Virus record (IMG/VR): IMGVR_UViG_3300037517_001501 | Location: 1-42,720 of that record | Direction: 5' to 3' (one strand) | Source: a virus | Length of the DNA stretch: 42,720 bases | Shown here: positions 1 to 42,720 of the stretch, piece by piece | Numbering within the stretch: the stretch's first letter is position 1 | Layout of the letters: the number at the start of each line of letters is the position of its first letter | Made by a program: the position numbers and the translations under genes | The notes under the pieces: generated by a model | What the model saw: only the letters and a program-made list of their open reading frames with translations | What the model was told of the DNA's origin: nothing | Database searches by the model: none

Positions 1-290
1 AGCCAAAGAACATGTTGGTCATGTTCGTTACTGCTGCAACGCTGCCCGGGAATGGCGGTATCGTTTGCAGGCTGGAGCAGCCAAAGAACATGCTAATCAT
101 GTTCGTTACTGCTGCAACGCTGCCCGGGAATGGCGGTATCGTTTGCAGGCTGGAGCAGCTCTGAAACATGCTGCTCATGGTCGTTACTGCTGCAACGCTT
201 CCTGGGAATGGCGGTATCGTTTGCAGGCTGAAGCAGTTCTGAAACATGCTGCCCATATTTGTTACCGCCGTTGCACTAGGCAAACTCGGC
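1..290 (-). repeat. 78-bp tandem repeats encoding LRR units
   Basis: A 26-codon unit (GCSSLQTIPPFPGSVAA... then NMxxMF) is repeated in tandem and continues past the left edge. Adjacent units differ at only a few positions, mainly in the variable codons between VTN and MFF. An older, more diverged unit (SLQSLPSLPSATAVTN) sits at the upstream end. Near identity at synonymous positions implies recent duplication or gene conversion. Confidence 0.85.
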
Positions 291-1114
291 AACGATTGCA
301 AACTGCGGCAACCATTAAAGAGCTCAGCCATCGAAGTCAACGCACCAACCGCCACAATGTTGATGCGCTCAATTAACGCATGAACAACAGTCGTTGTACC
401 ACCAATCGTTAAGTTGGCGCCGCTGACTTGCGGAATGGCCATTGCTAGATCTAGCCAGCCGGTCGGATAGTTATTTACCAGCCCTGTTTGACCGTGCTTC
501 TGAAAAAAGTTCACCAACGTCAGGTTTTGCCCTGCCTGCGGTGTGATCGTCACCACGGCCACTTTGTACGGCAGCAGCGTGGCTGAGCCATCCGTGCCGG
601 TTAGATCAACAGCGCTGCCGCCAATAGTTTCGGCAATCTGAAAACTGTTGGCCGCTGCGTTGATGACGTAATACAGCCGACCGGCAACGATGCCAGTTGT
701 ATTCACCAGGTTATAGAACCTAATGCCAGCACCATTGCTCAGGCCGTGCGCAGTGCGATTGACGACATTTGTGGCAACGGTGAACGTTACTGGCGCATCA
801 GTGCCAGCAAGTTGCGGGTCGTTGAAGTCAAACTGATAATCTGCGCGAGTGTTGCTCGCATAATTTGTAACCGTACCATCGCCATAATCAATCGTATAGG
901 CGCCCTGCGCAAGGAACGCAACGAAGTTGCCGCCAGGGCCGGTGCCATCACCAGGCCACACCGCATGTAGCCCTACAATCCTTTGCTCTTCTGCACCAGG
1001 CGTCGTCAGCGCCGGCCACGCTGGATTGCGCACCCACTCAGCAGTAACAGCACCACCATCACCGCCAGCAACCAGCGTGCTGCCTAAATAGATTTTTCCC
1101 GTTGTAGTTGGCAT
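1..1114 (-). CDS. Tail-associated adhesin with BspA-type leucine-rich repeats (partial)
   Basis: The frame is open from an ATG at 1114 to the window edge (371 codons), so the C-terminus is missing. The N-terminal half is beta-rich: a PKD-like segment (YTIDYGDGTVTNY) is followed by a segment with AHGLSNGAGIRFYN and YYVINAAANSFQI, a module often seen in phage structural proteins. From about residue 275 it becomes a repeat array built on NMxxMFxxCxSLQTIPPF, the pattern of BspA/DUF285 leucine-rich repeats, which commonly act in surface adhesion. Three units are nearly identical at the DNA level (78-bp period). The ATG overlaps the stop of the collagen-like gene as TGATG, giving translational coupling. 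As the last gene of the tail module it is probably the receptor-binding or side-fibre protein; this role is inferred from position and domains. Confidence 0.8.
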   Translation of the reverse strand, partial: MPTTTGKIYLGSTLVAGGDGGAVTAEWVRNPAWPALTTPGAEEQRIVGLHAVWPGDGTGPGGNFVAFLAQGAYTIDYGDGTVTNYASNTRADYQFDFNDPQLAGTDAPVTFTVATNVVNRTAHGLSNGAGIRFYNLVNTTGIVAGRLYYVINAAANSFQIAETIGGSAVDLTGTDGSATLLPYKVAVVTITPQAGQNLTLVNFFQKHGQTGLVNNYPTGWLDLAMAIPQVSGANLTIGGTTTVVHALIERINIVAVGALTSMAELFNGCRSLQSLPSLPSATAVTNMGSMFQNCFSLQTIPPFPGSVAAVTTMSSMFQSCSSLQTIPPFPGSVAAVTNMISMFFGCSSLQTIPPFPGSVAAVTNMTNMFFG

Positions 1115-1965
1115 CAGCTTATGATCACGTAAAGAGTGGTAGCGCTAGGCGTTGCGATGGCGTCGTATTCAGACTGCGTGAGGCTGACGATGTTGGTCAC
1201 GGCGTCGGCTCCGGTGATGCCGGTCGGGTCACTGACTACGGCACCAGTCGGGCCGGCTGGGCCTTGCGGGCCAGTCGCGCCCTGCGGTCCAGCAGGGCCG
1301 GCATCGCCGGTATCGCCTTTTGGTCCTTGCGGGCCAGTCGCGCCAGTCGGGCCTTGAGGCCCAGCGTCCCCGGTATCACCCTTGGCACCGGCCGGGCCCG
1401 CAGCACCAGTCGCGCCTGCAGGCCCCTGGGGTCCAGTCGGGCCCGTGTCGCCAGTGTCGCCCTTGGGCCCAGCAGGGCCAGGCGAGCCTGCAGGGCCCTG
1501 AGCGCCGGTCGGACCAGGATCGCCTTGTGGGCCTTGTGCCCCCGCTGCCCCCGCTGCTCCAGCAGGCCCCACCAGCGATGCACCTGCAGGCCATGCACCC
1601 GCCGCCTTCGGCCCGTAGATCACCCAGCCGGTGGTGTCGATGAAGAAATCACCGTTCGCGCCAACACCACCACCAGGTGCGCCGCTGCCACTCAGTACCG
1701 TCCGCCCGTCAACACCAGCCGCACCAGCCGCACCCGCAGGCCCCTGCTGCCCCTCGGCGATGTTGAAGATCACCGCACCCCAGGCGCCGGCTGTCTTCGG
1801 CCCGTAGATGTCGCCGTTGGCGGTGTTCAGGTAGAAATCGCCGTTGCTGCCTACGCCAGCGCCAGGCGCTCCACTGCCCTGCCGCCACGCTGCGCCAACA
1901 CCGGTCGCCCCTGCCGGTCCCGGCGGCCCCGGCGTGACGACCTTGATCACTGCAGGGCAGCTCAT
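1114..1965 (-). CDS. Collagen-like tail fibre protein
   Basis: The 283-residue product has a long Gly-X-Y region (for example [19 protein letters not shown]) that would form a collagen-like trimer. Two short spacers each contain a GSGAPGxGVGxNGDF...IYGPKxAGAW unit, a repeat found in phage fibres. The C-terminus carries [24 protein letters not shown], a capping module common in phage fibre proteins. The start ATG overlaps the previous stop (ATGA at 1962-1965) and its own stop overlaps the next start (TGATG), so three fibre genes are coupled. The likely role is a trimeric stalk that positions the adhesin encoded next. The long plus-strand open frames opposite are artefacts of the repetitive GC-rich codons. 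Confidence 0.85.
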
Positions 1966-2321
1966 GGATCCCTCCTGGTGGTTCTCAGTGCAACGGTCAC
2001 AGGACCCGCCGCAAGGTGGTGGTCATCTGCAACGACGTTGCCCGGCGCCACCATTAGGCAGTCGTATCGGTAGCGCTTGCCCAACCGCAACGTGTTTACC
2101 GTCGCCTCGGGCAGGATCAGCTTCACCACACCGGTGGCAGCGTTGGCATTCACCGTCACCGGATATACCGTGCGGCCCTTCTCATCGCTGACGGTGGCGT
2201 TCACGTCCCAGCCAGCGAATGGCCAGGCGATCGTGCCGGCTGCATCAGTGAACAGATGCAGCTCCAGCAGTGCATCAATGCCCTGCTCCATGTTCCAGGG
2301 TTCGTCTTCAACCCACGCCAT
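1962..2321 (-). CDS. Small beta-sandwich tail or fibre-base protein
   Basis: This 119-residue protein is predicted from its alternating hydrophobic pattern to be mostly beta strand (for example [20 protein letters not shown] and [13 protein letters not shown]). Its size and position directly before a collagen-like fibre resemble small upper-baseplate or fibre-attachment proteins, but no named family is certain. The ATG at 2321 lies 33 nt after a late-type motif at 2342-2354. The stop overlaps the collagen-like start (ATGA). Confidence 0.65.
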
Positions 2322-2341
2322 GGATCAGGAACCTCGCTGGT

Positions 2342-2354
2342 GCCTCAGTTTTCC
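2342..2354 (-). promoter_or_regulatory. Late-gene leader motif, copy before 2321
   Basis: GGAAAACTGAGGC on the minus strand. The first G is 33 nt from the ATG at 2321. The motif contains the stop codon of the upstream gene (GAA AAC TGA). Confidence 0.55.
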
Positions 2355-2530
2355 TGCCACGCCTCGTCCTTATCAGGCGTGGCCGGATCGTCAGCCTTGA
2401 ACTTCCCGCCAGCCACACGGGCGCGGGTCTTCGGTGCGGCAGGTTCGGCAGCAGGCTCTGTTACGGGCGCACCCATCGCCGCCAGCATCTCCTCAACCGT
2501 CACACCCTGGGGCATCGCAAACGAAGCCAT
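2345..2530 (-). CDS. Small Ala/Pro-rich protein after the capsid genes
   Basis: The 61-residue product begins MASFAMPQGVTVEEMLAAMG and ends in a charged, probably disordered tail. The ATG at 2530 has a real Shine-Dalgarno-like sequence (TGAGGA, 7-12 nt upstream), which few genes here have. No family is recognised. Its position between the decoration candidate and fibre genes suggests a virion or assembly role. Confidence 0.55.
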   Translation of the reverse strand: MASFAMPQGVTVEEMLAAMGAPVTEPAAEPAAPKTRARVAGGKFKADDPATPDKDEAWQEN

Positions 2531-2582
2531 CAGTCAGTCCTCAGAAAATGGTGAAGGGGACCCCGAAGAGTCCCCCAGTGGA

Positions 2583-3038
2583 TCAGTCAGCCACCTGCAG
2601 ACTGATCGTGTTCACCCCAGCAGGGGCGTTAGCATCGACGCCAGCGTTGGCGCGAATCGCCACCACACGCACATCACCGGAGGTGATCGAGGCGCCGGTA
2701 GCAGCCAGTGCACGCACCTGCGCACCGCTCAGTGCAATCTCCTGGATGCCAGGGGCACAGGTGATCACAGCAATGGTGGCGTAGTGCGAGTTATTCACGG
2801 TGCCGCCTTCGGCAACGTGAGCCACCTGCACGGTGTACTGACCCGCGGCCGACGCGTTACCGTGCGCCACGAGCTTGAAGGTGTCCTGAGCATCAAGGCG
2901 AGTGTTCAGGATCTGAGCCGCACCCGTACGGGTGGCAGCGGCGCGGCCTCGGGCGCCAGCAGCGACGGCACCCACCAGGACGGTGGATGCGTCGATCAGG
3001 TACCCCCGGCGGGGGGAGAGGCCAGTAGAGCGAGCCAT
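2583..3038 (-). CDS. Putative head decoration protein
   Basis: The 151-residue product has a basic N-terminus (MARSTGLSPRRGYL) and an Ala/Thr/Val-rich body with beta character and no obvious enzymatic motif. It follows the major capsid gene by about 30 nt, the usual place for a decoration or head-stabilising protein; that role is inferred from order only. A GAGG Shine-Dalgarno-like sequence precedes the ATG at 3038 (CCGAGGTTTATCA). Confidence 0.5.
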   Translation of the reverse strand: MARSTGLSPRRGYLIDASTVLVGAVAAGARGRAAATRTGAAQILNTRLDAQDTFKLVAHGNASAAGQYTVQVAHVAEGGTVNNSHYATIAVITCAPGIQEIALSGAQVRALAATGASITSGDVRVVAIRANAGVDANAPAGVNTISLQVAD

Positions 3039-3067
3039 TGATAAACCTCGGAATCAGGGAACGAGAA

Positions 3068-3988
3068 TCAGGCCACTACAGCCGCATCGGTCACGCCAGA
3101 GAGACGGGCGGCGGACCTCCCGTTCATCACAGCCATGCCGCAGTACCACTCCAGCCTTGTGCGATCGACCGGCGCATCAGGAACTTCACCCAGAGCACGA
3201 ACGGAAGGTCCGAACTGACCGCGAGCGCGGCCCTGCAGGGCGGTGGTAAGCAGGTCGCCAAAGGCGACGCAGTAGATGGATGTGGAGCTGGATGCCTCGG
3301 TGAAAGGCATGATCGGCAGATTCTGGGCGTTGGTGTCAACGACCACGATCGGCACATCCCCGTAGGTGGTGACGCGACGACCGAACTCGTTCTGCTCGTA
3401 GTTGATGAAACCACCGATGGACGAGTTGCGGCTGGCGGTGTTCAAGCGCCTGCGCATTTTCTTGTTCATGATCAGCACCTTCTCGCCACCAGCGGCATCG
3501 CAGGCGTCGATCAGCTCATCGAGAGCGGACAGCGAGAGAGCACCGCCCATGGCGATCGCCTGGGAGCTGCCGGTATTGATCCGGCGGCGGAGGCCATCAA
3601 AGGTGCGAGGGTTGGCGGATTCGTCACCATTGATGAACTGATCCTCGAAGGTGAGCCGCATGGAGCGGACCTTCATCTGGACCTGATCAGCGATGGCCTG
3701 GGGGCCACGCATGTCGATGATGGCGGTGTCCACGTCAACCTCGGCGCCCATGATCTTCAGCTTTTCAGCTTGAGGATTGAGCACGCCATAGGTGGCGTCG
3801 AGGGTTTCGTTGATGCCACGGAACCCGACAGCGGGCAGCTCGGCTTCAACGTCATAGAACACGCCCTCACCTTCCACGTTTTGGAAGGGGATGACGCTCA
3901 TCAGCTCGCCTTCAGCGAGCTCACGGATTACAGCAAGGCGAGCCAGGTCACGTTCGGATTTGGCCGCCTCCAGAAGGGTAAGGCCCAT
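3068..3988 (-). CDS. Major capsid protein
   Basis: The 306-residue protein has the size and character of an HK97-fold major capsid protein. The N-terminal region contains LLEAAKSERDLARLAVIREL and MSVIPFQNVEGEGVFYDVE, typical of the arm and E-loop entry in compact capsid proteins. The central part (QFINGDESANPRTFDGLRRR, then ALDELIDACDAAGG and KVLIMNKKMRRRLN) matches the spine-helix and P-domain pattern, and ANPRTFDGLR is a frequent signature. It directly follows the scaffold gene, which supports the call. It lies unusually far from the portal, beyond all tail genes. Its 5' leader can fold into a branched structure (4009-4072). A long plus-strand frame opposite is a shadow. Confidence 0.85.
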   Translation of the reverse strand: MGLTLLEAAKSERDLARLAVIRELAEGELMSVIPFQNVEGEGVFYDVEAELPAVGFRGINETLDATYGVLNPQAEKLKIMGAEVDVDTAIIDMRGPQAIADQVQMKVRSMRLTFEDQFINGDESANPRTFDGLRRRINTGSSQAIAMGGALSLSALDELIDACDAAGGEKVLIMNKKMRRRLNTASRNSSIGGFINYEQNEFGRRVTTYGDVPIVVVDTNAQNLPIMPFTEASSSTSIYCVAFGDLLTTALQGRARGQFGPSVRALGEVPDAPVDRTRLEWYCGMAVMNGRSAARLSGVTDAAVVA

Positions 3989-4008
3989 TGGGGGAACAGG
4001 GGGAAGAG

Positions 4009-4072
4009 GTCTGCTGGTGGCGTCACGCCGGGATGGGAGGCATCACGCTTCCCGTGTCGTGAACAGCAGACC
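4009..4072 (-). ncRNA. Structured capsid leader, possible three-way junction
   Basis: GGTCTGCTG (4009-4017) is perfectly complementary to CAGCAGACC (4064-4072). Inside lie two smaller hairpins: GGCG/CGCC at 4019-4029 and GGGAGGC/GCTTCCC at 4035-4053. Together they form a plausible three-stem RNA in the leader of the most highly expressed head gene. On the minus strand the second hairpin has one A-C mismatch that would be a G-U pair on the plus strand. The function is unknown; control of translation or mRNA stability is an inference. Confidence 0.4.
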
Positions 4073-4100
4073 CCTGGCGATTAAGCCGTTGCCTGTTTAA

Positions 4101-4901
4101 TCAGCGAGGCTTGCCGAATGCCTCGCTGAACATCTGCCCGGTTGGCATCTTGGAGAGGTCGGCGGTGGTGTTGATCCGGCCGTCACGGCCACCACGGGCA
4201 CCGCCGCCGGAGCCGTATTCGGGCTGGAAGTGCATGCCGTGAACGGGATCCTTGCGGAGCCTGGCGAAGTGCTCGCGCAGGGTGATCCGCTTGCCGGTTT
4301 CTGCATCGAGGGCGGGTGTGCCGTCTGCATCGAGCAGGTAGAGGCCGTTTTTGTCCTCGGCGTAGCTCTGGCCGAAGACCTGCCAGATGTAGTCGAATGG
4401 CGTGCGGCCGTCGATCTCCGATGCGTCGGTGGAGCCTTTGGATGCAAGGAATTCGCGTTCGGCCTTAACGCGGAGGGCCTCGCGTTCGGCAGCGGATGCC
4501 TTGGACTGGAGTTCACCGGTGAGCTTGGTCAGCTGCTCCTGGTACTTCCGCTCCTGATCAGCGAGGCGGGAGTTGATCTGCTGCTCCAGCAGCTGCGCCT
4601 GCTGCTCGGCGGCCGTGGCCTTGGCCTGTGCTTCGGCCAGGAGCTGCGGGTTGACCTGGCCGACTTCTTTCAGCTGCGCTTCGAGCTGTGCAGCACGGGC
4701 AGCGTTCTGGCGGTTCAGCTTGCGTTCTGCGTCGAGTGCCTTCTTCAGGCGATCAGCATCAGTGAGCTGGGTGGGGTCGTCGCCGGCAGGGTCGGCATCA
4801 GAGGCGCCACCAGCAGGAGGATCGGTAGGGGGTTCAGGATCAACGCAGGGGAACATCCCCGCCATGTGGTCAGGGCGGGAGAGGTGGGAACGGAAACGCA
4901 T
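4101..4901 (-). CDS. Capsid scaffolding protein
   Basis: The 266-residue product has a Pro/Asp-rich disordered N-terminus, then a long coiled coil (DRLKKALDAERKLNRQNA through LRVKAEREFLA, roughly residues 48-155). A C-terminal domain contains FDYIWQVFGQSYAEDKNGLYL and a Gly/Arg tail. This plan, and the position directly before the major capsid gene, fit a phage scaffolding protein. The ATG at 4901 is supported by a late-type motif 31 nt upstream. The stop is followed by a GATTAA/TTAATC inverted repeat near 4079-4102. Confidence 0.7.
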   Translation of the reverse strand: MRFRSHLSRPDHMAGMFPCVDPEPPTDPPAGGASDADPAGDDPTQLTDADRLKKALDAERKLNRQNAARAAQLEAQLKEVGQVNPQLLAEAQAKATAAEQQAQLLEQQINSRLADQERKYQEQLTKLTGELQSKASAAEREALRVKAEREFLASKGSTDASEIDGRTPFDYIWQVFGQSYAEDKNGLYLLDADGTPALDAETGKRITLREHFARLRKDPVHGMHFQPEYGSGGGARGGRDGRINTTADLSKMPTGQMFSEAFGKPR

Positions 4902-4911
4902 GGCATCACGC

Positions 4912-5061
4912 CTAGGTGCGTTGGAGTTTTCCGGGCCTCTGCGTAGTGGTGGCCTTGGCGAGTTTGATGCGCTGGCTAGCGACCCGGAACTGGGCCGCCT
5001 CCACCAGGTGGGCGATGGGATCCTCGGCGGGGATCTGGTTGCCGGGTTGCGGGGTGGTCAT
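4912..5061 (-). CDS. Small protein upstream of scaffold
   Basis: A 49-residue frame runs from an ATG at 5061 (MTTPQPGNQIPAEDPIAHLV) to a TAG at 4912-4914. It fills an otherwise empty interval between gene 5080-5964 and the scaffold gene. The composition is helical in the middle (HLVEAAQFRVASQRIKLAKA) with a basic end. No family is recognised. Its 3' part contains the late-type motif that precedes the scaffold gene, read there as Pro-Gly-Lys-Leu. Confidence 0.5.
   Translation of the reverse strand: MTTPQPGNQIPAEDPIAHLVEAAQFRVASQRIKLAKATTTQRPGKLQRT
4920..4932 (-). promoter_or_regulatory. Late-gene leader motif, copy before 4901
   Basis: GGAAAACTCCAAC on the minus strand, preceded by CC. The first G is 31 nt from the scaffold ATG. 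It lies inside the preceding small gene in a third reading frame. Confidence 0.55.
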
Positions 5062-5079
5062 GGGAATGGTTGCGGAGTA

Positions 5080-5964
5080 TCACGCCGCTGGTTTAAGGAT
5101 TAGGCTTTTAAGCGGCCTACAGAACGGATAAGGGAGCGGCTCGATAGTCTCGGCATCGCCATACACGGCGCGATCTTGAATTCTGATTGGGCTGATAGCC
5201 ACCCCGGTGCTTGCGTCTCTTAAAAGCCTGAAGCGCAGTATATCGGGAGAACTGGCCGACGTAGATTCATCGTATATTTTCTGGCCGTTGCGATGAACTG
5301 TAATCTTATTGCCGCTAATTTTTTGTATTGCATAATGAACATAGCTTGGACTATTATTAGCAATGTTCAAAAAGTCATAATTAACCCCATCTTGGGATGC
5401 TAAAATGAAAGTTGAATAGGTAGTAATGTCAAAGCGGGTATTCGCAGGCAGAGTTGAGCCGTTGAATAGCTCGATTCTGACCGTGCCCGTAGACCCTTCC
5501 TGCTTGACTAGATACTGGACAGTAAACTCGCCAGTGCTTGCGTCAATCTCGGTTTCGCCAAAATCAACGTTCCAAGCTTCTTGGAGGAACGTGGTCACGA
5601 TCTCTTCCACATCAATCGTGTAAGCAGTAAATCCATCGCCCTCTACTATCGAATAAGGCTCGATGGCGCTTGCTTCGCGAGTGATAACAGCCCCTTCGTC
5701 ATTTGCCAGCGGCGGGGCTGTCGAAGGGAAGTAAATGAATACGCCGTCGCAACCTAACCCATAATTAGCCACCGCCGCCGGCTGCGGTCGCTTCCACCTC
5801 TTGCTGTCAGCGCCGAACTTACGGGACTGCGGCTTGGGCTGCAGCGGCGGCTGGCGAAGCAGTTCTTGGCGATCGAGCAACCTGCGGCGGTTGGCCATGA
5901 TCCGTGCCTTCACCGCCTCAAGGATTGCATCAGGCACATCTTCCAGGTTGATGTTTAGCGTCAT
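5080..5964 (-). CDS. Putative tail fibre or carbohydrate-binding virion protein
   Basis: The 294-residue product has a basic N-terminal segment (MANRRRLLDRQELLRQ, about residues 23-38), a Pro-linker, then a beta-rich region from about residue 70 with strands such as TVRIELFNGSTLPANTRFDI and YVHYAIQKISGNKITVHRNGQ. This resembles a jelly-roll or concanavalin-like fold, but no family is certain. The DNA is visibly more AT-rich than its neighbours, suggesting recent acquisition, as is common for receptor-binding genes. The start overlaps the preceding stop (ATGA at 5961-5964). Confidence 0.55.
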   Translation of the reverse strand: MTLNINLEDVPDAILEAVKARIMANRRRLLDRQELLRQPPLQPKPQSRKFGADSKRWKRPQPAAVANYGLGCDGVFIYFPSTAPPLANDEGAVITREASAIEPYSIVEGDGFTAYTIDVEEIVTTFLQEAWNVDFGETEIDASTGEFTVQYLVKQEGSTGTVRIELFNGSTLPANTRFDITTYSTFILASQDGVNYDFLNIANNSPSYVHYAIQKISGNKITVHRNGQKIYDESTSASSPDILRFRLLRDASTGVAISPIRIQDRAVYGDAETIEPLPYPFCRPLKSLILKPAA

Positions 5965-6362
5965 GGCTTGATGCCTAGAGTGATATTGAACGCACGGGAT
6001 TGACCAGCAGCAAGCACCTGCGGCACCTCATACAACCGCACGGCATAGGGTCTGGTCCTGGTGGTGCCGATCTTGATGATCATCGCATCGAAGGTGAACC
6101 CAGCGCCGGTTGCAGGGCCAAACTGGCCGGTGATCACGGGCGATTCCACCCTGCCATTGGTGGTGTTGTAGACACCGTTGCCGACGGTGCCGGTTACATC
6201 GGCATAACCGTTTGCTGATGCCAGCTTGGCTGCTTCCCATGCGGTGAGCGTGCTGGCCAGGGTGAGGCTGCCGGTGGTGGCGAGGAACACCCTGTAGGTC
6301 TGACCGTCGAGGATCAGGCCCGACTGAAACTCAAGCTCGCCTTGGGAGATAACGAAGCTCAT
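5961..6362 (-). CDS. Tail or baseplate structural protein
   Basis: The 133-residue, beta-rich product (ESPVITGQFGPATGAGFTFDAMIIKIG) contains a putative interaction loop around VYNTTNGRVESP. It lies between two similar-sized structural genes and is coupled by ATGA to the next. Its composition is like that of its neighbour at 6365-6796, and the two may be paralogues (GYADVTGT.. versus GYTTGGATL..). The role is inferred from position. Confidence 0.6.
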   Translation of the reverse strand: MSFVISQGELEFQSGLILDGQTYRVFLATTGSLTLASTLTAWEAAKLASANGYADVTGTVGNGVYNTTNGRVESPVITGQFGPATGAGFTFDAMIIKIGTTRTRPYAVRLYEVPQVLAAGQSRAFNITLGIKP

Positions 6363-6364
6363 GG

Positions 6365-6796
6365 TCAGGCCACCGTGAAGGTCACGATGCCGTTAGCGTT
6401 CCAGATGATCTTGAAATCAGTCCCAGTGCCAGCGGTCTCGGCGCCGTCGAAGTCGATGAATGCAACCGGCGGATCATCGGCGTCGGTGTCGTTGTAGAGA
6501 ATCGCGAAACTGGCCGTGATCGCGCCACCACTGGCCGCCCACGTCACATCATCTGCGTCGAACTTTGCCTCGTTTGTGTTGACGGTTGTCACCGCCGCAT
6601 TAGCAAGCGTGGCGCCGCCGGTGGTGTAGCCGTTGCCGTTGGCGACCTCGGTGCCACCAGTGGCCGCCAGTGTGGTGTGCGTGGCGTTGAAGGTGGCTGC
6701 CGTGAGCAGCTTTACCTTGTAGGTGTCACCAACAGCATTGGCACCGCTGCCAAAGCGTGCGCGGGTGTGGTTGTAGAGGCTGATAGTGGGGGCCAC
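6365..6796 (-). CDS. Virion structural protein, adhesin or baseplate family
   Basis: The 143-residue product begins MAPTISLYNHTRARFGSGAN with DTYKVKLL shortly after, a pattern I associate with small virion structural proteins found next to tail fibre genes in cyanophage-like genomes. The body is Ala/Thr-rich and beta-stranded. It starts with GTG at 6796, chosen because a late-type motif lies 31 nt upstream. Confidence 0.65.
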   Translation of the reverse strand: MAPTISLYNHTRARFGSGANAVGDTYKVKLLTAATFNATHTTLAATGGTEVANGNGYTTGGATLANAAVTTVNTNEAKFDADDVTWAASGGAITASFAILYNDTDADDPPVAFIDFDGAETAGTGTDFKIIWNANGIVTFTVA

Positions 6797-6813
6797 GGTG
6801 CTCGGCGGGCTGT

Positions 6814-6827
6814 GGCCCTAGTTTTCC
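6814..6827 (-). promoter_or_regulatory. Late-gene leader motif, copy before 6796
   Basis: GGAAAACTAGGGCC on the minus strand, directly after the TAA of the LamG-type gene. The first G is 31 nt from the GTG start at 6796. Confidence 0.55.
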
Positions 6828-6829
6828 GG

Positions 6830-8323
6830 TTAGGCCGAGGGGAATGGTGCGGTGGGCGGGGTGAAGTTGGCGGTGTAGCGGGCGATGCCTTTGGTGATGC
6901 GGAACCCACCCATCAAGCCATCGTAAACATAGATCGTGCCGAACGAAAGACCGTAACGTCCTATATCAATTTGATTGTGCGTAAAGTTGTTATTCCATGT
7001 GCGATCAGATCCTAGCTGCGCGCCGTCAACAAAAAACCTAACGGTCGTGCCACTTCTGGCAATTGCAATGTGCTGCCAAATGCCCGCACTAGCCGCGCCC
7101 ATATTCTCAATATTACCGTTGCCGCCAACGCCAGCTTGTGATAACCACCAGTCGCCTAGGTAGAGCGACAAGGATGGCCCTGCTATTCCAAATGTAAATA
7201 CTCCATCGTTGCCGCTAACTGTATCCGGCTTAAGCCACATTTCAATTGTAAAATCACCGGTTCCCAGCACAAGCTCGGAGCTGGTCGCAGTTTGAATGTA
7301 AGTGCCATCGGCTCCATCGAAAACTGCAGCCGCTGTGCCGTACTTTTTATCGGCAGTTGTTAACTGTGCTCCGCCATAGGCTGTAACCGTCAACCCATTA
7401 GAACTGCTATCCGTAAACGTCGTGCTGCCATTGCTGCCATCCATGTGCAGCAGCAGCGAGACGTTGGCGAAGTCGGGGTCGCCAACTGCGCCAGTGGTCA
7501 CCACAGGCGCCAGAGCGGCCACAGCGACACCTGCTGCAGGCAGCGTCACGCTGACTTCAGATGTCACCACAGGCGCCAGTGCGGTCACAGCGATACCTGC
7601 TGCAGGCACCCCCACACTTGCACCAGTGCTTACGCCGGGCACCAACGCCGCGACCGTCACCCCCGCAGCAGGCACCACACCACCAGCGAACACCTCAATA
7701 AACCCACCAGTCGCCAACTCAAACGTCTCAGCCGGCAGCGTCAGAACGTACTCGTACTCGATCGCGCCGATGAATCCGCCGGTCATCACCTCAGCGCTTT
7801 CAGACTCAAGCACCGGGATGATCAGCAGCAGATCATCCGGCTGGCTGACTGCATAACGATCAGATCCATTGGTCGGCAGCGCAGCCAGTGCAGCAGCAAC
7901 ACTGGCCGGGTCGCGTGGGTTGAACCCAGCCGGGATAGCGATCGAGTTTGCCTTCACGGTCACGTCCGTATCCGGCACTGGCGTGGGGTTGAGGCCTGTG
8001 CTCGCCACCGGCAGCCGCACCCAGCTGGATGATGGCGCCGATGCGCCCGTGTAGCCGGTCACACCAGACAGCGACAGGTCGGCGCTCACTACCAGGCCGT
8101 TGCTGTCCCAGGCGTAGCTGGCGCCATCCATGAGAAACGCTGCCTCGATGCCCGCCATGCGGATGTAGATCGGATCCAGATCACGGGTCGGCACTTCGCC
8201 AAAGCCGGTCACGATGTTCTGGCCGAAGGCATGGCCGGCCTGCAGCAGCACCTGAGCATTGCCGAACAGCATTGCTGCACGTGCGGCCTGGCCTCTGTTG
8301 AGCGTAAGGGTGGGATCAGTCAT
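6830..8323 (-). CDS. Tail adhesin with C-terminal LamG-like domain
   Basis: The 497-residue product has an N-terminal virion-attachment part, including YIRMAGIEAAFLMDGASYAWDS. A central stretch has three roughly 22-residue Ala/Val repeats (PAAGVTVAALVPGVSTG, PAAGIAVTALAPVVTSE, PAAGVAVAALAPVVTTG). The C-terminal part (about 280-497) is a concanavalin/laminin-G fold (VSLLLHMDGSNGSTTFTDSS, GDFTIEMWLKPD, WQHIAIARSGTTVRFFVDG). LamG domains bind glycans or proteins, so receptor binding is likely. I take the ATG at 8323 (MTDPTLTL), which overlaps the preceding stop as TGATG; an in-frame start 12 nt upstream is less likely. Confidence 0.75.
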   Translation of the reverse strand: MTDPTLTLNRGQAARAAMLFGNAQVLLQAGHAFGQNIVTGFGEVPTRDLDPIYIRMAGIEAAFLMDGASYAWDSNGLVVSADLSLSGVTGYTGASAPSSSWVRLPVASTGLNPTPVPDTDVTVKANSIAIPAGFNPRDPASVAAALAALPTNGSDRYAVSQPDDLLLIIPVLESESAEVMTGGFIGAIEYEYVLTLPAETFELATGGFIEVFAGGVVPAAGVTVAALVPGVSTGASVGVPAAGIAVTALAPVVTSEVSVTLPAAGVAVAALAPVVTTGAVGDPDFANVSLLLHMDGSNGSTTFTDSSSNGLTVTAYGGAQLTTADKKYGTAAAVFDGADGTYIQTATSSELVLGTGDFTIEMWLKPDTVSGNDGVFTFGIAGPSLSLYLGDWWLSQAGVGGNGNIENMGAASAGIWQHIAIARSGTTVRFFVDGAQLGSDRTWNNNFTHNQIDIGRYGLSFGTIYVYDGLMGGFRITKGIARYTANFTPPTAPFPSA

Positions 8324-9216
8324 CAGGTCACCCACTCGAAGAAGTCGTCTGGTGCGAACGGCATGGTGTAGTCCTGGGTTTTGATAACCACGTCATCGAA
8401 GCCGTCGCTGTCAAATGCAACGCTGCCAGAAAATGTTTTCCTGTCGCCTCGTCCAGCGTTAATCGTATCGCGTGCGACTGAATGATCAGGTGGTTTCGTA
8501 GGGATGGGAGCGCGACCGATCTCTGTGCGCACCTCGGTTCCCTGAAACACCAGTGGGGTCATCGACAGAACGGAAGCGGCGATGTAAGCGCCACCGCCGC
8601 TTGAGTCCAGCGCGATGTCGCCTGTATTCTCCATCTGCGCCCTGAATGACTGCGACCCTTCCTGCGTGCTCCCGTAAGCTATCCATGTGCTGGTTTCGGT
8701 GCGCGTCACCTCCCGCCCATCGGCGGACGTGGCGGTGAAGTTCATTGTCTCCCTGACGGTGCTGGTGATCAGCGAAGTGCCTGGCGTGTAGAACTCGTAC
8801 CCTCCATCGGGTATTGCCAGACCACCAGCGAACTCGGACAGCGAGATCCTTGTTTCAGCCCGTTCTTTCACGAGTACCGGCCCCGATGTCGAGCTGTCGT
8901 ATTCGTACGTCGTCTCGATTTCAGTGATCGCATCACCGCCTGGCAGTCCCAGGCCCAGTGATAACTTCCCGACCACCAGTGCCCCGTTGATCGACGCCTG
9001 CGTGGTGCGCTTGGTTTCGATCTTTCGCACCACCACATCAGTGTTTTCTGTTGCGCCTTCCTCGTTGATATAGGTGAATTGCGCAAAAGTAGTGTTAGTC
9101 TGGCCGCGATCGGTACTGGTGAGCGACACCGACCGCTGCTGGTCATCCTGGTTGGTGTAGCGAATCACCATCGTGCGCGGTGGTGAGACTGTTTCGCTGA
9201 AGGTCCAGTCGCTCAT
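8323..9216 (-). CDS. Tail tip or baseplate protein
   Basis: The 297-residue product begins MSDWTFSETVSPPRTMVIRYTNQ and is rich in Thr/Ser beta strands (SLTSTDRGQTNTTFAQFTYI; ETMNFTATSADGREVTRTETSTW). It ends in a compact region with TQDYTMPFAPDDFFEWV. It is coupled to both neighbours (ATGA upstream, TGATG downstream) in the distal-tail operon. No family is certain; order suggests a tail-tip component assembled with the hub-like protein encoded upstream. Confidence 0.6.
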   Translation of the reverse strand: MSDWTFSETVSPPRTMVIRYTNQDDQQRSVSLTSTDRGQTNTTFAQFTYINEEGATENTDVVVRKIETKRTTQASINGALVVGKLSLGLGLPGGDAITEIETTYEYDSSTSGPVLVKERAETRISLSEFAGGLAIPDGGYEFYTPGTSLITSTVRETMNFTATSADGREVTRTETSTWIAYGSTQEGSQSFRAQMENTGDIALDSSGGGAYIAASVLSMTPLVFQGTEVRTEIGRAPIPTKPPDHSVARDTINAGRGDRKTFSGSVAFDSDGFDDVVIKTQDYTMPFAPDDFFEWVT

Positions 9217-10010
9217 GATCTTGGAATGTTCCCGATATCAAAACGATTAGTCCATCCCTGCCACGTCAGCCGTGGCGGCGGCGTAGGTGGCGATTCTGCA
9301 GCGTTGTAAACCACGGTGAAATTGTCAGGCGGTTCTTCACCGTCAGTGATCGCTTCGATGCTGTATAGATTGTCAGTCGTCAGCACCGGCCCTCTCCGCC
9401 CGAGCTTGAAGTTAAGCCCACGCACCTGCAGTTTGCCATTAGGCAGTATCCTGCCAAACTTTGCCTCTGATCGGATCAGATCACCGATTACCTGCACGTA
9501 GCCATTGCTCAGGTCCATGCGATACCGCAAGAACCGAAACGACAGCGGCACGCTGTTGCTGTCGAGCTGCAGGCCGATCTTGCCTAGGCAGTATTGAAGA
9601 AGATTCTGGGCGCTGATTGCATACGGTGCTGTGGTGAAGAATTGTCCATTGGGCAATGACACCCATTCTTGCGGCTGCTCAACCGAGGCATAGTAAAAAT
9701 CCTTCTTCTTTAATCCCTCCATCAGCGTCAGCCTGCAGCCGATCTCAATCTCACTGATCCGATCCGCTGGATTTGGCACTGCCCGCACCACGAACATCGG
9801 CTTGGGGAACCGGGTGATCAGGTTTAGCTGTGGTCGCACCACGATCAAGTTCACCGGCGTACCGCGTGCCGGGTTGACGATCCCATCCATCAGCAGCCGA
9901 CCTTGGGTTTTGATCAGCCCGCTGCCGTCGCTGATGTGGTTGCTGCCAACATCACCCGAGATGCACACACCCAGGTCGGTTGCGATGGTGGCGCGAAAAT
10001 CAACCGTCAT
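9213..10010 (-). CDS. Tail hub-like (tail-associated) protein
   Basis: The 265-residue product has the position and character of a gp27/Tal-like hub protein. It follows the distal-tail-like gene, has strand-rich halves (TPVNLIVVRPQLNLITRFPKPMFVVRA; ISEIEIGCRLTLMEGLKKKDFYYA) and a helical insertion (ISAQNLLQYCLGKIGLQL) typical of hub domain organisation. The C-terminus is Pro-rich. ATGA overlaps join it to both flanking genes. The assignment is moderate because no diagnostic motif exists. Confidence 0.55.
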   Translation of the reverse strand: MTVDFRATIATDLGVCISGDVGSNHISDGSGLIKTQGRLLMDGIVNPARGTPVNLIVVRPQLNLITRFPKPMFVVRAVPNPADRISEIEIGCRLTLMEGLKKKDFYYASVEQPQEWVSLPNGQFFTTAPYAISAQNLLQYCLGKIGLQLDSNSVPLSFRFLRYRMDLSNGYVQVIGDLIRSEAKFGRILPNGKLQVRGLNFKLGRRGPVLTTDNLYSIEAITDGEEPPDNFTVVYNAAESPPTPPPRLTWQGWTNRFDIGNIPRS

Positions 10011-10753
10011 CGGATCTGCGCCAGATCAACGCTCACCAGCGTCCGCGTCACCCTGGCGCCGGCCACGATCACGGGGGTCTGATCAATCACCGGCGGGGTC
10101 ACAGGGAACCAAGACGCTGCAGCGGGCACGGTGGCGATCGTCGTCTCGTACCAGGTGCGGATCGTTGCGCCAGCGCCAACGGTGTTCGTCCACCCCTGGA
10201 TTCGTTTCACCTTGGTGGCGACTGCCGGGCCGCGGATCACGTGCGTGCCGCTGCCGGTCAGCTCGATAGTGGGGCCATCCTCGTGGCCGTCGGGCTGTGC
10301 TGTGAGGTTCAGCGTGATGGTGCCCAGGGTGTAGGTGCCGAATGTGGATTCGTTGTCCTCAAGCGCCTGGCCGATCTCATCCTCGCGGGTGAGGATCGCC
10401 AGCTGCTGGGCAGCATCCACCAGCTCGAACGACACGCCGACCATCGCACCCAGCGCCGTGGGTTGCGGTGCGGATGTGAACCAGGCGCCCACGTTGGTCC
10501 AGGTCATGCCGCGGTAGCTGCCGCTTACCAGGACGGTGCTGCCGACGGACAGCGAGATCATGGTGTCAGGATCAGCGATCCTCAGGTTCCGCCAGGTGGT
10601 GTAGATCCCGTCGAGCGTCAGCCACTCGGCCGGCGTGAGGATGCACTGCACCGGCCAGCTGCGTGCGGTGCGACCGGTGAGGGCATCACCAGTATGAGCG
10701 AAGGGCACCTGCTGCAGCGCCTTGATCTGCAGGTTGCCGACGGTGATGCTCAC
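10007..10753 (-). CDS. Distal tail (Dit)-like protein
   Basis: The 248-residue product begins with GTG at 10753 (MSITVGNLQIKALQQVPFAHTG). It contains an insertion-type beta region (PVQCILTPAEWLTLDGIYTTW; MISLSVGSTVLVSGSYRGMTWT), as in tail-completion and Dit proteins. It is the first gene after the tape measure, the usual Dit position. It is separated from the tape measure by a 12-bp minisatellite rather than by the usual overlap. No late-type motif lies at the usual spacing; the nearest copy is inside the tape-measure gene at 10952. Confidence 0.55.
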   Translation of the reverse strand: MSITVGNLQIKALQQVPFAHTGDALTGRTARSWPVQCILTPAEWLTLDGIYTTWRNLRIADPDTMISLSVGSTVLVSGSYRGMTWTNVGAWFTSAPQPTALGAMVGVSFELVDAAQQLAILTREDEIGQALEDNESTFGTYTLGTITLNLTAQPDGHEDGPTIELTGSGTHVIRGPAVATKVKRIQGWTNTVGAGATIRTWYETTIATVPAAASWFPVTPPVIDQTPVIVAGARVTRTLVSVDLAQIR

Positions 10754-10778
10754 CAGCTCACCCCCACGGTGTTGTCAC

Positions 10779-10858
10779 GGGTCGCCTGTCGGGTCACCTC
10801 TCGGGTCGCCTCTCGGGTCGCCTGTCGGGTCGCCTCTCGGGTCGCCTGTCGGGTCACC
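10779..10858. repeat. 12-bp tandem repeat between tape measure and Dit-like genes
   Basis: Six full copies of GGGTCRCCTSTC (plus strand) run from 10779 to 10850, followed by a partial copy that contains the tape-measure stop codon. Units alternate at one position (CCTGTC or CCTCTC). On the minus strand each unit reads GASAGGYGACCC. The array occupies most of the roughly 100-nt intergenic gap. The short plus-strand open frame through it is an artefact. Confidence 0.9.
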
Positions 10859-13800
10859 GGAGCATCTGCTTGAGCACCTGGCTGCCGGTGGGTCCGGTCT
10901 TGGTGCTGATGTTGACGTTCCACTGTTTCCGCGCCAACTCGCCGACCTCCTGCCTCAGTTTTCCGACCTCAACGGCGAGTGCTGCATTGCTGCCGCCGCC
11001 ACCCATCGGCAGAGCGGCGCCAGCGCGGCCTGGGAGGGCACCCTGCTCCTGCAGGCGGCTGGTGATGCCGGCGGGGATGACGGTGCCATTGGCGGGAGCA
11101 CGCCAGAGGGAGTTGGGCGCGGCGTTGATGAGCGAGAGGCGACCACCAGCGAGTAGTGCTTCCTGGCCTAGCTCGTTCACGCGGTATTGCTCGCCGGCAT
11201 CAACCGGGCCACCTGTCCAGCGGGAGCCTGGCAGGCGGGATGCACGTTCCAGCCAGTCGTAGAACACCTTGGCGGCATTGGCGGCGGACTGGGTGCGGTT
11301 GGCCACCTCGCCCATCTGATTGACCAGTGGCAAGTTGGCGATCTGCTCGCCGAATGTCTTGGCGCCTGACAGCCACCCGGCGAAGTTCCGCGCACCCTGC
11401 GCCGCTTTAGGCGCGGTGCCGCTGGTGCTGATGAATGCGCTGGCGATGTCATCAGCCGGGCTGGATGCGTTGCTCACCGCATCACCGATCCCACCGGCTG
11501 CATCGGCGGTCTTGCCTGCTGCGGTGGCCGAGCCATCAAGCTGGCGGTTCAGTGCTTCGGTGGCGCGGGTCACGTCCTGCTGGCTGCGGCCGAGGACGAA
11601 CGACCCATCAGCAGCGCGCTCGATCGCCAGCCCGGTCTGCTGCGCCACGGACGTGAGGCGGGCCTGTTCGGTAACGCTGTTGGCAGTGACGACGCCGACG
11701 CGATCAGCAGCGCCGGCCAGGGCGTTGATCGCCACCAGGGAGCCGTTGGCCTCGAAGCGGTAGCCCATCTGCGCGGCCTTGGCGCGTTCACCGTTGATCG
11801 CGGTTTCCTGCTGTAGGCCGAGGATGGCGGCCTCAATCGGTTGGGTTTGCTTGAGGGTGTTCTGCTGCTGGGTTTTGATCCCGAGGATCGCCTGCTGCAG
11901 CTCTACCTGCGCCGATGCTGCGGCGATTTCTGCCTGGCTGCCGCTGGCCTGCGCTTTCTGCAGCTCCACCTGCGCTTTGAGGATCTCCGCCCGCTGTTCC
12001 TGAACGGACAGATCCGCTTCCAGTCGAGCCTTCTGCTGGCTGAGCTCCAGCATCTTGATCTGCAGCTGCTGTTCCTGCTGCAGCGCCTGGAATCGTGCCT
12101 GCAGCGCCTGGCGGTCCAGTTCCTGGATTTGTTTCTTGATGGCACCGATCTGCGCTTCGGATGCACCACGCTTCTCAGCGCCGGCCAGCTCGAACTCCAG
12201 CCCGGCCTTCACCACCGCAAACCGGGACTGCTCACGATCGGCCAGCGCCTGGGACAGGCCCACCAGCTGCTGGCCTACTGCCAGCTGTGCCTCCAGGTTG
12301 CGCACCGGTGCGGTGGCGATGATCTGGTTCAGCTCGGCTTCGGCTTGGGCGCGTGCTTTGGTGGCTTCCTGCGCTCGTTTCTGTGCTTCGGTGTCGGCTT
12401 GCGTTGCGGCAGTGCTGGCCTGAGTTGCGGGCAGCAGCGACTGCAGCTGCTTGATCCTGGCGTCGGTGAGCGTGTTGCCCTGCCGTGCTGCTTCCGCCAG
12501 CCGCAGTAGCTCATCGGCGTATTCCTTGTTACCGCTGTTCCGCGCTGCAGCAGCGAGGGCCTCGAACTGCTTGGCCAGCTCCAGGCCGTTTCCGCGTGCT
12601 TCCTCCAGCGCGGCGGTGAGGTTCTTAATCTGCTCGGTCTGCTCGGTGTTCGGCGGGCCACCGGCGGCCTTCAGTTCGGCGAACAGCTTGCCCGCGGCGT
12701 TCTCGGCATTGATTGCTTCCTGCTGGAGATTCAGCAGCGCGATGGCGGCCTGCTCTAGGCCTTGCGTTTGGTTGGCATTTGCGACGGTCTCCCGCCACTT
12801 GTTGAATAGGAACGTGACTGCCTCGGTCGCACCCTTCAGGCCAGGGATTGCGGTCTGCGCAGCGTTGGCGACAGCCTTGAGCGCATCCACCACCAGCGGG
12901 CCGATGCTGGGGATTCCCTGCAGCGGCGCCAGCAGTGCGCTGAGCGCATCGGTGTTGTCCTGCATCGCACGAGCGAAGGGTCCGCCGAGGCTGGTGAGCT
13001 CTCCAGTCTCGACACCGGCCTTCACCAGGGCAGCGGTCAGCCGGTCCTGGCCTGCAGCGGCCGACTCGGCGATCGAGCGCGAGTCAGCGGTCGAGCGGTT
13101 GTAGGTGTCAACGGCGAACACGACCGCACCGATCGCCAGCGCGAGCGGGCCGAACTTGGCGGTCAGCGCACCAATCTGCTGCTGCAGTGCACCGGTTTGA
13201 ACTGATGTGGTGAATGCAGCCCATGCTGCCTTGGCAGTGGCTAGGTCGGTGATGAACTGAGTTTTGAGCAGGGTGGTGAGCTGCTGGAAGCCGGCGATGG
13301 CGGTGGCGATCTGCCCCTTGATCAGCTCGGTGTTGAGCGCCATCACGGCGAGCTTCACCGCCAGGTAAGCCGATGGCAGGCCCAGCAGCACGCCCGCCAG
13401 CGCCTTGAGTGGGCCGGGTACTGCAGCGATGGCCTCCACAAATCCGGTGATGGCATTGATCGAGCCGGAGACGATCGGCGCCAGCCCCTTGAACGTCTCC
13501 ACCGTGAGGTTGCTGATCGTGTTCTGCAGGCGCTTAAGGCTGCCGTCGATCGTGGCGGTGGCCTTCTCTGATGCAGACGCGGCGGCGCCGGCGGAGGTGC
13601 GCTGGTTGTCCAGGAACTGGTTGTATTTCTCCAGCCCGTCATTCAGCAGCGGCATCAGCGCGGTCTGCGCCTCGGTGCTGCCGGTGAGGCGAATGATCGA
13701 CTCAGAGCTGGCGGCGCCCTTCTCCACCAGCTGCTGCAGGAACCCGCCGAGGCCCTTGGCTTGCAGTGCGGATGCGTTCCATTCGATGCCCAGCTCCTTG

Positions 13801-14798
13801 GCGTACTTGCTCGCGTCCTGGCTGGGCTTAAGGATGGAGACGATCGCCTGCTGGATGCCGGCAAAGGTGGAGCCGACCGGCACACCTTGAGCGGTAGCAC
13901 CGGAGATGGCAGCGTTGAGCTCTTCAAGGCTGACGCCGGATGCCTTGGCGGTCGGCGCGAGGCGGCCGATCTCCCTGGCGTATTCACCGGCGACGATCTT
14001 GCCGTCGTTCTGGGTTTGGATGATGCTGTCGGTGACCTTGGTGGCGTCCTCGGCACTGAGGCCATAGGCGTTGAGGACGGATGTGAGGCCGTCGCCTGCG
14101 GTCTGCAGATCGGTGAAGCCACCAGTGGCGAGCAGTGCTGCGGCACGCATCACCTCGGTGTTGCTGGCAGCATCGGAAAAGCCGGAGCTGGCCACGTCGT
14201 AGGCGGCCTCCATCAGCTCCACCTGGGAGACGTTGTTGTTCAGTTCGCGGGACAGGTTGGCAAGGTTGCGGCCCAGCTCGTCGGTATTCACCCCCAGGGT
14301 GGAGACTGCAGCGCGAGCGGTGTCGAACTGGCTGATCGTGCGGGGAATGCTGCTGACAGCCTGGAGCGCAGCGCCGGCAGCATTGGTGAGGGTGTTGGAC
14401 AGGCTGAACGCGATGCCCTGCACCACACCATCGAGCAGCCGGAACTGATTAGCGGCGGCGGGTGCGTCGGAGGCATCGACCTTAAGAAGAGTTTTTTCCC
14501 GGCTTAGTTCAGTGCGCTCTGCTCTAAGTGCCTCTAGTTGCTTCCCTGCTTCGACGTACTCAGATGAATCAACCTTAAGAGTTGCCCTTTGATTGTTGAG
14601 GGTTCCAATCTCTTTGATCAACGCACCTAGACGGCTGTTGATCTCGCTTATCCGATTGCCTGCCCCAGCGACTCCATTGCTCAGGCCTTTTTCCAGCCCC
14701 TGCCCAGCCTTTGCGGCCTCTTGCGGCAGCTGCTGAAACCCGCGCAGCACCTCGCTGAAATCACCACCAACCTTGACCTGAAAATCACCGACCGACAT
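10854..14798 (-). CDS. Tail tape measure protein
   Basis: This 1314-residue protein is the longest in the window and sits in the canonical place for the tail-length ruler and assembly scaffold. After a short coiled coil (residues 50-115), residues about 120-400 match the TP901-type tape-measure core (SQVELMEAAYDVASSGFSDA, GGFTDLQTAGDGLTSVLNAY). Two hydrophobic segments near 462-488 and 548-565 could enter the host membrane. A long Gln/Ala/Glu-rich coiled coil follows (about 690-1010), then a Gly-rich C-terminus. By the usual ruler relation this length suggests a tail near 0.2 micrometre (inference). The ATG lies one nucleotide after the preceding stop. Confidence 0.92.
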   Translation of the reverse strand: MSVGDFQVKVGGDFSEVLRGFQQLPQEAAKAGQGLEKGLSNGVAGAGNRISEINSRLGALIKEIGTLNNQRATLKVDSSEYVEAGKQLEALRAERTELSREKTLLKVDASDAPAAANQFRLLDGVVQGIAFSLSNTLTNAAGAALQAVSSIPRTISQFDTARAAVSTLGVNTDELGRNLANLSRELNNNVSQVELMEAAYDVASSGFSDAASNTEVMRAAALLATGGFTDLQTAGDGLTSVLNAYGLSAEDATKVTDSIIQTQNDGKIVAGEYAREIGRLAPTAKASGVSLEELNAAISGATAQGVPVGSTFAGIQQAIVSILKPSQDASKYAKELGIEWNASALQAKGLGGFLQQLVEKGAASSESIIRLTGSTEAQTALMPLLNDGLEKYNQFLDNQRTSAGAAASASEKATATIDGSLKRLQNTISNLTVETFKGLAPIVSGSINAITGFVEAIAAVPGPLKALAGVLLGLPSAYLAVKLAVMALNTELIKGQIATAIAGFQQLTTLLKTQFITDLATAKAAWAAFTTSVQTGALQQQIGALTAKFGPLALAIGAVVFAVDTYNRSTADSRSIAESAAAGQDRLTAALVKAGVETGELTSLGGPFARAMQDNTDALSALLAPLQGIPSIGPLVVDALKAVANAAQTAIPGLKGATEAVTFLFNKWRETVANANQTQGLEQAAIALLNLQQEAINAENAAGKLFAELKAAGGPPNTEQTEQIKNLTAALEEARGNGLELAKQFEALAAAARNSGNKEYADELLRLAEAARQGNTLTDARIKQLQSLLPATQASTAATQADTEAQKRAQEATKARAQAEAELNQIIATAPVRNLEAQLAVGQQLVGLSQALADREQSRFAVVKAGLEFELAGAEKRGASEAQIGAIKKQIQELDRQALQARFQALQQEQQLQIKMLELSQQKARLEADLSVQEQRAEILKAQVELQKAQASGSQAEIAAASAQVELQQAILGIKTQQQNTLKQTQPIEAAILGLQQETAINGERAKAAQMGYRFEANGSLVAINALAGAADRVGVVTANSVTEQARLTSVAQQTGLAIERAADGSFVLGRSQQDVTRATEALNRQLDGSATAAGKTADAAGGIGDAVSNASSPADDIASAFISTSGTAPKAAQGARNFAGWLSGAKTFGEQIANLPLVNQMGEVANRTQSAANAAKVFYDWLERASRLPGSRWTGGPVDAGEQYRVNELGQEALLAGGRLSLINAAPNSLWRAPANGTVIPAGITSRLQEQGALPGRAGAALPMGGGGSNAALAVEVGKLRQEVGELARKQWNVNISTKTGPTGSQVLKQMLR
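10952..10964 (-). promoter_or_regulatory. Possible late-gene motif inside the tape-measure gene
   Basis: GGAAAACTGAGGC on the minus strand matches the fourteen leader copies but lies within coding sequence, about 210 nt before the Dit-like start. If functional it would serve that gene across the 12-bp repeat array; a chance match cannot be excluded. Confidence 0.3.
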
Positions 14799-14799
14799 C

Positions 14800-15225
14800 T
14801 CAGTTCACCACGACGGTTGGATTGGTCCAGCGCACAACGATCTGATCCACCACGCCGATACCGTCGCCTGGTGCGTCGCCGTCGATGGTGCTGCTGGTGG
14901 CGCCAGGCAGCAGGGTGATGATGCGCGAGCGGACCGTTTCGAGCGCTGCAGCCGTCTGCCACCCGGAGACGTACAGCCGCCAGGTGGGATTGGTCAGCGT
15001 GCCGCCAGTCATCAGAGCCTGCTCAGCGCCGGACGGAATCGCCGTGATCACCACCTCCACGCCGTCCACCGTGGTGCCAGGCGGCAGCTGTTCATTCCGC
15101 GCCAGCACCGCCATCGCCGGCCTGGTGGTGCCACCAGTGAAGGTGTAAGTGCCAAGCGCCGCCGCGATGGCTGTATCAGCCATCAGCCGGTCGTGGATCG
15201 CAGCGGCGGTGGTGGGTAGTGCCAT
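14800..15225 (-). CDS. Small tail protein before the tape measure
   Basis: The 141-residue product (MALPTTAAAIHDRLMADTAI) contains a beta-rich middle with VEVVITAIPSGAEQALMTGGTLTNPTWRLYVSGWQ and a C-terminal VVDQIVVRWTNPTVVV. The helix-then-strand plan and size fit tail-terminator proteins of siphoviruses, but the position next to the tape measure is also used by other minor tail proteins. The ATG at 15225 immediately follows a late-type motif. Confidence 0.55.
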   Translation of the reverse strand: MALPTTAAAIHDRLMADTAIAAALGTYTFTGGTTRPAMAVLARNEQLPPGTTVDGVEVVITAIPSGAEQALMTGGTLTNPTWRLYVSGWQTAAALETVRSRIITLLPGATSSTIDGDAPGDGIGVVDQIVVRWTNPTVVVN

Positions 15226-15238
15226 GGCTCAGGTTTCC
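15226..15238 (-). promoter_or_regulatory. Late-gene leader motif, copy before 15225
   Basis: GGAAACCTGAGCC on the minus strand abuts the ATG at 15225, so the first G is only 13 nt from the start. The stop of the upstream gene (TAA at 15240-15242) precedes it. Confidence 0.5.
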
Positions 15239-15239
15239 G

Positions 15240-16319
15240 TTACCGAGAGCGGCGAGGGGCCACCCGAAAACGCCCGTAGGTGGTAGCAGTGCCCCCGGAC
15301 AGAGTCGGCTGGCGAGCCTTGCCTCTGGTGATGGTTGTTGTTGGCTTGCCAAGCTGGCCGGTGCCACGCAGCTTGCGGACGCCAGCACGTCGAGCTGACT
15401 GAGCTTGTGCCGCCTGGCCGCGAGTGCGGATGCTGGCGTTATTTCTGACGGTGACGTTCTTGGCGATCAGTGATCCACCAGCGAATACGTTGGGCCCCGT
15501 GAAAGGATCATTTGAAGTGCGCTGCCTTACTTTTGCGTATCTATAACTGCCGCCTAGTCCATTTGCCCGTCCGGGAGAGTCCGGGATTCGGCTCAGCCTG
15601 CCTGGCGTAAATGGCAAAGCAGAAGATGTTGGCGTGCGGCCGTACAAATTGCTGCTGCGAACGGTTGCGTTAAGCGAGCTCCTAACTCTGGCTCTAGTTT
15701 CTTGGCGGTTTTTAACATCGTTGGAGCGATTGCGGGCAGTGCTTCGCTTAGTGCTCTTAGGGATCTTTGCGGCGATATTGCTTATCAGTTGATCCCTGCT
15801 CAGGTTGCTGGGGTTTTCAGGCCTGCCGCCTTTCTTCTTGACCTTCAGGCCGCCGGCTTTGTTCATGTAGTCCAAAGCCCTTGTGCGGGTGTCTTTGGAG
15901 TTGGCTGCCTTGACAGCGTTGACACGCTTAAACCCACCAGAGCGCTTGGGATCCGTGCGCAGCCTGCCAATCATCCGCTCAACCTTGGCAGCATCAACGC
16001 CACGGCCATAGGTCTTCGGCGCCGTCTTTGCTTTCCCTTTCACCGCTCCCGGCTTCAGCCCCTTCGGCTTCCCGATCGTCCCTTTCGGTCCACCTTTCAG
16101 CTTCCCGACCTGGCGGGCCCTGGCGTTCCCCGATGCAGTCTTCAGCCGTCCACCGCGTGCTGTAGCGCCCGATCCGCCCTGGCCAGTGATCTTCCCTGCG
16201 TTATCTCGCGTCAGGCGGTTCTTTGCGCCCTTGCTGAATCCCTTCGTGGCTGGCCGGCCGCTGCCACCACCACCACCGGCAAACCGGCCCCGTGCATCGC
16301 GTCTGTAGGTGCGGGCCAT
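15240..16319 (-). CDS. Highly basic Gly/Arg/Lys-rich virion protein
   Basis: The 359-residue product begins MARTYRRDARGRFAGGGGGSGR, a start seen in many small phage virion proteins. Residues 10-120 are almost entirely Gly/Lys/Arg/Thr/Ala (GKLKGGPKGTIGKPKGLKPG), like histone tails or disordered nucleic-acid-binding segments; the remainder is still strongly basic. I reject the longer frame starting at 16373 because a late-type motif lies 31 nt before the ATG at 16319 and would otherwise be coding. The role is unknown. Position between tube and tape measure suggests a tail or injected protein; DNA condensation is possible. Confidence 0.6.
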   Translation of the reverse strand: MARTYRRDARGRFAGGGGGSGRPATKGFSKGAKNRLTRDNAGKITGQGGSGATARGGRLKTASGNARARQVGKLKGGPKGTIGKPKGLKPGAVKGKAKTAPKTYGRGVDAAKVERMIGRLRTDPKRSGGFKRVNAVKAANSKDTRTRALDYMNKAGGLKVKKKGGRPENPSNLSRDQLISNIAAKIPKSTKRSTARNRSNDVKNRQETRARVRSSLNATVRSSNLYGRTPTSSALPFTPGRLSRIPDSPGRANGLGGSYRYAKVRQRTSNDPFTGPNVFAGGSLIAKNVTVRNNASIRTRGQAAQAQSARRAGVRKLRGTGQLGKPTTTITRGKARQPTLSGGTATTYGRFRVAPRRSR

Positions 16320-16337
16320 TGCCTCGGCGCTGACTAT

Positions 16338-16350
16338 CCCTGAGTTTTCC
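16338..16350 (-). promoter_or_regulatory. Late-gene leader motif, copy before 16319
   Basis: GGAAAACTCAGGG on the minus strand, first G 31 nt from the ATG at 16319. It decides the start of the basic protein, because the longer frame would cover it. Confidence 0.55.
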
Positions 16351-16386
16351 GGCCACCACGGCAAACTCACCAAACGCCATCACGCC

Positions 16387-16608
16387 ATGGATGCACTGCC
16401 CCTTCAGGAACAGCTCAGAAACGAGCAGTGGCGGCGGATGATCAAAGGCGCCAGGCCGGCTGATCTGGAAAACCTCCGCACGATGGCGCTGAAGATCCTG
16501 GAGTACGCCGAAACCAACCGCAGCCTGGCACTGGTGCAAGCCCGGATGATGCTCCCCCAGCAGCAGAATGCCCCAGCCGCCGAAGCGACCAGGGCACCTG
16601 CATCCTGA
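16387..16608 (+). CDS. Small helical protein on the opposite strand within the tail operon
   Basis: A 73-residue frame starts at ATG 16387 (MDALPLQEQLRNEQWRRMI) and ends 10 nt before the convergent tail tube stop. It looks genuinely coding: an amphipathic two-helix pattern (DLENLRTMALKILEYAETNRSLALVQARMM) followed by a short Gln/Ala tail, in a gap with no minus-strand gene. It is probably a late insertion, since all neighbours read the other way. The pattern is loosely like the small helical phycobilisome-degradation protein NblA, but key similarity is too weak to claim it. The function is unknown. Confidence 0.55.
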   Translation: MDALPLQEQLRNEQWRRMIKGARPADLENLRTMALKILEYAETNRSLALVQARMMLPQQQNAPAAEATRAPAS

Positions 16609-16617
16609 ACGCGAGGG

Positions 16618-17457
16618 TCAGAACTCCAGCTCATAGGGCCCGTAGGCCCGCAGGGTGGTGCTGTACTTCACGATCTCACCAGCGGCATTGGACTCCTCGA
16701 AACCGGTGAAGCGGCCGTAGCCGTAGCTGGTTTCGTTGAACCCGGTCGGGCCCACCCGCGCGTATTTAACCATCAGGCCCTCGCGCACTGACTCCTTGGC
16801 GGAGATGCGCAGCAGCTTGTAGGCCGCGTCGCTGTGGTTGGTGACACCCTCCAGGCTCCAGGACATGGACTTGCTGGTAGCGATCGACGTGTCGAACGAC
16901 TTGGATTCGTCGTCGTAGGTGATCACCGTCTCCTCACCCTCAGACTCGCTGGGAGCGCAGTTGGTGAGGCCCAGTAGGCGAATCGGTGCATCGGTGCCGT
17001 TGAGCAGCATCGAGCTGCCAACCACTGCCCCGCTGGTAACGGTGGCCTCGGTCTGGTTGGCTGCGGTCAGTGCGTAGGTCAGCGTGAACGGCGCAGTGGT
17101 CGTCACGGCGGTGACCGTGAAGGTGCCGTTTGCAGCAGTAAACGGTGCGGGCAAGTTGGCCACGCCGATCACGCTGCCGTTGGCGATGCCATGGGCGCTG
17201 CCGAACGTCAGTGTCACCACGTTGGATGCGATGGCAGCCTTGGTGACCACCTTGGTATCACCGGCCAGCAGCTTGAACGTGGAGCCGGTGCCATGCGGGA
17301 ACACCAGCGAGGTGTTAGCCATCACCGTGGTGTTGTCGATGAACTTGCCAGCACCGAGGCCTGCGTTAGGCAGCAGGGTGGACAGGTTCACCGATCCTTT
17401 CTTCAGGACCTGGAAGAAGAAGTTGTAGCCGTAGGCCTGCGAGTAGACCGAAGACAT
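16618..17457 (-). CDS. Major tail tube protein
   Basis: The 279-residue product starts MSSVYSQAYGYNFFFQVL. The C-terminal half has the signature of TP901-1/gpV-like tube proteins: EETVITYDDESKSFDTSIATSKSMSWSLEG, a helix (SDAAYKLLRISAKESVREG), then YGYGRFTGFEESNAAGEIVKYSTTLRAYGP. Between residues about 65 and 140 there is an extra beta domain (AHGIANGSVIGVANLPAPFTAANGTFTVTAV), like Ig-type insertions displayed on tail tubes; the adhesin at 1-1114 has a related AHGLSNG segment. It ends convergently against the small plus-strand gene. The leader contains GGGAAGCGT, also present in the capsid leader. Confidence 0.8.
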   Translation of the reverse strand: MSSVYSQAYGYNFFFQVLKKGSVNLSTLLPNAGLGAGKFIDNTTVMANTSLVFPHGTGSTFKLLAGDTKVVTKAAIASNVVTLTFGSAHGIANGSVIGVANLPAPFTAANGTFTVTAVTTTAPFTLTYALTAANQTEATVTSGAVVGSSMLLNGTDAPIRLLGLTNCAPSESEGEETVITYDDESKSFDTSIATSKSMSWSLEGVTNHSDAAYKLLRISAKESVREGLMVKYARVGPTGFNETSYGYGRFTGFEESNAAGEIVKYSTTLRAYGPYELEF

Positions 17458-17529
17458 GGGAGCAGCAGAACGCTTCCCTGTCAGCGGTCCCGACTGCCGT
17501 ATGCCGTGCTAACGGCTTAACCACGGGTC

Positions 17530-17541
17530 GGAAACCTAGCC
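17530..17541 (+). promoter_or_regulatory. Late-gene leader motif, plus-strand copy before 17566
   Basis: GGAAACCTAGCC on the plus strand, first G 36 nt before the GTG at 17566. Together with ACGGCT at 17509-17515 it forms an interrupted ACGGCT/AGCCGT inverted repeat. The orientation follows the plus-strand gene. Confidence 0.5.
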
Positions 17542-17565
17542 GTACCCCACCCTCTCGGCGCTGCA

Positions 17566-17871
17566 GTGAGCTGTTATCCCCGTGGCGTGTGCCACTGCCC
17601 GCACATGAAGAACCGGCCATTTCAGGCGCGGGTGTGGTTTCAGGGGCGGTATTGGAGCCTGGGGTATTTCGCCAGCATCACTGAAGCTGAGATTCGGGTG
17701 AATCGGGTGTATCGGGAGATGGCGGAATGGAAAGAGATGCAGCTTCCGCCGCCCACACTGCTCCGCCAGATCCAGCAGCGGGCATCGGCACTTGCAGCAG
17801 CGCCGCTGGATCCGGCTGCCCCGGCCAGTGGAACGACCGCGGCTGGCCCTGAGCTGTCGCCTCAGCGATGA
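17566..17871 (+). CDS. Small AP2-like DNA-binding protein on the opposite strand
   Basis: A 101-residue frame (start GTG 17566; alternative ATG 17605, MKNRPFQARVWFQGRYWSLG). Residues about 14-50 resemble AP2/integrase-type three-stranded DNA-binding domains (FQARVWFQGRYWSLGYFASITEAEIRVNRVYREM). The first 13 residues are Cys/His-rich (CYPRGVCHCPH). A late-type motif on the same strand lies 36 nt upstream, which supports expression. Its 3' end overlaps the minus-strand gene 17678-18202 by 194 nt; both proteins are low-complexity there, so both can be real. A transcriptional or homing role is possible but not shown. Confidence 0.5.
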   Translation: MSCYPRGVCHCPHMKNRPFQARVWFQGRYWSLGYFASITEAEIRVNRVYREMAEWKEMQLPPPTLLRQIQQRASALAAAPLDPAAPASGTTAAGPELSPQR

Positions 17872-18202
17872 GGAACCCACGCCAGCCATCAGCGGTAGGC
17901 GTGGGTGCCAGGAGGATGGCATCGTCGGCCACCAGTGCAAGGCGTGGCGGCGCGGGCTGGCCGTTGCCGGCGGCATGGAGCGGTTCGTAGAACGCCAGCG
18001 CGAAGCTGGGGAATTCGCGATCAGCGATCAGCTGGAGCATGGCAGCACCGGCATCAACGGGCGGTCGATCGCCTGGTTCCTGCTGGCGGAACAGGTAGAG
18101 ATCCTCGAGCTTGGGGATAGCCGAGCGCTCAGAGGCATGGCAGGCAACGAGGCGCTGATGGAGGAATGCGATGGGTGCTTCCTGCCAGTGCAGCTGCTGC
18201 AT
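17678..18202 (-). CDS. Putative second tail assembly chaperone component
   Basis: The 174-residue product (MQQLHWQEAPIAFLHQRLVAC) is coupled by TGATG to the gene before it. The two together sit between connectors and tube/tape measure, where tail assembly chaperone pairs (lambda G and GT type) are found. Here the second frame is reached by restart rather than an evident ribosomal frameshift: no slippery heptamer was seen. The C-terminal third is Pro/Ala/Ser-rich and overlaps the antisense gene 17566-17871. The role is inferred from order. Confidence 0.5.
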   Translation of the reverse strand: MQQLHWQEAPIAFLHQRLVACHASERSAIPKLEDLYLFRQQEPGDRPPVDAGAAMLQLIADREFPSFALAFYEPLHAAGNGQPAPPRLALVADDAILLAPTPTADGWRGFLIAEATAQGQPRSFHWPGQPDPAALLQVPMPAAGSGGAVWAAEAASLSIPPSPDTPDSPESQLQ

Positions 18203-18921
18203 CAGCCAGCGCTCACCTTCCTCGATCGCTTCCGTGATGTAGTCGATGCTGAGGCGGCCGAAGGTGTCGGGGCTGAACTCGGCGGCAGCAGGCCAGAGGC
18301 GTTTGCATCGCCAGTAGGCGCTGGTCCAGTCGGTGGGCTCGAAGGTGATGGATCCGGCGCGAGCTTTCCCAGCGTCTCAACCATCCCTTCAACGAGTTCC
18401 TCGGGGGACTTAGGCGGCTGGCGGCCGTTGCGCTCACGGTCGATGAAGTCGCAGATGGCAGCCTTCAGTGGTGTGGGGAGCGGATCGGTGTCGGCATCGG
18501 TCCAGGCATCCATGCCAGCGATGCGGTGACGGATGGCAGCGGTGCAGGTGCGGGTCTGCAGCTGGAGGTGTGCCTTGGTGAGTTCGATCTGCACTTCGGC
18601 CACCAGGGCAGCATGGTGGAGCATGGCGCGTTGCTCGGCGGGCTCCAGTGGCAGGGGGATGCCCATGCGTGTGGAGACGATGCGAATTGCGATGCGCTGC
18701 GCTTCGGTTTCTTCGCTACCGGCGGTGATCAGTGCATCTGCCAAGCGGGATGATTCGCGGTAGACCACAGCCTGATAGGCGTAGTCGGCGATGTCGATTT
18801 CCTCGCCGCTGGAGATCGAACCGAAAACGGGAAACTCGATGGAACAGGTTTCGCCGTTGACGGTGGCCTCGACGATTTCGGTCTGCCGCTTTGGTGCGAC
18901 AACGAAGGGGAGGTTAGGCAC
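18202..18921 (-). CDS. Putative tail assembly chaperone
   Basis: The 239-residue product has a structured N-terminal part (KRQTEIVEATVNGETCSIEF, then a helical region to about residue 165) and a Ser/Pro/Ala-rich C-terminal tail. The beginning, a short beta hairpin with an acidic helix after it (SSGEEIDIADYAYQAVVYRES), and its place between connectors and tube fit a tail chaperone. The start is GTG at 18921, chosen because a late-type motif lies 31 nt upstream. Confidence 0.5.
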   Translation of the reverse strand: MPNLPFVVAPKRQTEIVEATVNGETCSIEFPVFGSISSGEEIDIADYAYQAVVYRESSRLADALITAGSEETEAQRIAIRIVSTRMGIPLPLEPAEQRAMLHHAALVAEVQIELTKAHLQLQTRTCTAAIRHRIAGMDAWTDADTDPLPTPLKAAICDFIDRERNGRQPPKSPEELVEGMVETLGKLAPDPSPSSPPTGPAPTGDANASGLLPPSSAPTPSAASASTTSRKRSRKVSAG

Positions 18922-18939
18922 GGGGCCGGTGGTGGGGGT

Positions 18940-18952
18940 GGCTTAGGTTTCC
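18940..18952 (-). promoter_or_regulatory. Late-gene leader motif, copy before 18921
   Basis: GGAAACCTAAGCC on the minus strand, first G 31 nt from GTG 18921. It follows the stop of the upstream gene. The leader between motif and start is C-rich (CCCCCACCACC) without Shine-Dalgarno sequence. Confidence 0.55.
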
Positions 18953-18956
18953 GGGG

Positions 18957-19469
18957 TCAGCGGCGCAGCTTGCCCAGCCAGACGCTGCGGAGTCGATCGC
19001 CGACGTTGTAGACGCGGATGCCGGAGACGTTCTCCTGCCCCAGCACGGCGCGGGTCCAGGGGCGGGCGGGGATGATGACACGCTGGGCGTTGTCATTGCC
19101 CCAGGGCTTGATGCTGCCGCCCTCATGGATTAAGGTGGCGTACTCGGCGGACCACTTGAACGTGGCCTCGTATGGCCCGCTCATCCACCAGCTGTCGGTT
19201 TGGCGGAGGTTGCCACCATCCACAATGTTGCGCGGGTTGGGCGGGGTGATGCCCTCTCCCCTGCGGTAGCTGGCAGCACGTTCCTTGAGCGTGTCGCCGT
19301 TCAGGTTCCGGGTTGGCAGGCTGCGCGGCCAGTTCCAGGCGTTGGCGTCAAACGACGCCTGGAACGCCGCTGCCAGCTCCTCCATCACAAACTCCGTCGC
19401 CTGCCTGGCCGCAGCCTCCGCCATGGCCTGCAGGCTGGTGGTCTGGGTGACCGTGGCCTTGATGCTCAT
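18957..19469 (-). CDS. HK97 gp10-like connector or tail-completion protein
   Basis: The 170-residue product shows the hallmark of HK97 gp10-type proteins: a helical N-terminus, then WWMSGPYEATFKWSAEYATLIHEGG with a later RVIIPARPWTRAVL, equivalent to the YA..hE.G ... PARPFL..A pattern. These proteins act at the head-tail interface. The start overlaps the previous stop (ATGA at 19466-19469). Confidence 0.7.
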   Translation of the reverse strand: MSIKATVTQTTSLQAMAEAAARQATEFVMEELAAAFQASFDANAWNWPRSLPTRNLNGDTLKERAASYRRGEGITPPNPRNIVDGGNLRQTDSWWMSGPYEATFKWSAEYATLIHEGGSIKPWGNDNAQRVIIPARPWTRAVLGQENVSGIRVYNVGDRLRSVWLGKLRR

Positions 19470-19945
19470 CCCGCCACCTGCAGCTCTACTCGAATGCGGT
19501 CGCCTAGCTGTTGGCGCAGCTCAGCACCGATGCCACCAGGGCCGTACGGGTCGGCCAGCGCCAGGATGGTGGCCTCGCCCTGCTGGCCGTTGTTGGTGAT
19601 CGTCGGCAGGTCGGGCAGCACACCGAGGAACCCACGGCCGGATGCACCGGGCAGCAGGCCTGCAGGGGCCAGGCCGGTGTCAGTCCAGGTGAGCGCCGAC
19701 TGTGCAGCGAGCCAGGACGTGTTGGCAGGGAGCACAGCCCACGCGGTGATGTATCCGGCCAGTACGCGGCGCCGAGGGTCGATGCTGGGCAACCCTGGCG
19801 CGTCGGTGTTCTCGCCCTTGGCGAAGCACTCCACCACCCACGATGCGGTAGCCGCGGGCATGCCGGCGCGAAGGTTGGCGGGGATCGCTGCCGGCTGCGG
19901 GATCAGCAGGCGGAGGTTGGCGTAGTCGTAGAAATCCGTCGCCAC
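19466..19945 (-). CDS. Head-tail connector or stopper candidate
   Basis: The 159-residue product starts with GTG at 19945 (MATDFYDYANLRLLIPQPAAIP). It contains a beta region with a Gly/Pro-rich middle (TGLAPAGLLPGASGRGFLGVLPDLP) and a C-terminal helix (IGAELRQQLGDRIRVELQV). It lies in the connector cluster (adaptor, this gene, gp10-like). No family motif is decisive. Confidence 0.5.
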   Translation of the reverse strand: MATDFYDYANLRLLIPQPAAIPANLRAGMPAATASWVVECFAKGENTDAPGLPSIDPRRRVLAGYITAWAVLPANTSWLAAQSALTWTDTGLAPAGLLPGASGRGFLGVLPDLPTITNNGQQGEATILALADPYGPGGIGAELRQQLGDRIRVELQVAG

Positions 19946-19949
19946 GGTG

Positions 19950-20456
19950 TCAGCTCCGAACCAACCTGGAACCGCTGCCGCCGTCGCCGTCGTAGGGCTT
20001 GATCCCGAGGGTTTGAAACACCTTCGCCTTCAGCTTGTCCACGCGGGCGTGGAGCACACCACCAGCAGTCGAGTCACTACGGCGACCGGCCTGGTACTTC
20101 ACCTTCAGCAGCGAGCTGTCCCACTCCAGGACATCGGCCTTGGTCTGCCGGTCCTGGCGGGTCAGCGTGGTGCCAGGCGTGGGGCCTTCGTATGACTCCA
20201 CGTTGCCGAGGTGTGCGGTGCCGTCCTCAACCTGATCCGCCCAGTTCTGCTCCAGCGTCTCGATCTCATCAATCCACCCCTGCACTGAGGTAACCGCTGC
20301 AGGCGACACCTGCGCGATGCGGTTCATCGTCGCGGTGAGCTGCGTCAGGTTGTATTCCGACAGCGGCCACAGCGCATATTCTCGAATCAGCTCGCGGTCA
20401 TCGATGACGCTGCCGCCGTTCGGCCGCCACAGCGCGTTCAGGGTCGGAATCGTCAT
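19950..20456 (-). CDS. Head-tail adaptor candidate
   Basis: The 168-residue, mainly helical product (LIREYALWPLSEYNLTQLTATMNRI; VQGWIDEIETLEQNWADQVE) has a C-terminal basic region (LHARVDKLKAKVFQTLGI). Its helical content and position as first gene of the connector cluster suggest an adaptor that sits below the portal. The ATG overlaps the stop of the glycosyltransferase gene. Confidence 0.5.
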   Translation of the reverse strand: MTIPTLNALWRPNGGSVIDDRELIREYALWPLSEYNLTQLTATMNRIAQVSPAAVTSVQGWIDEIETLEQNWADQVEDGTAHLGNVESYEGPTPGTTLTRQDRQTKADVLEWDSSLLKVKYQAGRRSDSTAGGVLHARVDKLKAKVFQTLGIKPYDGDGGSGSRLVRS

Positions 20457-21292
20457 GCTTCAGGTTTCCGGGCGCGAAACAGCCGACGGATCAGGCGCCA
20501 CAGCACCCACCATCGACCGCACCGATACGCCACGCGACTGGGTGTGATCGGCCGGTGGTCGGTCGTTGCGGTCGCACCCACCATGAATGGCGGCGTGACG
20601 CGGCCTTCCCAGTTCAGTGCCATGCCTGGAGCGCTTTCCAGGTGAATCGCGATCACTTCAGGCAACAGCTCGCGCCTTTCCCGTGGCCAGGAAGTACCGA
20701 ACTGGAAATCGGTGCGGGCTGCAGTGCCGTGCGTCTCTGGATAGAAATGAGTGCCTGAACCCTTGGGGTTCCACATCTGCCAGTAACCGATGGGCACGTA
20801 CCCACCACCTGGCTCCATGTACTGCGCAATGCGCACGCCAACGGGAAACGCAGTTGGGTGGACAAATACCCAGCCTTCCTGGATTGGAGTTGGCGCATCG
20901 AGATAGCGTGCAAAGTCTTGGGCCGAGGGGCACATCAGCCGATCACAGCCGTAGATCTTCCTGCTGTCCAGCGGTAGGTTACTGATGACCCGGCGGGTTT
21001 TAGGTGGTAGGTAAATATCAGCATCCATGTGAACAACCCAGCCGTTGCGCTTCAGTCGCTTGAGGCCTGCATTGATACCTTTAGCCTTTGCGAATACATC
21101 ACCATCGGCGGTGAATACATCTGTTTGGACGCATTCAACGTCGTAGGTTTCGCATAACTTTTGGGTGGCCGTGTCGTCTGGCGTGGTGACAACCACCATG
21201 CGATCAAACTGGTTCCGGTTTGCTGGTAGCGTCCACGCCAGGAAGTCGGCGTAGTTAACGCAAATGACAACCGCCTCGATCGGGGCGTTCAT
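20453..21292 (-). CDS. GT-A type glycosyltransferase
   Basis: The 279-residue product has a nucleotide-sugar-binding Rossmann-like start (EAVVICVNYADFLAWTLPANRNQF, MVVVTTPDD) and the metal-binding DxD motif at about 90-92 (VVHMDADIYLPPKT), as in family 2-like enzymes. Later residues include GVRIAQYMEPGGGYVPIGYWQMWNPKG. It is embedded between a small gene and the connectors, so it is expressed with late genes. Possible substrates are virion proteins or host surface glycans; neither is shown. The Arg-rich C-terminus (WWVLWRLIRRLFRARK) could associate with membrane. Confidence 0.75.
   Translation of the reverse strand: MNAPIEAVVICVNYADFLAWTLPANRNQFDRMVVVTTPDDTATQKLCETYDVECVQTDVFTADGDVFAKAKGINAGLKRLKRNGWVVHMDADIYLPPKTRRVISNLPLDSRKIYGCDRLMCPSAQDFARYLDAPTPIQEGWVFVHPTAFPVGVRIAQYMEPGGGYVPIGYWQMWNPKGSGTHFYPETHGTAARTDFQFGTSWPRERRELLPEVIAIHLESAPGMALNWEGRVTPPFMVGATATTDHRPITPSRVAYRCGRWWVLWRLIRRLFRARKPEA
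20457..20469 (-). promoter_or_regulatory. Late-gene leader motif, copy before 20456
   Basis: GGAAACCTGAAGC on the minus strand, abutting ATG 20456 (first G at 13 nt). It codes for Arg-Lys-Pro-Glu-Ala at the end of the glycosyltransferase, a different frame from most other copies. Confidence 0.45.
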
Positions 21293-21313
21293 TGTGGTGG
21301 CGGTGATGGGTCT

Positions 21314-21326
21314 GGCTCAGGTTTCC
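21314..21326 (-). promoter_or_regulatory. Late-gene leader motif, copy before 21292
   Basis: GGAAACCTGAGCC on the minus strand, first G 34 nt from ATG 21292. It includes the stop codon of the upstream 62-codon gene. Confidence 0.55.
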
Positions 21327-21505
21327 TGTGCCGTGATCCAATCCTTCAGGTCGCGCACGTACTGCCTGAGCTGGTGTGCTGCGCGAGCGTGGAACGGCTC
21401 GCTGGTGGTGCGCAGCAGGTGCTCATGCCGATCGATTGCAGCCAGTGATTCGCGGATCAGGTTGTTCCACGGCGCCCTGGTCGGCGGCTCCCACTCGCGG
21501 GGCAT
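21317..21505 (-). CDS. Small helical protein, function unknown
   Basis: The 62-residue product MPREWEPPTRAPWNNLIRES is helical throughout (LAAIDRHEHLLRTTSEPFHARAAHQLRQYVRDL). I take the ATG at 21505 rather than 21610, because the longer version would run through two late-type motifs; the retained start lies 32 nt after one. It is divergently arranged with the plus-strand gene at 21576. No family is recognised. Confidence 0.6.
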   Translation of the reverse strand: MPREWEPPTRAPWNNLIRESLAAIDRHEHLLRTTSEPFHARAAHQLRQYVRDLKDWITAQET

Positions 21506-21524
21506 CGTGGTGGCGTGCGTGACT

Positions 21525-21537
21525 GGTGGAGGTTTCC
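21525..21537 (-). promoter_or_regulatory. Late-gene leader motif, copy before 21505
   Basis: GGAAACCTCCACC on the minus strand, first G 32 nt from ATG 21505. With the plus-strand copy at 21547 it forms a GGTTTCC...GGAAACC inverted pair about 10 nt apart, each arm facing its own gene. Confidence 0.5.
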
Positions 21538-21546
21538 GGTGGGGGC

Positions 21547-21559
21547 GGAAACCTAAGCC
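21547..21559 (+). promoter_or_regulatory. Late-gene leader motif, plus-strand copy before 21576
   Basis: GGAAACCTAAGCC on the plus strand, first G 29 nt before ATG 21576. It is a divergent partner of the minus-strand copy at 21525-21537. Confidence 0.55.
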
Positions 21560-21575
21560 GTTCGATTCCCCCACC

Positions 21576-21722
21576 ATGAGCGCACCCAAGGTGACCGCTG
21601 TAGGCCGCATGCTGCGCCCGAAGCACGGCGAGCCGCAGCGGCATCACGTCATCGCTGTCTCGGCATCGGGCCAGGTGCGCACGGTGGTCGACCGGCAAAC
21701 TCAGGCACCAGCAGCAGACTGA
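21576..21722 (+). CDS. Small basic protein on the opposite strand
   Basis: The 48-residue frame (MSAPKVTAVGRMLRPKHGEPQ...) is supported by a plus-strand late-type motif at the standard distance and by a downstream frame joined by TGATG. The product is basic, with a possible short strand pair (HHVIAVSASGQVRTVVD). No family is recognised. Plus-strand genes here are isolated among minus-strand genes and look inserted. Confidence 0.5.
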   Translation: MSAPKVTAVGRMLRPKHGEPQRHHVIAVSASGQVRTVVDRQTQAPAAD

Positions 21723-21772
21723 TGCCAAAGGGCAAGGGTTACGGGAAAGGTGGCGGGAAGAAGGGGAAGTAG
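21722..21772 (+). CDS. Lys/Gly-rich micropeptide
   Basis: A 16-codon frame starts at the ATG that overlaps the preceding stop (TGATG) and reads MPKGKGYGKGGGKKGK. Half the residues are Lys or Gly, so it could bind nucleic acid. It ends 1 nt before the convergent stop at 21774. Coupling and the odd composition suggest it is real, but its length makes this uncertain. Confidence 0.35.
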   Translation: MPKGKGYGKGGGKKGK

Positions 21773-21773
21773 C

Positions 21774-22166
21774 TCAGATCGCGATGCCCGCGTCAATCGC
21801 TCGCTGATGGGCGAACTTTTCTGCTGCGACCTTGATCGCGTGGTCTTTGTCGCGGGCCCAGAGGTAGATGTAGTACGGGCCATCCAATCCCATCCTGCGC
21901 ACCAAGCCAACGTCATCACGTCGCAGCATGGTTAACGGGGTTTCGTCATATCCGTAAACACTTTGGTCCTCTGCGTTCCGCTCGCGGCAGTAAAAACCGG
22001 TCAGCCCCGCGTACTGAACAGGCAAAGTCGGATCAAGCGGGAACTCTTCAATCCCGGCGTCTTCATACCGTGGCAGCTCAGCTTCGGCTAGCTCCCTAGT
22101 GGTGAAAATGGCAATCACGCTGTAGTCAGAGTAACTACCAGACGAAATGGCGTAACAGGTTTTCAT
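21774..22166 (-). CDS. Conserved-looking hypothetical protein
   Basis: The 130-residue product starts MKTCYAISSGSYSDYSVIAI, with a FTTRELAEAELPRYE helix. This form (short strand, SGSYSDY, then 'interval' helix) is familiar from small phage and bacterial proteins of unknown function. A later segment GPYYIYLWARDKDHAIKVAAEKF repeats the strand-then-helix plan. Base composition is less GC-rich than neighbours. Part of a minus-strand operon of small genes from 23054. Confidence 0.65.
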   Translation of the reverse strand: MKTCYAISSGSYSDYSVIAIFTTRELAEAELPRYEDAGIEEFPLDPTLPVQYAGLTGFYCRERNAEDQSVYGYDETPLTMLRRDDVGLVRRMGLDGPYYIYLWARDKDHAIKVAAEKFAHQRAIDAGIAI

Positions 22167-22184
22167 GGTGGTGCGTGCGATGGT

Positions 22185-22328
22185 TTACCAATCCCCCTGC
22201 CTGCTGACCCTGATCACGCGAGCACCAGGGCCCGCCAGCTCTAGGGCAGATGCGATGGCCTGGGCCTGGGTGAGGGCGTAGAGCTCGATAGGGCCGGTGG
22301 TTAGCTGGACGTGGTAGAGGCGGGGCAT
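22185..22328 (-). CDS. Small hypothetical protein (47 residues)
   Basis: The frame starts at ATG 22328, overlapping the preceding stop as TGATG. It encodes MPRLYHVQLTTGPIELYALT followed by a helix (QAQAIASALELAGPG) and a final strand (ARVIRVSRQGDW). This beta-alpha-beta plan is compact and complete. No function is known. It is coupled with the gene at 22328-22573. Confidence 0.65.
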   Translation of the reverse strand: MPRLYHVQLTTGPIELYALTQAQAIASALELAGPGARVIRVSRQGDW

Positions 22329-22573
22329 CAGTGGGTCTCCAGTTCGGTGGCGAGGGCGAGGAGTTCAGAGCGGATCGAATCATGCTTATCCCACCAGTCC
22401 GTGCTAGGGACGGCGGCGCGCATGTAGTCGGGCTCATCCGGCACCACCTGATCCGCTGCAGCGCGGAGGGCAGCGGCGGCATCTGCTCGCGTTTGGTGTT
22501 GCTCAGATAAAGGCGCTGTTTCATCCAGCACCGCATCCAGCACCGCCTGAGCCGCTGGGGAAAGGTCAGCCAC
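22328..22573 (-). CDS. Small hypothetical protein (81 residues)
   Basis: I take GTG 22573 (MADLSPAAQAVLDAVLDETA), which overlaps the end of the upstream gene by 8 nt; the longer open frame upstream is a shadow of that gene. The product is helical: a first helix with DAAAALRAAADQVVP, then PSTDWWDKHDSIRSELLALATELE. Similar short Ala-rich helical proteins are common among phage accessory genes. Function unknown. Confidence 0.55.
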   Translation of the reverse strand: MADLSPAAQAVLDAVLDETAPLSEQHQTRADAAAALRAAADQVVPDEPDYMRAAVPSTDWWDKHDSIRSELLALATELETH

Positions 22574-23054
22574 GCCCCACCTCCTGCCGCAGCACCTTGG
22601 CCGCCTGCGCGTACTCGCCGGAGCCGTGGAGGGCGAACCGGTCGAGCCAGGTGGCGACCGTGCGGATTGCGGCGACGCGAGCATGGGGATGCAGTGGCTG
22701 GCCTTCGCTCCAAACATCTCCCACCCTCTCCACCAACCCCCCAGACTGGGCCTCCGCGCTGGCGGCGCGGAGTTCGTCCATGGCGGGATCGGGCGTCGGA
22801 TCTGCAGCATCCAACGCAATCAGCCGGTCGAGCTTGTCTTGCTGGGCGGCTTCCAGCGCCTCCACCCGCCGAACGATGGCGTCAACGCAGAATCGGTGGC
22901 TCTCGGCCTGCTCCAGCTGGGTGGCCTCCAGCGCCTCGACGCGGGCGCGGAGTTCGAGGAGGCAGTCGGCAGTTGCCCACGGGATTTGCTTTATCCCGGC
23001 GCAAATCTCTACGTGCGTCCACTGCTCAGGCTTGGCGCGGTGTTGGTCGGTCAT
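22566..23054 (-). CDS. Coiled-coil hypothetical protein
   Basis: The 162-residue product begins MTDQHRAKPEQWTHVEICAG. It contains two short coiled-coil repeats (LLELRARVEALEATQLEQ and AIVRRVEALEAAQQDKLDRL), then a C-terminal helical region with HARVAAIRTVATWLDRFALH and AAKVLRQEV. A GGAG Shine-Dalgarno-like sequence lies just before the ATG. It heads a coupled four-gene operon (22566 down to 21774). Function unknown. Confidence 0.6.
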   Translation of the reverse strand: MTDQHRAKPEQWTHVEICAGIKQIPWATADCLLELRARVEALEATQLEQAESHRFCVDAIVRRVEALEAAQQDKLDRLIALDAADPTPDPAMDELRAASAEAQSGGLVERVGDVWSEGQPLHPHARVAAIRTVATWLDRFALHGSGEYAQAAKVLRQEVGRG

Positions 23055-23081
23055 GGCGTGTCTCCGTGGTGGGGTGAGCGA

Positions 23082-23261
23082 TCAAGCAGCCAACAACCGC
23101 CGAACCGTGGTGCGCGAACACCCCAGTCGATCAGCGATGCGCTGCTGTGTCCAGCCGTCGCGGCGCCAGCGGCGGGCGCGTTGCTGGCGGGATTCGGTGG
23201 CCCACAGCAGGAACAGCACTGGCAGCAGCAGCAGGGCCAGGATGGTGGCGGTAGTGGTCAT
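23082..23261 (-). CDS. Membrane-anchored helix-turn-helix protein
   Basis: The 59-residue product (start ATG 23261, MTTTATILALLLLPVLFLLW) has one N-terminal transmembrane helix (residues about 4-21), then a basic linker (RQQRARRWRRD). It ends in a resolvase-type helix-turn-helix (GWTQQRIADRLGCSRTTVRRLL). The layout would tether a DNA-binding domain to the inner face of the membrane. The upstream part of the longer frame is the 46-bp repeat leader and is not coding. Function unknown; superinfection sensing or DNA localisation are possibilities. Confidence 0.65.
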   Translation of the reverse strand: MTTTATILALLLLPVLFLLWATESRQQRARRWRRDGWTQQRIADRLGCSRTTVRRLLAA

Positions 23262-23280
23262 GGTGATGTGTGGTGGCTTG

Positions 23281-23335
23281 GATGAGTGCCGGATAGGCTC
23301 CGGCGAGCCTTGGGGTGGGTTAGGACTGTCGTGCG
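23281..23335 (-). repeat. 46-bp gene-boundary repeat with hairpin, copy 1
   Basis: Positions 23290-23335 are identical to 30266-30311. On the minus strand the repeat starts in the last codons of a gene (ending Arg-Gln-Ser-stop), then forms GGCTC-GCCG-GAGCC. An overlapping alternative hairpin, CCGGA-GCCTA-TCCGG, is also possible. Confidence 0.85.
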
Positions 23336-23508
23336 CCTGCTCGGCGCTTGATCGGGTCAAAGGTGGAAACGACTTCTCCGCCGAGCTTTCTTAAATCAAG
23401 CTCGGAAGCGGCAAAGAACTGCGACCCCCTTACTACGACGTACATCCGCTGCTTGTGCTTCCAGGCGTCTTCGCGGGCGTAGGACTCGGCTTGAGGTTTG
23501 GTGGCCAT
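23320..23508 (-). CDS. Small hypothetical protein under operator C
   Basis: The 62-residue product (start ATG 23508, MATKPQAESYAREDAWKHKQ) includes a strand pair RMYVVVRGSQFFAASELDL. It ends in ...GARQS, and its last codons belong to the 46-bp boundary repeat shared with the gene at 30296-30493. An operator-like sequence lies about 50 nt upstream. Function unknown. Confidence 0.6.
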   Translation of the reverse strand: MATKPQAESYAREDAWKHKQRMYVVVRGSQFFAASELDLRKLGGEVVSTFDPIKRRAGARQS

Positions 23509-23558
23509 GGCTGGCGGGCAGGTGGTGTGTGGTGGTGAACCTCCCACACACTACCGCA

Positions 23559-23582
23559 TAGGTTGCGCAACTGCAACACCTA
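23559..23582. promoter_or_regulatory. Operator-like sequence C
   Basis: TAGGTTGCGCAACTGCAACA followed by CCTA. It contains the palindrome GTTGCGCAAC plus a third half-site GCAAC. It overlaps the stop of 23580-23774 and precedes the gene at 23508. Confidence 0.55.
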
Positions 23583-23774
23583 CGCCATCCGCGACAGCCA
23601 CAGCCGGCCAGCACCGCTGATCGACGCATGCAGCACCGTGGCCACCTTATGCGCCTCGCAATCCGGCAGTTCCACTGCAGCAGCACGCAAGGCCTGCCTG
23701 GTCGCATCCTCATCCCGTGCGCTCACGCACGCATGGCACAACAGAAAACTGGCCAGATCGGGTGGGAGTTCCAC
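23580..23774 (-). CDS. Small hypothetical protein, divergent from the AbrB-like gene
   Basis: A 64-residue frame from GTG 23774 (MELPPDLASFLLCHACVSAR) to TAG at 23580. The sequence is helical and plausible (DEDATRQALRAAAVELPDCEAHKVATVLHASISG). The GTG immediately follows operator D, which would control it together with the divergent AbrB-like gene. The larger minus-strand frame is a shadow of the AbrB-like gene. Function unknown. Confidence 0.5.
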   Translation of the reverse strand: MELPPDLASFLLCHACVSARDEDATRQALRAAAVELPDCEAHKVATVLHASISGAGRLWLSRMA

Positions 23775-23778
23775 TGTT

Positions 23779-23802
23779 GCTGTTGCGCACCTGCAACGGT
23801 AG
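23779..23802. promoter_or_regulatory. Operator-like sequence D
   Basis: GCTGTTGCGCACCTGCAACG then GTAG. It sits in the 54-nt divergent region between genes 23580-23774 and 23829-24290. A sequence ACGGCTTAACC follows at 23807-23817 and recurs before 17566. Confidence 0.55.
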
Positions 23803-23828
23803 GATAACGGCTTAACCCACCAGGTTCT

Positions 23829-24290
23829 ATGTCCAGCGACACCACCACACTGCTCACCGGCGATGCCCTCAAGGCACGCCTCGCCGAACTGGGCCAAACC
23901 GATGAAGGCACTGCCGCTATCGCCTGCGGCTACGTCAGCAAGACCGGCAAGGCCAGCCTCGCCGCGTTCCGCCAGGCACGCCTCGAAGCCCATGGCCTCG
24001 CACTCGGCGCACCCAAGGCCACCGGCAGCCGCAAGGGCAAACCCCTGTCATTCCAGGTAACCACCGGTAAGACCGGCAACATCGTGATGGCCGGCGGTTA
24101 CTCCGCCCTGCTCAACATCGCCCCCGGCGGTCAGGTCGTCATCCGCCACCAGGGTGATGCTCTGATCCTCACCGCCGCCGACAGCAGCACCGCGGCACCC
24201 GTGGCGGTTGATGCCACGCCTGTGGTGACCTACGACCGACCGCTGGCCACTCCCCAGCCTGAGCCCCAGCCGGCGGCCTGCCCGTTCTGA
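23829..24290 (+). CDS. Cyanobacterial AbrB (cyAbrB)-like transcription regulator
   Basis: The 153-residue product matches the plan of the cyanobacterium-specific AbrB family. The N-terminal module (LLTGDALKARLAELGQTDEG then IACGYVSKTGKASLAAFRQA) corresponds to the conserved 'LTG-x-LL..v.EL......A.aCGYvs' block, with the following 'ALLEAkG' helix. It is followed by a basic linker (SRKGKPLSFQVTTG) and the AbrB-type swapped-hairpin region (GNIVMAGGYSALLNIAPGGQVVIRHQGDALILT). Host cyAbrB proteins regulate carbon and nitrogen metabolism, so a phage copy could interfere. It is the only clear plus-strand gene between 21.8 and 41 kb, under operator D. The Pro-rich C-terminus (PLATPQPEPQPAACPF) is disordered. 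Confidence 0.75.
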   Translation: MSSDTTTLLTGDALKARLAELGQTDEGTAAIACGYVSKTGKASLAAFRQARLEAHGLALGAPKATGSRKGKPLSFQVTTGKTGNIVMAGGYSALLNIAPGGQVVIRHQGDALILTAADSSTAAPVAVDATPVVTYDRPLATPQPEPQPAACPF

Positions 24291-24291
24291 G

Positions 24292-25461
24292 TCAGGGGAA
24301 CAGCGGCACCGATTCCTGCAGCGATTCATTCCGCCCAGGATGCAGCCGCTTCTCTGATGCAGTCGGAATCCTCAAGGCTCGCGCCAGATCAGCGCGGGCC
24401 TTCTTTATGTCTGGACCACGTTCCTCCAGCCTGCTGATCTTCCGGTCCATTGCCTCGATCAGCTCGGGATCCTTCAGCCGCTGCAGCTGGGACCGCAGAC
24501 CCTTCAGCTGCTTGCGGTGCTGACCTTCGGCATAGGACACCACCCCGTCTTCATGCTCAGCCTGCCAGCGCTCGTTATCCAGCAGCACTGCGCGGGTAGC
24601 GGGGTCGGTTTCTTCTACCGCTTCATTCGCTACGCTTACCGCAACACATCGGCAACGAGGATGATAAGGAATTGGCACACGATCAACAGGATAAACTCTG
24701 CCATTCCTGCTCGCGCATGTAGGGCATACGCGCTCATCTGTTGCCGCCAGCACCCGCACGTAGGCGCGGCCACGTTGCCGGGCACGTTCCAGGCTGCCCT
24801 TCACGTACGCATTGGCCAGTTCAGAGCGGGCGATCAGCGCCGCACGCTGCTCTAGCCCCAGCCGCTGGGTGATGCCATCCGGGTCACGGGCACCGCGGAG
24901 CGCCTGGCGAATGTCACGTTCCAGCCGTGATGGCCCCCAGCCACGGGTGGCACCTTCGCTGACGATCTGCGCCAGCTGGTCGCGGAACCGGGCAGTTTCG
25001 CCCTGAATCAACGCACTGGTCTGCAGCGTCGCGGCACGGATCGCCGCGGGGTCGGCGCCGGCGAAGGGCGTCTCAGCATCAGGCCGGCGCACCAGCTCCA
25101 CCAGGGCATTGGCGGCCTCATCACCGAGCCTGGTTGCTTCGCGTAGATCCTGTTCGTAGGCGACGGCCCACTGCTGGATCTCGCTGTCCTGCATGAACTG
25201 CGCCGCATCACGCAGGATGGCGCGGAACTTCGCGGTGGCCTCCGCAGATGAGTAGGCACCGGGCCGGCGGATAGGGTTACGGGCGGGGTCGTAACCGATC
25301 GGACCCAGTGCGTCGAGATACTGCGAGTAATGGCGCCGGAGGTCGGTCAGCACCCGGTCAAGCGACCGCCGCAGCATGGCGACGGTGTTGCGACGGGAGC
25401 GAACTTCAAGGACTTCCAGCGCCTGGGCGTAGTCGTCGGCGATGTCACCGATGAGCGTCAT
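24292..25461 (-). CDS. Minor head protein, phage Mu F-like
   Basis: The 389-residue product carries the Mu F/SPP1 gp7-type head-morphogenesis domain: QALRGARDPDGITQRLGLEQ, then RAALIARSELANAYVKGSLERAR, then the Cys/His cluster CPTCASRNGRVYPVDRVPIP with YHPRCRC (Cys246, Cys249, His267, Cys270, Cys272). Such proteins attach to the portal and are packaged in few copies. A C-terminal helical extension (KQLKGLRSQLQRLKDPELIE) follows. It is two genes after the portal and overlaps the acidic gene. It ends 1 nt from the convergent AbrB-like gene. Confidence 0.85.
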   Translation of the reverse strand: MTLIGDIADDYAQALEVLEVRSRRNTVAMLRRSLDRVLTDLRRHYSQYLDALGPIGYDPARNPIRRPGAYSSAEATAKFRAILRDAAQFMQDSEIQQWAVAYEQDLREATRLGDEAANALVELVRRPDAETPFAGADPAAIRAATLQTSALIQGETARFRDQLAQIVSEGATRGWGPSRLERDIRQALRGARDPDGITQRLGLEQRAALIARSELANAYVKGSLERARQRGRAYVRVLAATDERVCPTCASRNGRVYPVDRVPIPYHPRCRCVAVSVANEAVEETDPATRAVLLDNERWQAEHEDGVVSYAEGQHRKQLKGLRSQLQRLKDPELIEAMDRKISRLEERGPDIKKARADLARALRIPTASEKRLHPGRNESLQESVPLFP

Positions 25462-25679
25462 CAGGCAGCGCAGAGCTCGGCATCACAGCCGCACTCTTCG
25501 GGGTCATCCTCCATGGCGTTGAAGTCGTCGTCGTCGCCGTCGTCATCAAAGGCGGTGAGCATGTCGTGCTTGCACATCTCCAGCGCACCGATGATCTCGA
25601 TCGGCGAGAGGGGATCATCCAGCAGGGTCTGCTCTTCGATGGTGCTGAGCAGGGCTTCGTACAGGGTCGCGGCGGACAT
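25461..25679 (-). CDS. Small acidic protein between portal and minor head genes
   Basis: The 72-residue product (MSAATLYEALLSTIEEQTLL) has a strongly acidic centre (FDDDGDDDDFNAMEDDPEE) and four Cys in total. The acid-rich nature could mimic DNA or chaperone basic head proteins, but no function is known. The ATG lies 33 nt after a late-type motif and the stop overlaps the next gene. Confidence 0.6.
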   Translation of the reverse strand: MSAATLYEALLSTIEEQTLLDDPLSPIEIIGALEMCKHDMLTAFDDDGDDDDFNAMEDDPEECGCDAELCAA

Positions 25680-25699
25680 TTGGTGGTGTCGGTGGGGAC

Positions 25700-25712
25700 G
25701 GCTTAGGTTTCC
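25700..25712 (-). promoter_or_regulatory. Late-gene leader motif, copy before 25679
   Basis: GGAAACCTAAGCC on the minus strand, first G 33 nt from ATG 25679. It includes the portal stop codon (GAA ACC TAA). Confidence 0.55.
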
Positions 25713-27184
25713 GGTTCGGCCTCGCCCTCGCCATCCCGCGCCGGCGGCAGGCCGCCCAGGTCGTTCAGGTCTACGTCATCAGCCCGCTCCGCCGTTTCGA
25801 CCTTCAGCCGCTCCAGCTCATCATCCACGCTGGTGGTGGCCGACAACCTGCCAGCACGCTGCAGTTCCTCAATCGCTGAGCGCTTGCTGATCAGCGACTC
25901 GCCACCGGTGAGCTGTTGCAGCAGGGTGATGTCCGGCGCTTCCAGCGGCTTCTCATAGATGCTGTCGGCCATCACGATTCCGGCGTCTGGGTTGAGCTGC
26001 TCACCGGTGAACAGCACCCATAGCTGCATGATCGACTGCATCACCGATCGCTTCCGCTCAGCGATCCTGGCCACTGCATTCTCGGTCTGAGCACCTTCCA
26101 TCCCGGCCTGGGTCGCGGTTTTTACTGCACCAGGGTCGCCATAGAGGAACCCGAGGGTCTGGCGGGCGATCAGCTGCTCTACATCAGCGATCTGCTGCCG
26201 CTGTTCCGCCAGGCTGGATGCTGATGGTTCAGCGAAGGAGAACGATCCACCATCCGGCAGATTTACGACGCTGTTGGGCCCCAGCACCAAAGGTTCGGCA
26301 TTCGGCGACACACCGGTGCGGACAGGCACCGGCATGGCGCATTTGTGGGTTTTCTCGCGTAGGTCAGAGCGCTGCTGGAAGTGCTCGATCGAGTGTTCCA
26401 CCACCTGCCTGAGCGGGAGGTCGCCGTGACCGAAGCCGGCCTGATCGCTGGAGTACCAGATACAGGGCACAACCTGCATCGGCTGGCCACCAGCGGCGAG
26501 GTACTCGCCCTCATCTTCGGCAATCGCTACCAGGTCGTTGCTGGCGTTGCGCTCGATCTTGAACAGCTGCCAGGCGCCGCGGGAGATCACGCGGTAGCGC
26601 GGCTCGACCTTCACGCCGAAGTCGCCATCTTCGACTTCGATGTGCTCAAGCAGGGTGACACGCTCCAGGGCCTCGACGCCATCGGAGACGGAGACGCGCC
26701 AGTTGAGCGCCTTAGATCTGGAGCGTGAGATGAGGTACGGGCGCCGGCCTTGGCGTGCCTCCTGGCCAGCGGTAGCAGGTTGACCGGCAGGCATCTCCAC
26801 CTGCAGCACGATGCCGCCGTCGCGAAGCATCAGTGCATCGACTTCCTGGAACCAGGCGGTGAGGGAGTTGCCCTCCAGGTCGATGTTGCCCTGCGCTGCC
26901 TCGAAGGTGGCGGGCGGGTTGTGCAGCTGGAACTTGCTCAGCACGCCAGCGAAAGCGTGAATCGACTGGCTGAAGAACCCAGAGAAAACCGCACGATCGA
27001 GGCGGGCCTGGTAGGCGTCGTCAGGTTCGGCGGGTTCTTGCGGGAGGTACTCCGCCTTGCTGTTGCGGAGGCAGTGATAGGAGTCGTAGGCACGCTTCAG
27101 ATCAACGGCCAGCTCGCGCAGTGCCGGGTGCTGGTAGCTGGGCAGCGACGGATCGTTGAATGGATGGGTGTCCTGAGTCTCCAC
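25703..27184 (-). CDS. Portal protein (DUF4055 type)
   Basis: The 493-residue product has the portal-like plan of the DUF4055 family: a helical N-terminus (YQHPALRELAVDLKRAYDSY), a wing with DALMLRDGGIVLQVEMPAG and PYLISRSRSKALNWRV, and a stem/crown region with VVEHSIEHFQQRSDLREKTHK. A long C-terminal helical part has ASSLAEQRQQIADVEQLIARQ and KTATQAGMEGAQTENAVARI. It forms the dodecameric DNA entry ring. The start is GTG at 27184, 32 nt after a late-type motif. Order terminase - small genes - portal - Mu F-like protein supports the call. Confidence 0.85.
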   Translation of the reverse strand: METQDTHPFNDPSLPSYQHPALRELAVDLKRAYDSYHCLRNSKAEYLPQEPAEPDDAYQARLDRAVFSGFFSQSIHAFAGVLSKFQLHNPPATFEAAQGNIDLEGNSLTAWFQEVDALMLRDGGIVLQVEMPAGQPATAGQEARQGRRPYLISRSRSKALNWRVSVSDGVEALERVTLLEHIEVEDGDFGVKVEPRYRVISRGAWQLFKIERNASNDLVAIAEDEGEYLAAGGQPMQVVPCIWYSSDQAGFGHGDLPLRQVVEHSIEHFQQRSDLREKTHKCAMPVPVRTGVSPNAEPLVLGPNSVVNLPDGGSFSFAEPSASSLAEQRQQIADVEQLIARQTLGFLYGDPGAVKTATQAGMEGAQTENAVARIAERKRSVMQSIMQLWVLFTGEQLNPDAGIVMADSIYEKPLEAPDITLLQQLTGGESLISKRSAIEELQRAGRLSATTSVDDELERLKVETAERADDVDLNDLGGLPPARDGEGEAEPET

Positions 27185-27204
27185 GCGCCGCGCCGGGCCT
27201 ACGT

Positions 27205-27216
27205 GGTGAGTTTTCC
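27205..27216 (-). promoter_or_regulatory. Late-gene leader motif, copy before the portal
   Basis: GGAAAACTCACC on the minus strand, first G 32 nt from GTG 27184. It lies 12 nt after the 3' end of the tRNA-like element. Confidence 0.55.
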
Positions 27217-27227
27217 GGCACAGTGGA

Positions 27228-27302
27228 GCACCAGGACAGGACTCGAACCTGCATCGCCCCGCAGCGCGGTGGCCGTCCTATCCGGTTGGCTCGGACCTGG
27301 TG
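27228..27302 (-). tRNA. tRNA-like element, degenerate or remodelled
   Basis: CACCAGG (27302-27296) and CCTGGTG (27235-27229) form a perfect 7-bp acceptor stem. It is preceded by a T-arm, GCAGG-TTCGAGT-CCTGT, with a canonical TTCGAGT loop. The D-loop-like part contains CCAACCGGATA, and GTCC/GGAC can pair if one base is shared with the acceptor stem. No anticodon stem with U33 forms without a bulge; the best fit (GCC-A-CC/GGGGC) leaves GCT in the loop. CCA is not encoded. It may be a decayed tRNA, a recombination target or an RNA that mimics tRNA. Confidence 0.4.
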
Positions 27303-27322
27303 GGGCTGGTCATGGCATAGGT

Positions 27323-27351
27323 TGCCGGCCCACCAGAACAGCGGGCCGGCA
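27323..27351. repeat. Strong inverted repeat after the KilA-N gene
   Basis: TGCCGGCCC and GGGCCGGCA form a perfect 9-bp stem with an 11-nt loop. No T-tract follows on either strand, so it is not a classical terminator. It separates the KilA-N gene from the tRNA-like element. Confidence 0.6.
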
Positions 27352-27359
27352 GTGGTGGG

Positions 27360-28100
27360 TTAGGTGGCTGGGGTGAAGGTGTAGCGATGGGACAGAGGGA
27401 GCCTGTCCTCGTGTTTCCAGGCAGGCGACAGGCTGCCGAGTGCTGATGCCACCTCGGCGGTGATCACTTCGTGCCAGATCATGGCGGCACCACGCTGACT
27501 GGCGGCTACCACATGCACGCCGGGTTCCAGCGGCTGACGGGTTGGCTGCAGGGCCGGGGTGAGGGACTCCAGGAACCAGCCATCCATCCACACGGCGAAG
27601 GCGGGGGAGACCCACCGGGCGAGGTCGATGGAGAGAGAAGGATGGATAAATGTGCCACCGCCACGGCCTGGCCGAGCCTGCACCAGATCAATGGTCCGAA
27701 TTTCGGACCTTTGGGCCAGCGCCTCGAGGTACTCCCTGCAGCGCTCGGATTCGGCGTACTTCGCCCAGCGTTTCCCGTTGGCCTGGCACATCGCCGTGGC
27801 ATTCACAAACCCATCAGCCTGGCGCCGTTCGATCGGCGTTCCGCGCCAGTAGCGCGACTCCAGACCATTGGCGATGATCGGTTCGGGATAGGCCCATGCG
27901 ACGGGCATCTCCACGTCATCGAGGATCTGCGGCTGGACTACCGCAGCCACCAGGTCAGCGCCAAGGTCGGCCTCAGGTGCACCACGACGGCGCCGCTGGT
28001 AGGCACGCATGCTGCAGCGGCTGCTGCACCACTTGGCGGCCTGATGCTTGGCGGTGAAGGTGGCCCCACAGCAGGGGCACTCGCGGGTGAAGGTGCGCAT
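27360..28100 (-). CDS. KilA-N domain protein with N-terminal zinc finger
   Basis: The 246-residue product starts MRTFTRECPCCGATFTAKHQ with AKWCSSRCSMRAYQRRRR after it (Cys8, Cys11, Cys25, Cys29), a treble-clef or ribbon-like finger. Residues about 85-190 are a KilA-N domain: RRQADGFVNATAMCQANGK, SERCREYLEALAQ, then GGGTFIHPSLSIDLARWVSP with FAVWMDGWF. KilA-N is a DNA-binding domain of large DNA viruses and phages, often in antirepressors or nucleases. It could act as a regulator here. It follows a 62-codon gene by a few nucleotides. Confidence 0.85.
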   Translation of the reverse strand: MRTFTRECPCCGATFTAKHQAAKWCSSRCSMRAYQRRRRGAPEADLGADLVAAVVQPQILDDVEMPVAWAYPEPIIANGLESRYWRGTPIERRQADGFVNATAMCQANGKRWAKYAESERCREYLEALAQRSEIRTIDLVQARPGRGGGTFIHPSLSIDLARWVSPAFAVWMDGWFLESLTPALQPTRQPLEPGVHVVAASQRGAAMIWHEVITAEVASALGSLSPAWKHEDRLPLSHRYTFTPAT

Positions 28101-28103
28101 CGC

Positions 28104-28292
28104 TCAGGCCTCCACGAACGAGATGGCCAGGGTTGCCAGCTCGGGCCGGTGGCGGAGCACGTCAGCGATGGCGGCGCGGGCCTCGGCTTCGGTGTCGAAG
28201 TCGTTGGGGTGGCCGGCCTCCCAGAGAGCGCGATCGATCGCGTCCGCAAAGGGGCCACAGTCCCACGCGGGGGAAGGGATGCAGATTGTCAT
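28104..28292 (-). CDS. Small hypothetical protein upstream of KilA-N
   Basis: The 62-residue product (ATG 28292, MTICIPSPAWDCGPFADAID) is a compact alpha/beta sequence. It contains NDFDTEAEARAAIADVLRHR, an acidic helix. It is the first gene after a terminator-like hairpin, so it probably has its own promoter and is co-transcribed with the KilA-N gene. Function unknown. Confidence 0.6.
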   Translation of the reverse strand: MTICIPSPAWDCGPFADAIDRALWEAGHPNDFDTEAEARAAIADVLRHRPELATLAISFVEA

Positions 28293-28479
28293 TGGTGAAT
28301 GCTTACGAGGAAGACGCCAGACATCGCTGCCTGACTTCTGCACGATAGCGCAATAGGAAAGGCCCGGCAGCGCGCCGAGCCCAACCCAGTGAAACCGGGC
28401 CTCCGATACGGTTTCAGAGCGGACTCCTCAGGGTCAGCTCACCGCGTCCGTCCTTACGGATGGGACCGACCCGGCAGGC
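28293..28479 (-). other. Non-coding interval with terminator and other hairpins
   Basis: No convincing frame fills this 187-nt interval. On the minus strand it contains TCCGT-AAGG-ACGGA (near 28447-28460), a GAAACCG...CGGTTTC pair (about 28391-28415) and, last, a GC-rich hairpin followed by T residues (28355-28381). A promoter for the KilA-N operon probably lies in the final 60 nt. Confidence 0.5.
28355..28381 (-). terminator. Intrinsic terminator after gene 28480-28641
   Basis: On the minus strand GGCTCGGC pairs with GCCGGGCC over 8 bp (one G-U) with loop GCGCT and is followed directly by TTTCCT. It is about 100 nt after the stop of 28480-28641 and before the KilA-N operon. Confidence 0.6.
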
Positions 28480-28641
28480 TCAGGCTACCGGCTGCCGCTG
28501 CGGCGGATCCTGCAGGTCCAGCCTGAACCGGCCATCAGGCAGCGGGGTGATCTCCCACGAACCGTCTGGGTTGTCCTGCAGGAACGCTTCCGCCAGCTCC
28601 AGTGCTTCCCGGCGGGTTTTGAAGGTGAGAAGACTGGTCAT
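28480..28641 (-). CDS. Small hypothetical protein (53 residues)
   Basis: ATG 28641 overlaps the stop of the preceding gene (ATGA). The product MTSLLTFKTRREALELAEAF LQDNPDG... has a strand, a helix and two strands (SWEITPLPDGRFRLDL), a plausible small alpha/beta fold. It begins Met-Thr-Ser like four neighbouring accessory genes. Function unknown. Confidence 0.6.
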   Translation of the reverse strand: MTSLLTFKTRREALELAEAFLQDNPDGSWEITPLPDGRFRLDLQDPPQRQPVA

Positions 28642-28916
28642 GGCCGGGGTCCTCCCAAGCGCTCCAGCCGGTCGACCAGCAGCAGGCTGCGATCGCCGTT
28701 GGTGCCCGTGGCGATCTTGGCGATGATGCCGATCAGGTCGCCGTCAACGATTGCAGCGAAGGCCTCGCGAGACCTAGCGCTACGGCACTCGCAACGAAAC
28801 GCGCGAACCAGGCCGTGCGGCAAGCGGCAGGTGATCGCGAACTCCTGCTCGGCAGTGCCGATGCTGCTAACGCGGCCCACCAGGGTGAGCGAGGTTGACT
28901 TGGTGGCGCTGGTCAT
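28638..28916 (-). CDS. Small OB-fold-like protein under operator E
   Basis: The 92-residue product (MTSATKSTSLTLVGRVSSIG) is a chain of strands with one helix: LTLVGRVSSIGTAEQEFAIT, HGLVRAFRCECRSARSREAF, DGDLIGIIAKIATGTNGDRS. This strand order is compatible with an OB fold, as in single-strand-binding proteins, but I cannot confirm it. Operator E lies about 35 nt upstream, which links the gene to the regulon of the AbrB-like and ParB-methyltransferase genes. Confidence 0.5.
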   Translation of the reverse strand: MTSATKSTSLTLVGRVSSIGTAEQEFAITCRLPHGLVRAFRCECRSARSREAFAAIVDGDLIGIIAKIATGTNGDRSLLLVDRLERLGGPRP

Positions 28917-28948
28917 GGTGGTGGTGGCGATGTCCTGAGCTTACGGTT

Positions 28949-28972
28949 GCGGTTGGACAACTGCAACGGCTG
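28949..28972. promoter_or_regulatory. Operator-like sequence E
   Basis: GCGGTTGGACAACTGCAACG then GCTG, 33 nt upstream of ATG 28916. Two positions differ from the best copies in the palindrome centre (TTGGACAA instead of TTGCGCAA). Confidence 0.5.
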
Positions 28973-29002
28973 CGGCCGATCTGCAGCGGTGGTGTGGTGG
29001 CT

Positions 29003-29021
29003 GCCGGGATGAGCTCCCGGC
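29003..29021. repeat. Hairpin after gene 29034-29234
   Basis: GCCGGGA and TCCCGGC form a 7-bp stem with a 5-nt loop, 13 nt after the gene stop on the minus strand. There is no T-tract, so termination is uncertain. Confidence 0.5.
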
Positions 29022-29033
29022 TGGCTGGAGGGA

Positions 29034-29234
29034 TCAGGCGTTCTGGAGTTCAGTCCAGACCTGCTCAGCGAGCCGCTGATGGGTGCCTTCACCGAACATT
29101 GCATCGAGTGCAACGCGAGGGCTGATGCCGGTTTCAACCATCGTCTTCGTGACAGCGGCGATAGCTTCCTGGCGGGTGCAGCCGGTAGCGGTCATGGCGT
29201 AGTTGACAGCTTTGATGATTCCGGGGCTGGTCAT
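29034..29234 (-). CDS. Small hypothetical helical protein
   Basis: The 66-residue product (ATG 29234, MTSPGIIKAVNYAMTATGCT) has a helical repeat (RQEAIAAVTKTMVETGISPR, VALDAMFGEGTHQRLAEQVW). I discard the longer frame because its first part is the 60-bp promoter repeat at 29283-29342. The Met-Thr-Ser-Pro start is shared with 30296-30493, whose leader is also alike. Function unknown. Confidence 0.6.
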   Translation of the reverse strand: MTSPGIIKAVNYAMTATGCTRQEAIAAVTKTMVETGISPRVALDAMFGEGTHQRLAEQVWTELQNA

Positions 29235-29282
29235 GACTGGCGGTGGTGCGGTGGTGGAGGCGTCTTCCCCTCCGATGCCCAT

Positions 29283-29342
29283 ACTGTAACCCGTGGTGGA
29301 CACCATGGCCACGCCAGCAGGGGCCAGTTCACACAGCGTCAC
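29283..29342 (-). promoter_or_regulatory. Duplicated 60-bp promoter-like element, copy 1
   Basis: It spans GTGACG to TACAGT on the minus strand. It shares with copy 2 (30543-30602) the elements TGTGAACYGGC and TGTCCRCCACGGGTTACAGT at identical spacing. TACAGT could be a -10 box. A GGAGG/CCTCC hairpin and then ATGACCAGCCC follow. Confidence 0.5.
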
Positions 29343-29541
29343 GTTTCCGGGCTTGCCGTTTCCGTTGCGCATCAGCAGCCCTGCCCTCAGGCGATCGTTT
29401 CCAGCACCGGGAGCACAACGGCGCGGTGCGGTCGCTGATCACGGTGCGGCCGCACTGGGGGCAGGTGGGCAGAGCGGGGAGCTCGCCAGCCAGGCGTAGG
29501 CGATGGCGGGCGGTTTTGTCGTGGCTGGGTTGGCGGGGCAT
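29329..29541 (-). CDS. Small zinc-ribbon protein
   Basis: The 70-residue product is basic and contains CPQCGRTVISDRTAPLCSRC, a two-knuckle zinc ribbon, followed by a helix-forming Arg/Lys tail (RAADAQRKRQARKRDAV). It may bind DNA or RNA. ATG 29541 overlaps the preceding stop (TGATG). Its 3' end overlaps the duplicated promoter element that serves the next gene. Confidence 0.65.
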   Translation of the reverse strand: MPRQPSHDKTARHRLRLAGELPALPTCPQCGRTVISDRTAPLCSRCWKRSPEGRAADAQRKRQARKRDAV

Positions 29542-29822
29542 CAGCGGACCCGGTAGCCGATCGACCCGTAGGCGACGGCCACGTCAGCTGCTACAGGGAC
29601 GCCAAGAGCACGGCAGCGGCAGGCTTGCCACAGACGGCGCAGCGATCTAGTGTCTGACCAGGTGTCAGGCCTGGACCAGAGATACATGTCCAGTTCGGCC
29701 GATGGCTGATCATCGGTGCCGAGCGTGATTGCGTGCCGCTTTGCGAAGCGAAGGGCAGCGTCGTTCAGTGCTTGTTGATCTTCCTCTGTGAATGAGCGGA
29801 TGATGCCGAGTGCGCCGGCCAT
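29541..29822 (-). CDS. Hypothetical protein (93 residues)
   Basis: The product MAGALGIIRSFTEEDQQALN... is helical. It contains a Trp-rich centre (MYLWSRPDTWSDTRSLRRLW) and CRCRALGVPVAADVAVAYGS. It is preceded by boundary-repeat copy 2 and coupled to the zinc-ribbon gene. Function unknown. Confidence 0.6.
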   Translation of the reverse strand: MAGALGIIRSFTEEDQQALNDAALRFAKRHAITLGTDDQPSAELDMYLWSRPDTWSDTRSLRRLWQACRCRALGVPVAADVAVAYGSIGYRVR

Positions 29823-29839
29823 GGTGTTGTATGCGAGTG

Positions 29840-29868
29840 GATGACTGCCGGATAGGCTCCGGCGGGCC
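29840..29868 (-). repeat. Gene-boundary repeat with hairpin, partial copy 2
   Basis: The 25-nt segment from 29840 differs from 23281 onward at a single position and includes CCGGAGCCTATCCGG on the minus strand. The part corresponding to the conserved gene end is not retained. It lies between 29877-30233 and 29541-29822. Confidence 0.75.
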
Positions 29869-29876
29869 GTGGGTGA

Positions 29877-30233
29877 TCAGGCGGTGGCTAGGTGCCCCCA
29901 GTTGCGCAGTAGAGCCGCTGCATCGGCCCGGTAGATCGCAGCTACTTCACGCATCATCTGGCGGGTGAGCACCACACCAGAGCGGCGCAGATCAGCCAGG
30001 TGGTTCATCGTGCGGCCGTGGGCTGCATCGCGTGCGGCGCGGACTTCCTTGGTGATCTGCTGAGAGGTCTTGCCGGCGTTGCGTGCGGCGCATGTGCGGC
30101 CGAAGAAGAACTCAGCGCTGGTGTCGTTGTTGCGCATCAGCACCGTGGCCTTGAGATTTTGACGACCGCAGCAATCGCAGGTGGTCACGGTGTCGTCGAT
30201 GTGCAGGGCGGTCAGGTTGGCGTAGGCAGTCAC
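29877..30233 (-). CDS. Zinc-finger accessory protein
   Basis: The 118-residue product starts at GTG 30233 (MTAYANLTALHIDDTVTTCD); the longer frame from 30320 is rejected because it would translate the boundary repeat. CDCCGRQNLKATVLMRNN plus FFFGRTCAARNAGK gives a CxxC...C zinc-binding arrangement with an unusual last ligand. The C-terminal two-thirds is helical (ITKEVRAARDAAHGRTMNHL). Function unknown. Confidence 0.6.
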   Translation of the reverse strand: MTAYANLTALHIDDTVTTCDCCGRQNLKATVLMRNNDTSAEFFFGRTCAARNAGKTSQQITKEVRAARDAAHGRTMNHLADLRRSGVVLTRQMMREVAAIYRADAAALLRNWGHLATA

Positions 30234-30265
30234 GGCTGGCGAGTGGCGGTGTGGTGGCGGGGCGT

Positions 30266-30311
30266 CGGATAGGCTCCGGCGAGCCTTGGGGTGGGTTAGG
30301 ACTGTCGTGCG
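30266..30311 (-). repeat. 46-bp gene-boundary repeat with hairpin, copy 3
   Basis: Identical over 46 bp to 23290-23335. It covers the last codons (Arg-Gln-Ser-stop) of 30296-30493 and the intergenic hairpin AGGCTC-GCCG-GAGCCT. The two host genes are otherwise unrelated. Confidence 0.9.
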
Positions 30312-30493
30312 AGGCGGCACGCAAGGCCTGCCTCTTGATCATCCTCCGGTCCATAGGTCTCCACCAGCAGCTTCATGCGGCCCTCATGGCCCATGGCATC
30401 AAACTCGTCTTTGCTGGTTGTGGCGTCGGGGTCAACGTACTCTTGCCAGAGCGCAAAACTGTTGGCTAGCTCGTGATAGGTGGGGCTGGTCAT
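30296..30493 (-). CDS. Small acidic hypothetical protein
   Basis: The 65-residue product MTSPTYHELANSFALWQEYV... has a helix with DPDATTSKDEFDAMGHEG, then LLVETYGPEDDQEAGL, and ends ...ARQS as does 23320-23508. The leader has the second copy of the 60-bp promoter-like element and a GGGGC/GCCCC hairpin. It is the gene directly after the sigma-like factor. Function unknown. Confidence 0.6.
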   Translation of the reverse strand: MTSPTYHELANSFALWQEYVDPDATTSKDEFDAMGHEGRMKLLVETYGPEDDQEAGLACRLARQS

Positions 30494-30542
30494 GGCTGGC
30501 AGTGGCGGTGTGGTGGCGGGGCTCTCTCGCCCCTGTGATCAC

Positions 30543-30602
30543 ACTGTAACCCGTGGCGGACAGACTGACAACCACTCGCCAGGCCGGTTCACAATCCGTC
30601 AC
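30543..30602 (-). promoter_or_regulatory. Duplicated 60-bp promoter-like element, copy 2
   Basis: Same layout as 29283-29342. Here a good -35 candidate, TTGTCA, lies 17 nt before TACAGT. The element begins at the stop codon of the sigma-like gene. A GGGGC-GAGAGA-GCCCC hairpin follows before ATG 30493. Confidence 0.55.
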
Positions 30603-31393
30603 GCCACCAACAGCCCCATCTGCAGCGCCGTCGCCTCGATCGCCTTCCTGCTACGGCCGCGTGGCCGCCGTGCTGGTTTCTCCACTGCCACGGTCTCCAC
30701 CTCCACCGCCAGCGCCAGCTGCAGCACCTCCGACGGCCGGCGCCCCTGCAGCAGGGCTTTCATGCACCGGTGGAACTGCTGCATTGGCCCGGCAGGGTAT
30801 GCCAGGCGCCGTGGTGCACCCCACCAGCTGAGCAGTGACGTGCGGTCGCCCTTGTGGATGCTGTCCCAGGCACGCAGCACCAGTTCCTTCAGCGGGTCGA
30901 TCCGTGGCAGCTCCAGCTCAGGCGTGCTGTAACCATCAGCGCCGTGGATGTCGTCGAGGTTGGATGTGCCCGTCATACTGGCGAGCATCTCGCTGAGCTC
31001 GCTGATCGTGAGGCCAGACTGTTCAGCCACGTCCTGAGCCGACAGGTCAGGGTCTGACATGAGGCGCTGCACCTTGCCCCACTTCTCCCGCCACTTGGTT
31101 GGGAACTTCATGGCGAACCCACGATCGCGGAACCAGTGCAGGATCTCCCCTTGGATGAACGGCACCACGATGGTGGATAAGGCGTAGGGTTTGCCTGAAC
31201 CTGGGTTGAGGCGGTCGGGGTCATACCGCCGGCAGCCACGGATCAGGCCGACGTAGGCGATCGCCTCCAGCTCGTCATAGGGCTGGGCGGTCTTGCGATG
31301 GAAGCGCCAAGCGGACTGCCGTGCCAGGCCGAGGTTGGCGGTGATCAGATCCTCGCTGATCGCGGTGGGGGTGGGGAAGGTGGTTGCGGTCAT
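30599..31393 (-). CDS. RNA polymerase sigma-70-like factor lacking a clear region 4
   Basis: The 264-residue product (ATG 31393, MTATTFPTPTAISEDLITAN) has region 2 at about residues 17-98: LGLARQSAWRFHRKTAQPYD, ELEAIAYVGLIRGCRRYDPD, then KPYALSTIVVPFIQGEILHW FRDRG. A region-3-like helix-turn-helix follows (LSAQDVAEQSGLTISELSEM). No recognisable region 4 follows; instead there is a Trp/Arg-rich domain and a basic tail (ARRPRGRSRKAIEATAL). This plan suits a phage sigma that redirects host polymerase to promoters without a -35 element. ATGA couples it to the preceding gene. It may read the late motif in this window (inference). Confidence 0.75.
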   Translation of the reverse strand: MTATTFPTPTAISEDLITANLGLARQSAWRFHRKTAQPYDELEAIAYVGLIRGCRRYDPDRLNPGSGKPYALSTIVVPFIQGEILHWFRDRGFAMKFPTKWREKWGKVQRLMSDPDLSAQDVAEQSGLTISELSEMLASMTGTSNLDDIHGADGYSTPELELPRIDPLKELVLRAWDSIHKGDRTSLLSWWGAPRRLAYPAGPMQQFHRCMKALLQGRRPSEVLQLALAVEVETVAVEKPARRPRGRSRKAIEATALQMGLLVA

Positions 31394-31713
31394 GGCGAAC
31401 AGCTGGTGTTGCAGTCTTGAATCGGAACCACCTCGCCTGTGCTGTGGAGCACAGCAGTCGATGAACACATCAGGGCCGAGTCACGAATCATGGCGAACGC
31501 GACACCGCCAGTGGGGCAATGGCGCAGGACGTGAGAAATGAGCCCGATCGCGCTGTGTTCAGCTACGCAGCGGTTGAGCTGGGCGGGAGTGCCGTCACAG
31601 GTGCGGAGGATCTCGATCTCCGCATCCGTCAGCGGCGTGGTGGGGATGAGCGTGCAGGGATCGCCGTTCCAGAGCGGGTAGGTCTTGCGGAACCAATGGC
31701 AGTCGGCGGTCAT
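31390..31713 (-). CDS. Cys-rich hypothetical protein before the sigma-like gene
   Basis: The 107-residue product starts MTADCHWFRKTYPLWNGDPC. It has eight or so Cys, including pairs that could bind a metal or form disulphides, and a central helix (DAEIEILRTCDGTPAQLNRCVAEHS, of which the ends are acidic and polar). It is coupled by ATGA to the sigma-like gene, so it may be its partner, for example an anti-sigma. No evidence beyond position exists. Confidence 0.55.
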   Translation of the reverse strand: MTADCHWFRKTYPLWNGDPCTLIPTTPLTDAEIEILRTCDGTPAQLNRCVAEHSAIGLISHVLRHCPTGGVAFAMIRDSALMCSSTAVLHSTGEVVPIQDCNTSCSP

Positions 31714-31835
31714 GGGTGGAAGGCCTCGCGCTCACCGTTGCCAACGATGTAGGCCACATCCCCACTAGGCGGCAGCAGGCGGCCTTTCAGGTGGCGAACA
31801 AAGTCACCAATAGCCCAGAGGGTTAAGTTCCTCAT
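31710..31835 (-). CDS. Small hypothetical protein (41 residues)
   Basis: ATG 31835 overlaps the stop of 31835-32197 (TGATG), and its stop overlaps the next ATG (ATGA). The product MRNLTLWAIGDFVRHLKGRL continues LPPSGDVAYIVGNGEREAF. The double coupling supports translation. Function unknown. Confidence 0.5.
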   Translation of the reverse strand: MRNLTLWAIGDFVRHLKGRLLPPSGDVAYIVGNGEREAFHP

Positions 31836-31855
31836 CACGACTGCACCTCTGGCTG
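31835..31855 (-). repeat. 21-bp gene-end repeat, copy 1
   Basis: Identical to 32512-32532. It encodes the common C-terminus Gln-Pro-Glu-Val-Gln-Ser and the TGA stop of two otherwise dissimilar genes. Confidence 0.85.
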
Positions 31856-32197
31856 CCGTGGGGTGATCGTGAGCGGCTCATGGCGCGACTGAAGCTCGGC
31901 CAAGCTGCCTGAGCTAAGAGGCAGCTGAATGCGATGAACAATCAAGGGTGAAGACCGTGAGCTGCGAGTAAATCGATAAACTGCAGCTTCATTGCCAGCG
32001 GCAAACGCATCAAAAAAGGCGCCCGAAAACTCTTGGCCGCGAATGGTGTAAGTGTCGAGAAGCGGGTTATAAAACCTGCATCCGATCGAATCCAAGGGGA
32101 ACAGGCAAGACCTGACAACAACTGCCCACCAGGGCGATATCTGATCTGGTGGGACTCCGCGTGTGATCAAGCGGAAGAGTCGTATGCGGATGGCCAT
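31835..32197 (-). CDS. Hypothetical protein in a cassette-like gene
   Basis: The 120-residue product begins MAIRIRLFRLITRGVPPDQI. Its body is more AT-rich than the surroundings. It has a hydrophobic region (ISPWWAVVVRSCLFPL) and a Phe-rich stretch (GQEFSGAFFDAFAAGNEAAV). It shares an 18-bp leader (32201-32218) and a 21-bp 3' end with gene 32512-32757, although the proteins are unrelated. Function unknown. Confidence 0.5.
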   Translation of the reverse strand: MAIRIRLFRLITRGVPPDQISPWWAVVVRSCLFPLDSIGCRFYNPLLDTYTIRGQEFSGAFFDAFAAGNEAAVYRFTRSSRSSPLIVHRIQLPLSSGSLAELQSRHEPLTITPRQPEVQS

Positions 32198-32200
32198 AGC

Positions 32201-32218
32201 GTGTGCGGTGGGTAAGTG
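32201..32218 (-). repeat. 18-bp gene-leader repeat, copy 1
   Basis: GTGTGCGGTGGGTAAGTG on the plus strand, identical to 32761-32778. Each copy lies 3 nt from the ATG of a minus-strand gene. Confidence 0.8.
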
Positions 32219-32260
32219 GTTAGGCGTTGAGAAGGTGACGCAGGGGGTCGCAGGAGCGCT

Positions 32261-32515
32261 TCAAGTATTGGCATGGGTCGCTTCCGGCTTTCCAGTCAAC
32301 CTGTCCCTGAGAGCCGCAATCGCCGCGTCAACCTGATCTGCCTCGCAGAACATGTGAAGGGTGTGATAGGCGTCGATTCGAACCGTAAGCTGAACCATCG
32401 GCTCATAAAAGCTATGCACCTCGTCGGCGCAGCATTCCCAATCACCTAGATCACTGACGACAACTTGGCGGCTTTTGCGCTTAGGTGGGAGCTTAATGTC
32501 GTGGAGGACGCTCAC
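32261..32515 (-). CDS. Hypothetical protein (84 residues)
   Basis: The product MSVLHDIKLPPKRKSRQVVV has a basic N-terminus and a middle alpha/beta region (VQLTVRIDAYHTLHMFCEAD, QVDAAIAALRDRLTG). ATG 32515 overlaps the preceding stop (ATGA). Function unknown. Confidence 0.55.
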   Translation of the reverse strand: MSVLHDIKLPPKRKSRQVVVSDLGDWECCADEVHSFYEPMVQLTVRIDAYHTLHMFCEADQVDAAIAALRDRLTGKPEATHANT

Positions 32516-32532
32516 GACTGCACCTCTGGCTG
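32512..32532 (-). repeat. 21-bp gene-end repeat, copy 2
   Basis: Identical to 31835-31855; the last codons and stop of 32512-32757. Confidence 0.85.
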
Positions 32533-32757
32533 GGGCTCACGCCTCTGCAGAGTGTAGGTGGTCTCACCAAGTTGGATAGCCTCGACGTTCTCGGTGACGT
32601 ACCACTCGCTCAGTGCGTCGATTTCCTCTGCTGTGAGGATTCGTTTAATCGTCATTTCCGCCAAGCCAGTGGCAGGCAGCCGGATGGTTACATCAGTGAC
32701 GTTGCCTGGCAGGTTGAGAGCCTTGGCTAGGCGGTGAAGGGCGGGTTGGTGGGTCAT
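32512..32757 (-). CDS. Hypothetical protein in a second cassette-like gene
   Basis: The 81-residue product (ATG 32757, MTHQPALHRLAKALNLPGNV) has strands TDVTIRLPATGLAEMTIKRI, a helix TAEEIDALSEWYVTEN and a final hairpin (AIQLGETTYTLQRRE). The longer frame is rejected because it would cover the 18-bp leader repeat and the end of the terminase gene. It shares leader and 3' end with 31835-32197. Function unknown. Confidence 0.55.
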   Translation of the reverse strand: MTHQPALHRLAKALNLPGNVTDVTIRLPATGLAEMTIKRILTAEEIDALSEWYVTENVEAIQLGETTYTLQRREPQPEVQS

Positions 32758-32760
32758 GGA

Positions 32761-32778
32761 GTGTGCGGTGGGTAAGTG
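32761..32778 (-). repeat. 18-bp gene-leader repeat, copy 2
   Basis: Identical to 32201-32218; between the large terminase stop and ATG 32757. Confidence 0.8.
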
Positions 32779-32779
32779 A

Positions 32780-34366
32780 TCACCTGAAACCCGGCATCGT
32801 GGAGAGCCGGCGCTGCCTGGGTTTGAAGGTGTCGCGGTCAGCGAACGGGTCTGGTGGCGGTGCACCAGACCCGTGGCCGTAGTGGACTGTGGAGACGCGC
32901 ATCGGGCCGGTGCCCTGCACGTGGTTCACCAGCTGGGTCATGGCATCCACCTGGTCGTCGTAGGTGTCGCCGGGGAACTTCAGCAGCTGAGACACGATCA
33001 GCGGCGTCAGCGGGTGATGGCGAGGCAGGAACACCCGGCCCTGGTTGAACTGTGGTGTGGCGGCATTGGCGCGGCTGACCTTCCCGCCATCGGGCTGCAC
33101 GGCGTGGAGGGAGTAGGAAACGGCGGCCTCCTTCAACACCGAGATCACGGCCGATCCGTTGGCCTTGTCCTCCACCAGCAGCTCGCCGAACTGCCACTGC
33201 GGCCACAGTCCGGTGATTGCTTTCACCGTGGCGCTGAAGTCCATCCGGCGGTTCACCGCATCGAGCAACCACAGGCCGGCGTTGTTCTGCCCCCAGTTCT
33301 GCAGGGCTACCATGTCGGTGCCGGCGGTGTCCTTGAACGTGCAATCGATCGAGCCGAGCGTTCGCACGAACCGCTCGGGCAGCACCGCATCGCCCTCATA
33401 GCCAGGCCGGTCAGTGGTGCCGTAGAACCGGAACATCGCCTCACTGAAGATCGTGCCGCCTGATGGTGACGGCCGCTGCTGGTAGAGCGCCTCCCAGTCC
33501 CGCACCGGGGTGTTGAGCTGTTTCCGGCGTGCCCAGTCGGCATCGAACCGGTCAGGGTCGAGGGCCTCGCCAGGCTGGCGATCATCCGGCTCGCGGGTGC
33601 AGAGCGCCGGCAGCGGCACTTGGACCGGTTCGGCAATGATCGGCATGTTGATCACGTGCCAGGGTTCTGCGGCATCGGCGTGGCCGTCGCGCTCTAGGTC
33701 CTCCACCTGCTGCAGCAACCAGCCGATGAGGTCGGCATCAGCCCAGCGGGTGTGGGTGATGAGCTTGCTGGCGCCGGGTTCCTCGCGGGTGTTCAGCACC
33801 GTGCTCCACCAGTCATAGAGCTGCCTGCGGTAGGCGGCGGATTCGGCCTCCTGGCGGTTTTTGATCGGGTCATCAACGTTCAGGAAGTCAGCCGGCAGGC
33901 CGGTGCCTTTGCCGACGCCTGCACCCCAGAAACCACCAAGGGAACCAGCGACCTTCCAGCGGCCCTTGCCGGCGCTGCTGGGGTCGAGAGCACCACCTGA
34001 TGCGACGAAGTAATCCCTTGCGGCCTGGCCGAACTCTTCGGCGAGGGTTTGGGTGTGAGCGCCTTGGCCCCATGTGCGGTCGGGATACCGGCGGAGGAAG
34101 AAAGAGGGCAGGAACCGGCTGAAGATGGTGGACTTGTAGTGCCGGGGCGGCAGCATGAGCAGCAGCCGGGGGAGATCACCATCAGCAACACGCTGGCCGA
34201 TCTCCACCAGGCGGGCGGTGTGGCGTGTGAACTCAAAGGCTGGGTAGACAGCGGCGATGTGGTCGCCGAAGGAGCGGGTGTAGGGATCGGGTGCCTGCAG
34301 GGCGTAGGACGGCAGTGGCTCCGTGAGCACATGGCCGCCTGATCGATCGGCGGTGAGGATGCTCAT
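32780..34366 (-). CDS. terL: Terminase large subunit
   Basis: The 528-residue product (ATG 34366, MSILTADRSGGHVLTEPLPS) is a DNA-packaging motor with ATPase and nuclease domains. The Walker A-like motif is at 73-80 (LLLMLPPRHYKST); the usual form is PPRHGKST, so a Tyr replaces a Gly. Walker B is at about 161-166 (FLNVDDPIKNRQEAES). The RNase H-like nuclease contains GSIDCTFKDT, LLVEDKANGSAV and GDTYDDQVDAMTQL. The form LNVDDPIKNRQEAES places it with the psiM2-type terminases. The start overlaps the small-subunit stop (ATGA), and the two subunits form the expected pair. Confidence 0.92.
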   Translation of the reverse strand: MSILTADRSGGHVLTEPLPSYALQAPDPYTRSFGDHIAAVYPAFEFTRHTARLVEIGQRVADGDLPRLLLMLPPRHYKSTIFSRFLPSFFLRRYPDRTWGQGAHTQTLAEEFGQAARDYFVASGGALDPSSAGKGRWKVAGSLGGFWGAGVGKGTGLPADFLNVDDPIKNRQEAESAAYRRQLYDWWSTVLNTREEPGASKLITHTRWADADLIGWLLQQVEDLERDGHADAAEPWHVINMPIIAEPVQVPLPALCTREPDDRQPGEALDPDRFDADWARRKQLNTPVRDWEALYQQRPSPSGGTIFSEAMFRFYGTTDRPGYEGDAVLPERFVRTLGSIDCTFKDTAGTDMVALQNWGQNNAGLWLLDAVNRRMDFSATVKAITGLWPQWQFGELLVEDKANGSAVISVLKEAAVSYSLHAVQPDGGKVSRANAATPQFNQGRVFLPRHHPLTPLIVSQLLKFPGDTYDDQVDAMTQLVNHVQGTGPMRVSTVHYGHGSGAPPPDPFADRDTFKPRQRRLSTMPGFR

Positions 34367-34683
34367 GAGACCAGCTTCGCCAGCCTGGCGGCGGTGTTGA
34401 TCGCGCCCAGGGCAATGTGGTATTGCTTCGCCTTGCGGGCCTCCAGCTGCAGGGTGCTGCACTGGCTGAGCAGATCAGCGATCATCTGCGGGCGTTCTAG
34501 GTCCCAGTCGGCGCGGAGTTGATCGCGTGCGGCGGCGAGGTAATCACTGCATACGCGATCTGATACCCCCCACTTTTCAGCGGCAAATCGCACGCAATCA
34601 GAACGGCGACCACCATTAGCAATGATCTGCGCGAACTTACGGACGCGAAGCTCAAACTCTGCAGATGTCGCCCTGGCTGCCAT
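34363..34683 (-). CDS. Terminase small subunit
   Basis: The 106-residue, helical product contains a helix-turn-helix-like N-terminal region (RVRKFAQIIANGGRRSDCVR, AAEKWGVSDRVCSDYLAAAR) and a C-terminal helical oligomerisation segment (LLSQCSTLQLEARKAKQYHI). Size, fold type and position directly before the large subunit support the call. ATG 34683 lies within TAATGG, overlapping the end of the methyltransferase gene. Confidence 0.8.
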   Translation of the reverse strand: MAARATSAEFELRVRKFAQIIANGGRRSDCVRFAAEKWGVSDRVCSDYLAAARDQLRADWDLERPQMIADLLSQCSTLQLEARKAKQYHIALGAINTAARLAKLVS

Positions 34684-36233
34684 TAGGTTTCCGCCGGGAA
34701 CGGCTCGCCAGTGGATTCAAGCGTTGCGGTCTTGCCGGTGAACTGCTGCCAGCGGCGAACGATCACGTCCACATAGACCGGGTTCAGCTCCATCGCGTAG
34801 CAGGCCCTAGCAGTTTTCTCTGCCCCCATCAAGGTGCTGCCACTGCCGCCAAACGGCTCGACGCACAGGCCGCCGCCAGGCAGGCTCGACTTCATCACCC
34901 GCTCCATCATCACCACCGGCTTGGGTGTGGCATGGCCGTGGCGCTCGTCGCCAGTGACCCGCCCGAACTCCCAAACGTCGCGCATCACGTCGTGCGAGTT
35001 ATCGAAGTAGCTGCGGGTCTCGCGCTTTAGCTGGTCGTACTCGCGCTTTAGCTGGTCGTACTCGCGCTTGAAGGCTTTACCTGCTGCAGCATCTTGGATC
35101 TTTTGGTATTGCTCAGCAGTAGGAAACGCCCACTGCGATTTGGTGACCCAGTGGCCGCCCATAAAGGTGTCGGTGGCTCTGTTTAGGTCGGCCACCTTCC
35201 AACCAATCGACTTCATTTCTTGTTCTAGGTATGCACGCAGTGGCTCCCACCCTTGCCAGTAATCGGCGGCATTTACACTGCCTATTAACTGATTGCCCAA
35301 CTGAAAAAACAGGCAGTGCTCAGTTGCAACGGGATAACAAGTGATGCCTTCTTTGCCCATCAAAGAACACCCTCCGCCACCTGCAGCCTTCTTGTCCCAC
35401 ACGATCTGGTTCCGCAGCTCCATCAGCTCGCTGCTGCCAAGTCCAGCCTTGTACCAAAGACGCCACAGCTCCGGTGCGTTGCCCCAGATATAGGCACTGG
35501 CGTTGTCTTCCAGGAAGGGGCGGAAAGTCGCCCACCAATCCATCTGGAAGTTGTCGAGGTCGTCGTTGTAGAGGTTGTCGTTGGCGACGCCGTCTGATGC
35601 CTTGCCCATCCCGTAGGGCGGGTCCGCGTGCATCAGCTGCGCCTTTTTGCCATCCATCAACCGCTCCACCTCCGTCAACGATGTGCTATCCCCACACATC
35701 ACCCGATGCTTCCCAAGCAGCCACACATCACCTGGCTTCGTGACCGGCTCCGCCGGTGGCTCTGGCACCGCGTCAGCGTCCGCATCCTCCGGCGGCAGCT
35801 CTTCCGCCTCGGGCATTAGCTCTGCCAGCTCATCGCCCGACCATCCCAGCAAGCTCAGATCGAAGTCCTCGGTTTGGAGCGCCTGCAGCTCACCCACCAG
35901 CACGGCATCATCCCACCCAGCATTCAGCGCCAGCTTGTTGTCGGCGAGCACGTAGGCCCGGCGCTGGGCCGGTGAGAGGTGATCGAGCACCACCACGGGC
36001 ACGGTTGCCATGGCCAGCTCACGGGCGGCCTGTAGGCGGCCGTGGCCGGCGATGATGCCGTCTTTACCGTCAACCAGGATCGGGTTGGTGAATCCGAACT
36101 CTTGGATTGAGGCAGCGATCTGCGCAACCTGCTCAGCGCTGTGGGTGCGTGCGTTGCGGTCGTAGGGGACCAGTCGATCCAGCGGCCAGTGCTCAATGCG
36201 CTGGGCGGCCTGTACAGCGGCTGCGGCTGGCAC
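34683..36233 (-). CDS. ParB-like nuclease domain fused to a DNA methyltransferase
   Basis: The 516-residue product has a ParB/sulfiredoxin-like N-terminus (residues about 12-105: LDRLVPYDRNARTHSAEQVA, GFTNPILVDGKDGIIAGHGR). A beta-class DNA methyltransferase follows: catalytic DPPY at 204-207 (LMHADPPYGMG) and the SAM-binding motif near 455 (CVEPFGGSGSTLMGAE) at the C-terminal end. The fusion is common in phages and may mask DNA from host restriction. Between them lies an exact tandem repeat KREYDQL KREYDQL (about 389-402). Start GTG 36233, with operator B 43-58 nt upstream. Whether adenine or cytosine is methylated cannot be told. Confidence 0.88.
   Translation of the reverse strand: MPAAAAVQAAQRIEHWPLDRLVPYDRNARTHSAEQVAQIAASIQEFGFTNPILVDGKDGIIAGHGRLQAARELAMATVPVVVLDHLSPAQRRAYVLADNKLALNAGWDDAVLVGELQALQTEDFDLSLLGWSGDELAELMPEAEELPPEDADADAVPEPPAEPVTKPGDVWLLGKHRVMCGDSTSLTEVERLMDGKKAQLMHADPPYGMGKASDGVANDNLYNDDLDNFQMDWWATFRPFLEDNASAYIWGNAPELWRLWYKAGLGSSELMELRNQIVWDKKAAGGGGCSLMGKEGITCYPVATEHCLFFQLGNQLIGSVNAADYWQGWEPLRAYLEQEMKSIGWKVADLNRATDTFMGGHWVTKSQWAFPTAEQYQKIQDAAAGKAFKREYDQLKREYDQLKRETRSYFDNSHDVMRDVWEFGRVTGDERHGHATPKPVVMMERVMKSSLPGGGLCVEPFGGSGSTLMGAEKTARACYAMELNPVYVDVIVRRWQQFTGKTATLESTGEPFPAET
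34684..34692 (-). promoter_or_regulatory. Late-gene leader motif, copy before the small terminase
   Basis: GGAAACCTA on the minus strand runs directly into ATG 34683 (first G at 9 nt), the closest of all copies. It includes the ParB-methyltransferase stop codon. Confidence 0.45.
35019..35063 (-). repeat. 21-bp tandem duplication inside the methyltransferase gene
   Basis: The unit CGCTTTAGCTGGTCGTACT plus CG (plus strand) occurs twice in tandem and encodes KREYDQL twice. It keeps the frame and lies between catalytic domains, probably on a helical linker. Confidence 0.85.
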
Positions 36234-36275
36234 GGTGGCGGTGCGGTGATCGGCTACAGCTTAGCCCCCTGCGTA

Positions 36276-36299
36276 GCGGTTGTGCAACCGCACTACACG
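36276..36299. promoter_or_regulatory. Operator-like sequence B
   Basis: GCGGTTGTGCAACCGC is palindromic except for its TG centre. It overlaps the stop of the phosphoesterase gene and lies 43-58 nt before GTG 36233. Confidence 0.55.
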
Positions 36300-37159
36300 G
36301 CGGGTTCCAGGGCGATGTCCACGCCATCAGGGCCGGGTGTGAGGCGCAGCCAGACACCACCGAGCGATTTGGGCATGACGATCCGCTCGACGGCCCAGCC
36401 AGAGCCGTCTGCAAACTCTTCCTTGTAGGTGCCGGTTTGGACGTGCCAGCGCTGTGCGATGCGTTGGCGGCCGGCTTGGGTGAGGCGGTAGCAGGGGTGA
36501 GAGACGATGGTGCGCTCGTGGTTGTGGCCGTTGACGTAGAGGTCGGCTTCAGCGACGGCTGCATAACGCATGCCACCGAGGGTGCCTTTGGTCACGATGC
36601 CGCCCCATGCACCGTGATGAAAAAATAGGGCAACGCGGCGGGTGCGTTCAGAACGGGTTTTGCCAGGGCGGTAGAACGTGAACCAGAGCCAGCCCTGGTA
36701 CCGCATGTGCTCGACCGGTGAGCTGTAGCGATCCCGCATGAGGCGGGTCATGTTGCCGAGCGGGTCGATTTCGTTGTGATTGATGATGGCGGTTTCGTGG
36801 TTGCCATCGGACATCATGAGAATGGTTTGCGCGAAGGGTTTAAGCCATTCGGCGCATTCGCTGAACACTAGATCGAAGTAGTTGCTACCGAGGTGCTCGG
36901 GGCGAATGGAGCCCTTGGAACCACGACGGTCTTTCTTGCCCTGCATGAGGCAGAGGACATCACCAAAGAACAACGCATGACCACCGATGCCTTGAACGTG
37001 TTTGAGGTGTTTGCGTAGGAGGTCGCGTTGGCAGTGCGGGTTATCGAGGTGGATGTCTGAGGCGAGGAGGAAGGTATGGGGTTCGGCGTGACCGTATGGG
37101 ATACGGATGTCCAGCAGCTCAGGTGAGCGACGAACCAGGCGGATGGATGGTGTCGCCAC
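36293..37159 (-). CDS. Calcineurin-like metallophosphoesterase
   Basis: The 288-residue product has the full metal-binding set of this family: Asp35 and His37 (LLASDIHLDN), Asp67 (FFGDVLC), Asn120-His121 (MSDGNHETA), His181-His182 (FFHHGAWGG) and GHNH at 211-214. Such enzymes act on nucleic acids, nucleotides or phosphoproteins; location next to the putative origin and primase suggests a DNA role. Start GTG 37159, directly right of which the iteron region begins. Upstream there is ACGGCTTAACCCA and a pair of GGTTGC half-sites. Confidence 0.85.
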   Translation of the reverse strand: MATPSIRLVRRSPELLDIRIPYGHAEPHTFLLASDIHLDNPHCQRDLLRKHLKHVQGIGGHALFFGDVLCLMQGKKDRRGSKGSIRPEHLGSNYFDLVFSECAEWLKPFAQTILMMSDGNHETAIINHNEIDPLGNMTRLMRDRYSSPVEHMRYQGWLWFTFYRPGKTRSERTRRVALFFHHGAWGGIVTKGTLGGMRYAAVAEADLYVNGHNHERTIVSHPCYRLTQAGRQRIAQRWHVQTGTYKEEFADGSGWAVERIVMPKSLGGVWLRLTPGPDGVDIALEPAV

Positions 37160-37241
37160 CGGTTGATGGTGTCGGTTGCTGCAGGTTGCGGGGTTGGGTT
37201 AAGCCGTCACTGAGGGCTGATTTTGGCGTGGATGTGGCGGC

Positions 37242-37597
37242 GGACGTAAAAACCCAGGCTGTGACTGGGTTCGGACGCAAGTGCAGGCAAGTCGGACGCA
37301 AAAAACCTAGTGATAGCAAGGGAGGACGCAAAAACGGGATTTCCCCTATCCCCCCTATTAATTTCATAATGTTCACTACGATACATTCCTGCATGTTTTT
37401 TTCTCTACTTGATTTTATTCCTTGACTTGCGTCCGAAAGGTGAGAACCTTAATGGATACTGGGTTTTTGCGTCCGCAACTTGCGTCCGACTTGCGTCCGA
37501 ACGGACGCAACTAGCGTCCGTGATCAGTGCCAGGTGTCTAGCTTGAGACCCTTAATGAGACGCTCGCGGGACCTGCCGTTGCCCCTGTCGGACGCAA
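37242..37597. other. Putative phage replication origin with inverted iteron arrays
   Basis: The 9-mer CGGACGCAA or its complement TTGCGTCCG occurs exactly at 37272, 37293, 37427, 37467, 37480, 37491, 37502 and 37589, with one-base variants at 37242, 37323 and 37512. The copies left of 37332 point one way and most of those right of 37426 point the other way. The roughly 95 bp between is the most AT-rich stretch of the window (for example TATTAATTTCATAATG). It lies directly after the primase-helicase gene and contains no gene over 300 nt. Confidence 0.65.
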
Positions 37598-39926
37598 CTT
37601 TGGGGAAGATCTGCTTCAGCGCAGCGACCAAAAGACGGCTTGCCTTGACGGTGTGATCGCTTGGCTGGTCGATTACCCAGTGGCCTGCCTTGTCGAGGTA
37701 GCCCTCGTCGCGGTACCAGTCGCGGAGCCTGTCGTAGACCGTGGCAACGGTCACCTGGCCGTCTGGGTCGTAGCGAAGGCCTACCGCATCGCAGAACTCC
37801 CATAGGTGGCAGCTAGAGCGCCTCACCTCTTCCATCGCCTCGTGGCCGGTGCTGTAGTCGATGCCGTCTGAAACGGACAGCATCAGGCCTTCTAGGAGCC
37901 AGTTGAGGAAGGCAGGGCAGATCATCTCCTGGATGAACTCAGGGTCATCCTTGAGGCGCGGATCGGCCTGGATGTGGTTCGGTTCCGTTGGTGTGGCCAT
38001 GAACGTCTTCATGAACCGGAAGACGTGAAAGCGGGTTTCAACGGCGATCTGATCGCCTGACAGCGAGGGGTCTTTGTTTAGGTTAAAAACGAACAGAGCA
38101 GAAGGTACAAATTGCGACTCTTGAACACCTTTCAATTCGTAAGACAGTTCTTCGCCGCTAATGGCTGCCTTAAGAGATTGTAGGTTGTCAATATGAACAA
38201 ACTGGCTGTTTTCTGAAGACCAGTTGACAGATGCACCACGCAATGGGGCGATAGGAAACTTACGGCCGCTGTCATATTGACGGAAGTCAGCAAGTGTGCA
38301 AGAGGTAAAGTTACGGGCGCCGAGGGTATCACGCAGGGCCGTGCGTATGGTGTCTTTGCCGTTACTGCCTTCGCCAATCATTAGAACAGCGCGAGGTCTG
38401 CCACGTGATGCGCGATATTTGGCGAGGTGAAGACCGCTGCCTAGGATGCGTTGCAGGGTGTCACGATCACTGGGTTCAACGGCTTCTAAAAGCCTTGAGA
38501 GGTGCTGCGGATTCGCGCCAGGGTCGTAGTCGTACTCAGTGACATAGGTAAAGAATGTCTCTGGCGTATGCGGCTGAAACTGGATGTCAATTGCGCGGTC
38601 GTTCCATGTCCAGCTAACGATGCCATTGCGGCAGTTGATCGATGATTGGGGATTGACGGCAACGGGTGGCAGTAGCCGGCGCATCCATGCAAGGGCTTCA
38701 TCGATATATTTCGGGCGCTTCCATGGGTATTCATGCTGACCAGTTTTGTGGTCAACAACATGGATAGAGGACAGAAATGCAGCCAGTGAAGGCGTAATTT
38801 CTTCATCTGCAACGGGTTTGTAGTGATTGCCGCTCCAGCAATGAAGGATGCCGTCTACGCAGATCCACTGCTGGGCGGGGTACTGGAAGACGTGTTCAAC
38901 GACCAGATCCAACCATTCAGTTGTTGATTTGCTGGACAGCTGAAGGTTGATCGCCTGATCAGGGTCTGTCGCTGTAGTTGCTGGTGAGTGTATGCGGCGG
39001 GTTGGTTGTGTTTTGAGCGGTGGTGTGTTCTGGTAGCCGTGATACCGAGCCCAATACCAAAAAGTGCCAGGGTTAATTTTATCGCCACCTGAACGAGCGA
39101 TTTGCGATACGTTCCAACCACAGACGCCGGATGGCGAATGTGACTCCATCAATGAGATCGCCTGATCTTCGCCAGCGATTGTTTTAAGGGACCATAAGAT
39201 ATTTCTGTATTTCTCGTAAGTGTTATCGCCAGGCACCCGTTGTGGGATGTGTGATAGTGCGGCCTTGATTTCGTCTAGCGTGGCCGGTTCGTATTGCTGG
39301 TATGGTTCGCGTTGCGCTTTGGATTGATGAGCGTAGAAGGTGTCATCAGGCAGCGTTGCCTCAATGTCGAACACTTTGTAGCGAGTACCGGTAAAACCGA
39401 CGATCTTGCACATTTCACCGAGGCTGCCATCAGCGCCAGCGTGATAGGTGCCAGGCAGCCGCATGACGCGAGCGAGGTTCTTGGTGCTGCGGTCTGCGTC
39501 GGCGTAGTTGAGTAGCCGTGTTTGGATCAGCTTCCAGTGCTCGGTTGTGATGGCATCGGATAGCACCCAGTAGTTGTGAATTGATTTACCACCGGTCGAG
39601 ACCTGCATGGTGGGTTCTGGTAAGCCCAGTTCCTGCCATGCGGTGAGCTGCCATTCAACGGGTCGATTGTCCCATTCGCAGAAGAAAGCGCGGCAGGTGG
39701 TGATGTCTGCATCCTTGTCGCCGCCGTCATTGATGACGACGTAGACACCACGGCCATCGGTTTGCCATTGAGTGACAAGGGATCGTGACATGCCGCCTTT
39801 GCGGCCCTGATCACCGGCCTTGTCAGGGTGTTCCTTGTGGAGGAATGCTCGGAGCCTAACGGTACCTGGCGGCTTGCCAAGCGCCTCTACAAAGCGCTGA
39901 CCTTCAGCGAAATCAAGAGGTTTCAT
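37524..39926 (-). CDS. Primase-helicase (RepB-like primase plus SF3/D5 helicase)
   Basis: The 800-residue product has an N-terminal RepB-type primase (residues about 50-215, with VYVVINDGGDKDADITTCRA, FFCEWDNRPVEW and TMQVSTGGKSIHNYWVL). A primase C-terminal helical domain follows (LDEIKAALSHIPQRVPGDNT... GVCGWNVSQIARSGG). The C-terminal half is a D5/SF3 helicase: Walker A-like IGEGSNGKDTIRTAL near 517-531, where Asp replaces the usual Ser/Thr after Lys; then APLRGASVNWSSENSQF and PSALFVFNLNKDPSL. It probably starts replication at the adjacent iteron region. ATG overlaps the nuclease stop (TGATG). Confidence 0.88.
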   Translation of the reverse strand: MKPLDFAEGQRFVEALGKPPGTVRLRAFLHKEHPDKAGDQGRKGGMSRSLVTQWQTDGRGVYVVINDGGDKDADITTCRAFFCEWDNRPVEWQLTAWQELGLPEPTMQVSTGGKSIHNYWVLSDAITTEHWKLIQTRLLNYADADRSTKNLARVMRLPGTYHAGADGSLGEMCKIVGFTGTRYKVFDIEATLPDDTFYAHQSKAQREPYQQYEPATLDEIKAALSHIPQRVPGDNTYEKYRNILWSLKTIAGEDQAISLMESHSPSGVCGWNVSQIARSGGDKINPGTFWYWARYHGYQNTPPLKTQPTRRIHSPATTATDPDQAINLQLSSKSTTEWLDLVVEHVFQYPAQQWICVDGILHCWSGNHYKPVADEEITPSLAAFLSSIHVVDHKTGQHEYPWKRPKYIDEALAWMRRLLPPVAVNPQSSINCRNGIVSWTWNDRAIDIQFQPHTPETFFTYVTEYDYDPGANPQHLSRLLEAVEPSDRDTLQRILGSGLHLAKYRASRGRPRAVLMIGEGSNGKDTIRTALRDTLGARNFTSCTLADFRQYDSGRKFPIAPLRGASVNWSSENSQFVHIDNLQSLKAAISGEELSYELKGVQESQFVPSALFVFNLNKDPSLSGDQIAVETRFHVFRFMKTFMATPTEPNHIQADPRLKDDPEFIQEMICPAFLNWLLEGLMLSVSDGIDYSTGHEAMEEVRRSSCHLWEFCDAVGLRYDPDGQVTVATVYDRLRDWYRDEGYLDKAGHWVIDQPSDHTVKASRLLVAALKQIFPKVASDRGNGRSRERLIKGLKLDTWH

Positions 39927-40561
39927 CAGATGCTGAAGGTTGGCGTTTCGCCGTGCTCAAAGCGGGCGGATCTGGCTGCGGCGCAAGCGTTGTGAAGCTT
40001 GTTGACTAAATCCTGATGTTGGTCAATAGTGGCAAGTATCGATCCTTTATGAGGGCGGCATAGGTTGCCAGCAAATCCATATTCGTAAGGATGCCCACCA
40101 CCTCCAGGCGTGGACGAATCGCAGGGAAAGCAAAGATACTCCCACTCTTCATGCCGATTGAATGGAGCCTGTATGTCGCTTGGCTCTAAATAGCCACCGC
40201 ACCTAGGACATACAGATCGCCCGTCGCCGAACACGGCGAAGGGATCTCCGTGTACAAGTCGAACCTCAAGATTCATTGGCGCGTATCCATGCTCTCTCTC
40301 GTGGGAATAAATGAGCATGTCCGCAAACCGTTCAAACTTGGGACATGAGTCGGCGCCTAGCGGTTTGATCTCATACCAGTAGACAAGATCCCCAGTTGTG
40401 ACACGGAAATCAGGCAGGTAGAACTCCCCGTCAAGATCAAAACCTTCGGGTTCGTATTCCCACTGAACGCCGAGGGTTTCAAAGAAAACCGCCCAGCGAG
40501 CTTCCAGCCGGCTACGGAAGCGATGGCCGTAGGCGCGTGTTTCGATTGGCTTGATCGGCAT
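39926..40561 (-). CDS. PD-(D/E)XK nuclease with zinc-binding insertion
   Basis: The 211-residue product starts MPIKPIETRAYGHRFRSRLE. It has the nuclease core Glu20 (RSRLEARWAVFF), Asp51 (GEFYLPDFRV) and EIK 64-66 (VYWYEIKPLG), that is E...D...ExK. A Cys-rich part (VCPRCGGYL and YLCFPCDSS) would bind zinc. Such small nucleases in phages act in recombination or host DNA breakdown. It is coupled to the primase gene, so a replication-recombination role is likely. Confidence 0.75.
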   Translation of the reverse strand: MPIKPIETRAYGHRFRSRLEARWAVFFETLGVQWEYEPEGFDLDGEFYLPDFRVTTGDLVYWYEIKPLGADSCPKFERFADMLIYSHEREHGYAPMNLEVRLVHGDPFAVFGDGRSVCPRCGGYLEPSDIQAPFNRHEEWEYLCFPCDSSTPGGGGHPYEYGFAGNLCRPHKGSILATIDQHQDLVNKLHNACAAARSARFEHGETPTFSI

Positions 40562-40564
40562 TGG

Positions 40565-40945
40565 TCAAGCTCCCGCTGCTGAGTTAGCAGCGACGGGGCC
40601 TTGGCGGCGGATGTCAGCGGAGACGATGGAGCGGATCGCTGCAGCTCGTGAGCAGTGGTTGGCGGTAGCGAGGCCGTCGAGGTAGGCGATCAGTGGAATA
40701 GGGAGCTCGAAGGTGACGGTGCGTTTTCCGTTGCCGGCGAGTTCTGGTGCGGTGATGGCTGGCGATCGTGAGCGGTCGCGGTGGCCGACGATGATGGAGC
40801 GGAGGTAGGCGGCACGTGTGCAGCCCTGGTAGGCGGCCTGATGATCAAGGTGCCGGATTTGTGCGGCACTGAGATCGAGGGTGATGGTGCGACGGCCTGG
40901 GGCTGGCGGCCAGGTGGGCATGGGTGCTGCGTGGTGGGGGCTCAT
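40565..40945 (-). CDS. Tandem ribbon-helix-helix DNA-binding protein
   Basis: The 126-residue product (ATG 40945, MSPHHAAPMPTWPPAPGRRT) contains two ribbon-helix-helix units in one chain. Unit 1 is at about 19-54 (RRTITLDLSAAQIRHLDHQA, TRAAYLRSIIV), unit 2 at 75-113 (KRTVTFELPIPLIAYLDGLA, SRAAAIRSIVSADI). RHH proteins normally dimerise; a covalent pair would act as a ready-made dimer. The longer frame from 40978 is rejected since it would cover operator A. Operator A lies 16-38 nt upstream, so autoregulation is likely, and the protein is the best candidate to bind all five operators. Confidence 0.8.
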   Translation of the reverse strand: MSPHHAAPMPTWPPAPGRRTITLDLSAAQIRHLDHQAAYQGCTRAAYLRSIIVGHRDRSRSPAITAPELAGNGKRTVTFELPIPLIAYLDGLATANHCSRAAAIRSIVSADIRRQGPVAANSAAGA

Positions 40946-40960
40946 GTGCAGCTTACCGTA

Positions 40961-40984
40961 GCGGTTGCGCAACAGCAACCGATG
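40961..40984. promoter_or_regulatory. Operator-like sequence A
   Basis: GCGGTTGCGCAACAGCAACC then GATG. It contains CGGTTGC/GCAACCG inverted arms around the GTTGCGCAAC palindrome. It lies in the 77-nt divergent region between the RHH gene and the plus-strand genes, and could repress both. Confidence 0.6.
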
Positions 40985-41022
40985 GGGTAGGGTTTGGGAG
41001 CCACCACCAGGAAGCCCTCTCC

Positions 41023-41214
41023 ATGATCATGCCAGCTGCTGCCCGGCTCAGGCGGTGGGTGCTCTGCGTTAGAGCGCAGGGTGTGGCCTCTGATCTGCGA
41101 ATGGTCCCATCGAGGACTGCCGCTGACGCCAACGTGTCAAGACGTTCCAGGGCGGCAGCAAGGGGGCTGGGGGTGGTTGTTATTTCTCACTCGCCAACGA
41201 AGCTCCATGAATGA
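41023..41214 (+). CDS. Small basic protein, first gene of the plus-strand operon
   Basis: The 63-residue product (ATG 41023, MIMPAAARLRRWVLCVRAQG) is rich in Arg and Ala (NVSRRSRAAARGLGVVVISH). A helix-turn-helix-like spacing is possible but unclear. Its stop overlaps the next gene by 8 nt (ATGAATGA). It lies 39 nt downstream of operator A. Function unknown. Confidence 0.5.
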   Translation: MIMPAAARLRRWVLCVRAQGVASDLRMVPSRTAADANVSRRSRAAARGLGVVVISHSPTKLHE

Positions 41215-41377
41215 CATTCAACTTGCTTGTCTCATTAAGCGGATTGCAGATGCAATTGATGAAAACTTTGGCGTTGGCTATGCAAGCCAACACCCAGAAC
41301 TTGTGGCCGCGCAGCTTCAAGCAGGAGCAATCATGCAATTAGCGAGTGCTGTTTGCATGATTGCGAACCGACGATGA
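41207..41377 (+). CDS. Small hypothetical protein before the helicase
   Basis: The 56-residue product (ATG 41207, MNDIQLACLIKRIADAIDEN) is helical, with FGVGYASQHPELVAAQLQAG in the middle. Such short proteins preceding phage helicases often have no known role. Both ends are coupled by overlaps (ATGA with the helicase ATG at 41374). Confidence 0.65.
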   Translation: MNDIQLACLIKRIADAIDENFGVGYASQHPELVAAQLQAGAIMQLASAVCMIANRR

Positions 41378-42720
41378 CCGCCATCACCCTCCGCCCCCGC
41401 CAAACCCAAGCCGTCAAGGATCTGCGCTTCGCCTACGCCTCAGGCGCCCGTGCACCAATCCTGGTGGCGCCGACCGGGTTCGGGAAGACCCACGTCTCCG
41501 CTGAGATCGTGCGCCTCACCATCAGCCGCGGCCGCAGCGTGTGGTTCCTGGCGCACCTGCGCGAGATCCTCGATGACACGGCCGACAGGCTGCAACAGGC
41601 CGGGATCCCGTTCGGTCAGATCAGAGCAAATCGATCATCTGATTACAGCCAGCTTGTGCAAGTGGTCGGCGTGCAAACCGCTGTTCGGCGCCCTCGACTG
41701 CCCCGGCCTGATCTGATCATTATCGATGAATGCCATTTGGCCGTGGCCGAGTCCTACCGCAAGGTGATCGCCGCTGCTGGCCATCCCAGGCTGCTGGGCC
41801 TCACTGGCACGCCACAGCGGCTTGACGGTCGCGGCCTCAGCGAGGTGTTTGATTACATCGTAGAGACGTGCTCCACCGCCGAGCTGATTGATGAAGGCCT
41901 ACTGGCCCCGATCCGACTGTTTAGGCCACCATCGCCAGACCTGAGCGGGATTAGCCGCCGTGGCGGTGATTATGACCAGGGGCAGGCTGGATCAGTGCTG
42001 GCCAAGCCTGCCGTTGTTGGCGATGCGTTAAGCCACTGGCGGAAGTTGTGCTATCGCCGCCGTGGCGTGGCGTTCTGCACAACTGTGGCGCATGCGCATG
42101 CCGTGGCCGAACAGTGGCAGCGTGCGGGCTACCGAGCGATGGCCGTTTCCGGCGGCAGTGATGATGCCGAGCGCCGCGAAGCTGTGGCTGGACTGCGTGC
42201 TGGCCGCCTGGATCTGGTCGCGTGTGCGCAGCTGTGGATCGCTGGTGTTGACGTACCGGAGATCGACGCGGTTGTATGGCTCAGGCCAACCGCAAGCCTC
42301 ACGGCATGGCTGCAAGGAAATGGTCGTGGACTAAGAATTGCGCCAGGCAAGCGGGATTTGATTGTTGTTGATCATGTGGGCAACAGCGATCCTTTGCGGC
42401 TAGGTAGTCCGTTAATTCCGCATGAGTGGTCACTAGAGGGCAAGGCGAAGCGGAAAGAAGGCGAGCGAGCGCTGTCCGTGAAGATCTGCCCTAGCTGTTT
42501 TGCCAGCATGGAAAGCCGGCGCGGCGAATGTCCCGAGTGCGGCCACGTATTCACTCCGGAACGCCGGCAGCTTGAACACGTGGATGGGGAGCTTGAGGAA
42601 GTTGATGCCAGCGAGCTCAGGCGCGAAGCGAAACGTGAGCAGGCCCAGGCCACCACCGTCGAACAGCTGGTCGCGCTCGGCAAACAGCGCAGGATGAAAA
42701 ACCCCCACGGCTGGGCCCGG
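41374..42720 (+). CDS. SF2 DEAD/DEAH-box helicase (partial)
   Basis: The frame is open from ATG 41374 to the window end (449 codons). Motif I is APTGFGKT at 32-39, motif II DECH at 118-121 (IIIDECHLAV), motif III TGTP at 144-147 and motif VI QGNGRGLR near 313-320. A zinc ribbon follows (CPSCFASMESRRGECPECG, about 372-392). The plan resembles phage and bacterial DEAD/DEAH ATP-dependent helicases that process DNA during replication or repair. The C-terminal part is outside the window. Confidence 0.9.
   Translation, partial: MTAITLRPRQTQAVKDLRFAYASGARAPILVAPTGFGKTHVSAEIVRLTISRGRSVWFLAHLREILDDTADRLQQAGIPFGQIRANRSSDYSQLVQVVGVQTAVRRPRLPRPDLIIIDECHLAVAESYRKVIAAAGHPRLLGLTGTPQRLDGRGLSEVFDYIVETCSTAELIDEGLLAPIRLFRPPSPDLSGISRRGGDYDQGQAGSVLAKPAVVGDALSHWRKLCYRRRGVAFCTTVAHAHAVAEQWQRAGYRAMAVSGGSDDAERREAVAGLRAGRLDLVACAQLWIAGVDVPEIDAVVWLRPTASLTAWLQGNGRGLRIAPGKRDLIVVDHVGNSDPLRLGSPLIPHEWSLEGKAKRKEGERALSVKICPSCFASMESRRGECPECGHVFTPERRQLEHVDGELEEVDASELRREAKREQAQATTVEQLVALGKQRRMKNPHGWAR

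Follow-up and report, generated by a model that had tools for sequence, protein, structure and literature searches.

The window, by which we mean the whole stretch of DNA from an uncultivated phage analysed here (42,720 nucleotides; positions 1 to 42,720 of IMG/VR record IMGVR_UViG_3300037517_001501), encodes on its minus strand a PrimPol-helicase initiator of 800 amino acids (37524-39926), which was identified by domain, PHROGs and structure-database matches and which matches several primase families of PHROGs. The protein consists of an AEP domain, whose best match (residues 17-184) is to PP-N190 of S-2L, followed by D5_N (407-472) and DUF5906 (516-623) domains and by a predicted C-terminal winged helix (about residues 695-800). 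The solved structure closest to the N-terminal domain is the AEP domain of the cyanophage S-2L PrimPol (6zp9, E 6e-31), and the similarity to PP-N190 places the enzyme with the S-2L-type PrimPols; the helicase part matches a SaPI5-type protein (7ola, E 4e-5). A gene for a nuclease or Holliday-junction-resolvase-like protein adjoins the PrimPol gene (39926-40561, minus strand), comparable to the VRR-NUC gene beside the S-2L PrimPol; on the other side, beyond an array of short repeats, lies a DNA repair exonuclease-like gene (36293-37159, minus strand) whose place is not conserved in relatives. A fused ParB-N / N6-N4 DNA methylase gene is located nearby (34683-36233), and a sigma-factor-like phage protein, related to the PHROG sigma families, is encoded at 30599-31468. 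Terminase, portal and head proteins are also encoded in the window, which therefore does not qualify as a PICI or satellite. The terminase has its nearest counterparts in phages of Synechococcus and Prochlorococcus, among others; since prophage-like relatives of the PrimPol domain are also present in genomes of Synechococcus, Cyanobium and Vulcanococcus, the host is likely to be a picocyanobacterium.

The repeats form two arrays of the 9-mer CGGACGCAA. In the distal array, all copies face rightward (plus strand); it comprises the variant CGGACGTAA at 37241-37249, found by one-mismatch search in a slot that is also occupied in relatives, exact copies at 37272-37280 and 37293-37301, and the one-mismatch variant AGGACGCAA at 37323-37331. 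Successive copies are 31, 21 and 30 bp apart, steps that may approximate whole helical turns. In the gene-proximal array, with spacings of 40, 13, 11, 11, 10 and 77 bp, four exact copies (37427-37435, 37467-37475, 37480-37488 and 37491-37499) and the one-mismatch variant CGGACGCTA (37512-37520), which ends 3 bp from the PrimPol stop codon, face leftward (minus strand); two exact copies face rightward, one at 37502-37510, which forms an inverted pair with the copy at 37491, and one at 37589-37597, which covers codons 777-780 (V-A-S-D) inside the gene for the PrimPol-helicase, at its 3' end. The initial annotation of this DNA had described eight exact and three variant copies in one small cluster, with left copies facing right, most right copies facing left, and one copy inside the 3' end of the adjoining primase-helicase gene; exact and one-mismatch searches, copy strands and gene coordinates bear this out. 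The span that it had given, 37242-37597, stands at its right end and has to be extended by one base at its left end, since a one-mismatch copy begins at 37241.

All eight exact copies in the window lie within 37272-37597, against an expectation of 0.66, and none occurs elsewhere in the window; none of 100 shuffles gave eight exact copies. When one mismatch is allowed, the window total of 17 (including the three array variants at 37241, 37323 and 37512 and six dispersed matches) compares with 15.9 by chance. A blind k-mer scan of the window returned the array as the top repeat cluster (-log10 p of 22, vs. 10 for the next), and the 7-mer and 8-mer counts of the array are unmatched by any other 500-bp stretch of the window. 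An even spread of the word over the genome, named at the outset as an observation that would contradict an origin, is not seen; in 19 related contigs (about 0.74 Mb), a single exact word outside the array, in contig G018, appears among the matches listed.

Between the two arrays lies a 95-bp core (37332-37426), the probable melting region, with a GC content of 35.8% vs. 61.8% for the window, in agreement with the earlier description of an AT-rich core in a GC-rich genome; stretches of this length that are equally AT-rich are found at just one other place in the window, around 5259-5354. Short repeats clustered at one locus and an adjacent AT-rich region, two features by which iteron origins are recognised, are both present. 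The core includes an CCCCTATCCCCCCTATTAAT tract (a G-run on the minus strand) that is similar in relatives. Cumulative GC skew, one of the checks put forward with the initial annotation, does not turn at the array and hence lends no support to an origin. An Rfam search gave no match. Tandem near-identical repeats of about 80 bp occupy positions 1-300, at the left contig end.

The alignment of origins revealed a second conserved element, CCTTGCTATCACTAG (37307-37321, minus strand), between two iterons. In the form CCTTGSTAYNACTRG, it is found in one to three copies per origin, both in the iteron clades and in L149, and these copies lie between iterons and may point either way; origins that contain it include those of L011, L020, L047, L139, L146 and L149. 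The element stays constant while the iteron word changes, and this independence allows for another binder; the element may be bound by something else, of host or phage origin. Its status as a widespread element was rejected: exact 18-mer matches in 45 viral contigs look like chance, and PrimPol was found among the new loci of this search only at L169 (on the same contig as L139), besides the already known L143.

A protein scan for primase relatives yielded 62 loci, and at every scanned locus where the gene end was recovered, the gene is directly followed on its 3' side by an array of a single 9-mer (in L012, the contig is cut inside the primase gene); about 60 primase relatives in viral contigs carry the array immediately 3' of the gene, as do further relatives. 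Iteron slots and orientations are almost unchanged between contigs. Across 14 divergent clade-A origins, identity is 90% in the iteron columns, 58% in the remaining origin columns and 67% at the gene end, and the in-gene iteron at 37589-37597 is invariant in all 14 rows. The word itself is clade-specific – CGGACGCAA in clade A, CGAAGGCAA in B1 and B2, and CGGAGGCAA in C – and in the other clades it changes coherently across the slots; clade D (L145-L147) has degenerate copies in the corresponding slots and no significant exact repeat. The genes beyond the array, by comparison, belong to 14 unrelated clusters among 39 sampled relatives; even the window and L011, with 89% identity between their primases, have unrelated genes here. 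Since these genes are swapped while the array stays, the array travels with the primase and not with the next gene. Relatives thus keep the layout, position and orientation of the array beside the same gene even where its word has changed, and for this reason it is very likely that 37241-37597 is a phage replication origin that works with the adjoining initiator, an AEP PrimPol with a D5-type helicase and a winged helix; the origin suggested in the initial annotation is supported to this extent.

The same comparisons bear on the unlikely case that the array is an operator, to which an RHH (CopG-like) or other phage regulator binds via the 9-mers to control either the PrimPol operon or the gene on the far side of the array. 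An RHH gene is indeed the commonest gene directly beyond the array (the largest cluster, 16 of 39 sampled relatives, one member of which has a Pfam RHH_1 match), and the second motif could be the site of such a regulator. However, the window and several relatives have no RHH gene in this place, and unrelated genes follow an intact array, which counts against a plain operator; furthermore, the array is located 3' and not 5' of the conserved gene, a sigma-70-like promoter was not found in 36900-38000, and the word changes along with the winged helix of the PrimPol.

In the origin reading, the part of the initiator that recognises the iterons is likely to be this C-terminal winged helix, as suggested by a structure model and by differences between clades. 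The initial annotation had looked to the N-terminal domain for binding of the 9-mer; its match to S-2L identifies the N-terminus as the PrimPol catalytic domain instead. An AF2 model of the last 106 residues (pLDDT 81, pTM 0.74; the full-length model, at pLDDT 51, is too poor for use) has RFX winged helices as its best PDB folds, with probabilities of 1.00 and 0.97 at weak Foldseek E-values (6.5e-3), and phage primases and helicases are among its best viral folds. When the sister clades A (CGGACGCAA) and B1 (CGAAGGCAA) are compared, fixed differences affect 11 of the 42 conserved winged-helix sites vs. 21 of 355 elsewhere (p = 1e-4); two of the 11, A778 and S779, are coded by the in-gene iteron, and without them 9 of 40 sites still differ (p = 1e-3). 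At residue 769, which belongs to the predicted recognition helix, clade A sequences have Ala (43) or Ser (1), where all others have Arg or Lys; at residue 776, clade A has Lys and the others, without exception, Asp or Glu. As a caveat, both residues change together with the word as one event on the tree, and this single switch is therefore a strong hint and a correlation, not a replicated test.

Where these differences fall also matters for the improbable reading that the 9-mers are read in the template, as signals for the PrimPol to make primers, rather than as double-strand binding sites. The NrS-1 PrimPol primes at TTTGGTTA or GTGA/GTGG (PMC8718748), the S-2L PrimPol did not prime on random templates, perhaps because these lacked its own sequence (PMC8065100), and A-runs often follow the iterons of the present family. 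Yet fixed spacing, facing arrays around an AT-rich core and clustering in a single place are a better fit to duplex binding, and the clade differences are concentrated in the winged helix, with fewer in the AEP domain (6 of 93 sites); the region of residues 191-300 shows some enrichment (7 of 38).

For the origin and its initiator, a mechanism can be outlined by analogy. The winged helix would bind the 9-bp iterons of both facing arrays; helicase rings would then form at the two arrays and open the AT-rich core in between, as SaPI/PICI and P4 initiators suggest; the PrimPol domain, judged by its S-2L and NrS-1 counterparts, would prime, and perhaps synthesise, DNA on the exposed strands. Synthesis by the PrimPol is considered because no other DNA polymerase (PolA, PolB or DnaE-type) was found in 13 possibly incomplete contigs, including the 52-kb contig that extends the window. 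That the origin is instead a stem-loop of the pRN1 type, behind an AEP-SF3-winged-helix gene and with repeats that matter by pairing, is very improbable: pRN1 does require a stem-loop 3' of its PrimPol-SF3-winged-helix gene, as has been proposed for the whole protein class (PMC4234260), and the window array folds well as a single strand (z = -7.8), but the predicted consensus pairs are mostly iteron-iteron, not a conserved stem-loop independent of the iterons, facing copies pair trivially and covary with the word change, the consensus fold leaves the core unpaired, and the closely spaced inverted pair has become direct copies in clade B1 and is lost in clade D.

Outside the D5-type family, PrimPol genes that are more distant and combined with other helicases also have arrays behind them, built from quite different words: GGATTCTT in Synechococcus WH 5701 (AAA_25 helicase), GGAAACTT in Vulcanococcus, and ACCGTTAC in a binned Hyphomonadaceae contig. 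Facing arrays of GGATTCTT / GGAAACTT stand right behind prophage-like PrimPol genes of Synechococcus WH 5701 and other picocyanobacteria, in L152 (8478-8860), L158, L150 and L154, the AAA_25 module having been tested in L152. In Synechocystis (L148), a distant relative of full length lacks an array. It is conceivable, as a tentative generalisation that we consider rather doubtful as a whole, that cyanobacterial phages and prophages share a modular class of PrimPol-fused initiators, in which one AEP type is combined with interchangeable helicases (D5, VapE-like, AAA_25 and others), each then with its own iteron array; the C-terminal domain and the array would be exchanged together or co-evolve as lock and key, and the genome would be copied largely by the PrimPol, starting from the core. 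The origins of PrimPol-reliant phages are little known, and this family provides a short, well-defined candidate origin together with natural word variants and matching winged-helix variants, so that initiator specificity becomes directly testable.

Phage P4, with its alpha protein, has an ori/crr layout. The alpha protein resembles the present initiator as a primase-helicase whose winged helix binds origin repeats (as cited in PMC4234260); unlike the latter, it has a Toprim and not an AEP primase. The Sulfolobus plasmid pRN1 shares with the window an AEP-SF3-winged-helix protein (ORF904) and an origin 3' of its gene (PMC4234260), yet it uses a stem-loop, explicitly without iterons; the present family, with its iterons, runs counter to the proposal of stem-loop origins for PrimPol-SF3-winged-helix replicons. 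In SCCmec, Cch2 has a D5_N helicase, and its C-terminal domain binds direct repeats downstream of the operon (PMC7581432); there, priming is performed by a separate polymerase-small protein pair (CCPol-MP), without a fused PrimPol.

In cyanophage S-2L, helicase, nuclease and PrimPol genes occur in the same order and are followed by a 360-bp non-coding gap; its PrimPol has been described as the only possible polymerase of the phage (PMC8065100) and did not prime in vitro, possibly for want of the right template. The S-2L gap (23039-23397; L160 10158-10516) contains eight GGCAC/GTGCC words around an A-run, followed by a G-run; these words are densest just after the PrimPol gene but not significant in a blind genome scan, and as a candidate array they are only suggestive. 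In contrast to the window, the S-2L helicase domain is VapE-like and not D5; conversely, the group of the window is without a PurZ-type gene, and no PurZ (PF00709, adenylosuccinate synthetase family), as would mark an S-2L-type phage with a 2-aminoadenine genome, was found in the 13 possibly incomplete contigs.

The closest parallel is with the Rep-ori systems of SaPIs and PICIs (SaPIbov1, SaPI5, EcCICFT073), which combine an AEP primase and a D5-like helicase, fused in SaPI5, with an origin directly 3' of the gene, whose iterons are recognised by the C-terminal domain of Rep (PMC6092414, PMC7581432). In SaPIs, the iterons that this domain recognises lie directly behind rep, on its downstream side (PMC7581432); in PICIs, an AT-rich region is always flanked by two sets of iterons (PMC6092414), a layout that the PICI authors found in no other known bacterial replicon. 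The window matches these systems in the position of its array immediately 3' of the initiator gene, in its two iteron sets flanking an AT-rich region, and, according to the winged-helix model, in a predicted C-terminal DNA-binding domain of the initiator. It differs in its AEP domain of the S-2L PrimPol type, in its iteron word, in its extra conserved motif and single in-gene iteron, and in that its group consists of ordinary tailed-phage genomes with their own terminase and portal, and not of satellites; the layout thus occurs outside satellites, contrary to the claim of its uniqueness. No paper describing the CGGACGCAA word or such an origin was found in the open-licence literature. The layout itself has precedents in SaPIs and PICIs, and the enzyme type has one in S-2L; the open papers searched gave no account of the two combined in tailed cyanophages, where the words are specific to clades and the winged helices match them. 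The unit is best read as a probable SaPI/PICI-type, P4-like initiator-origin of these phages.
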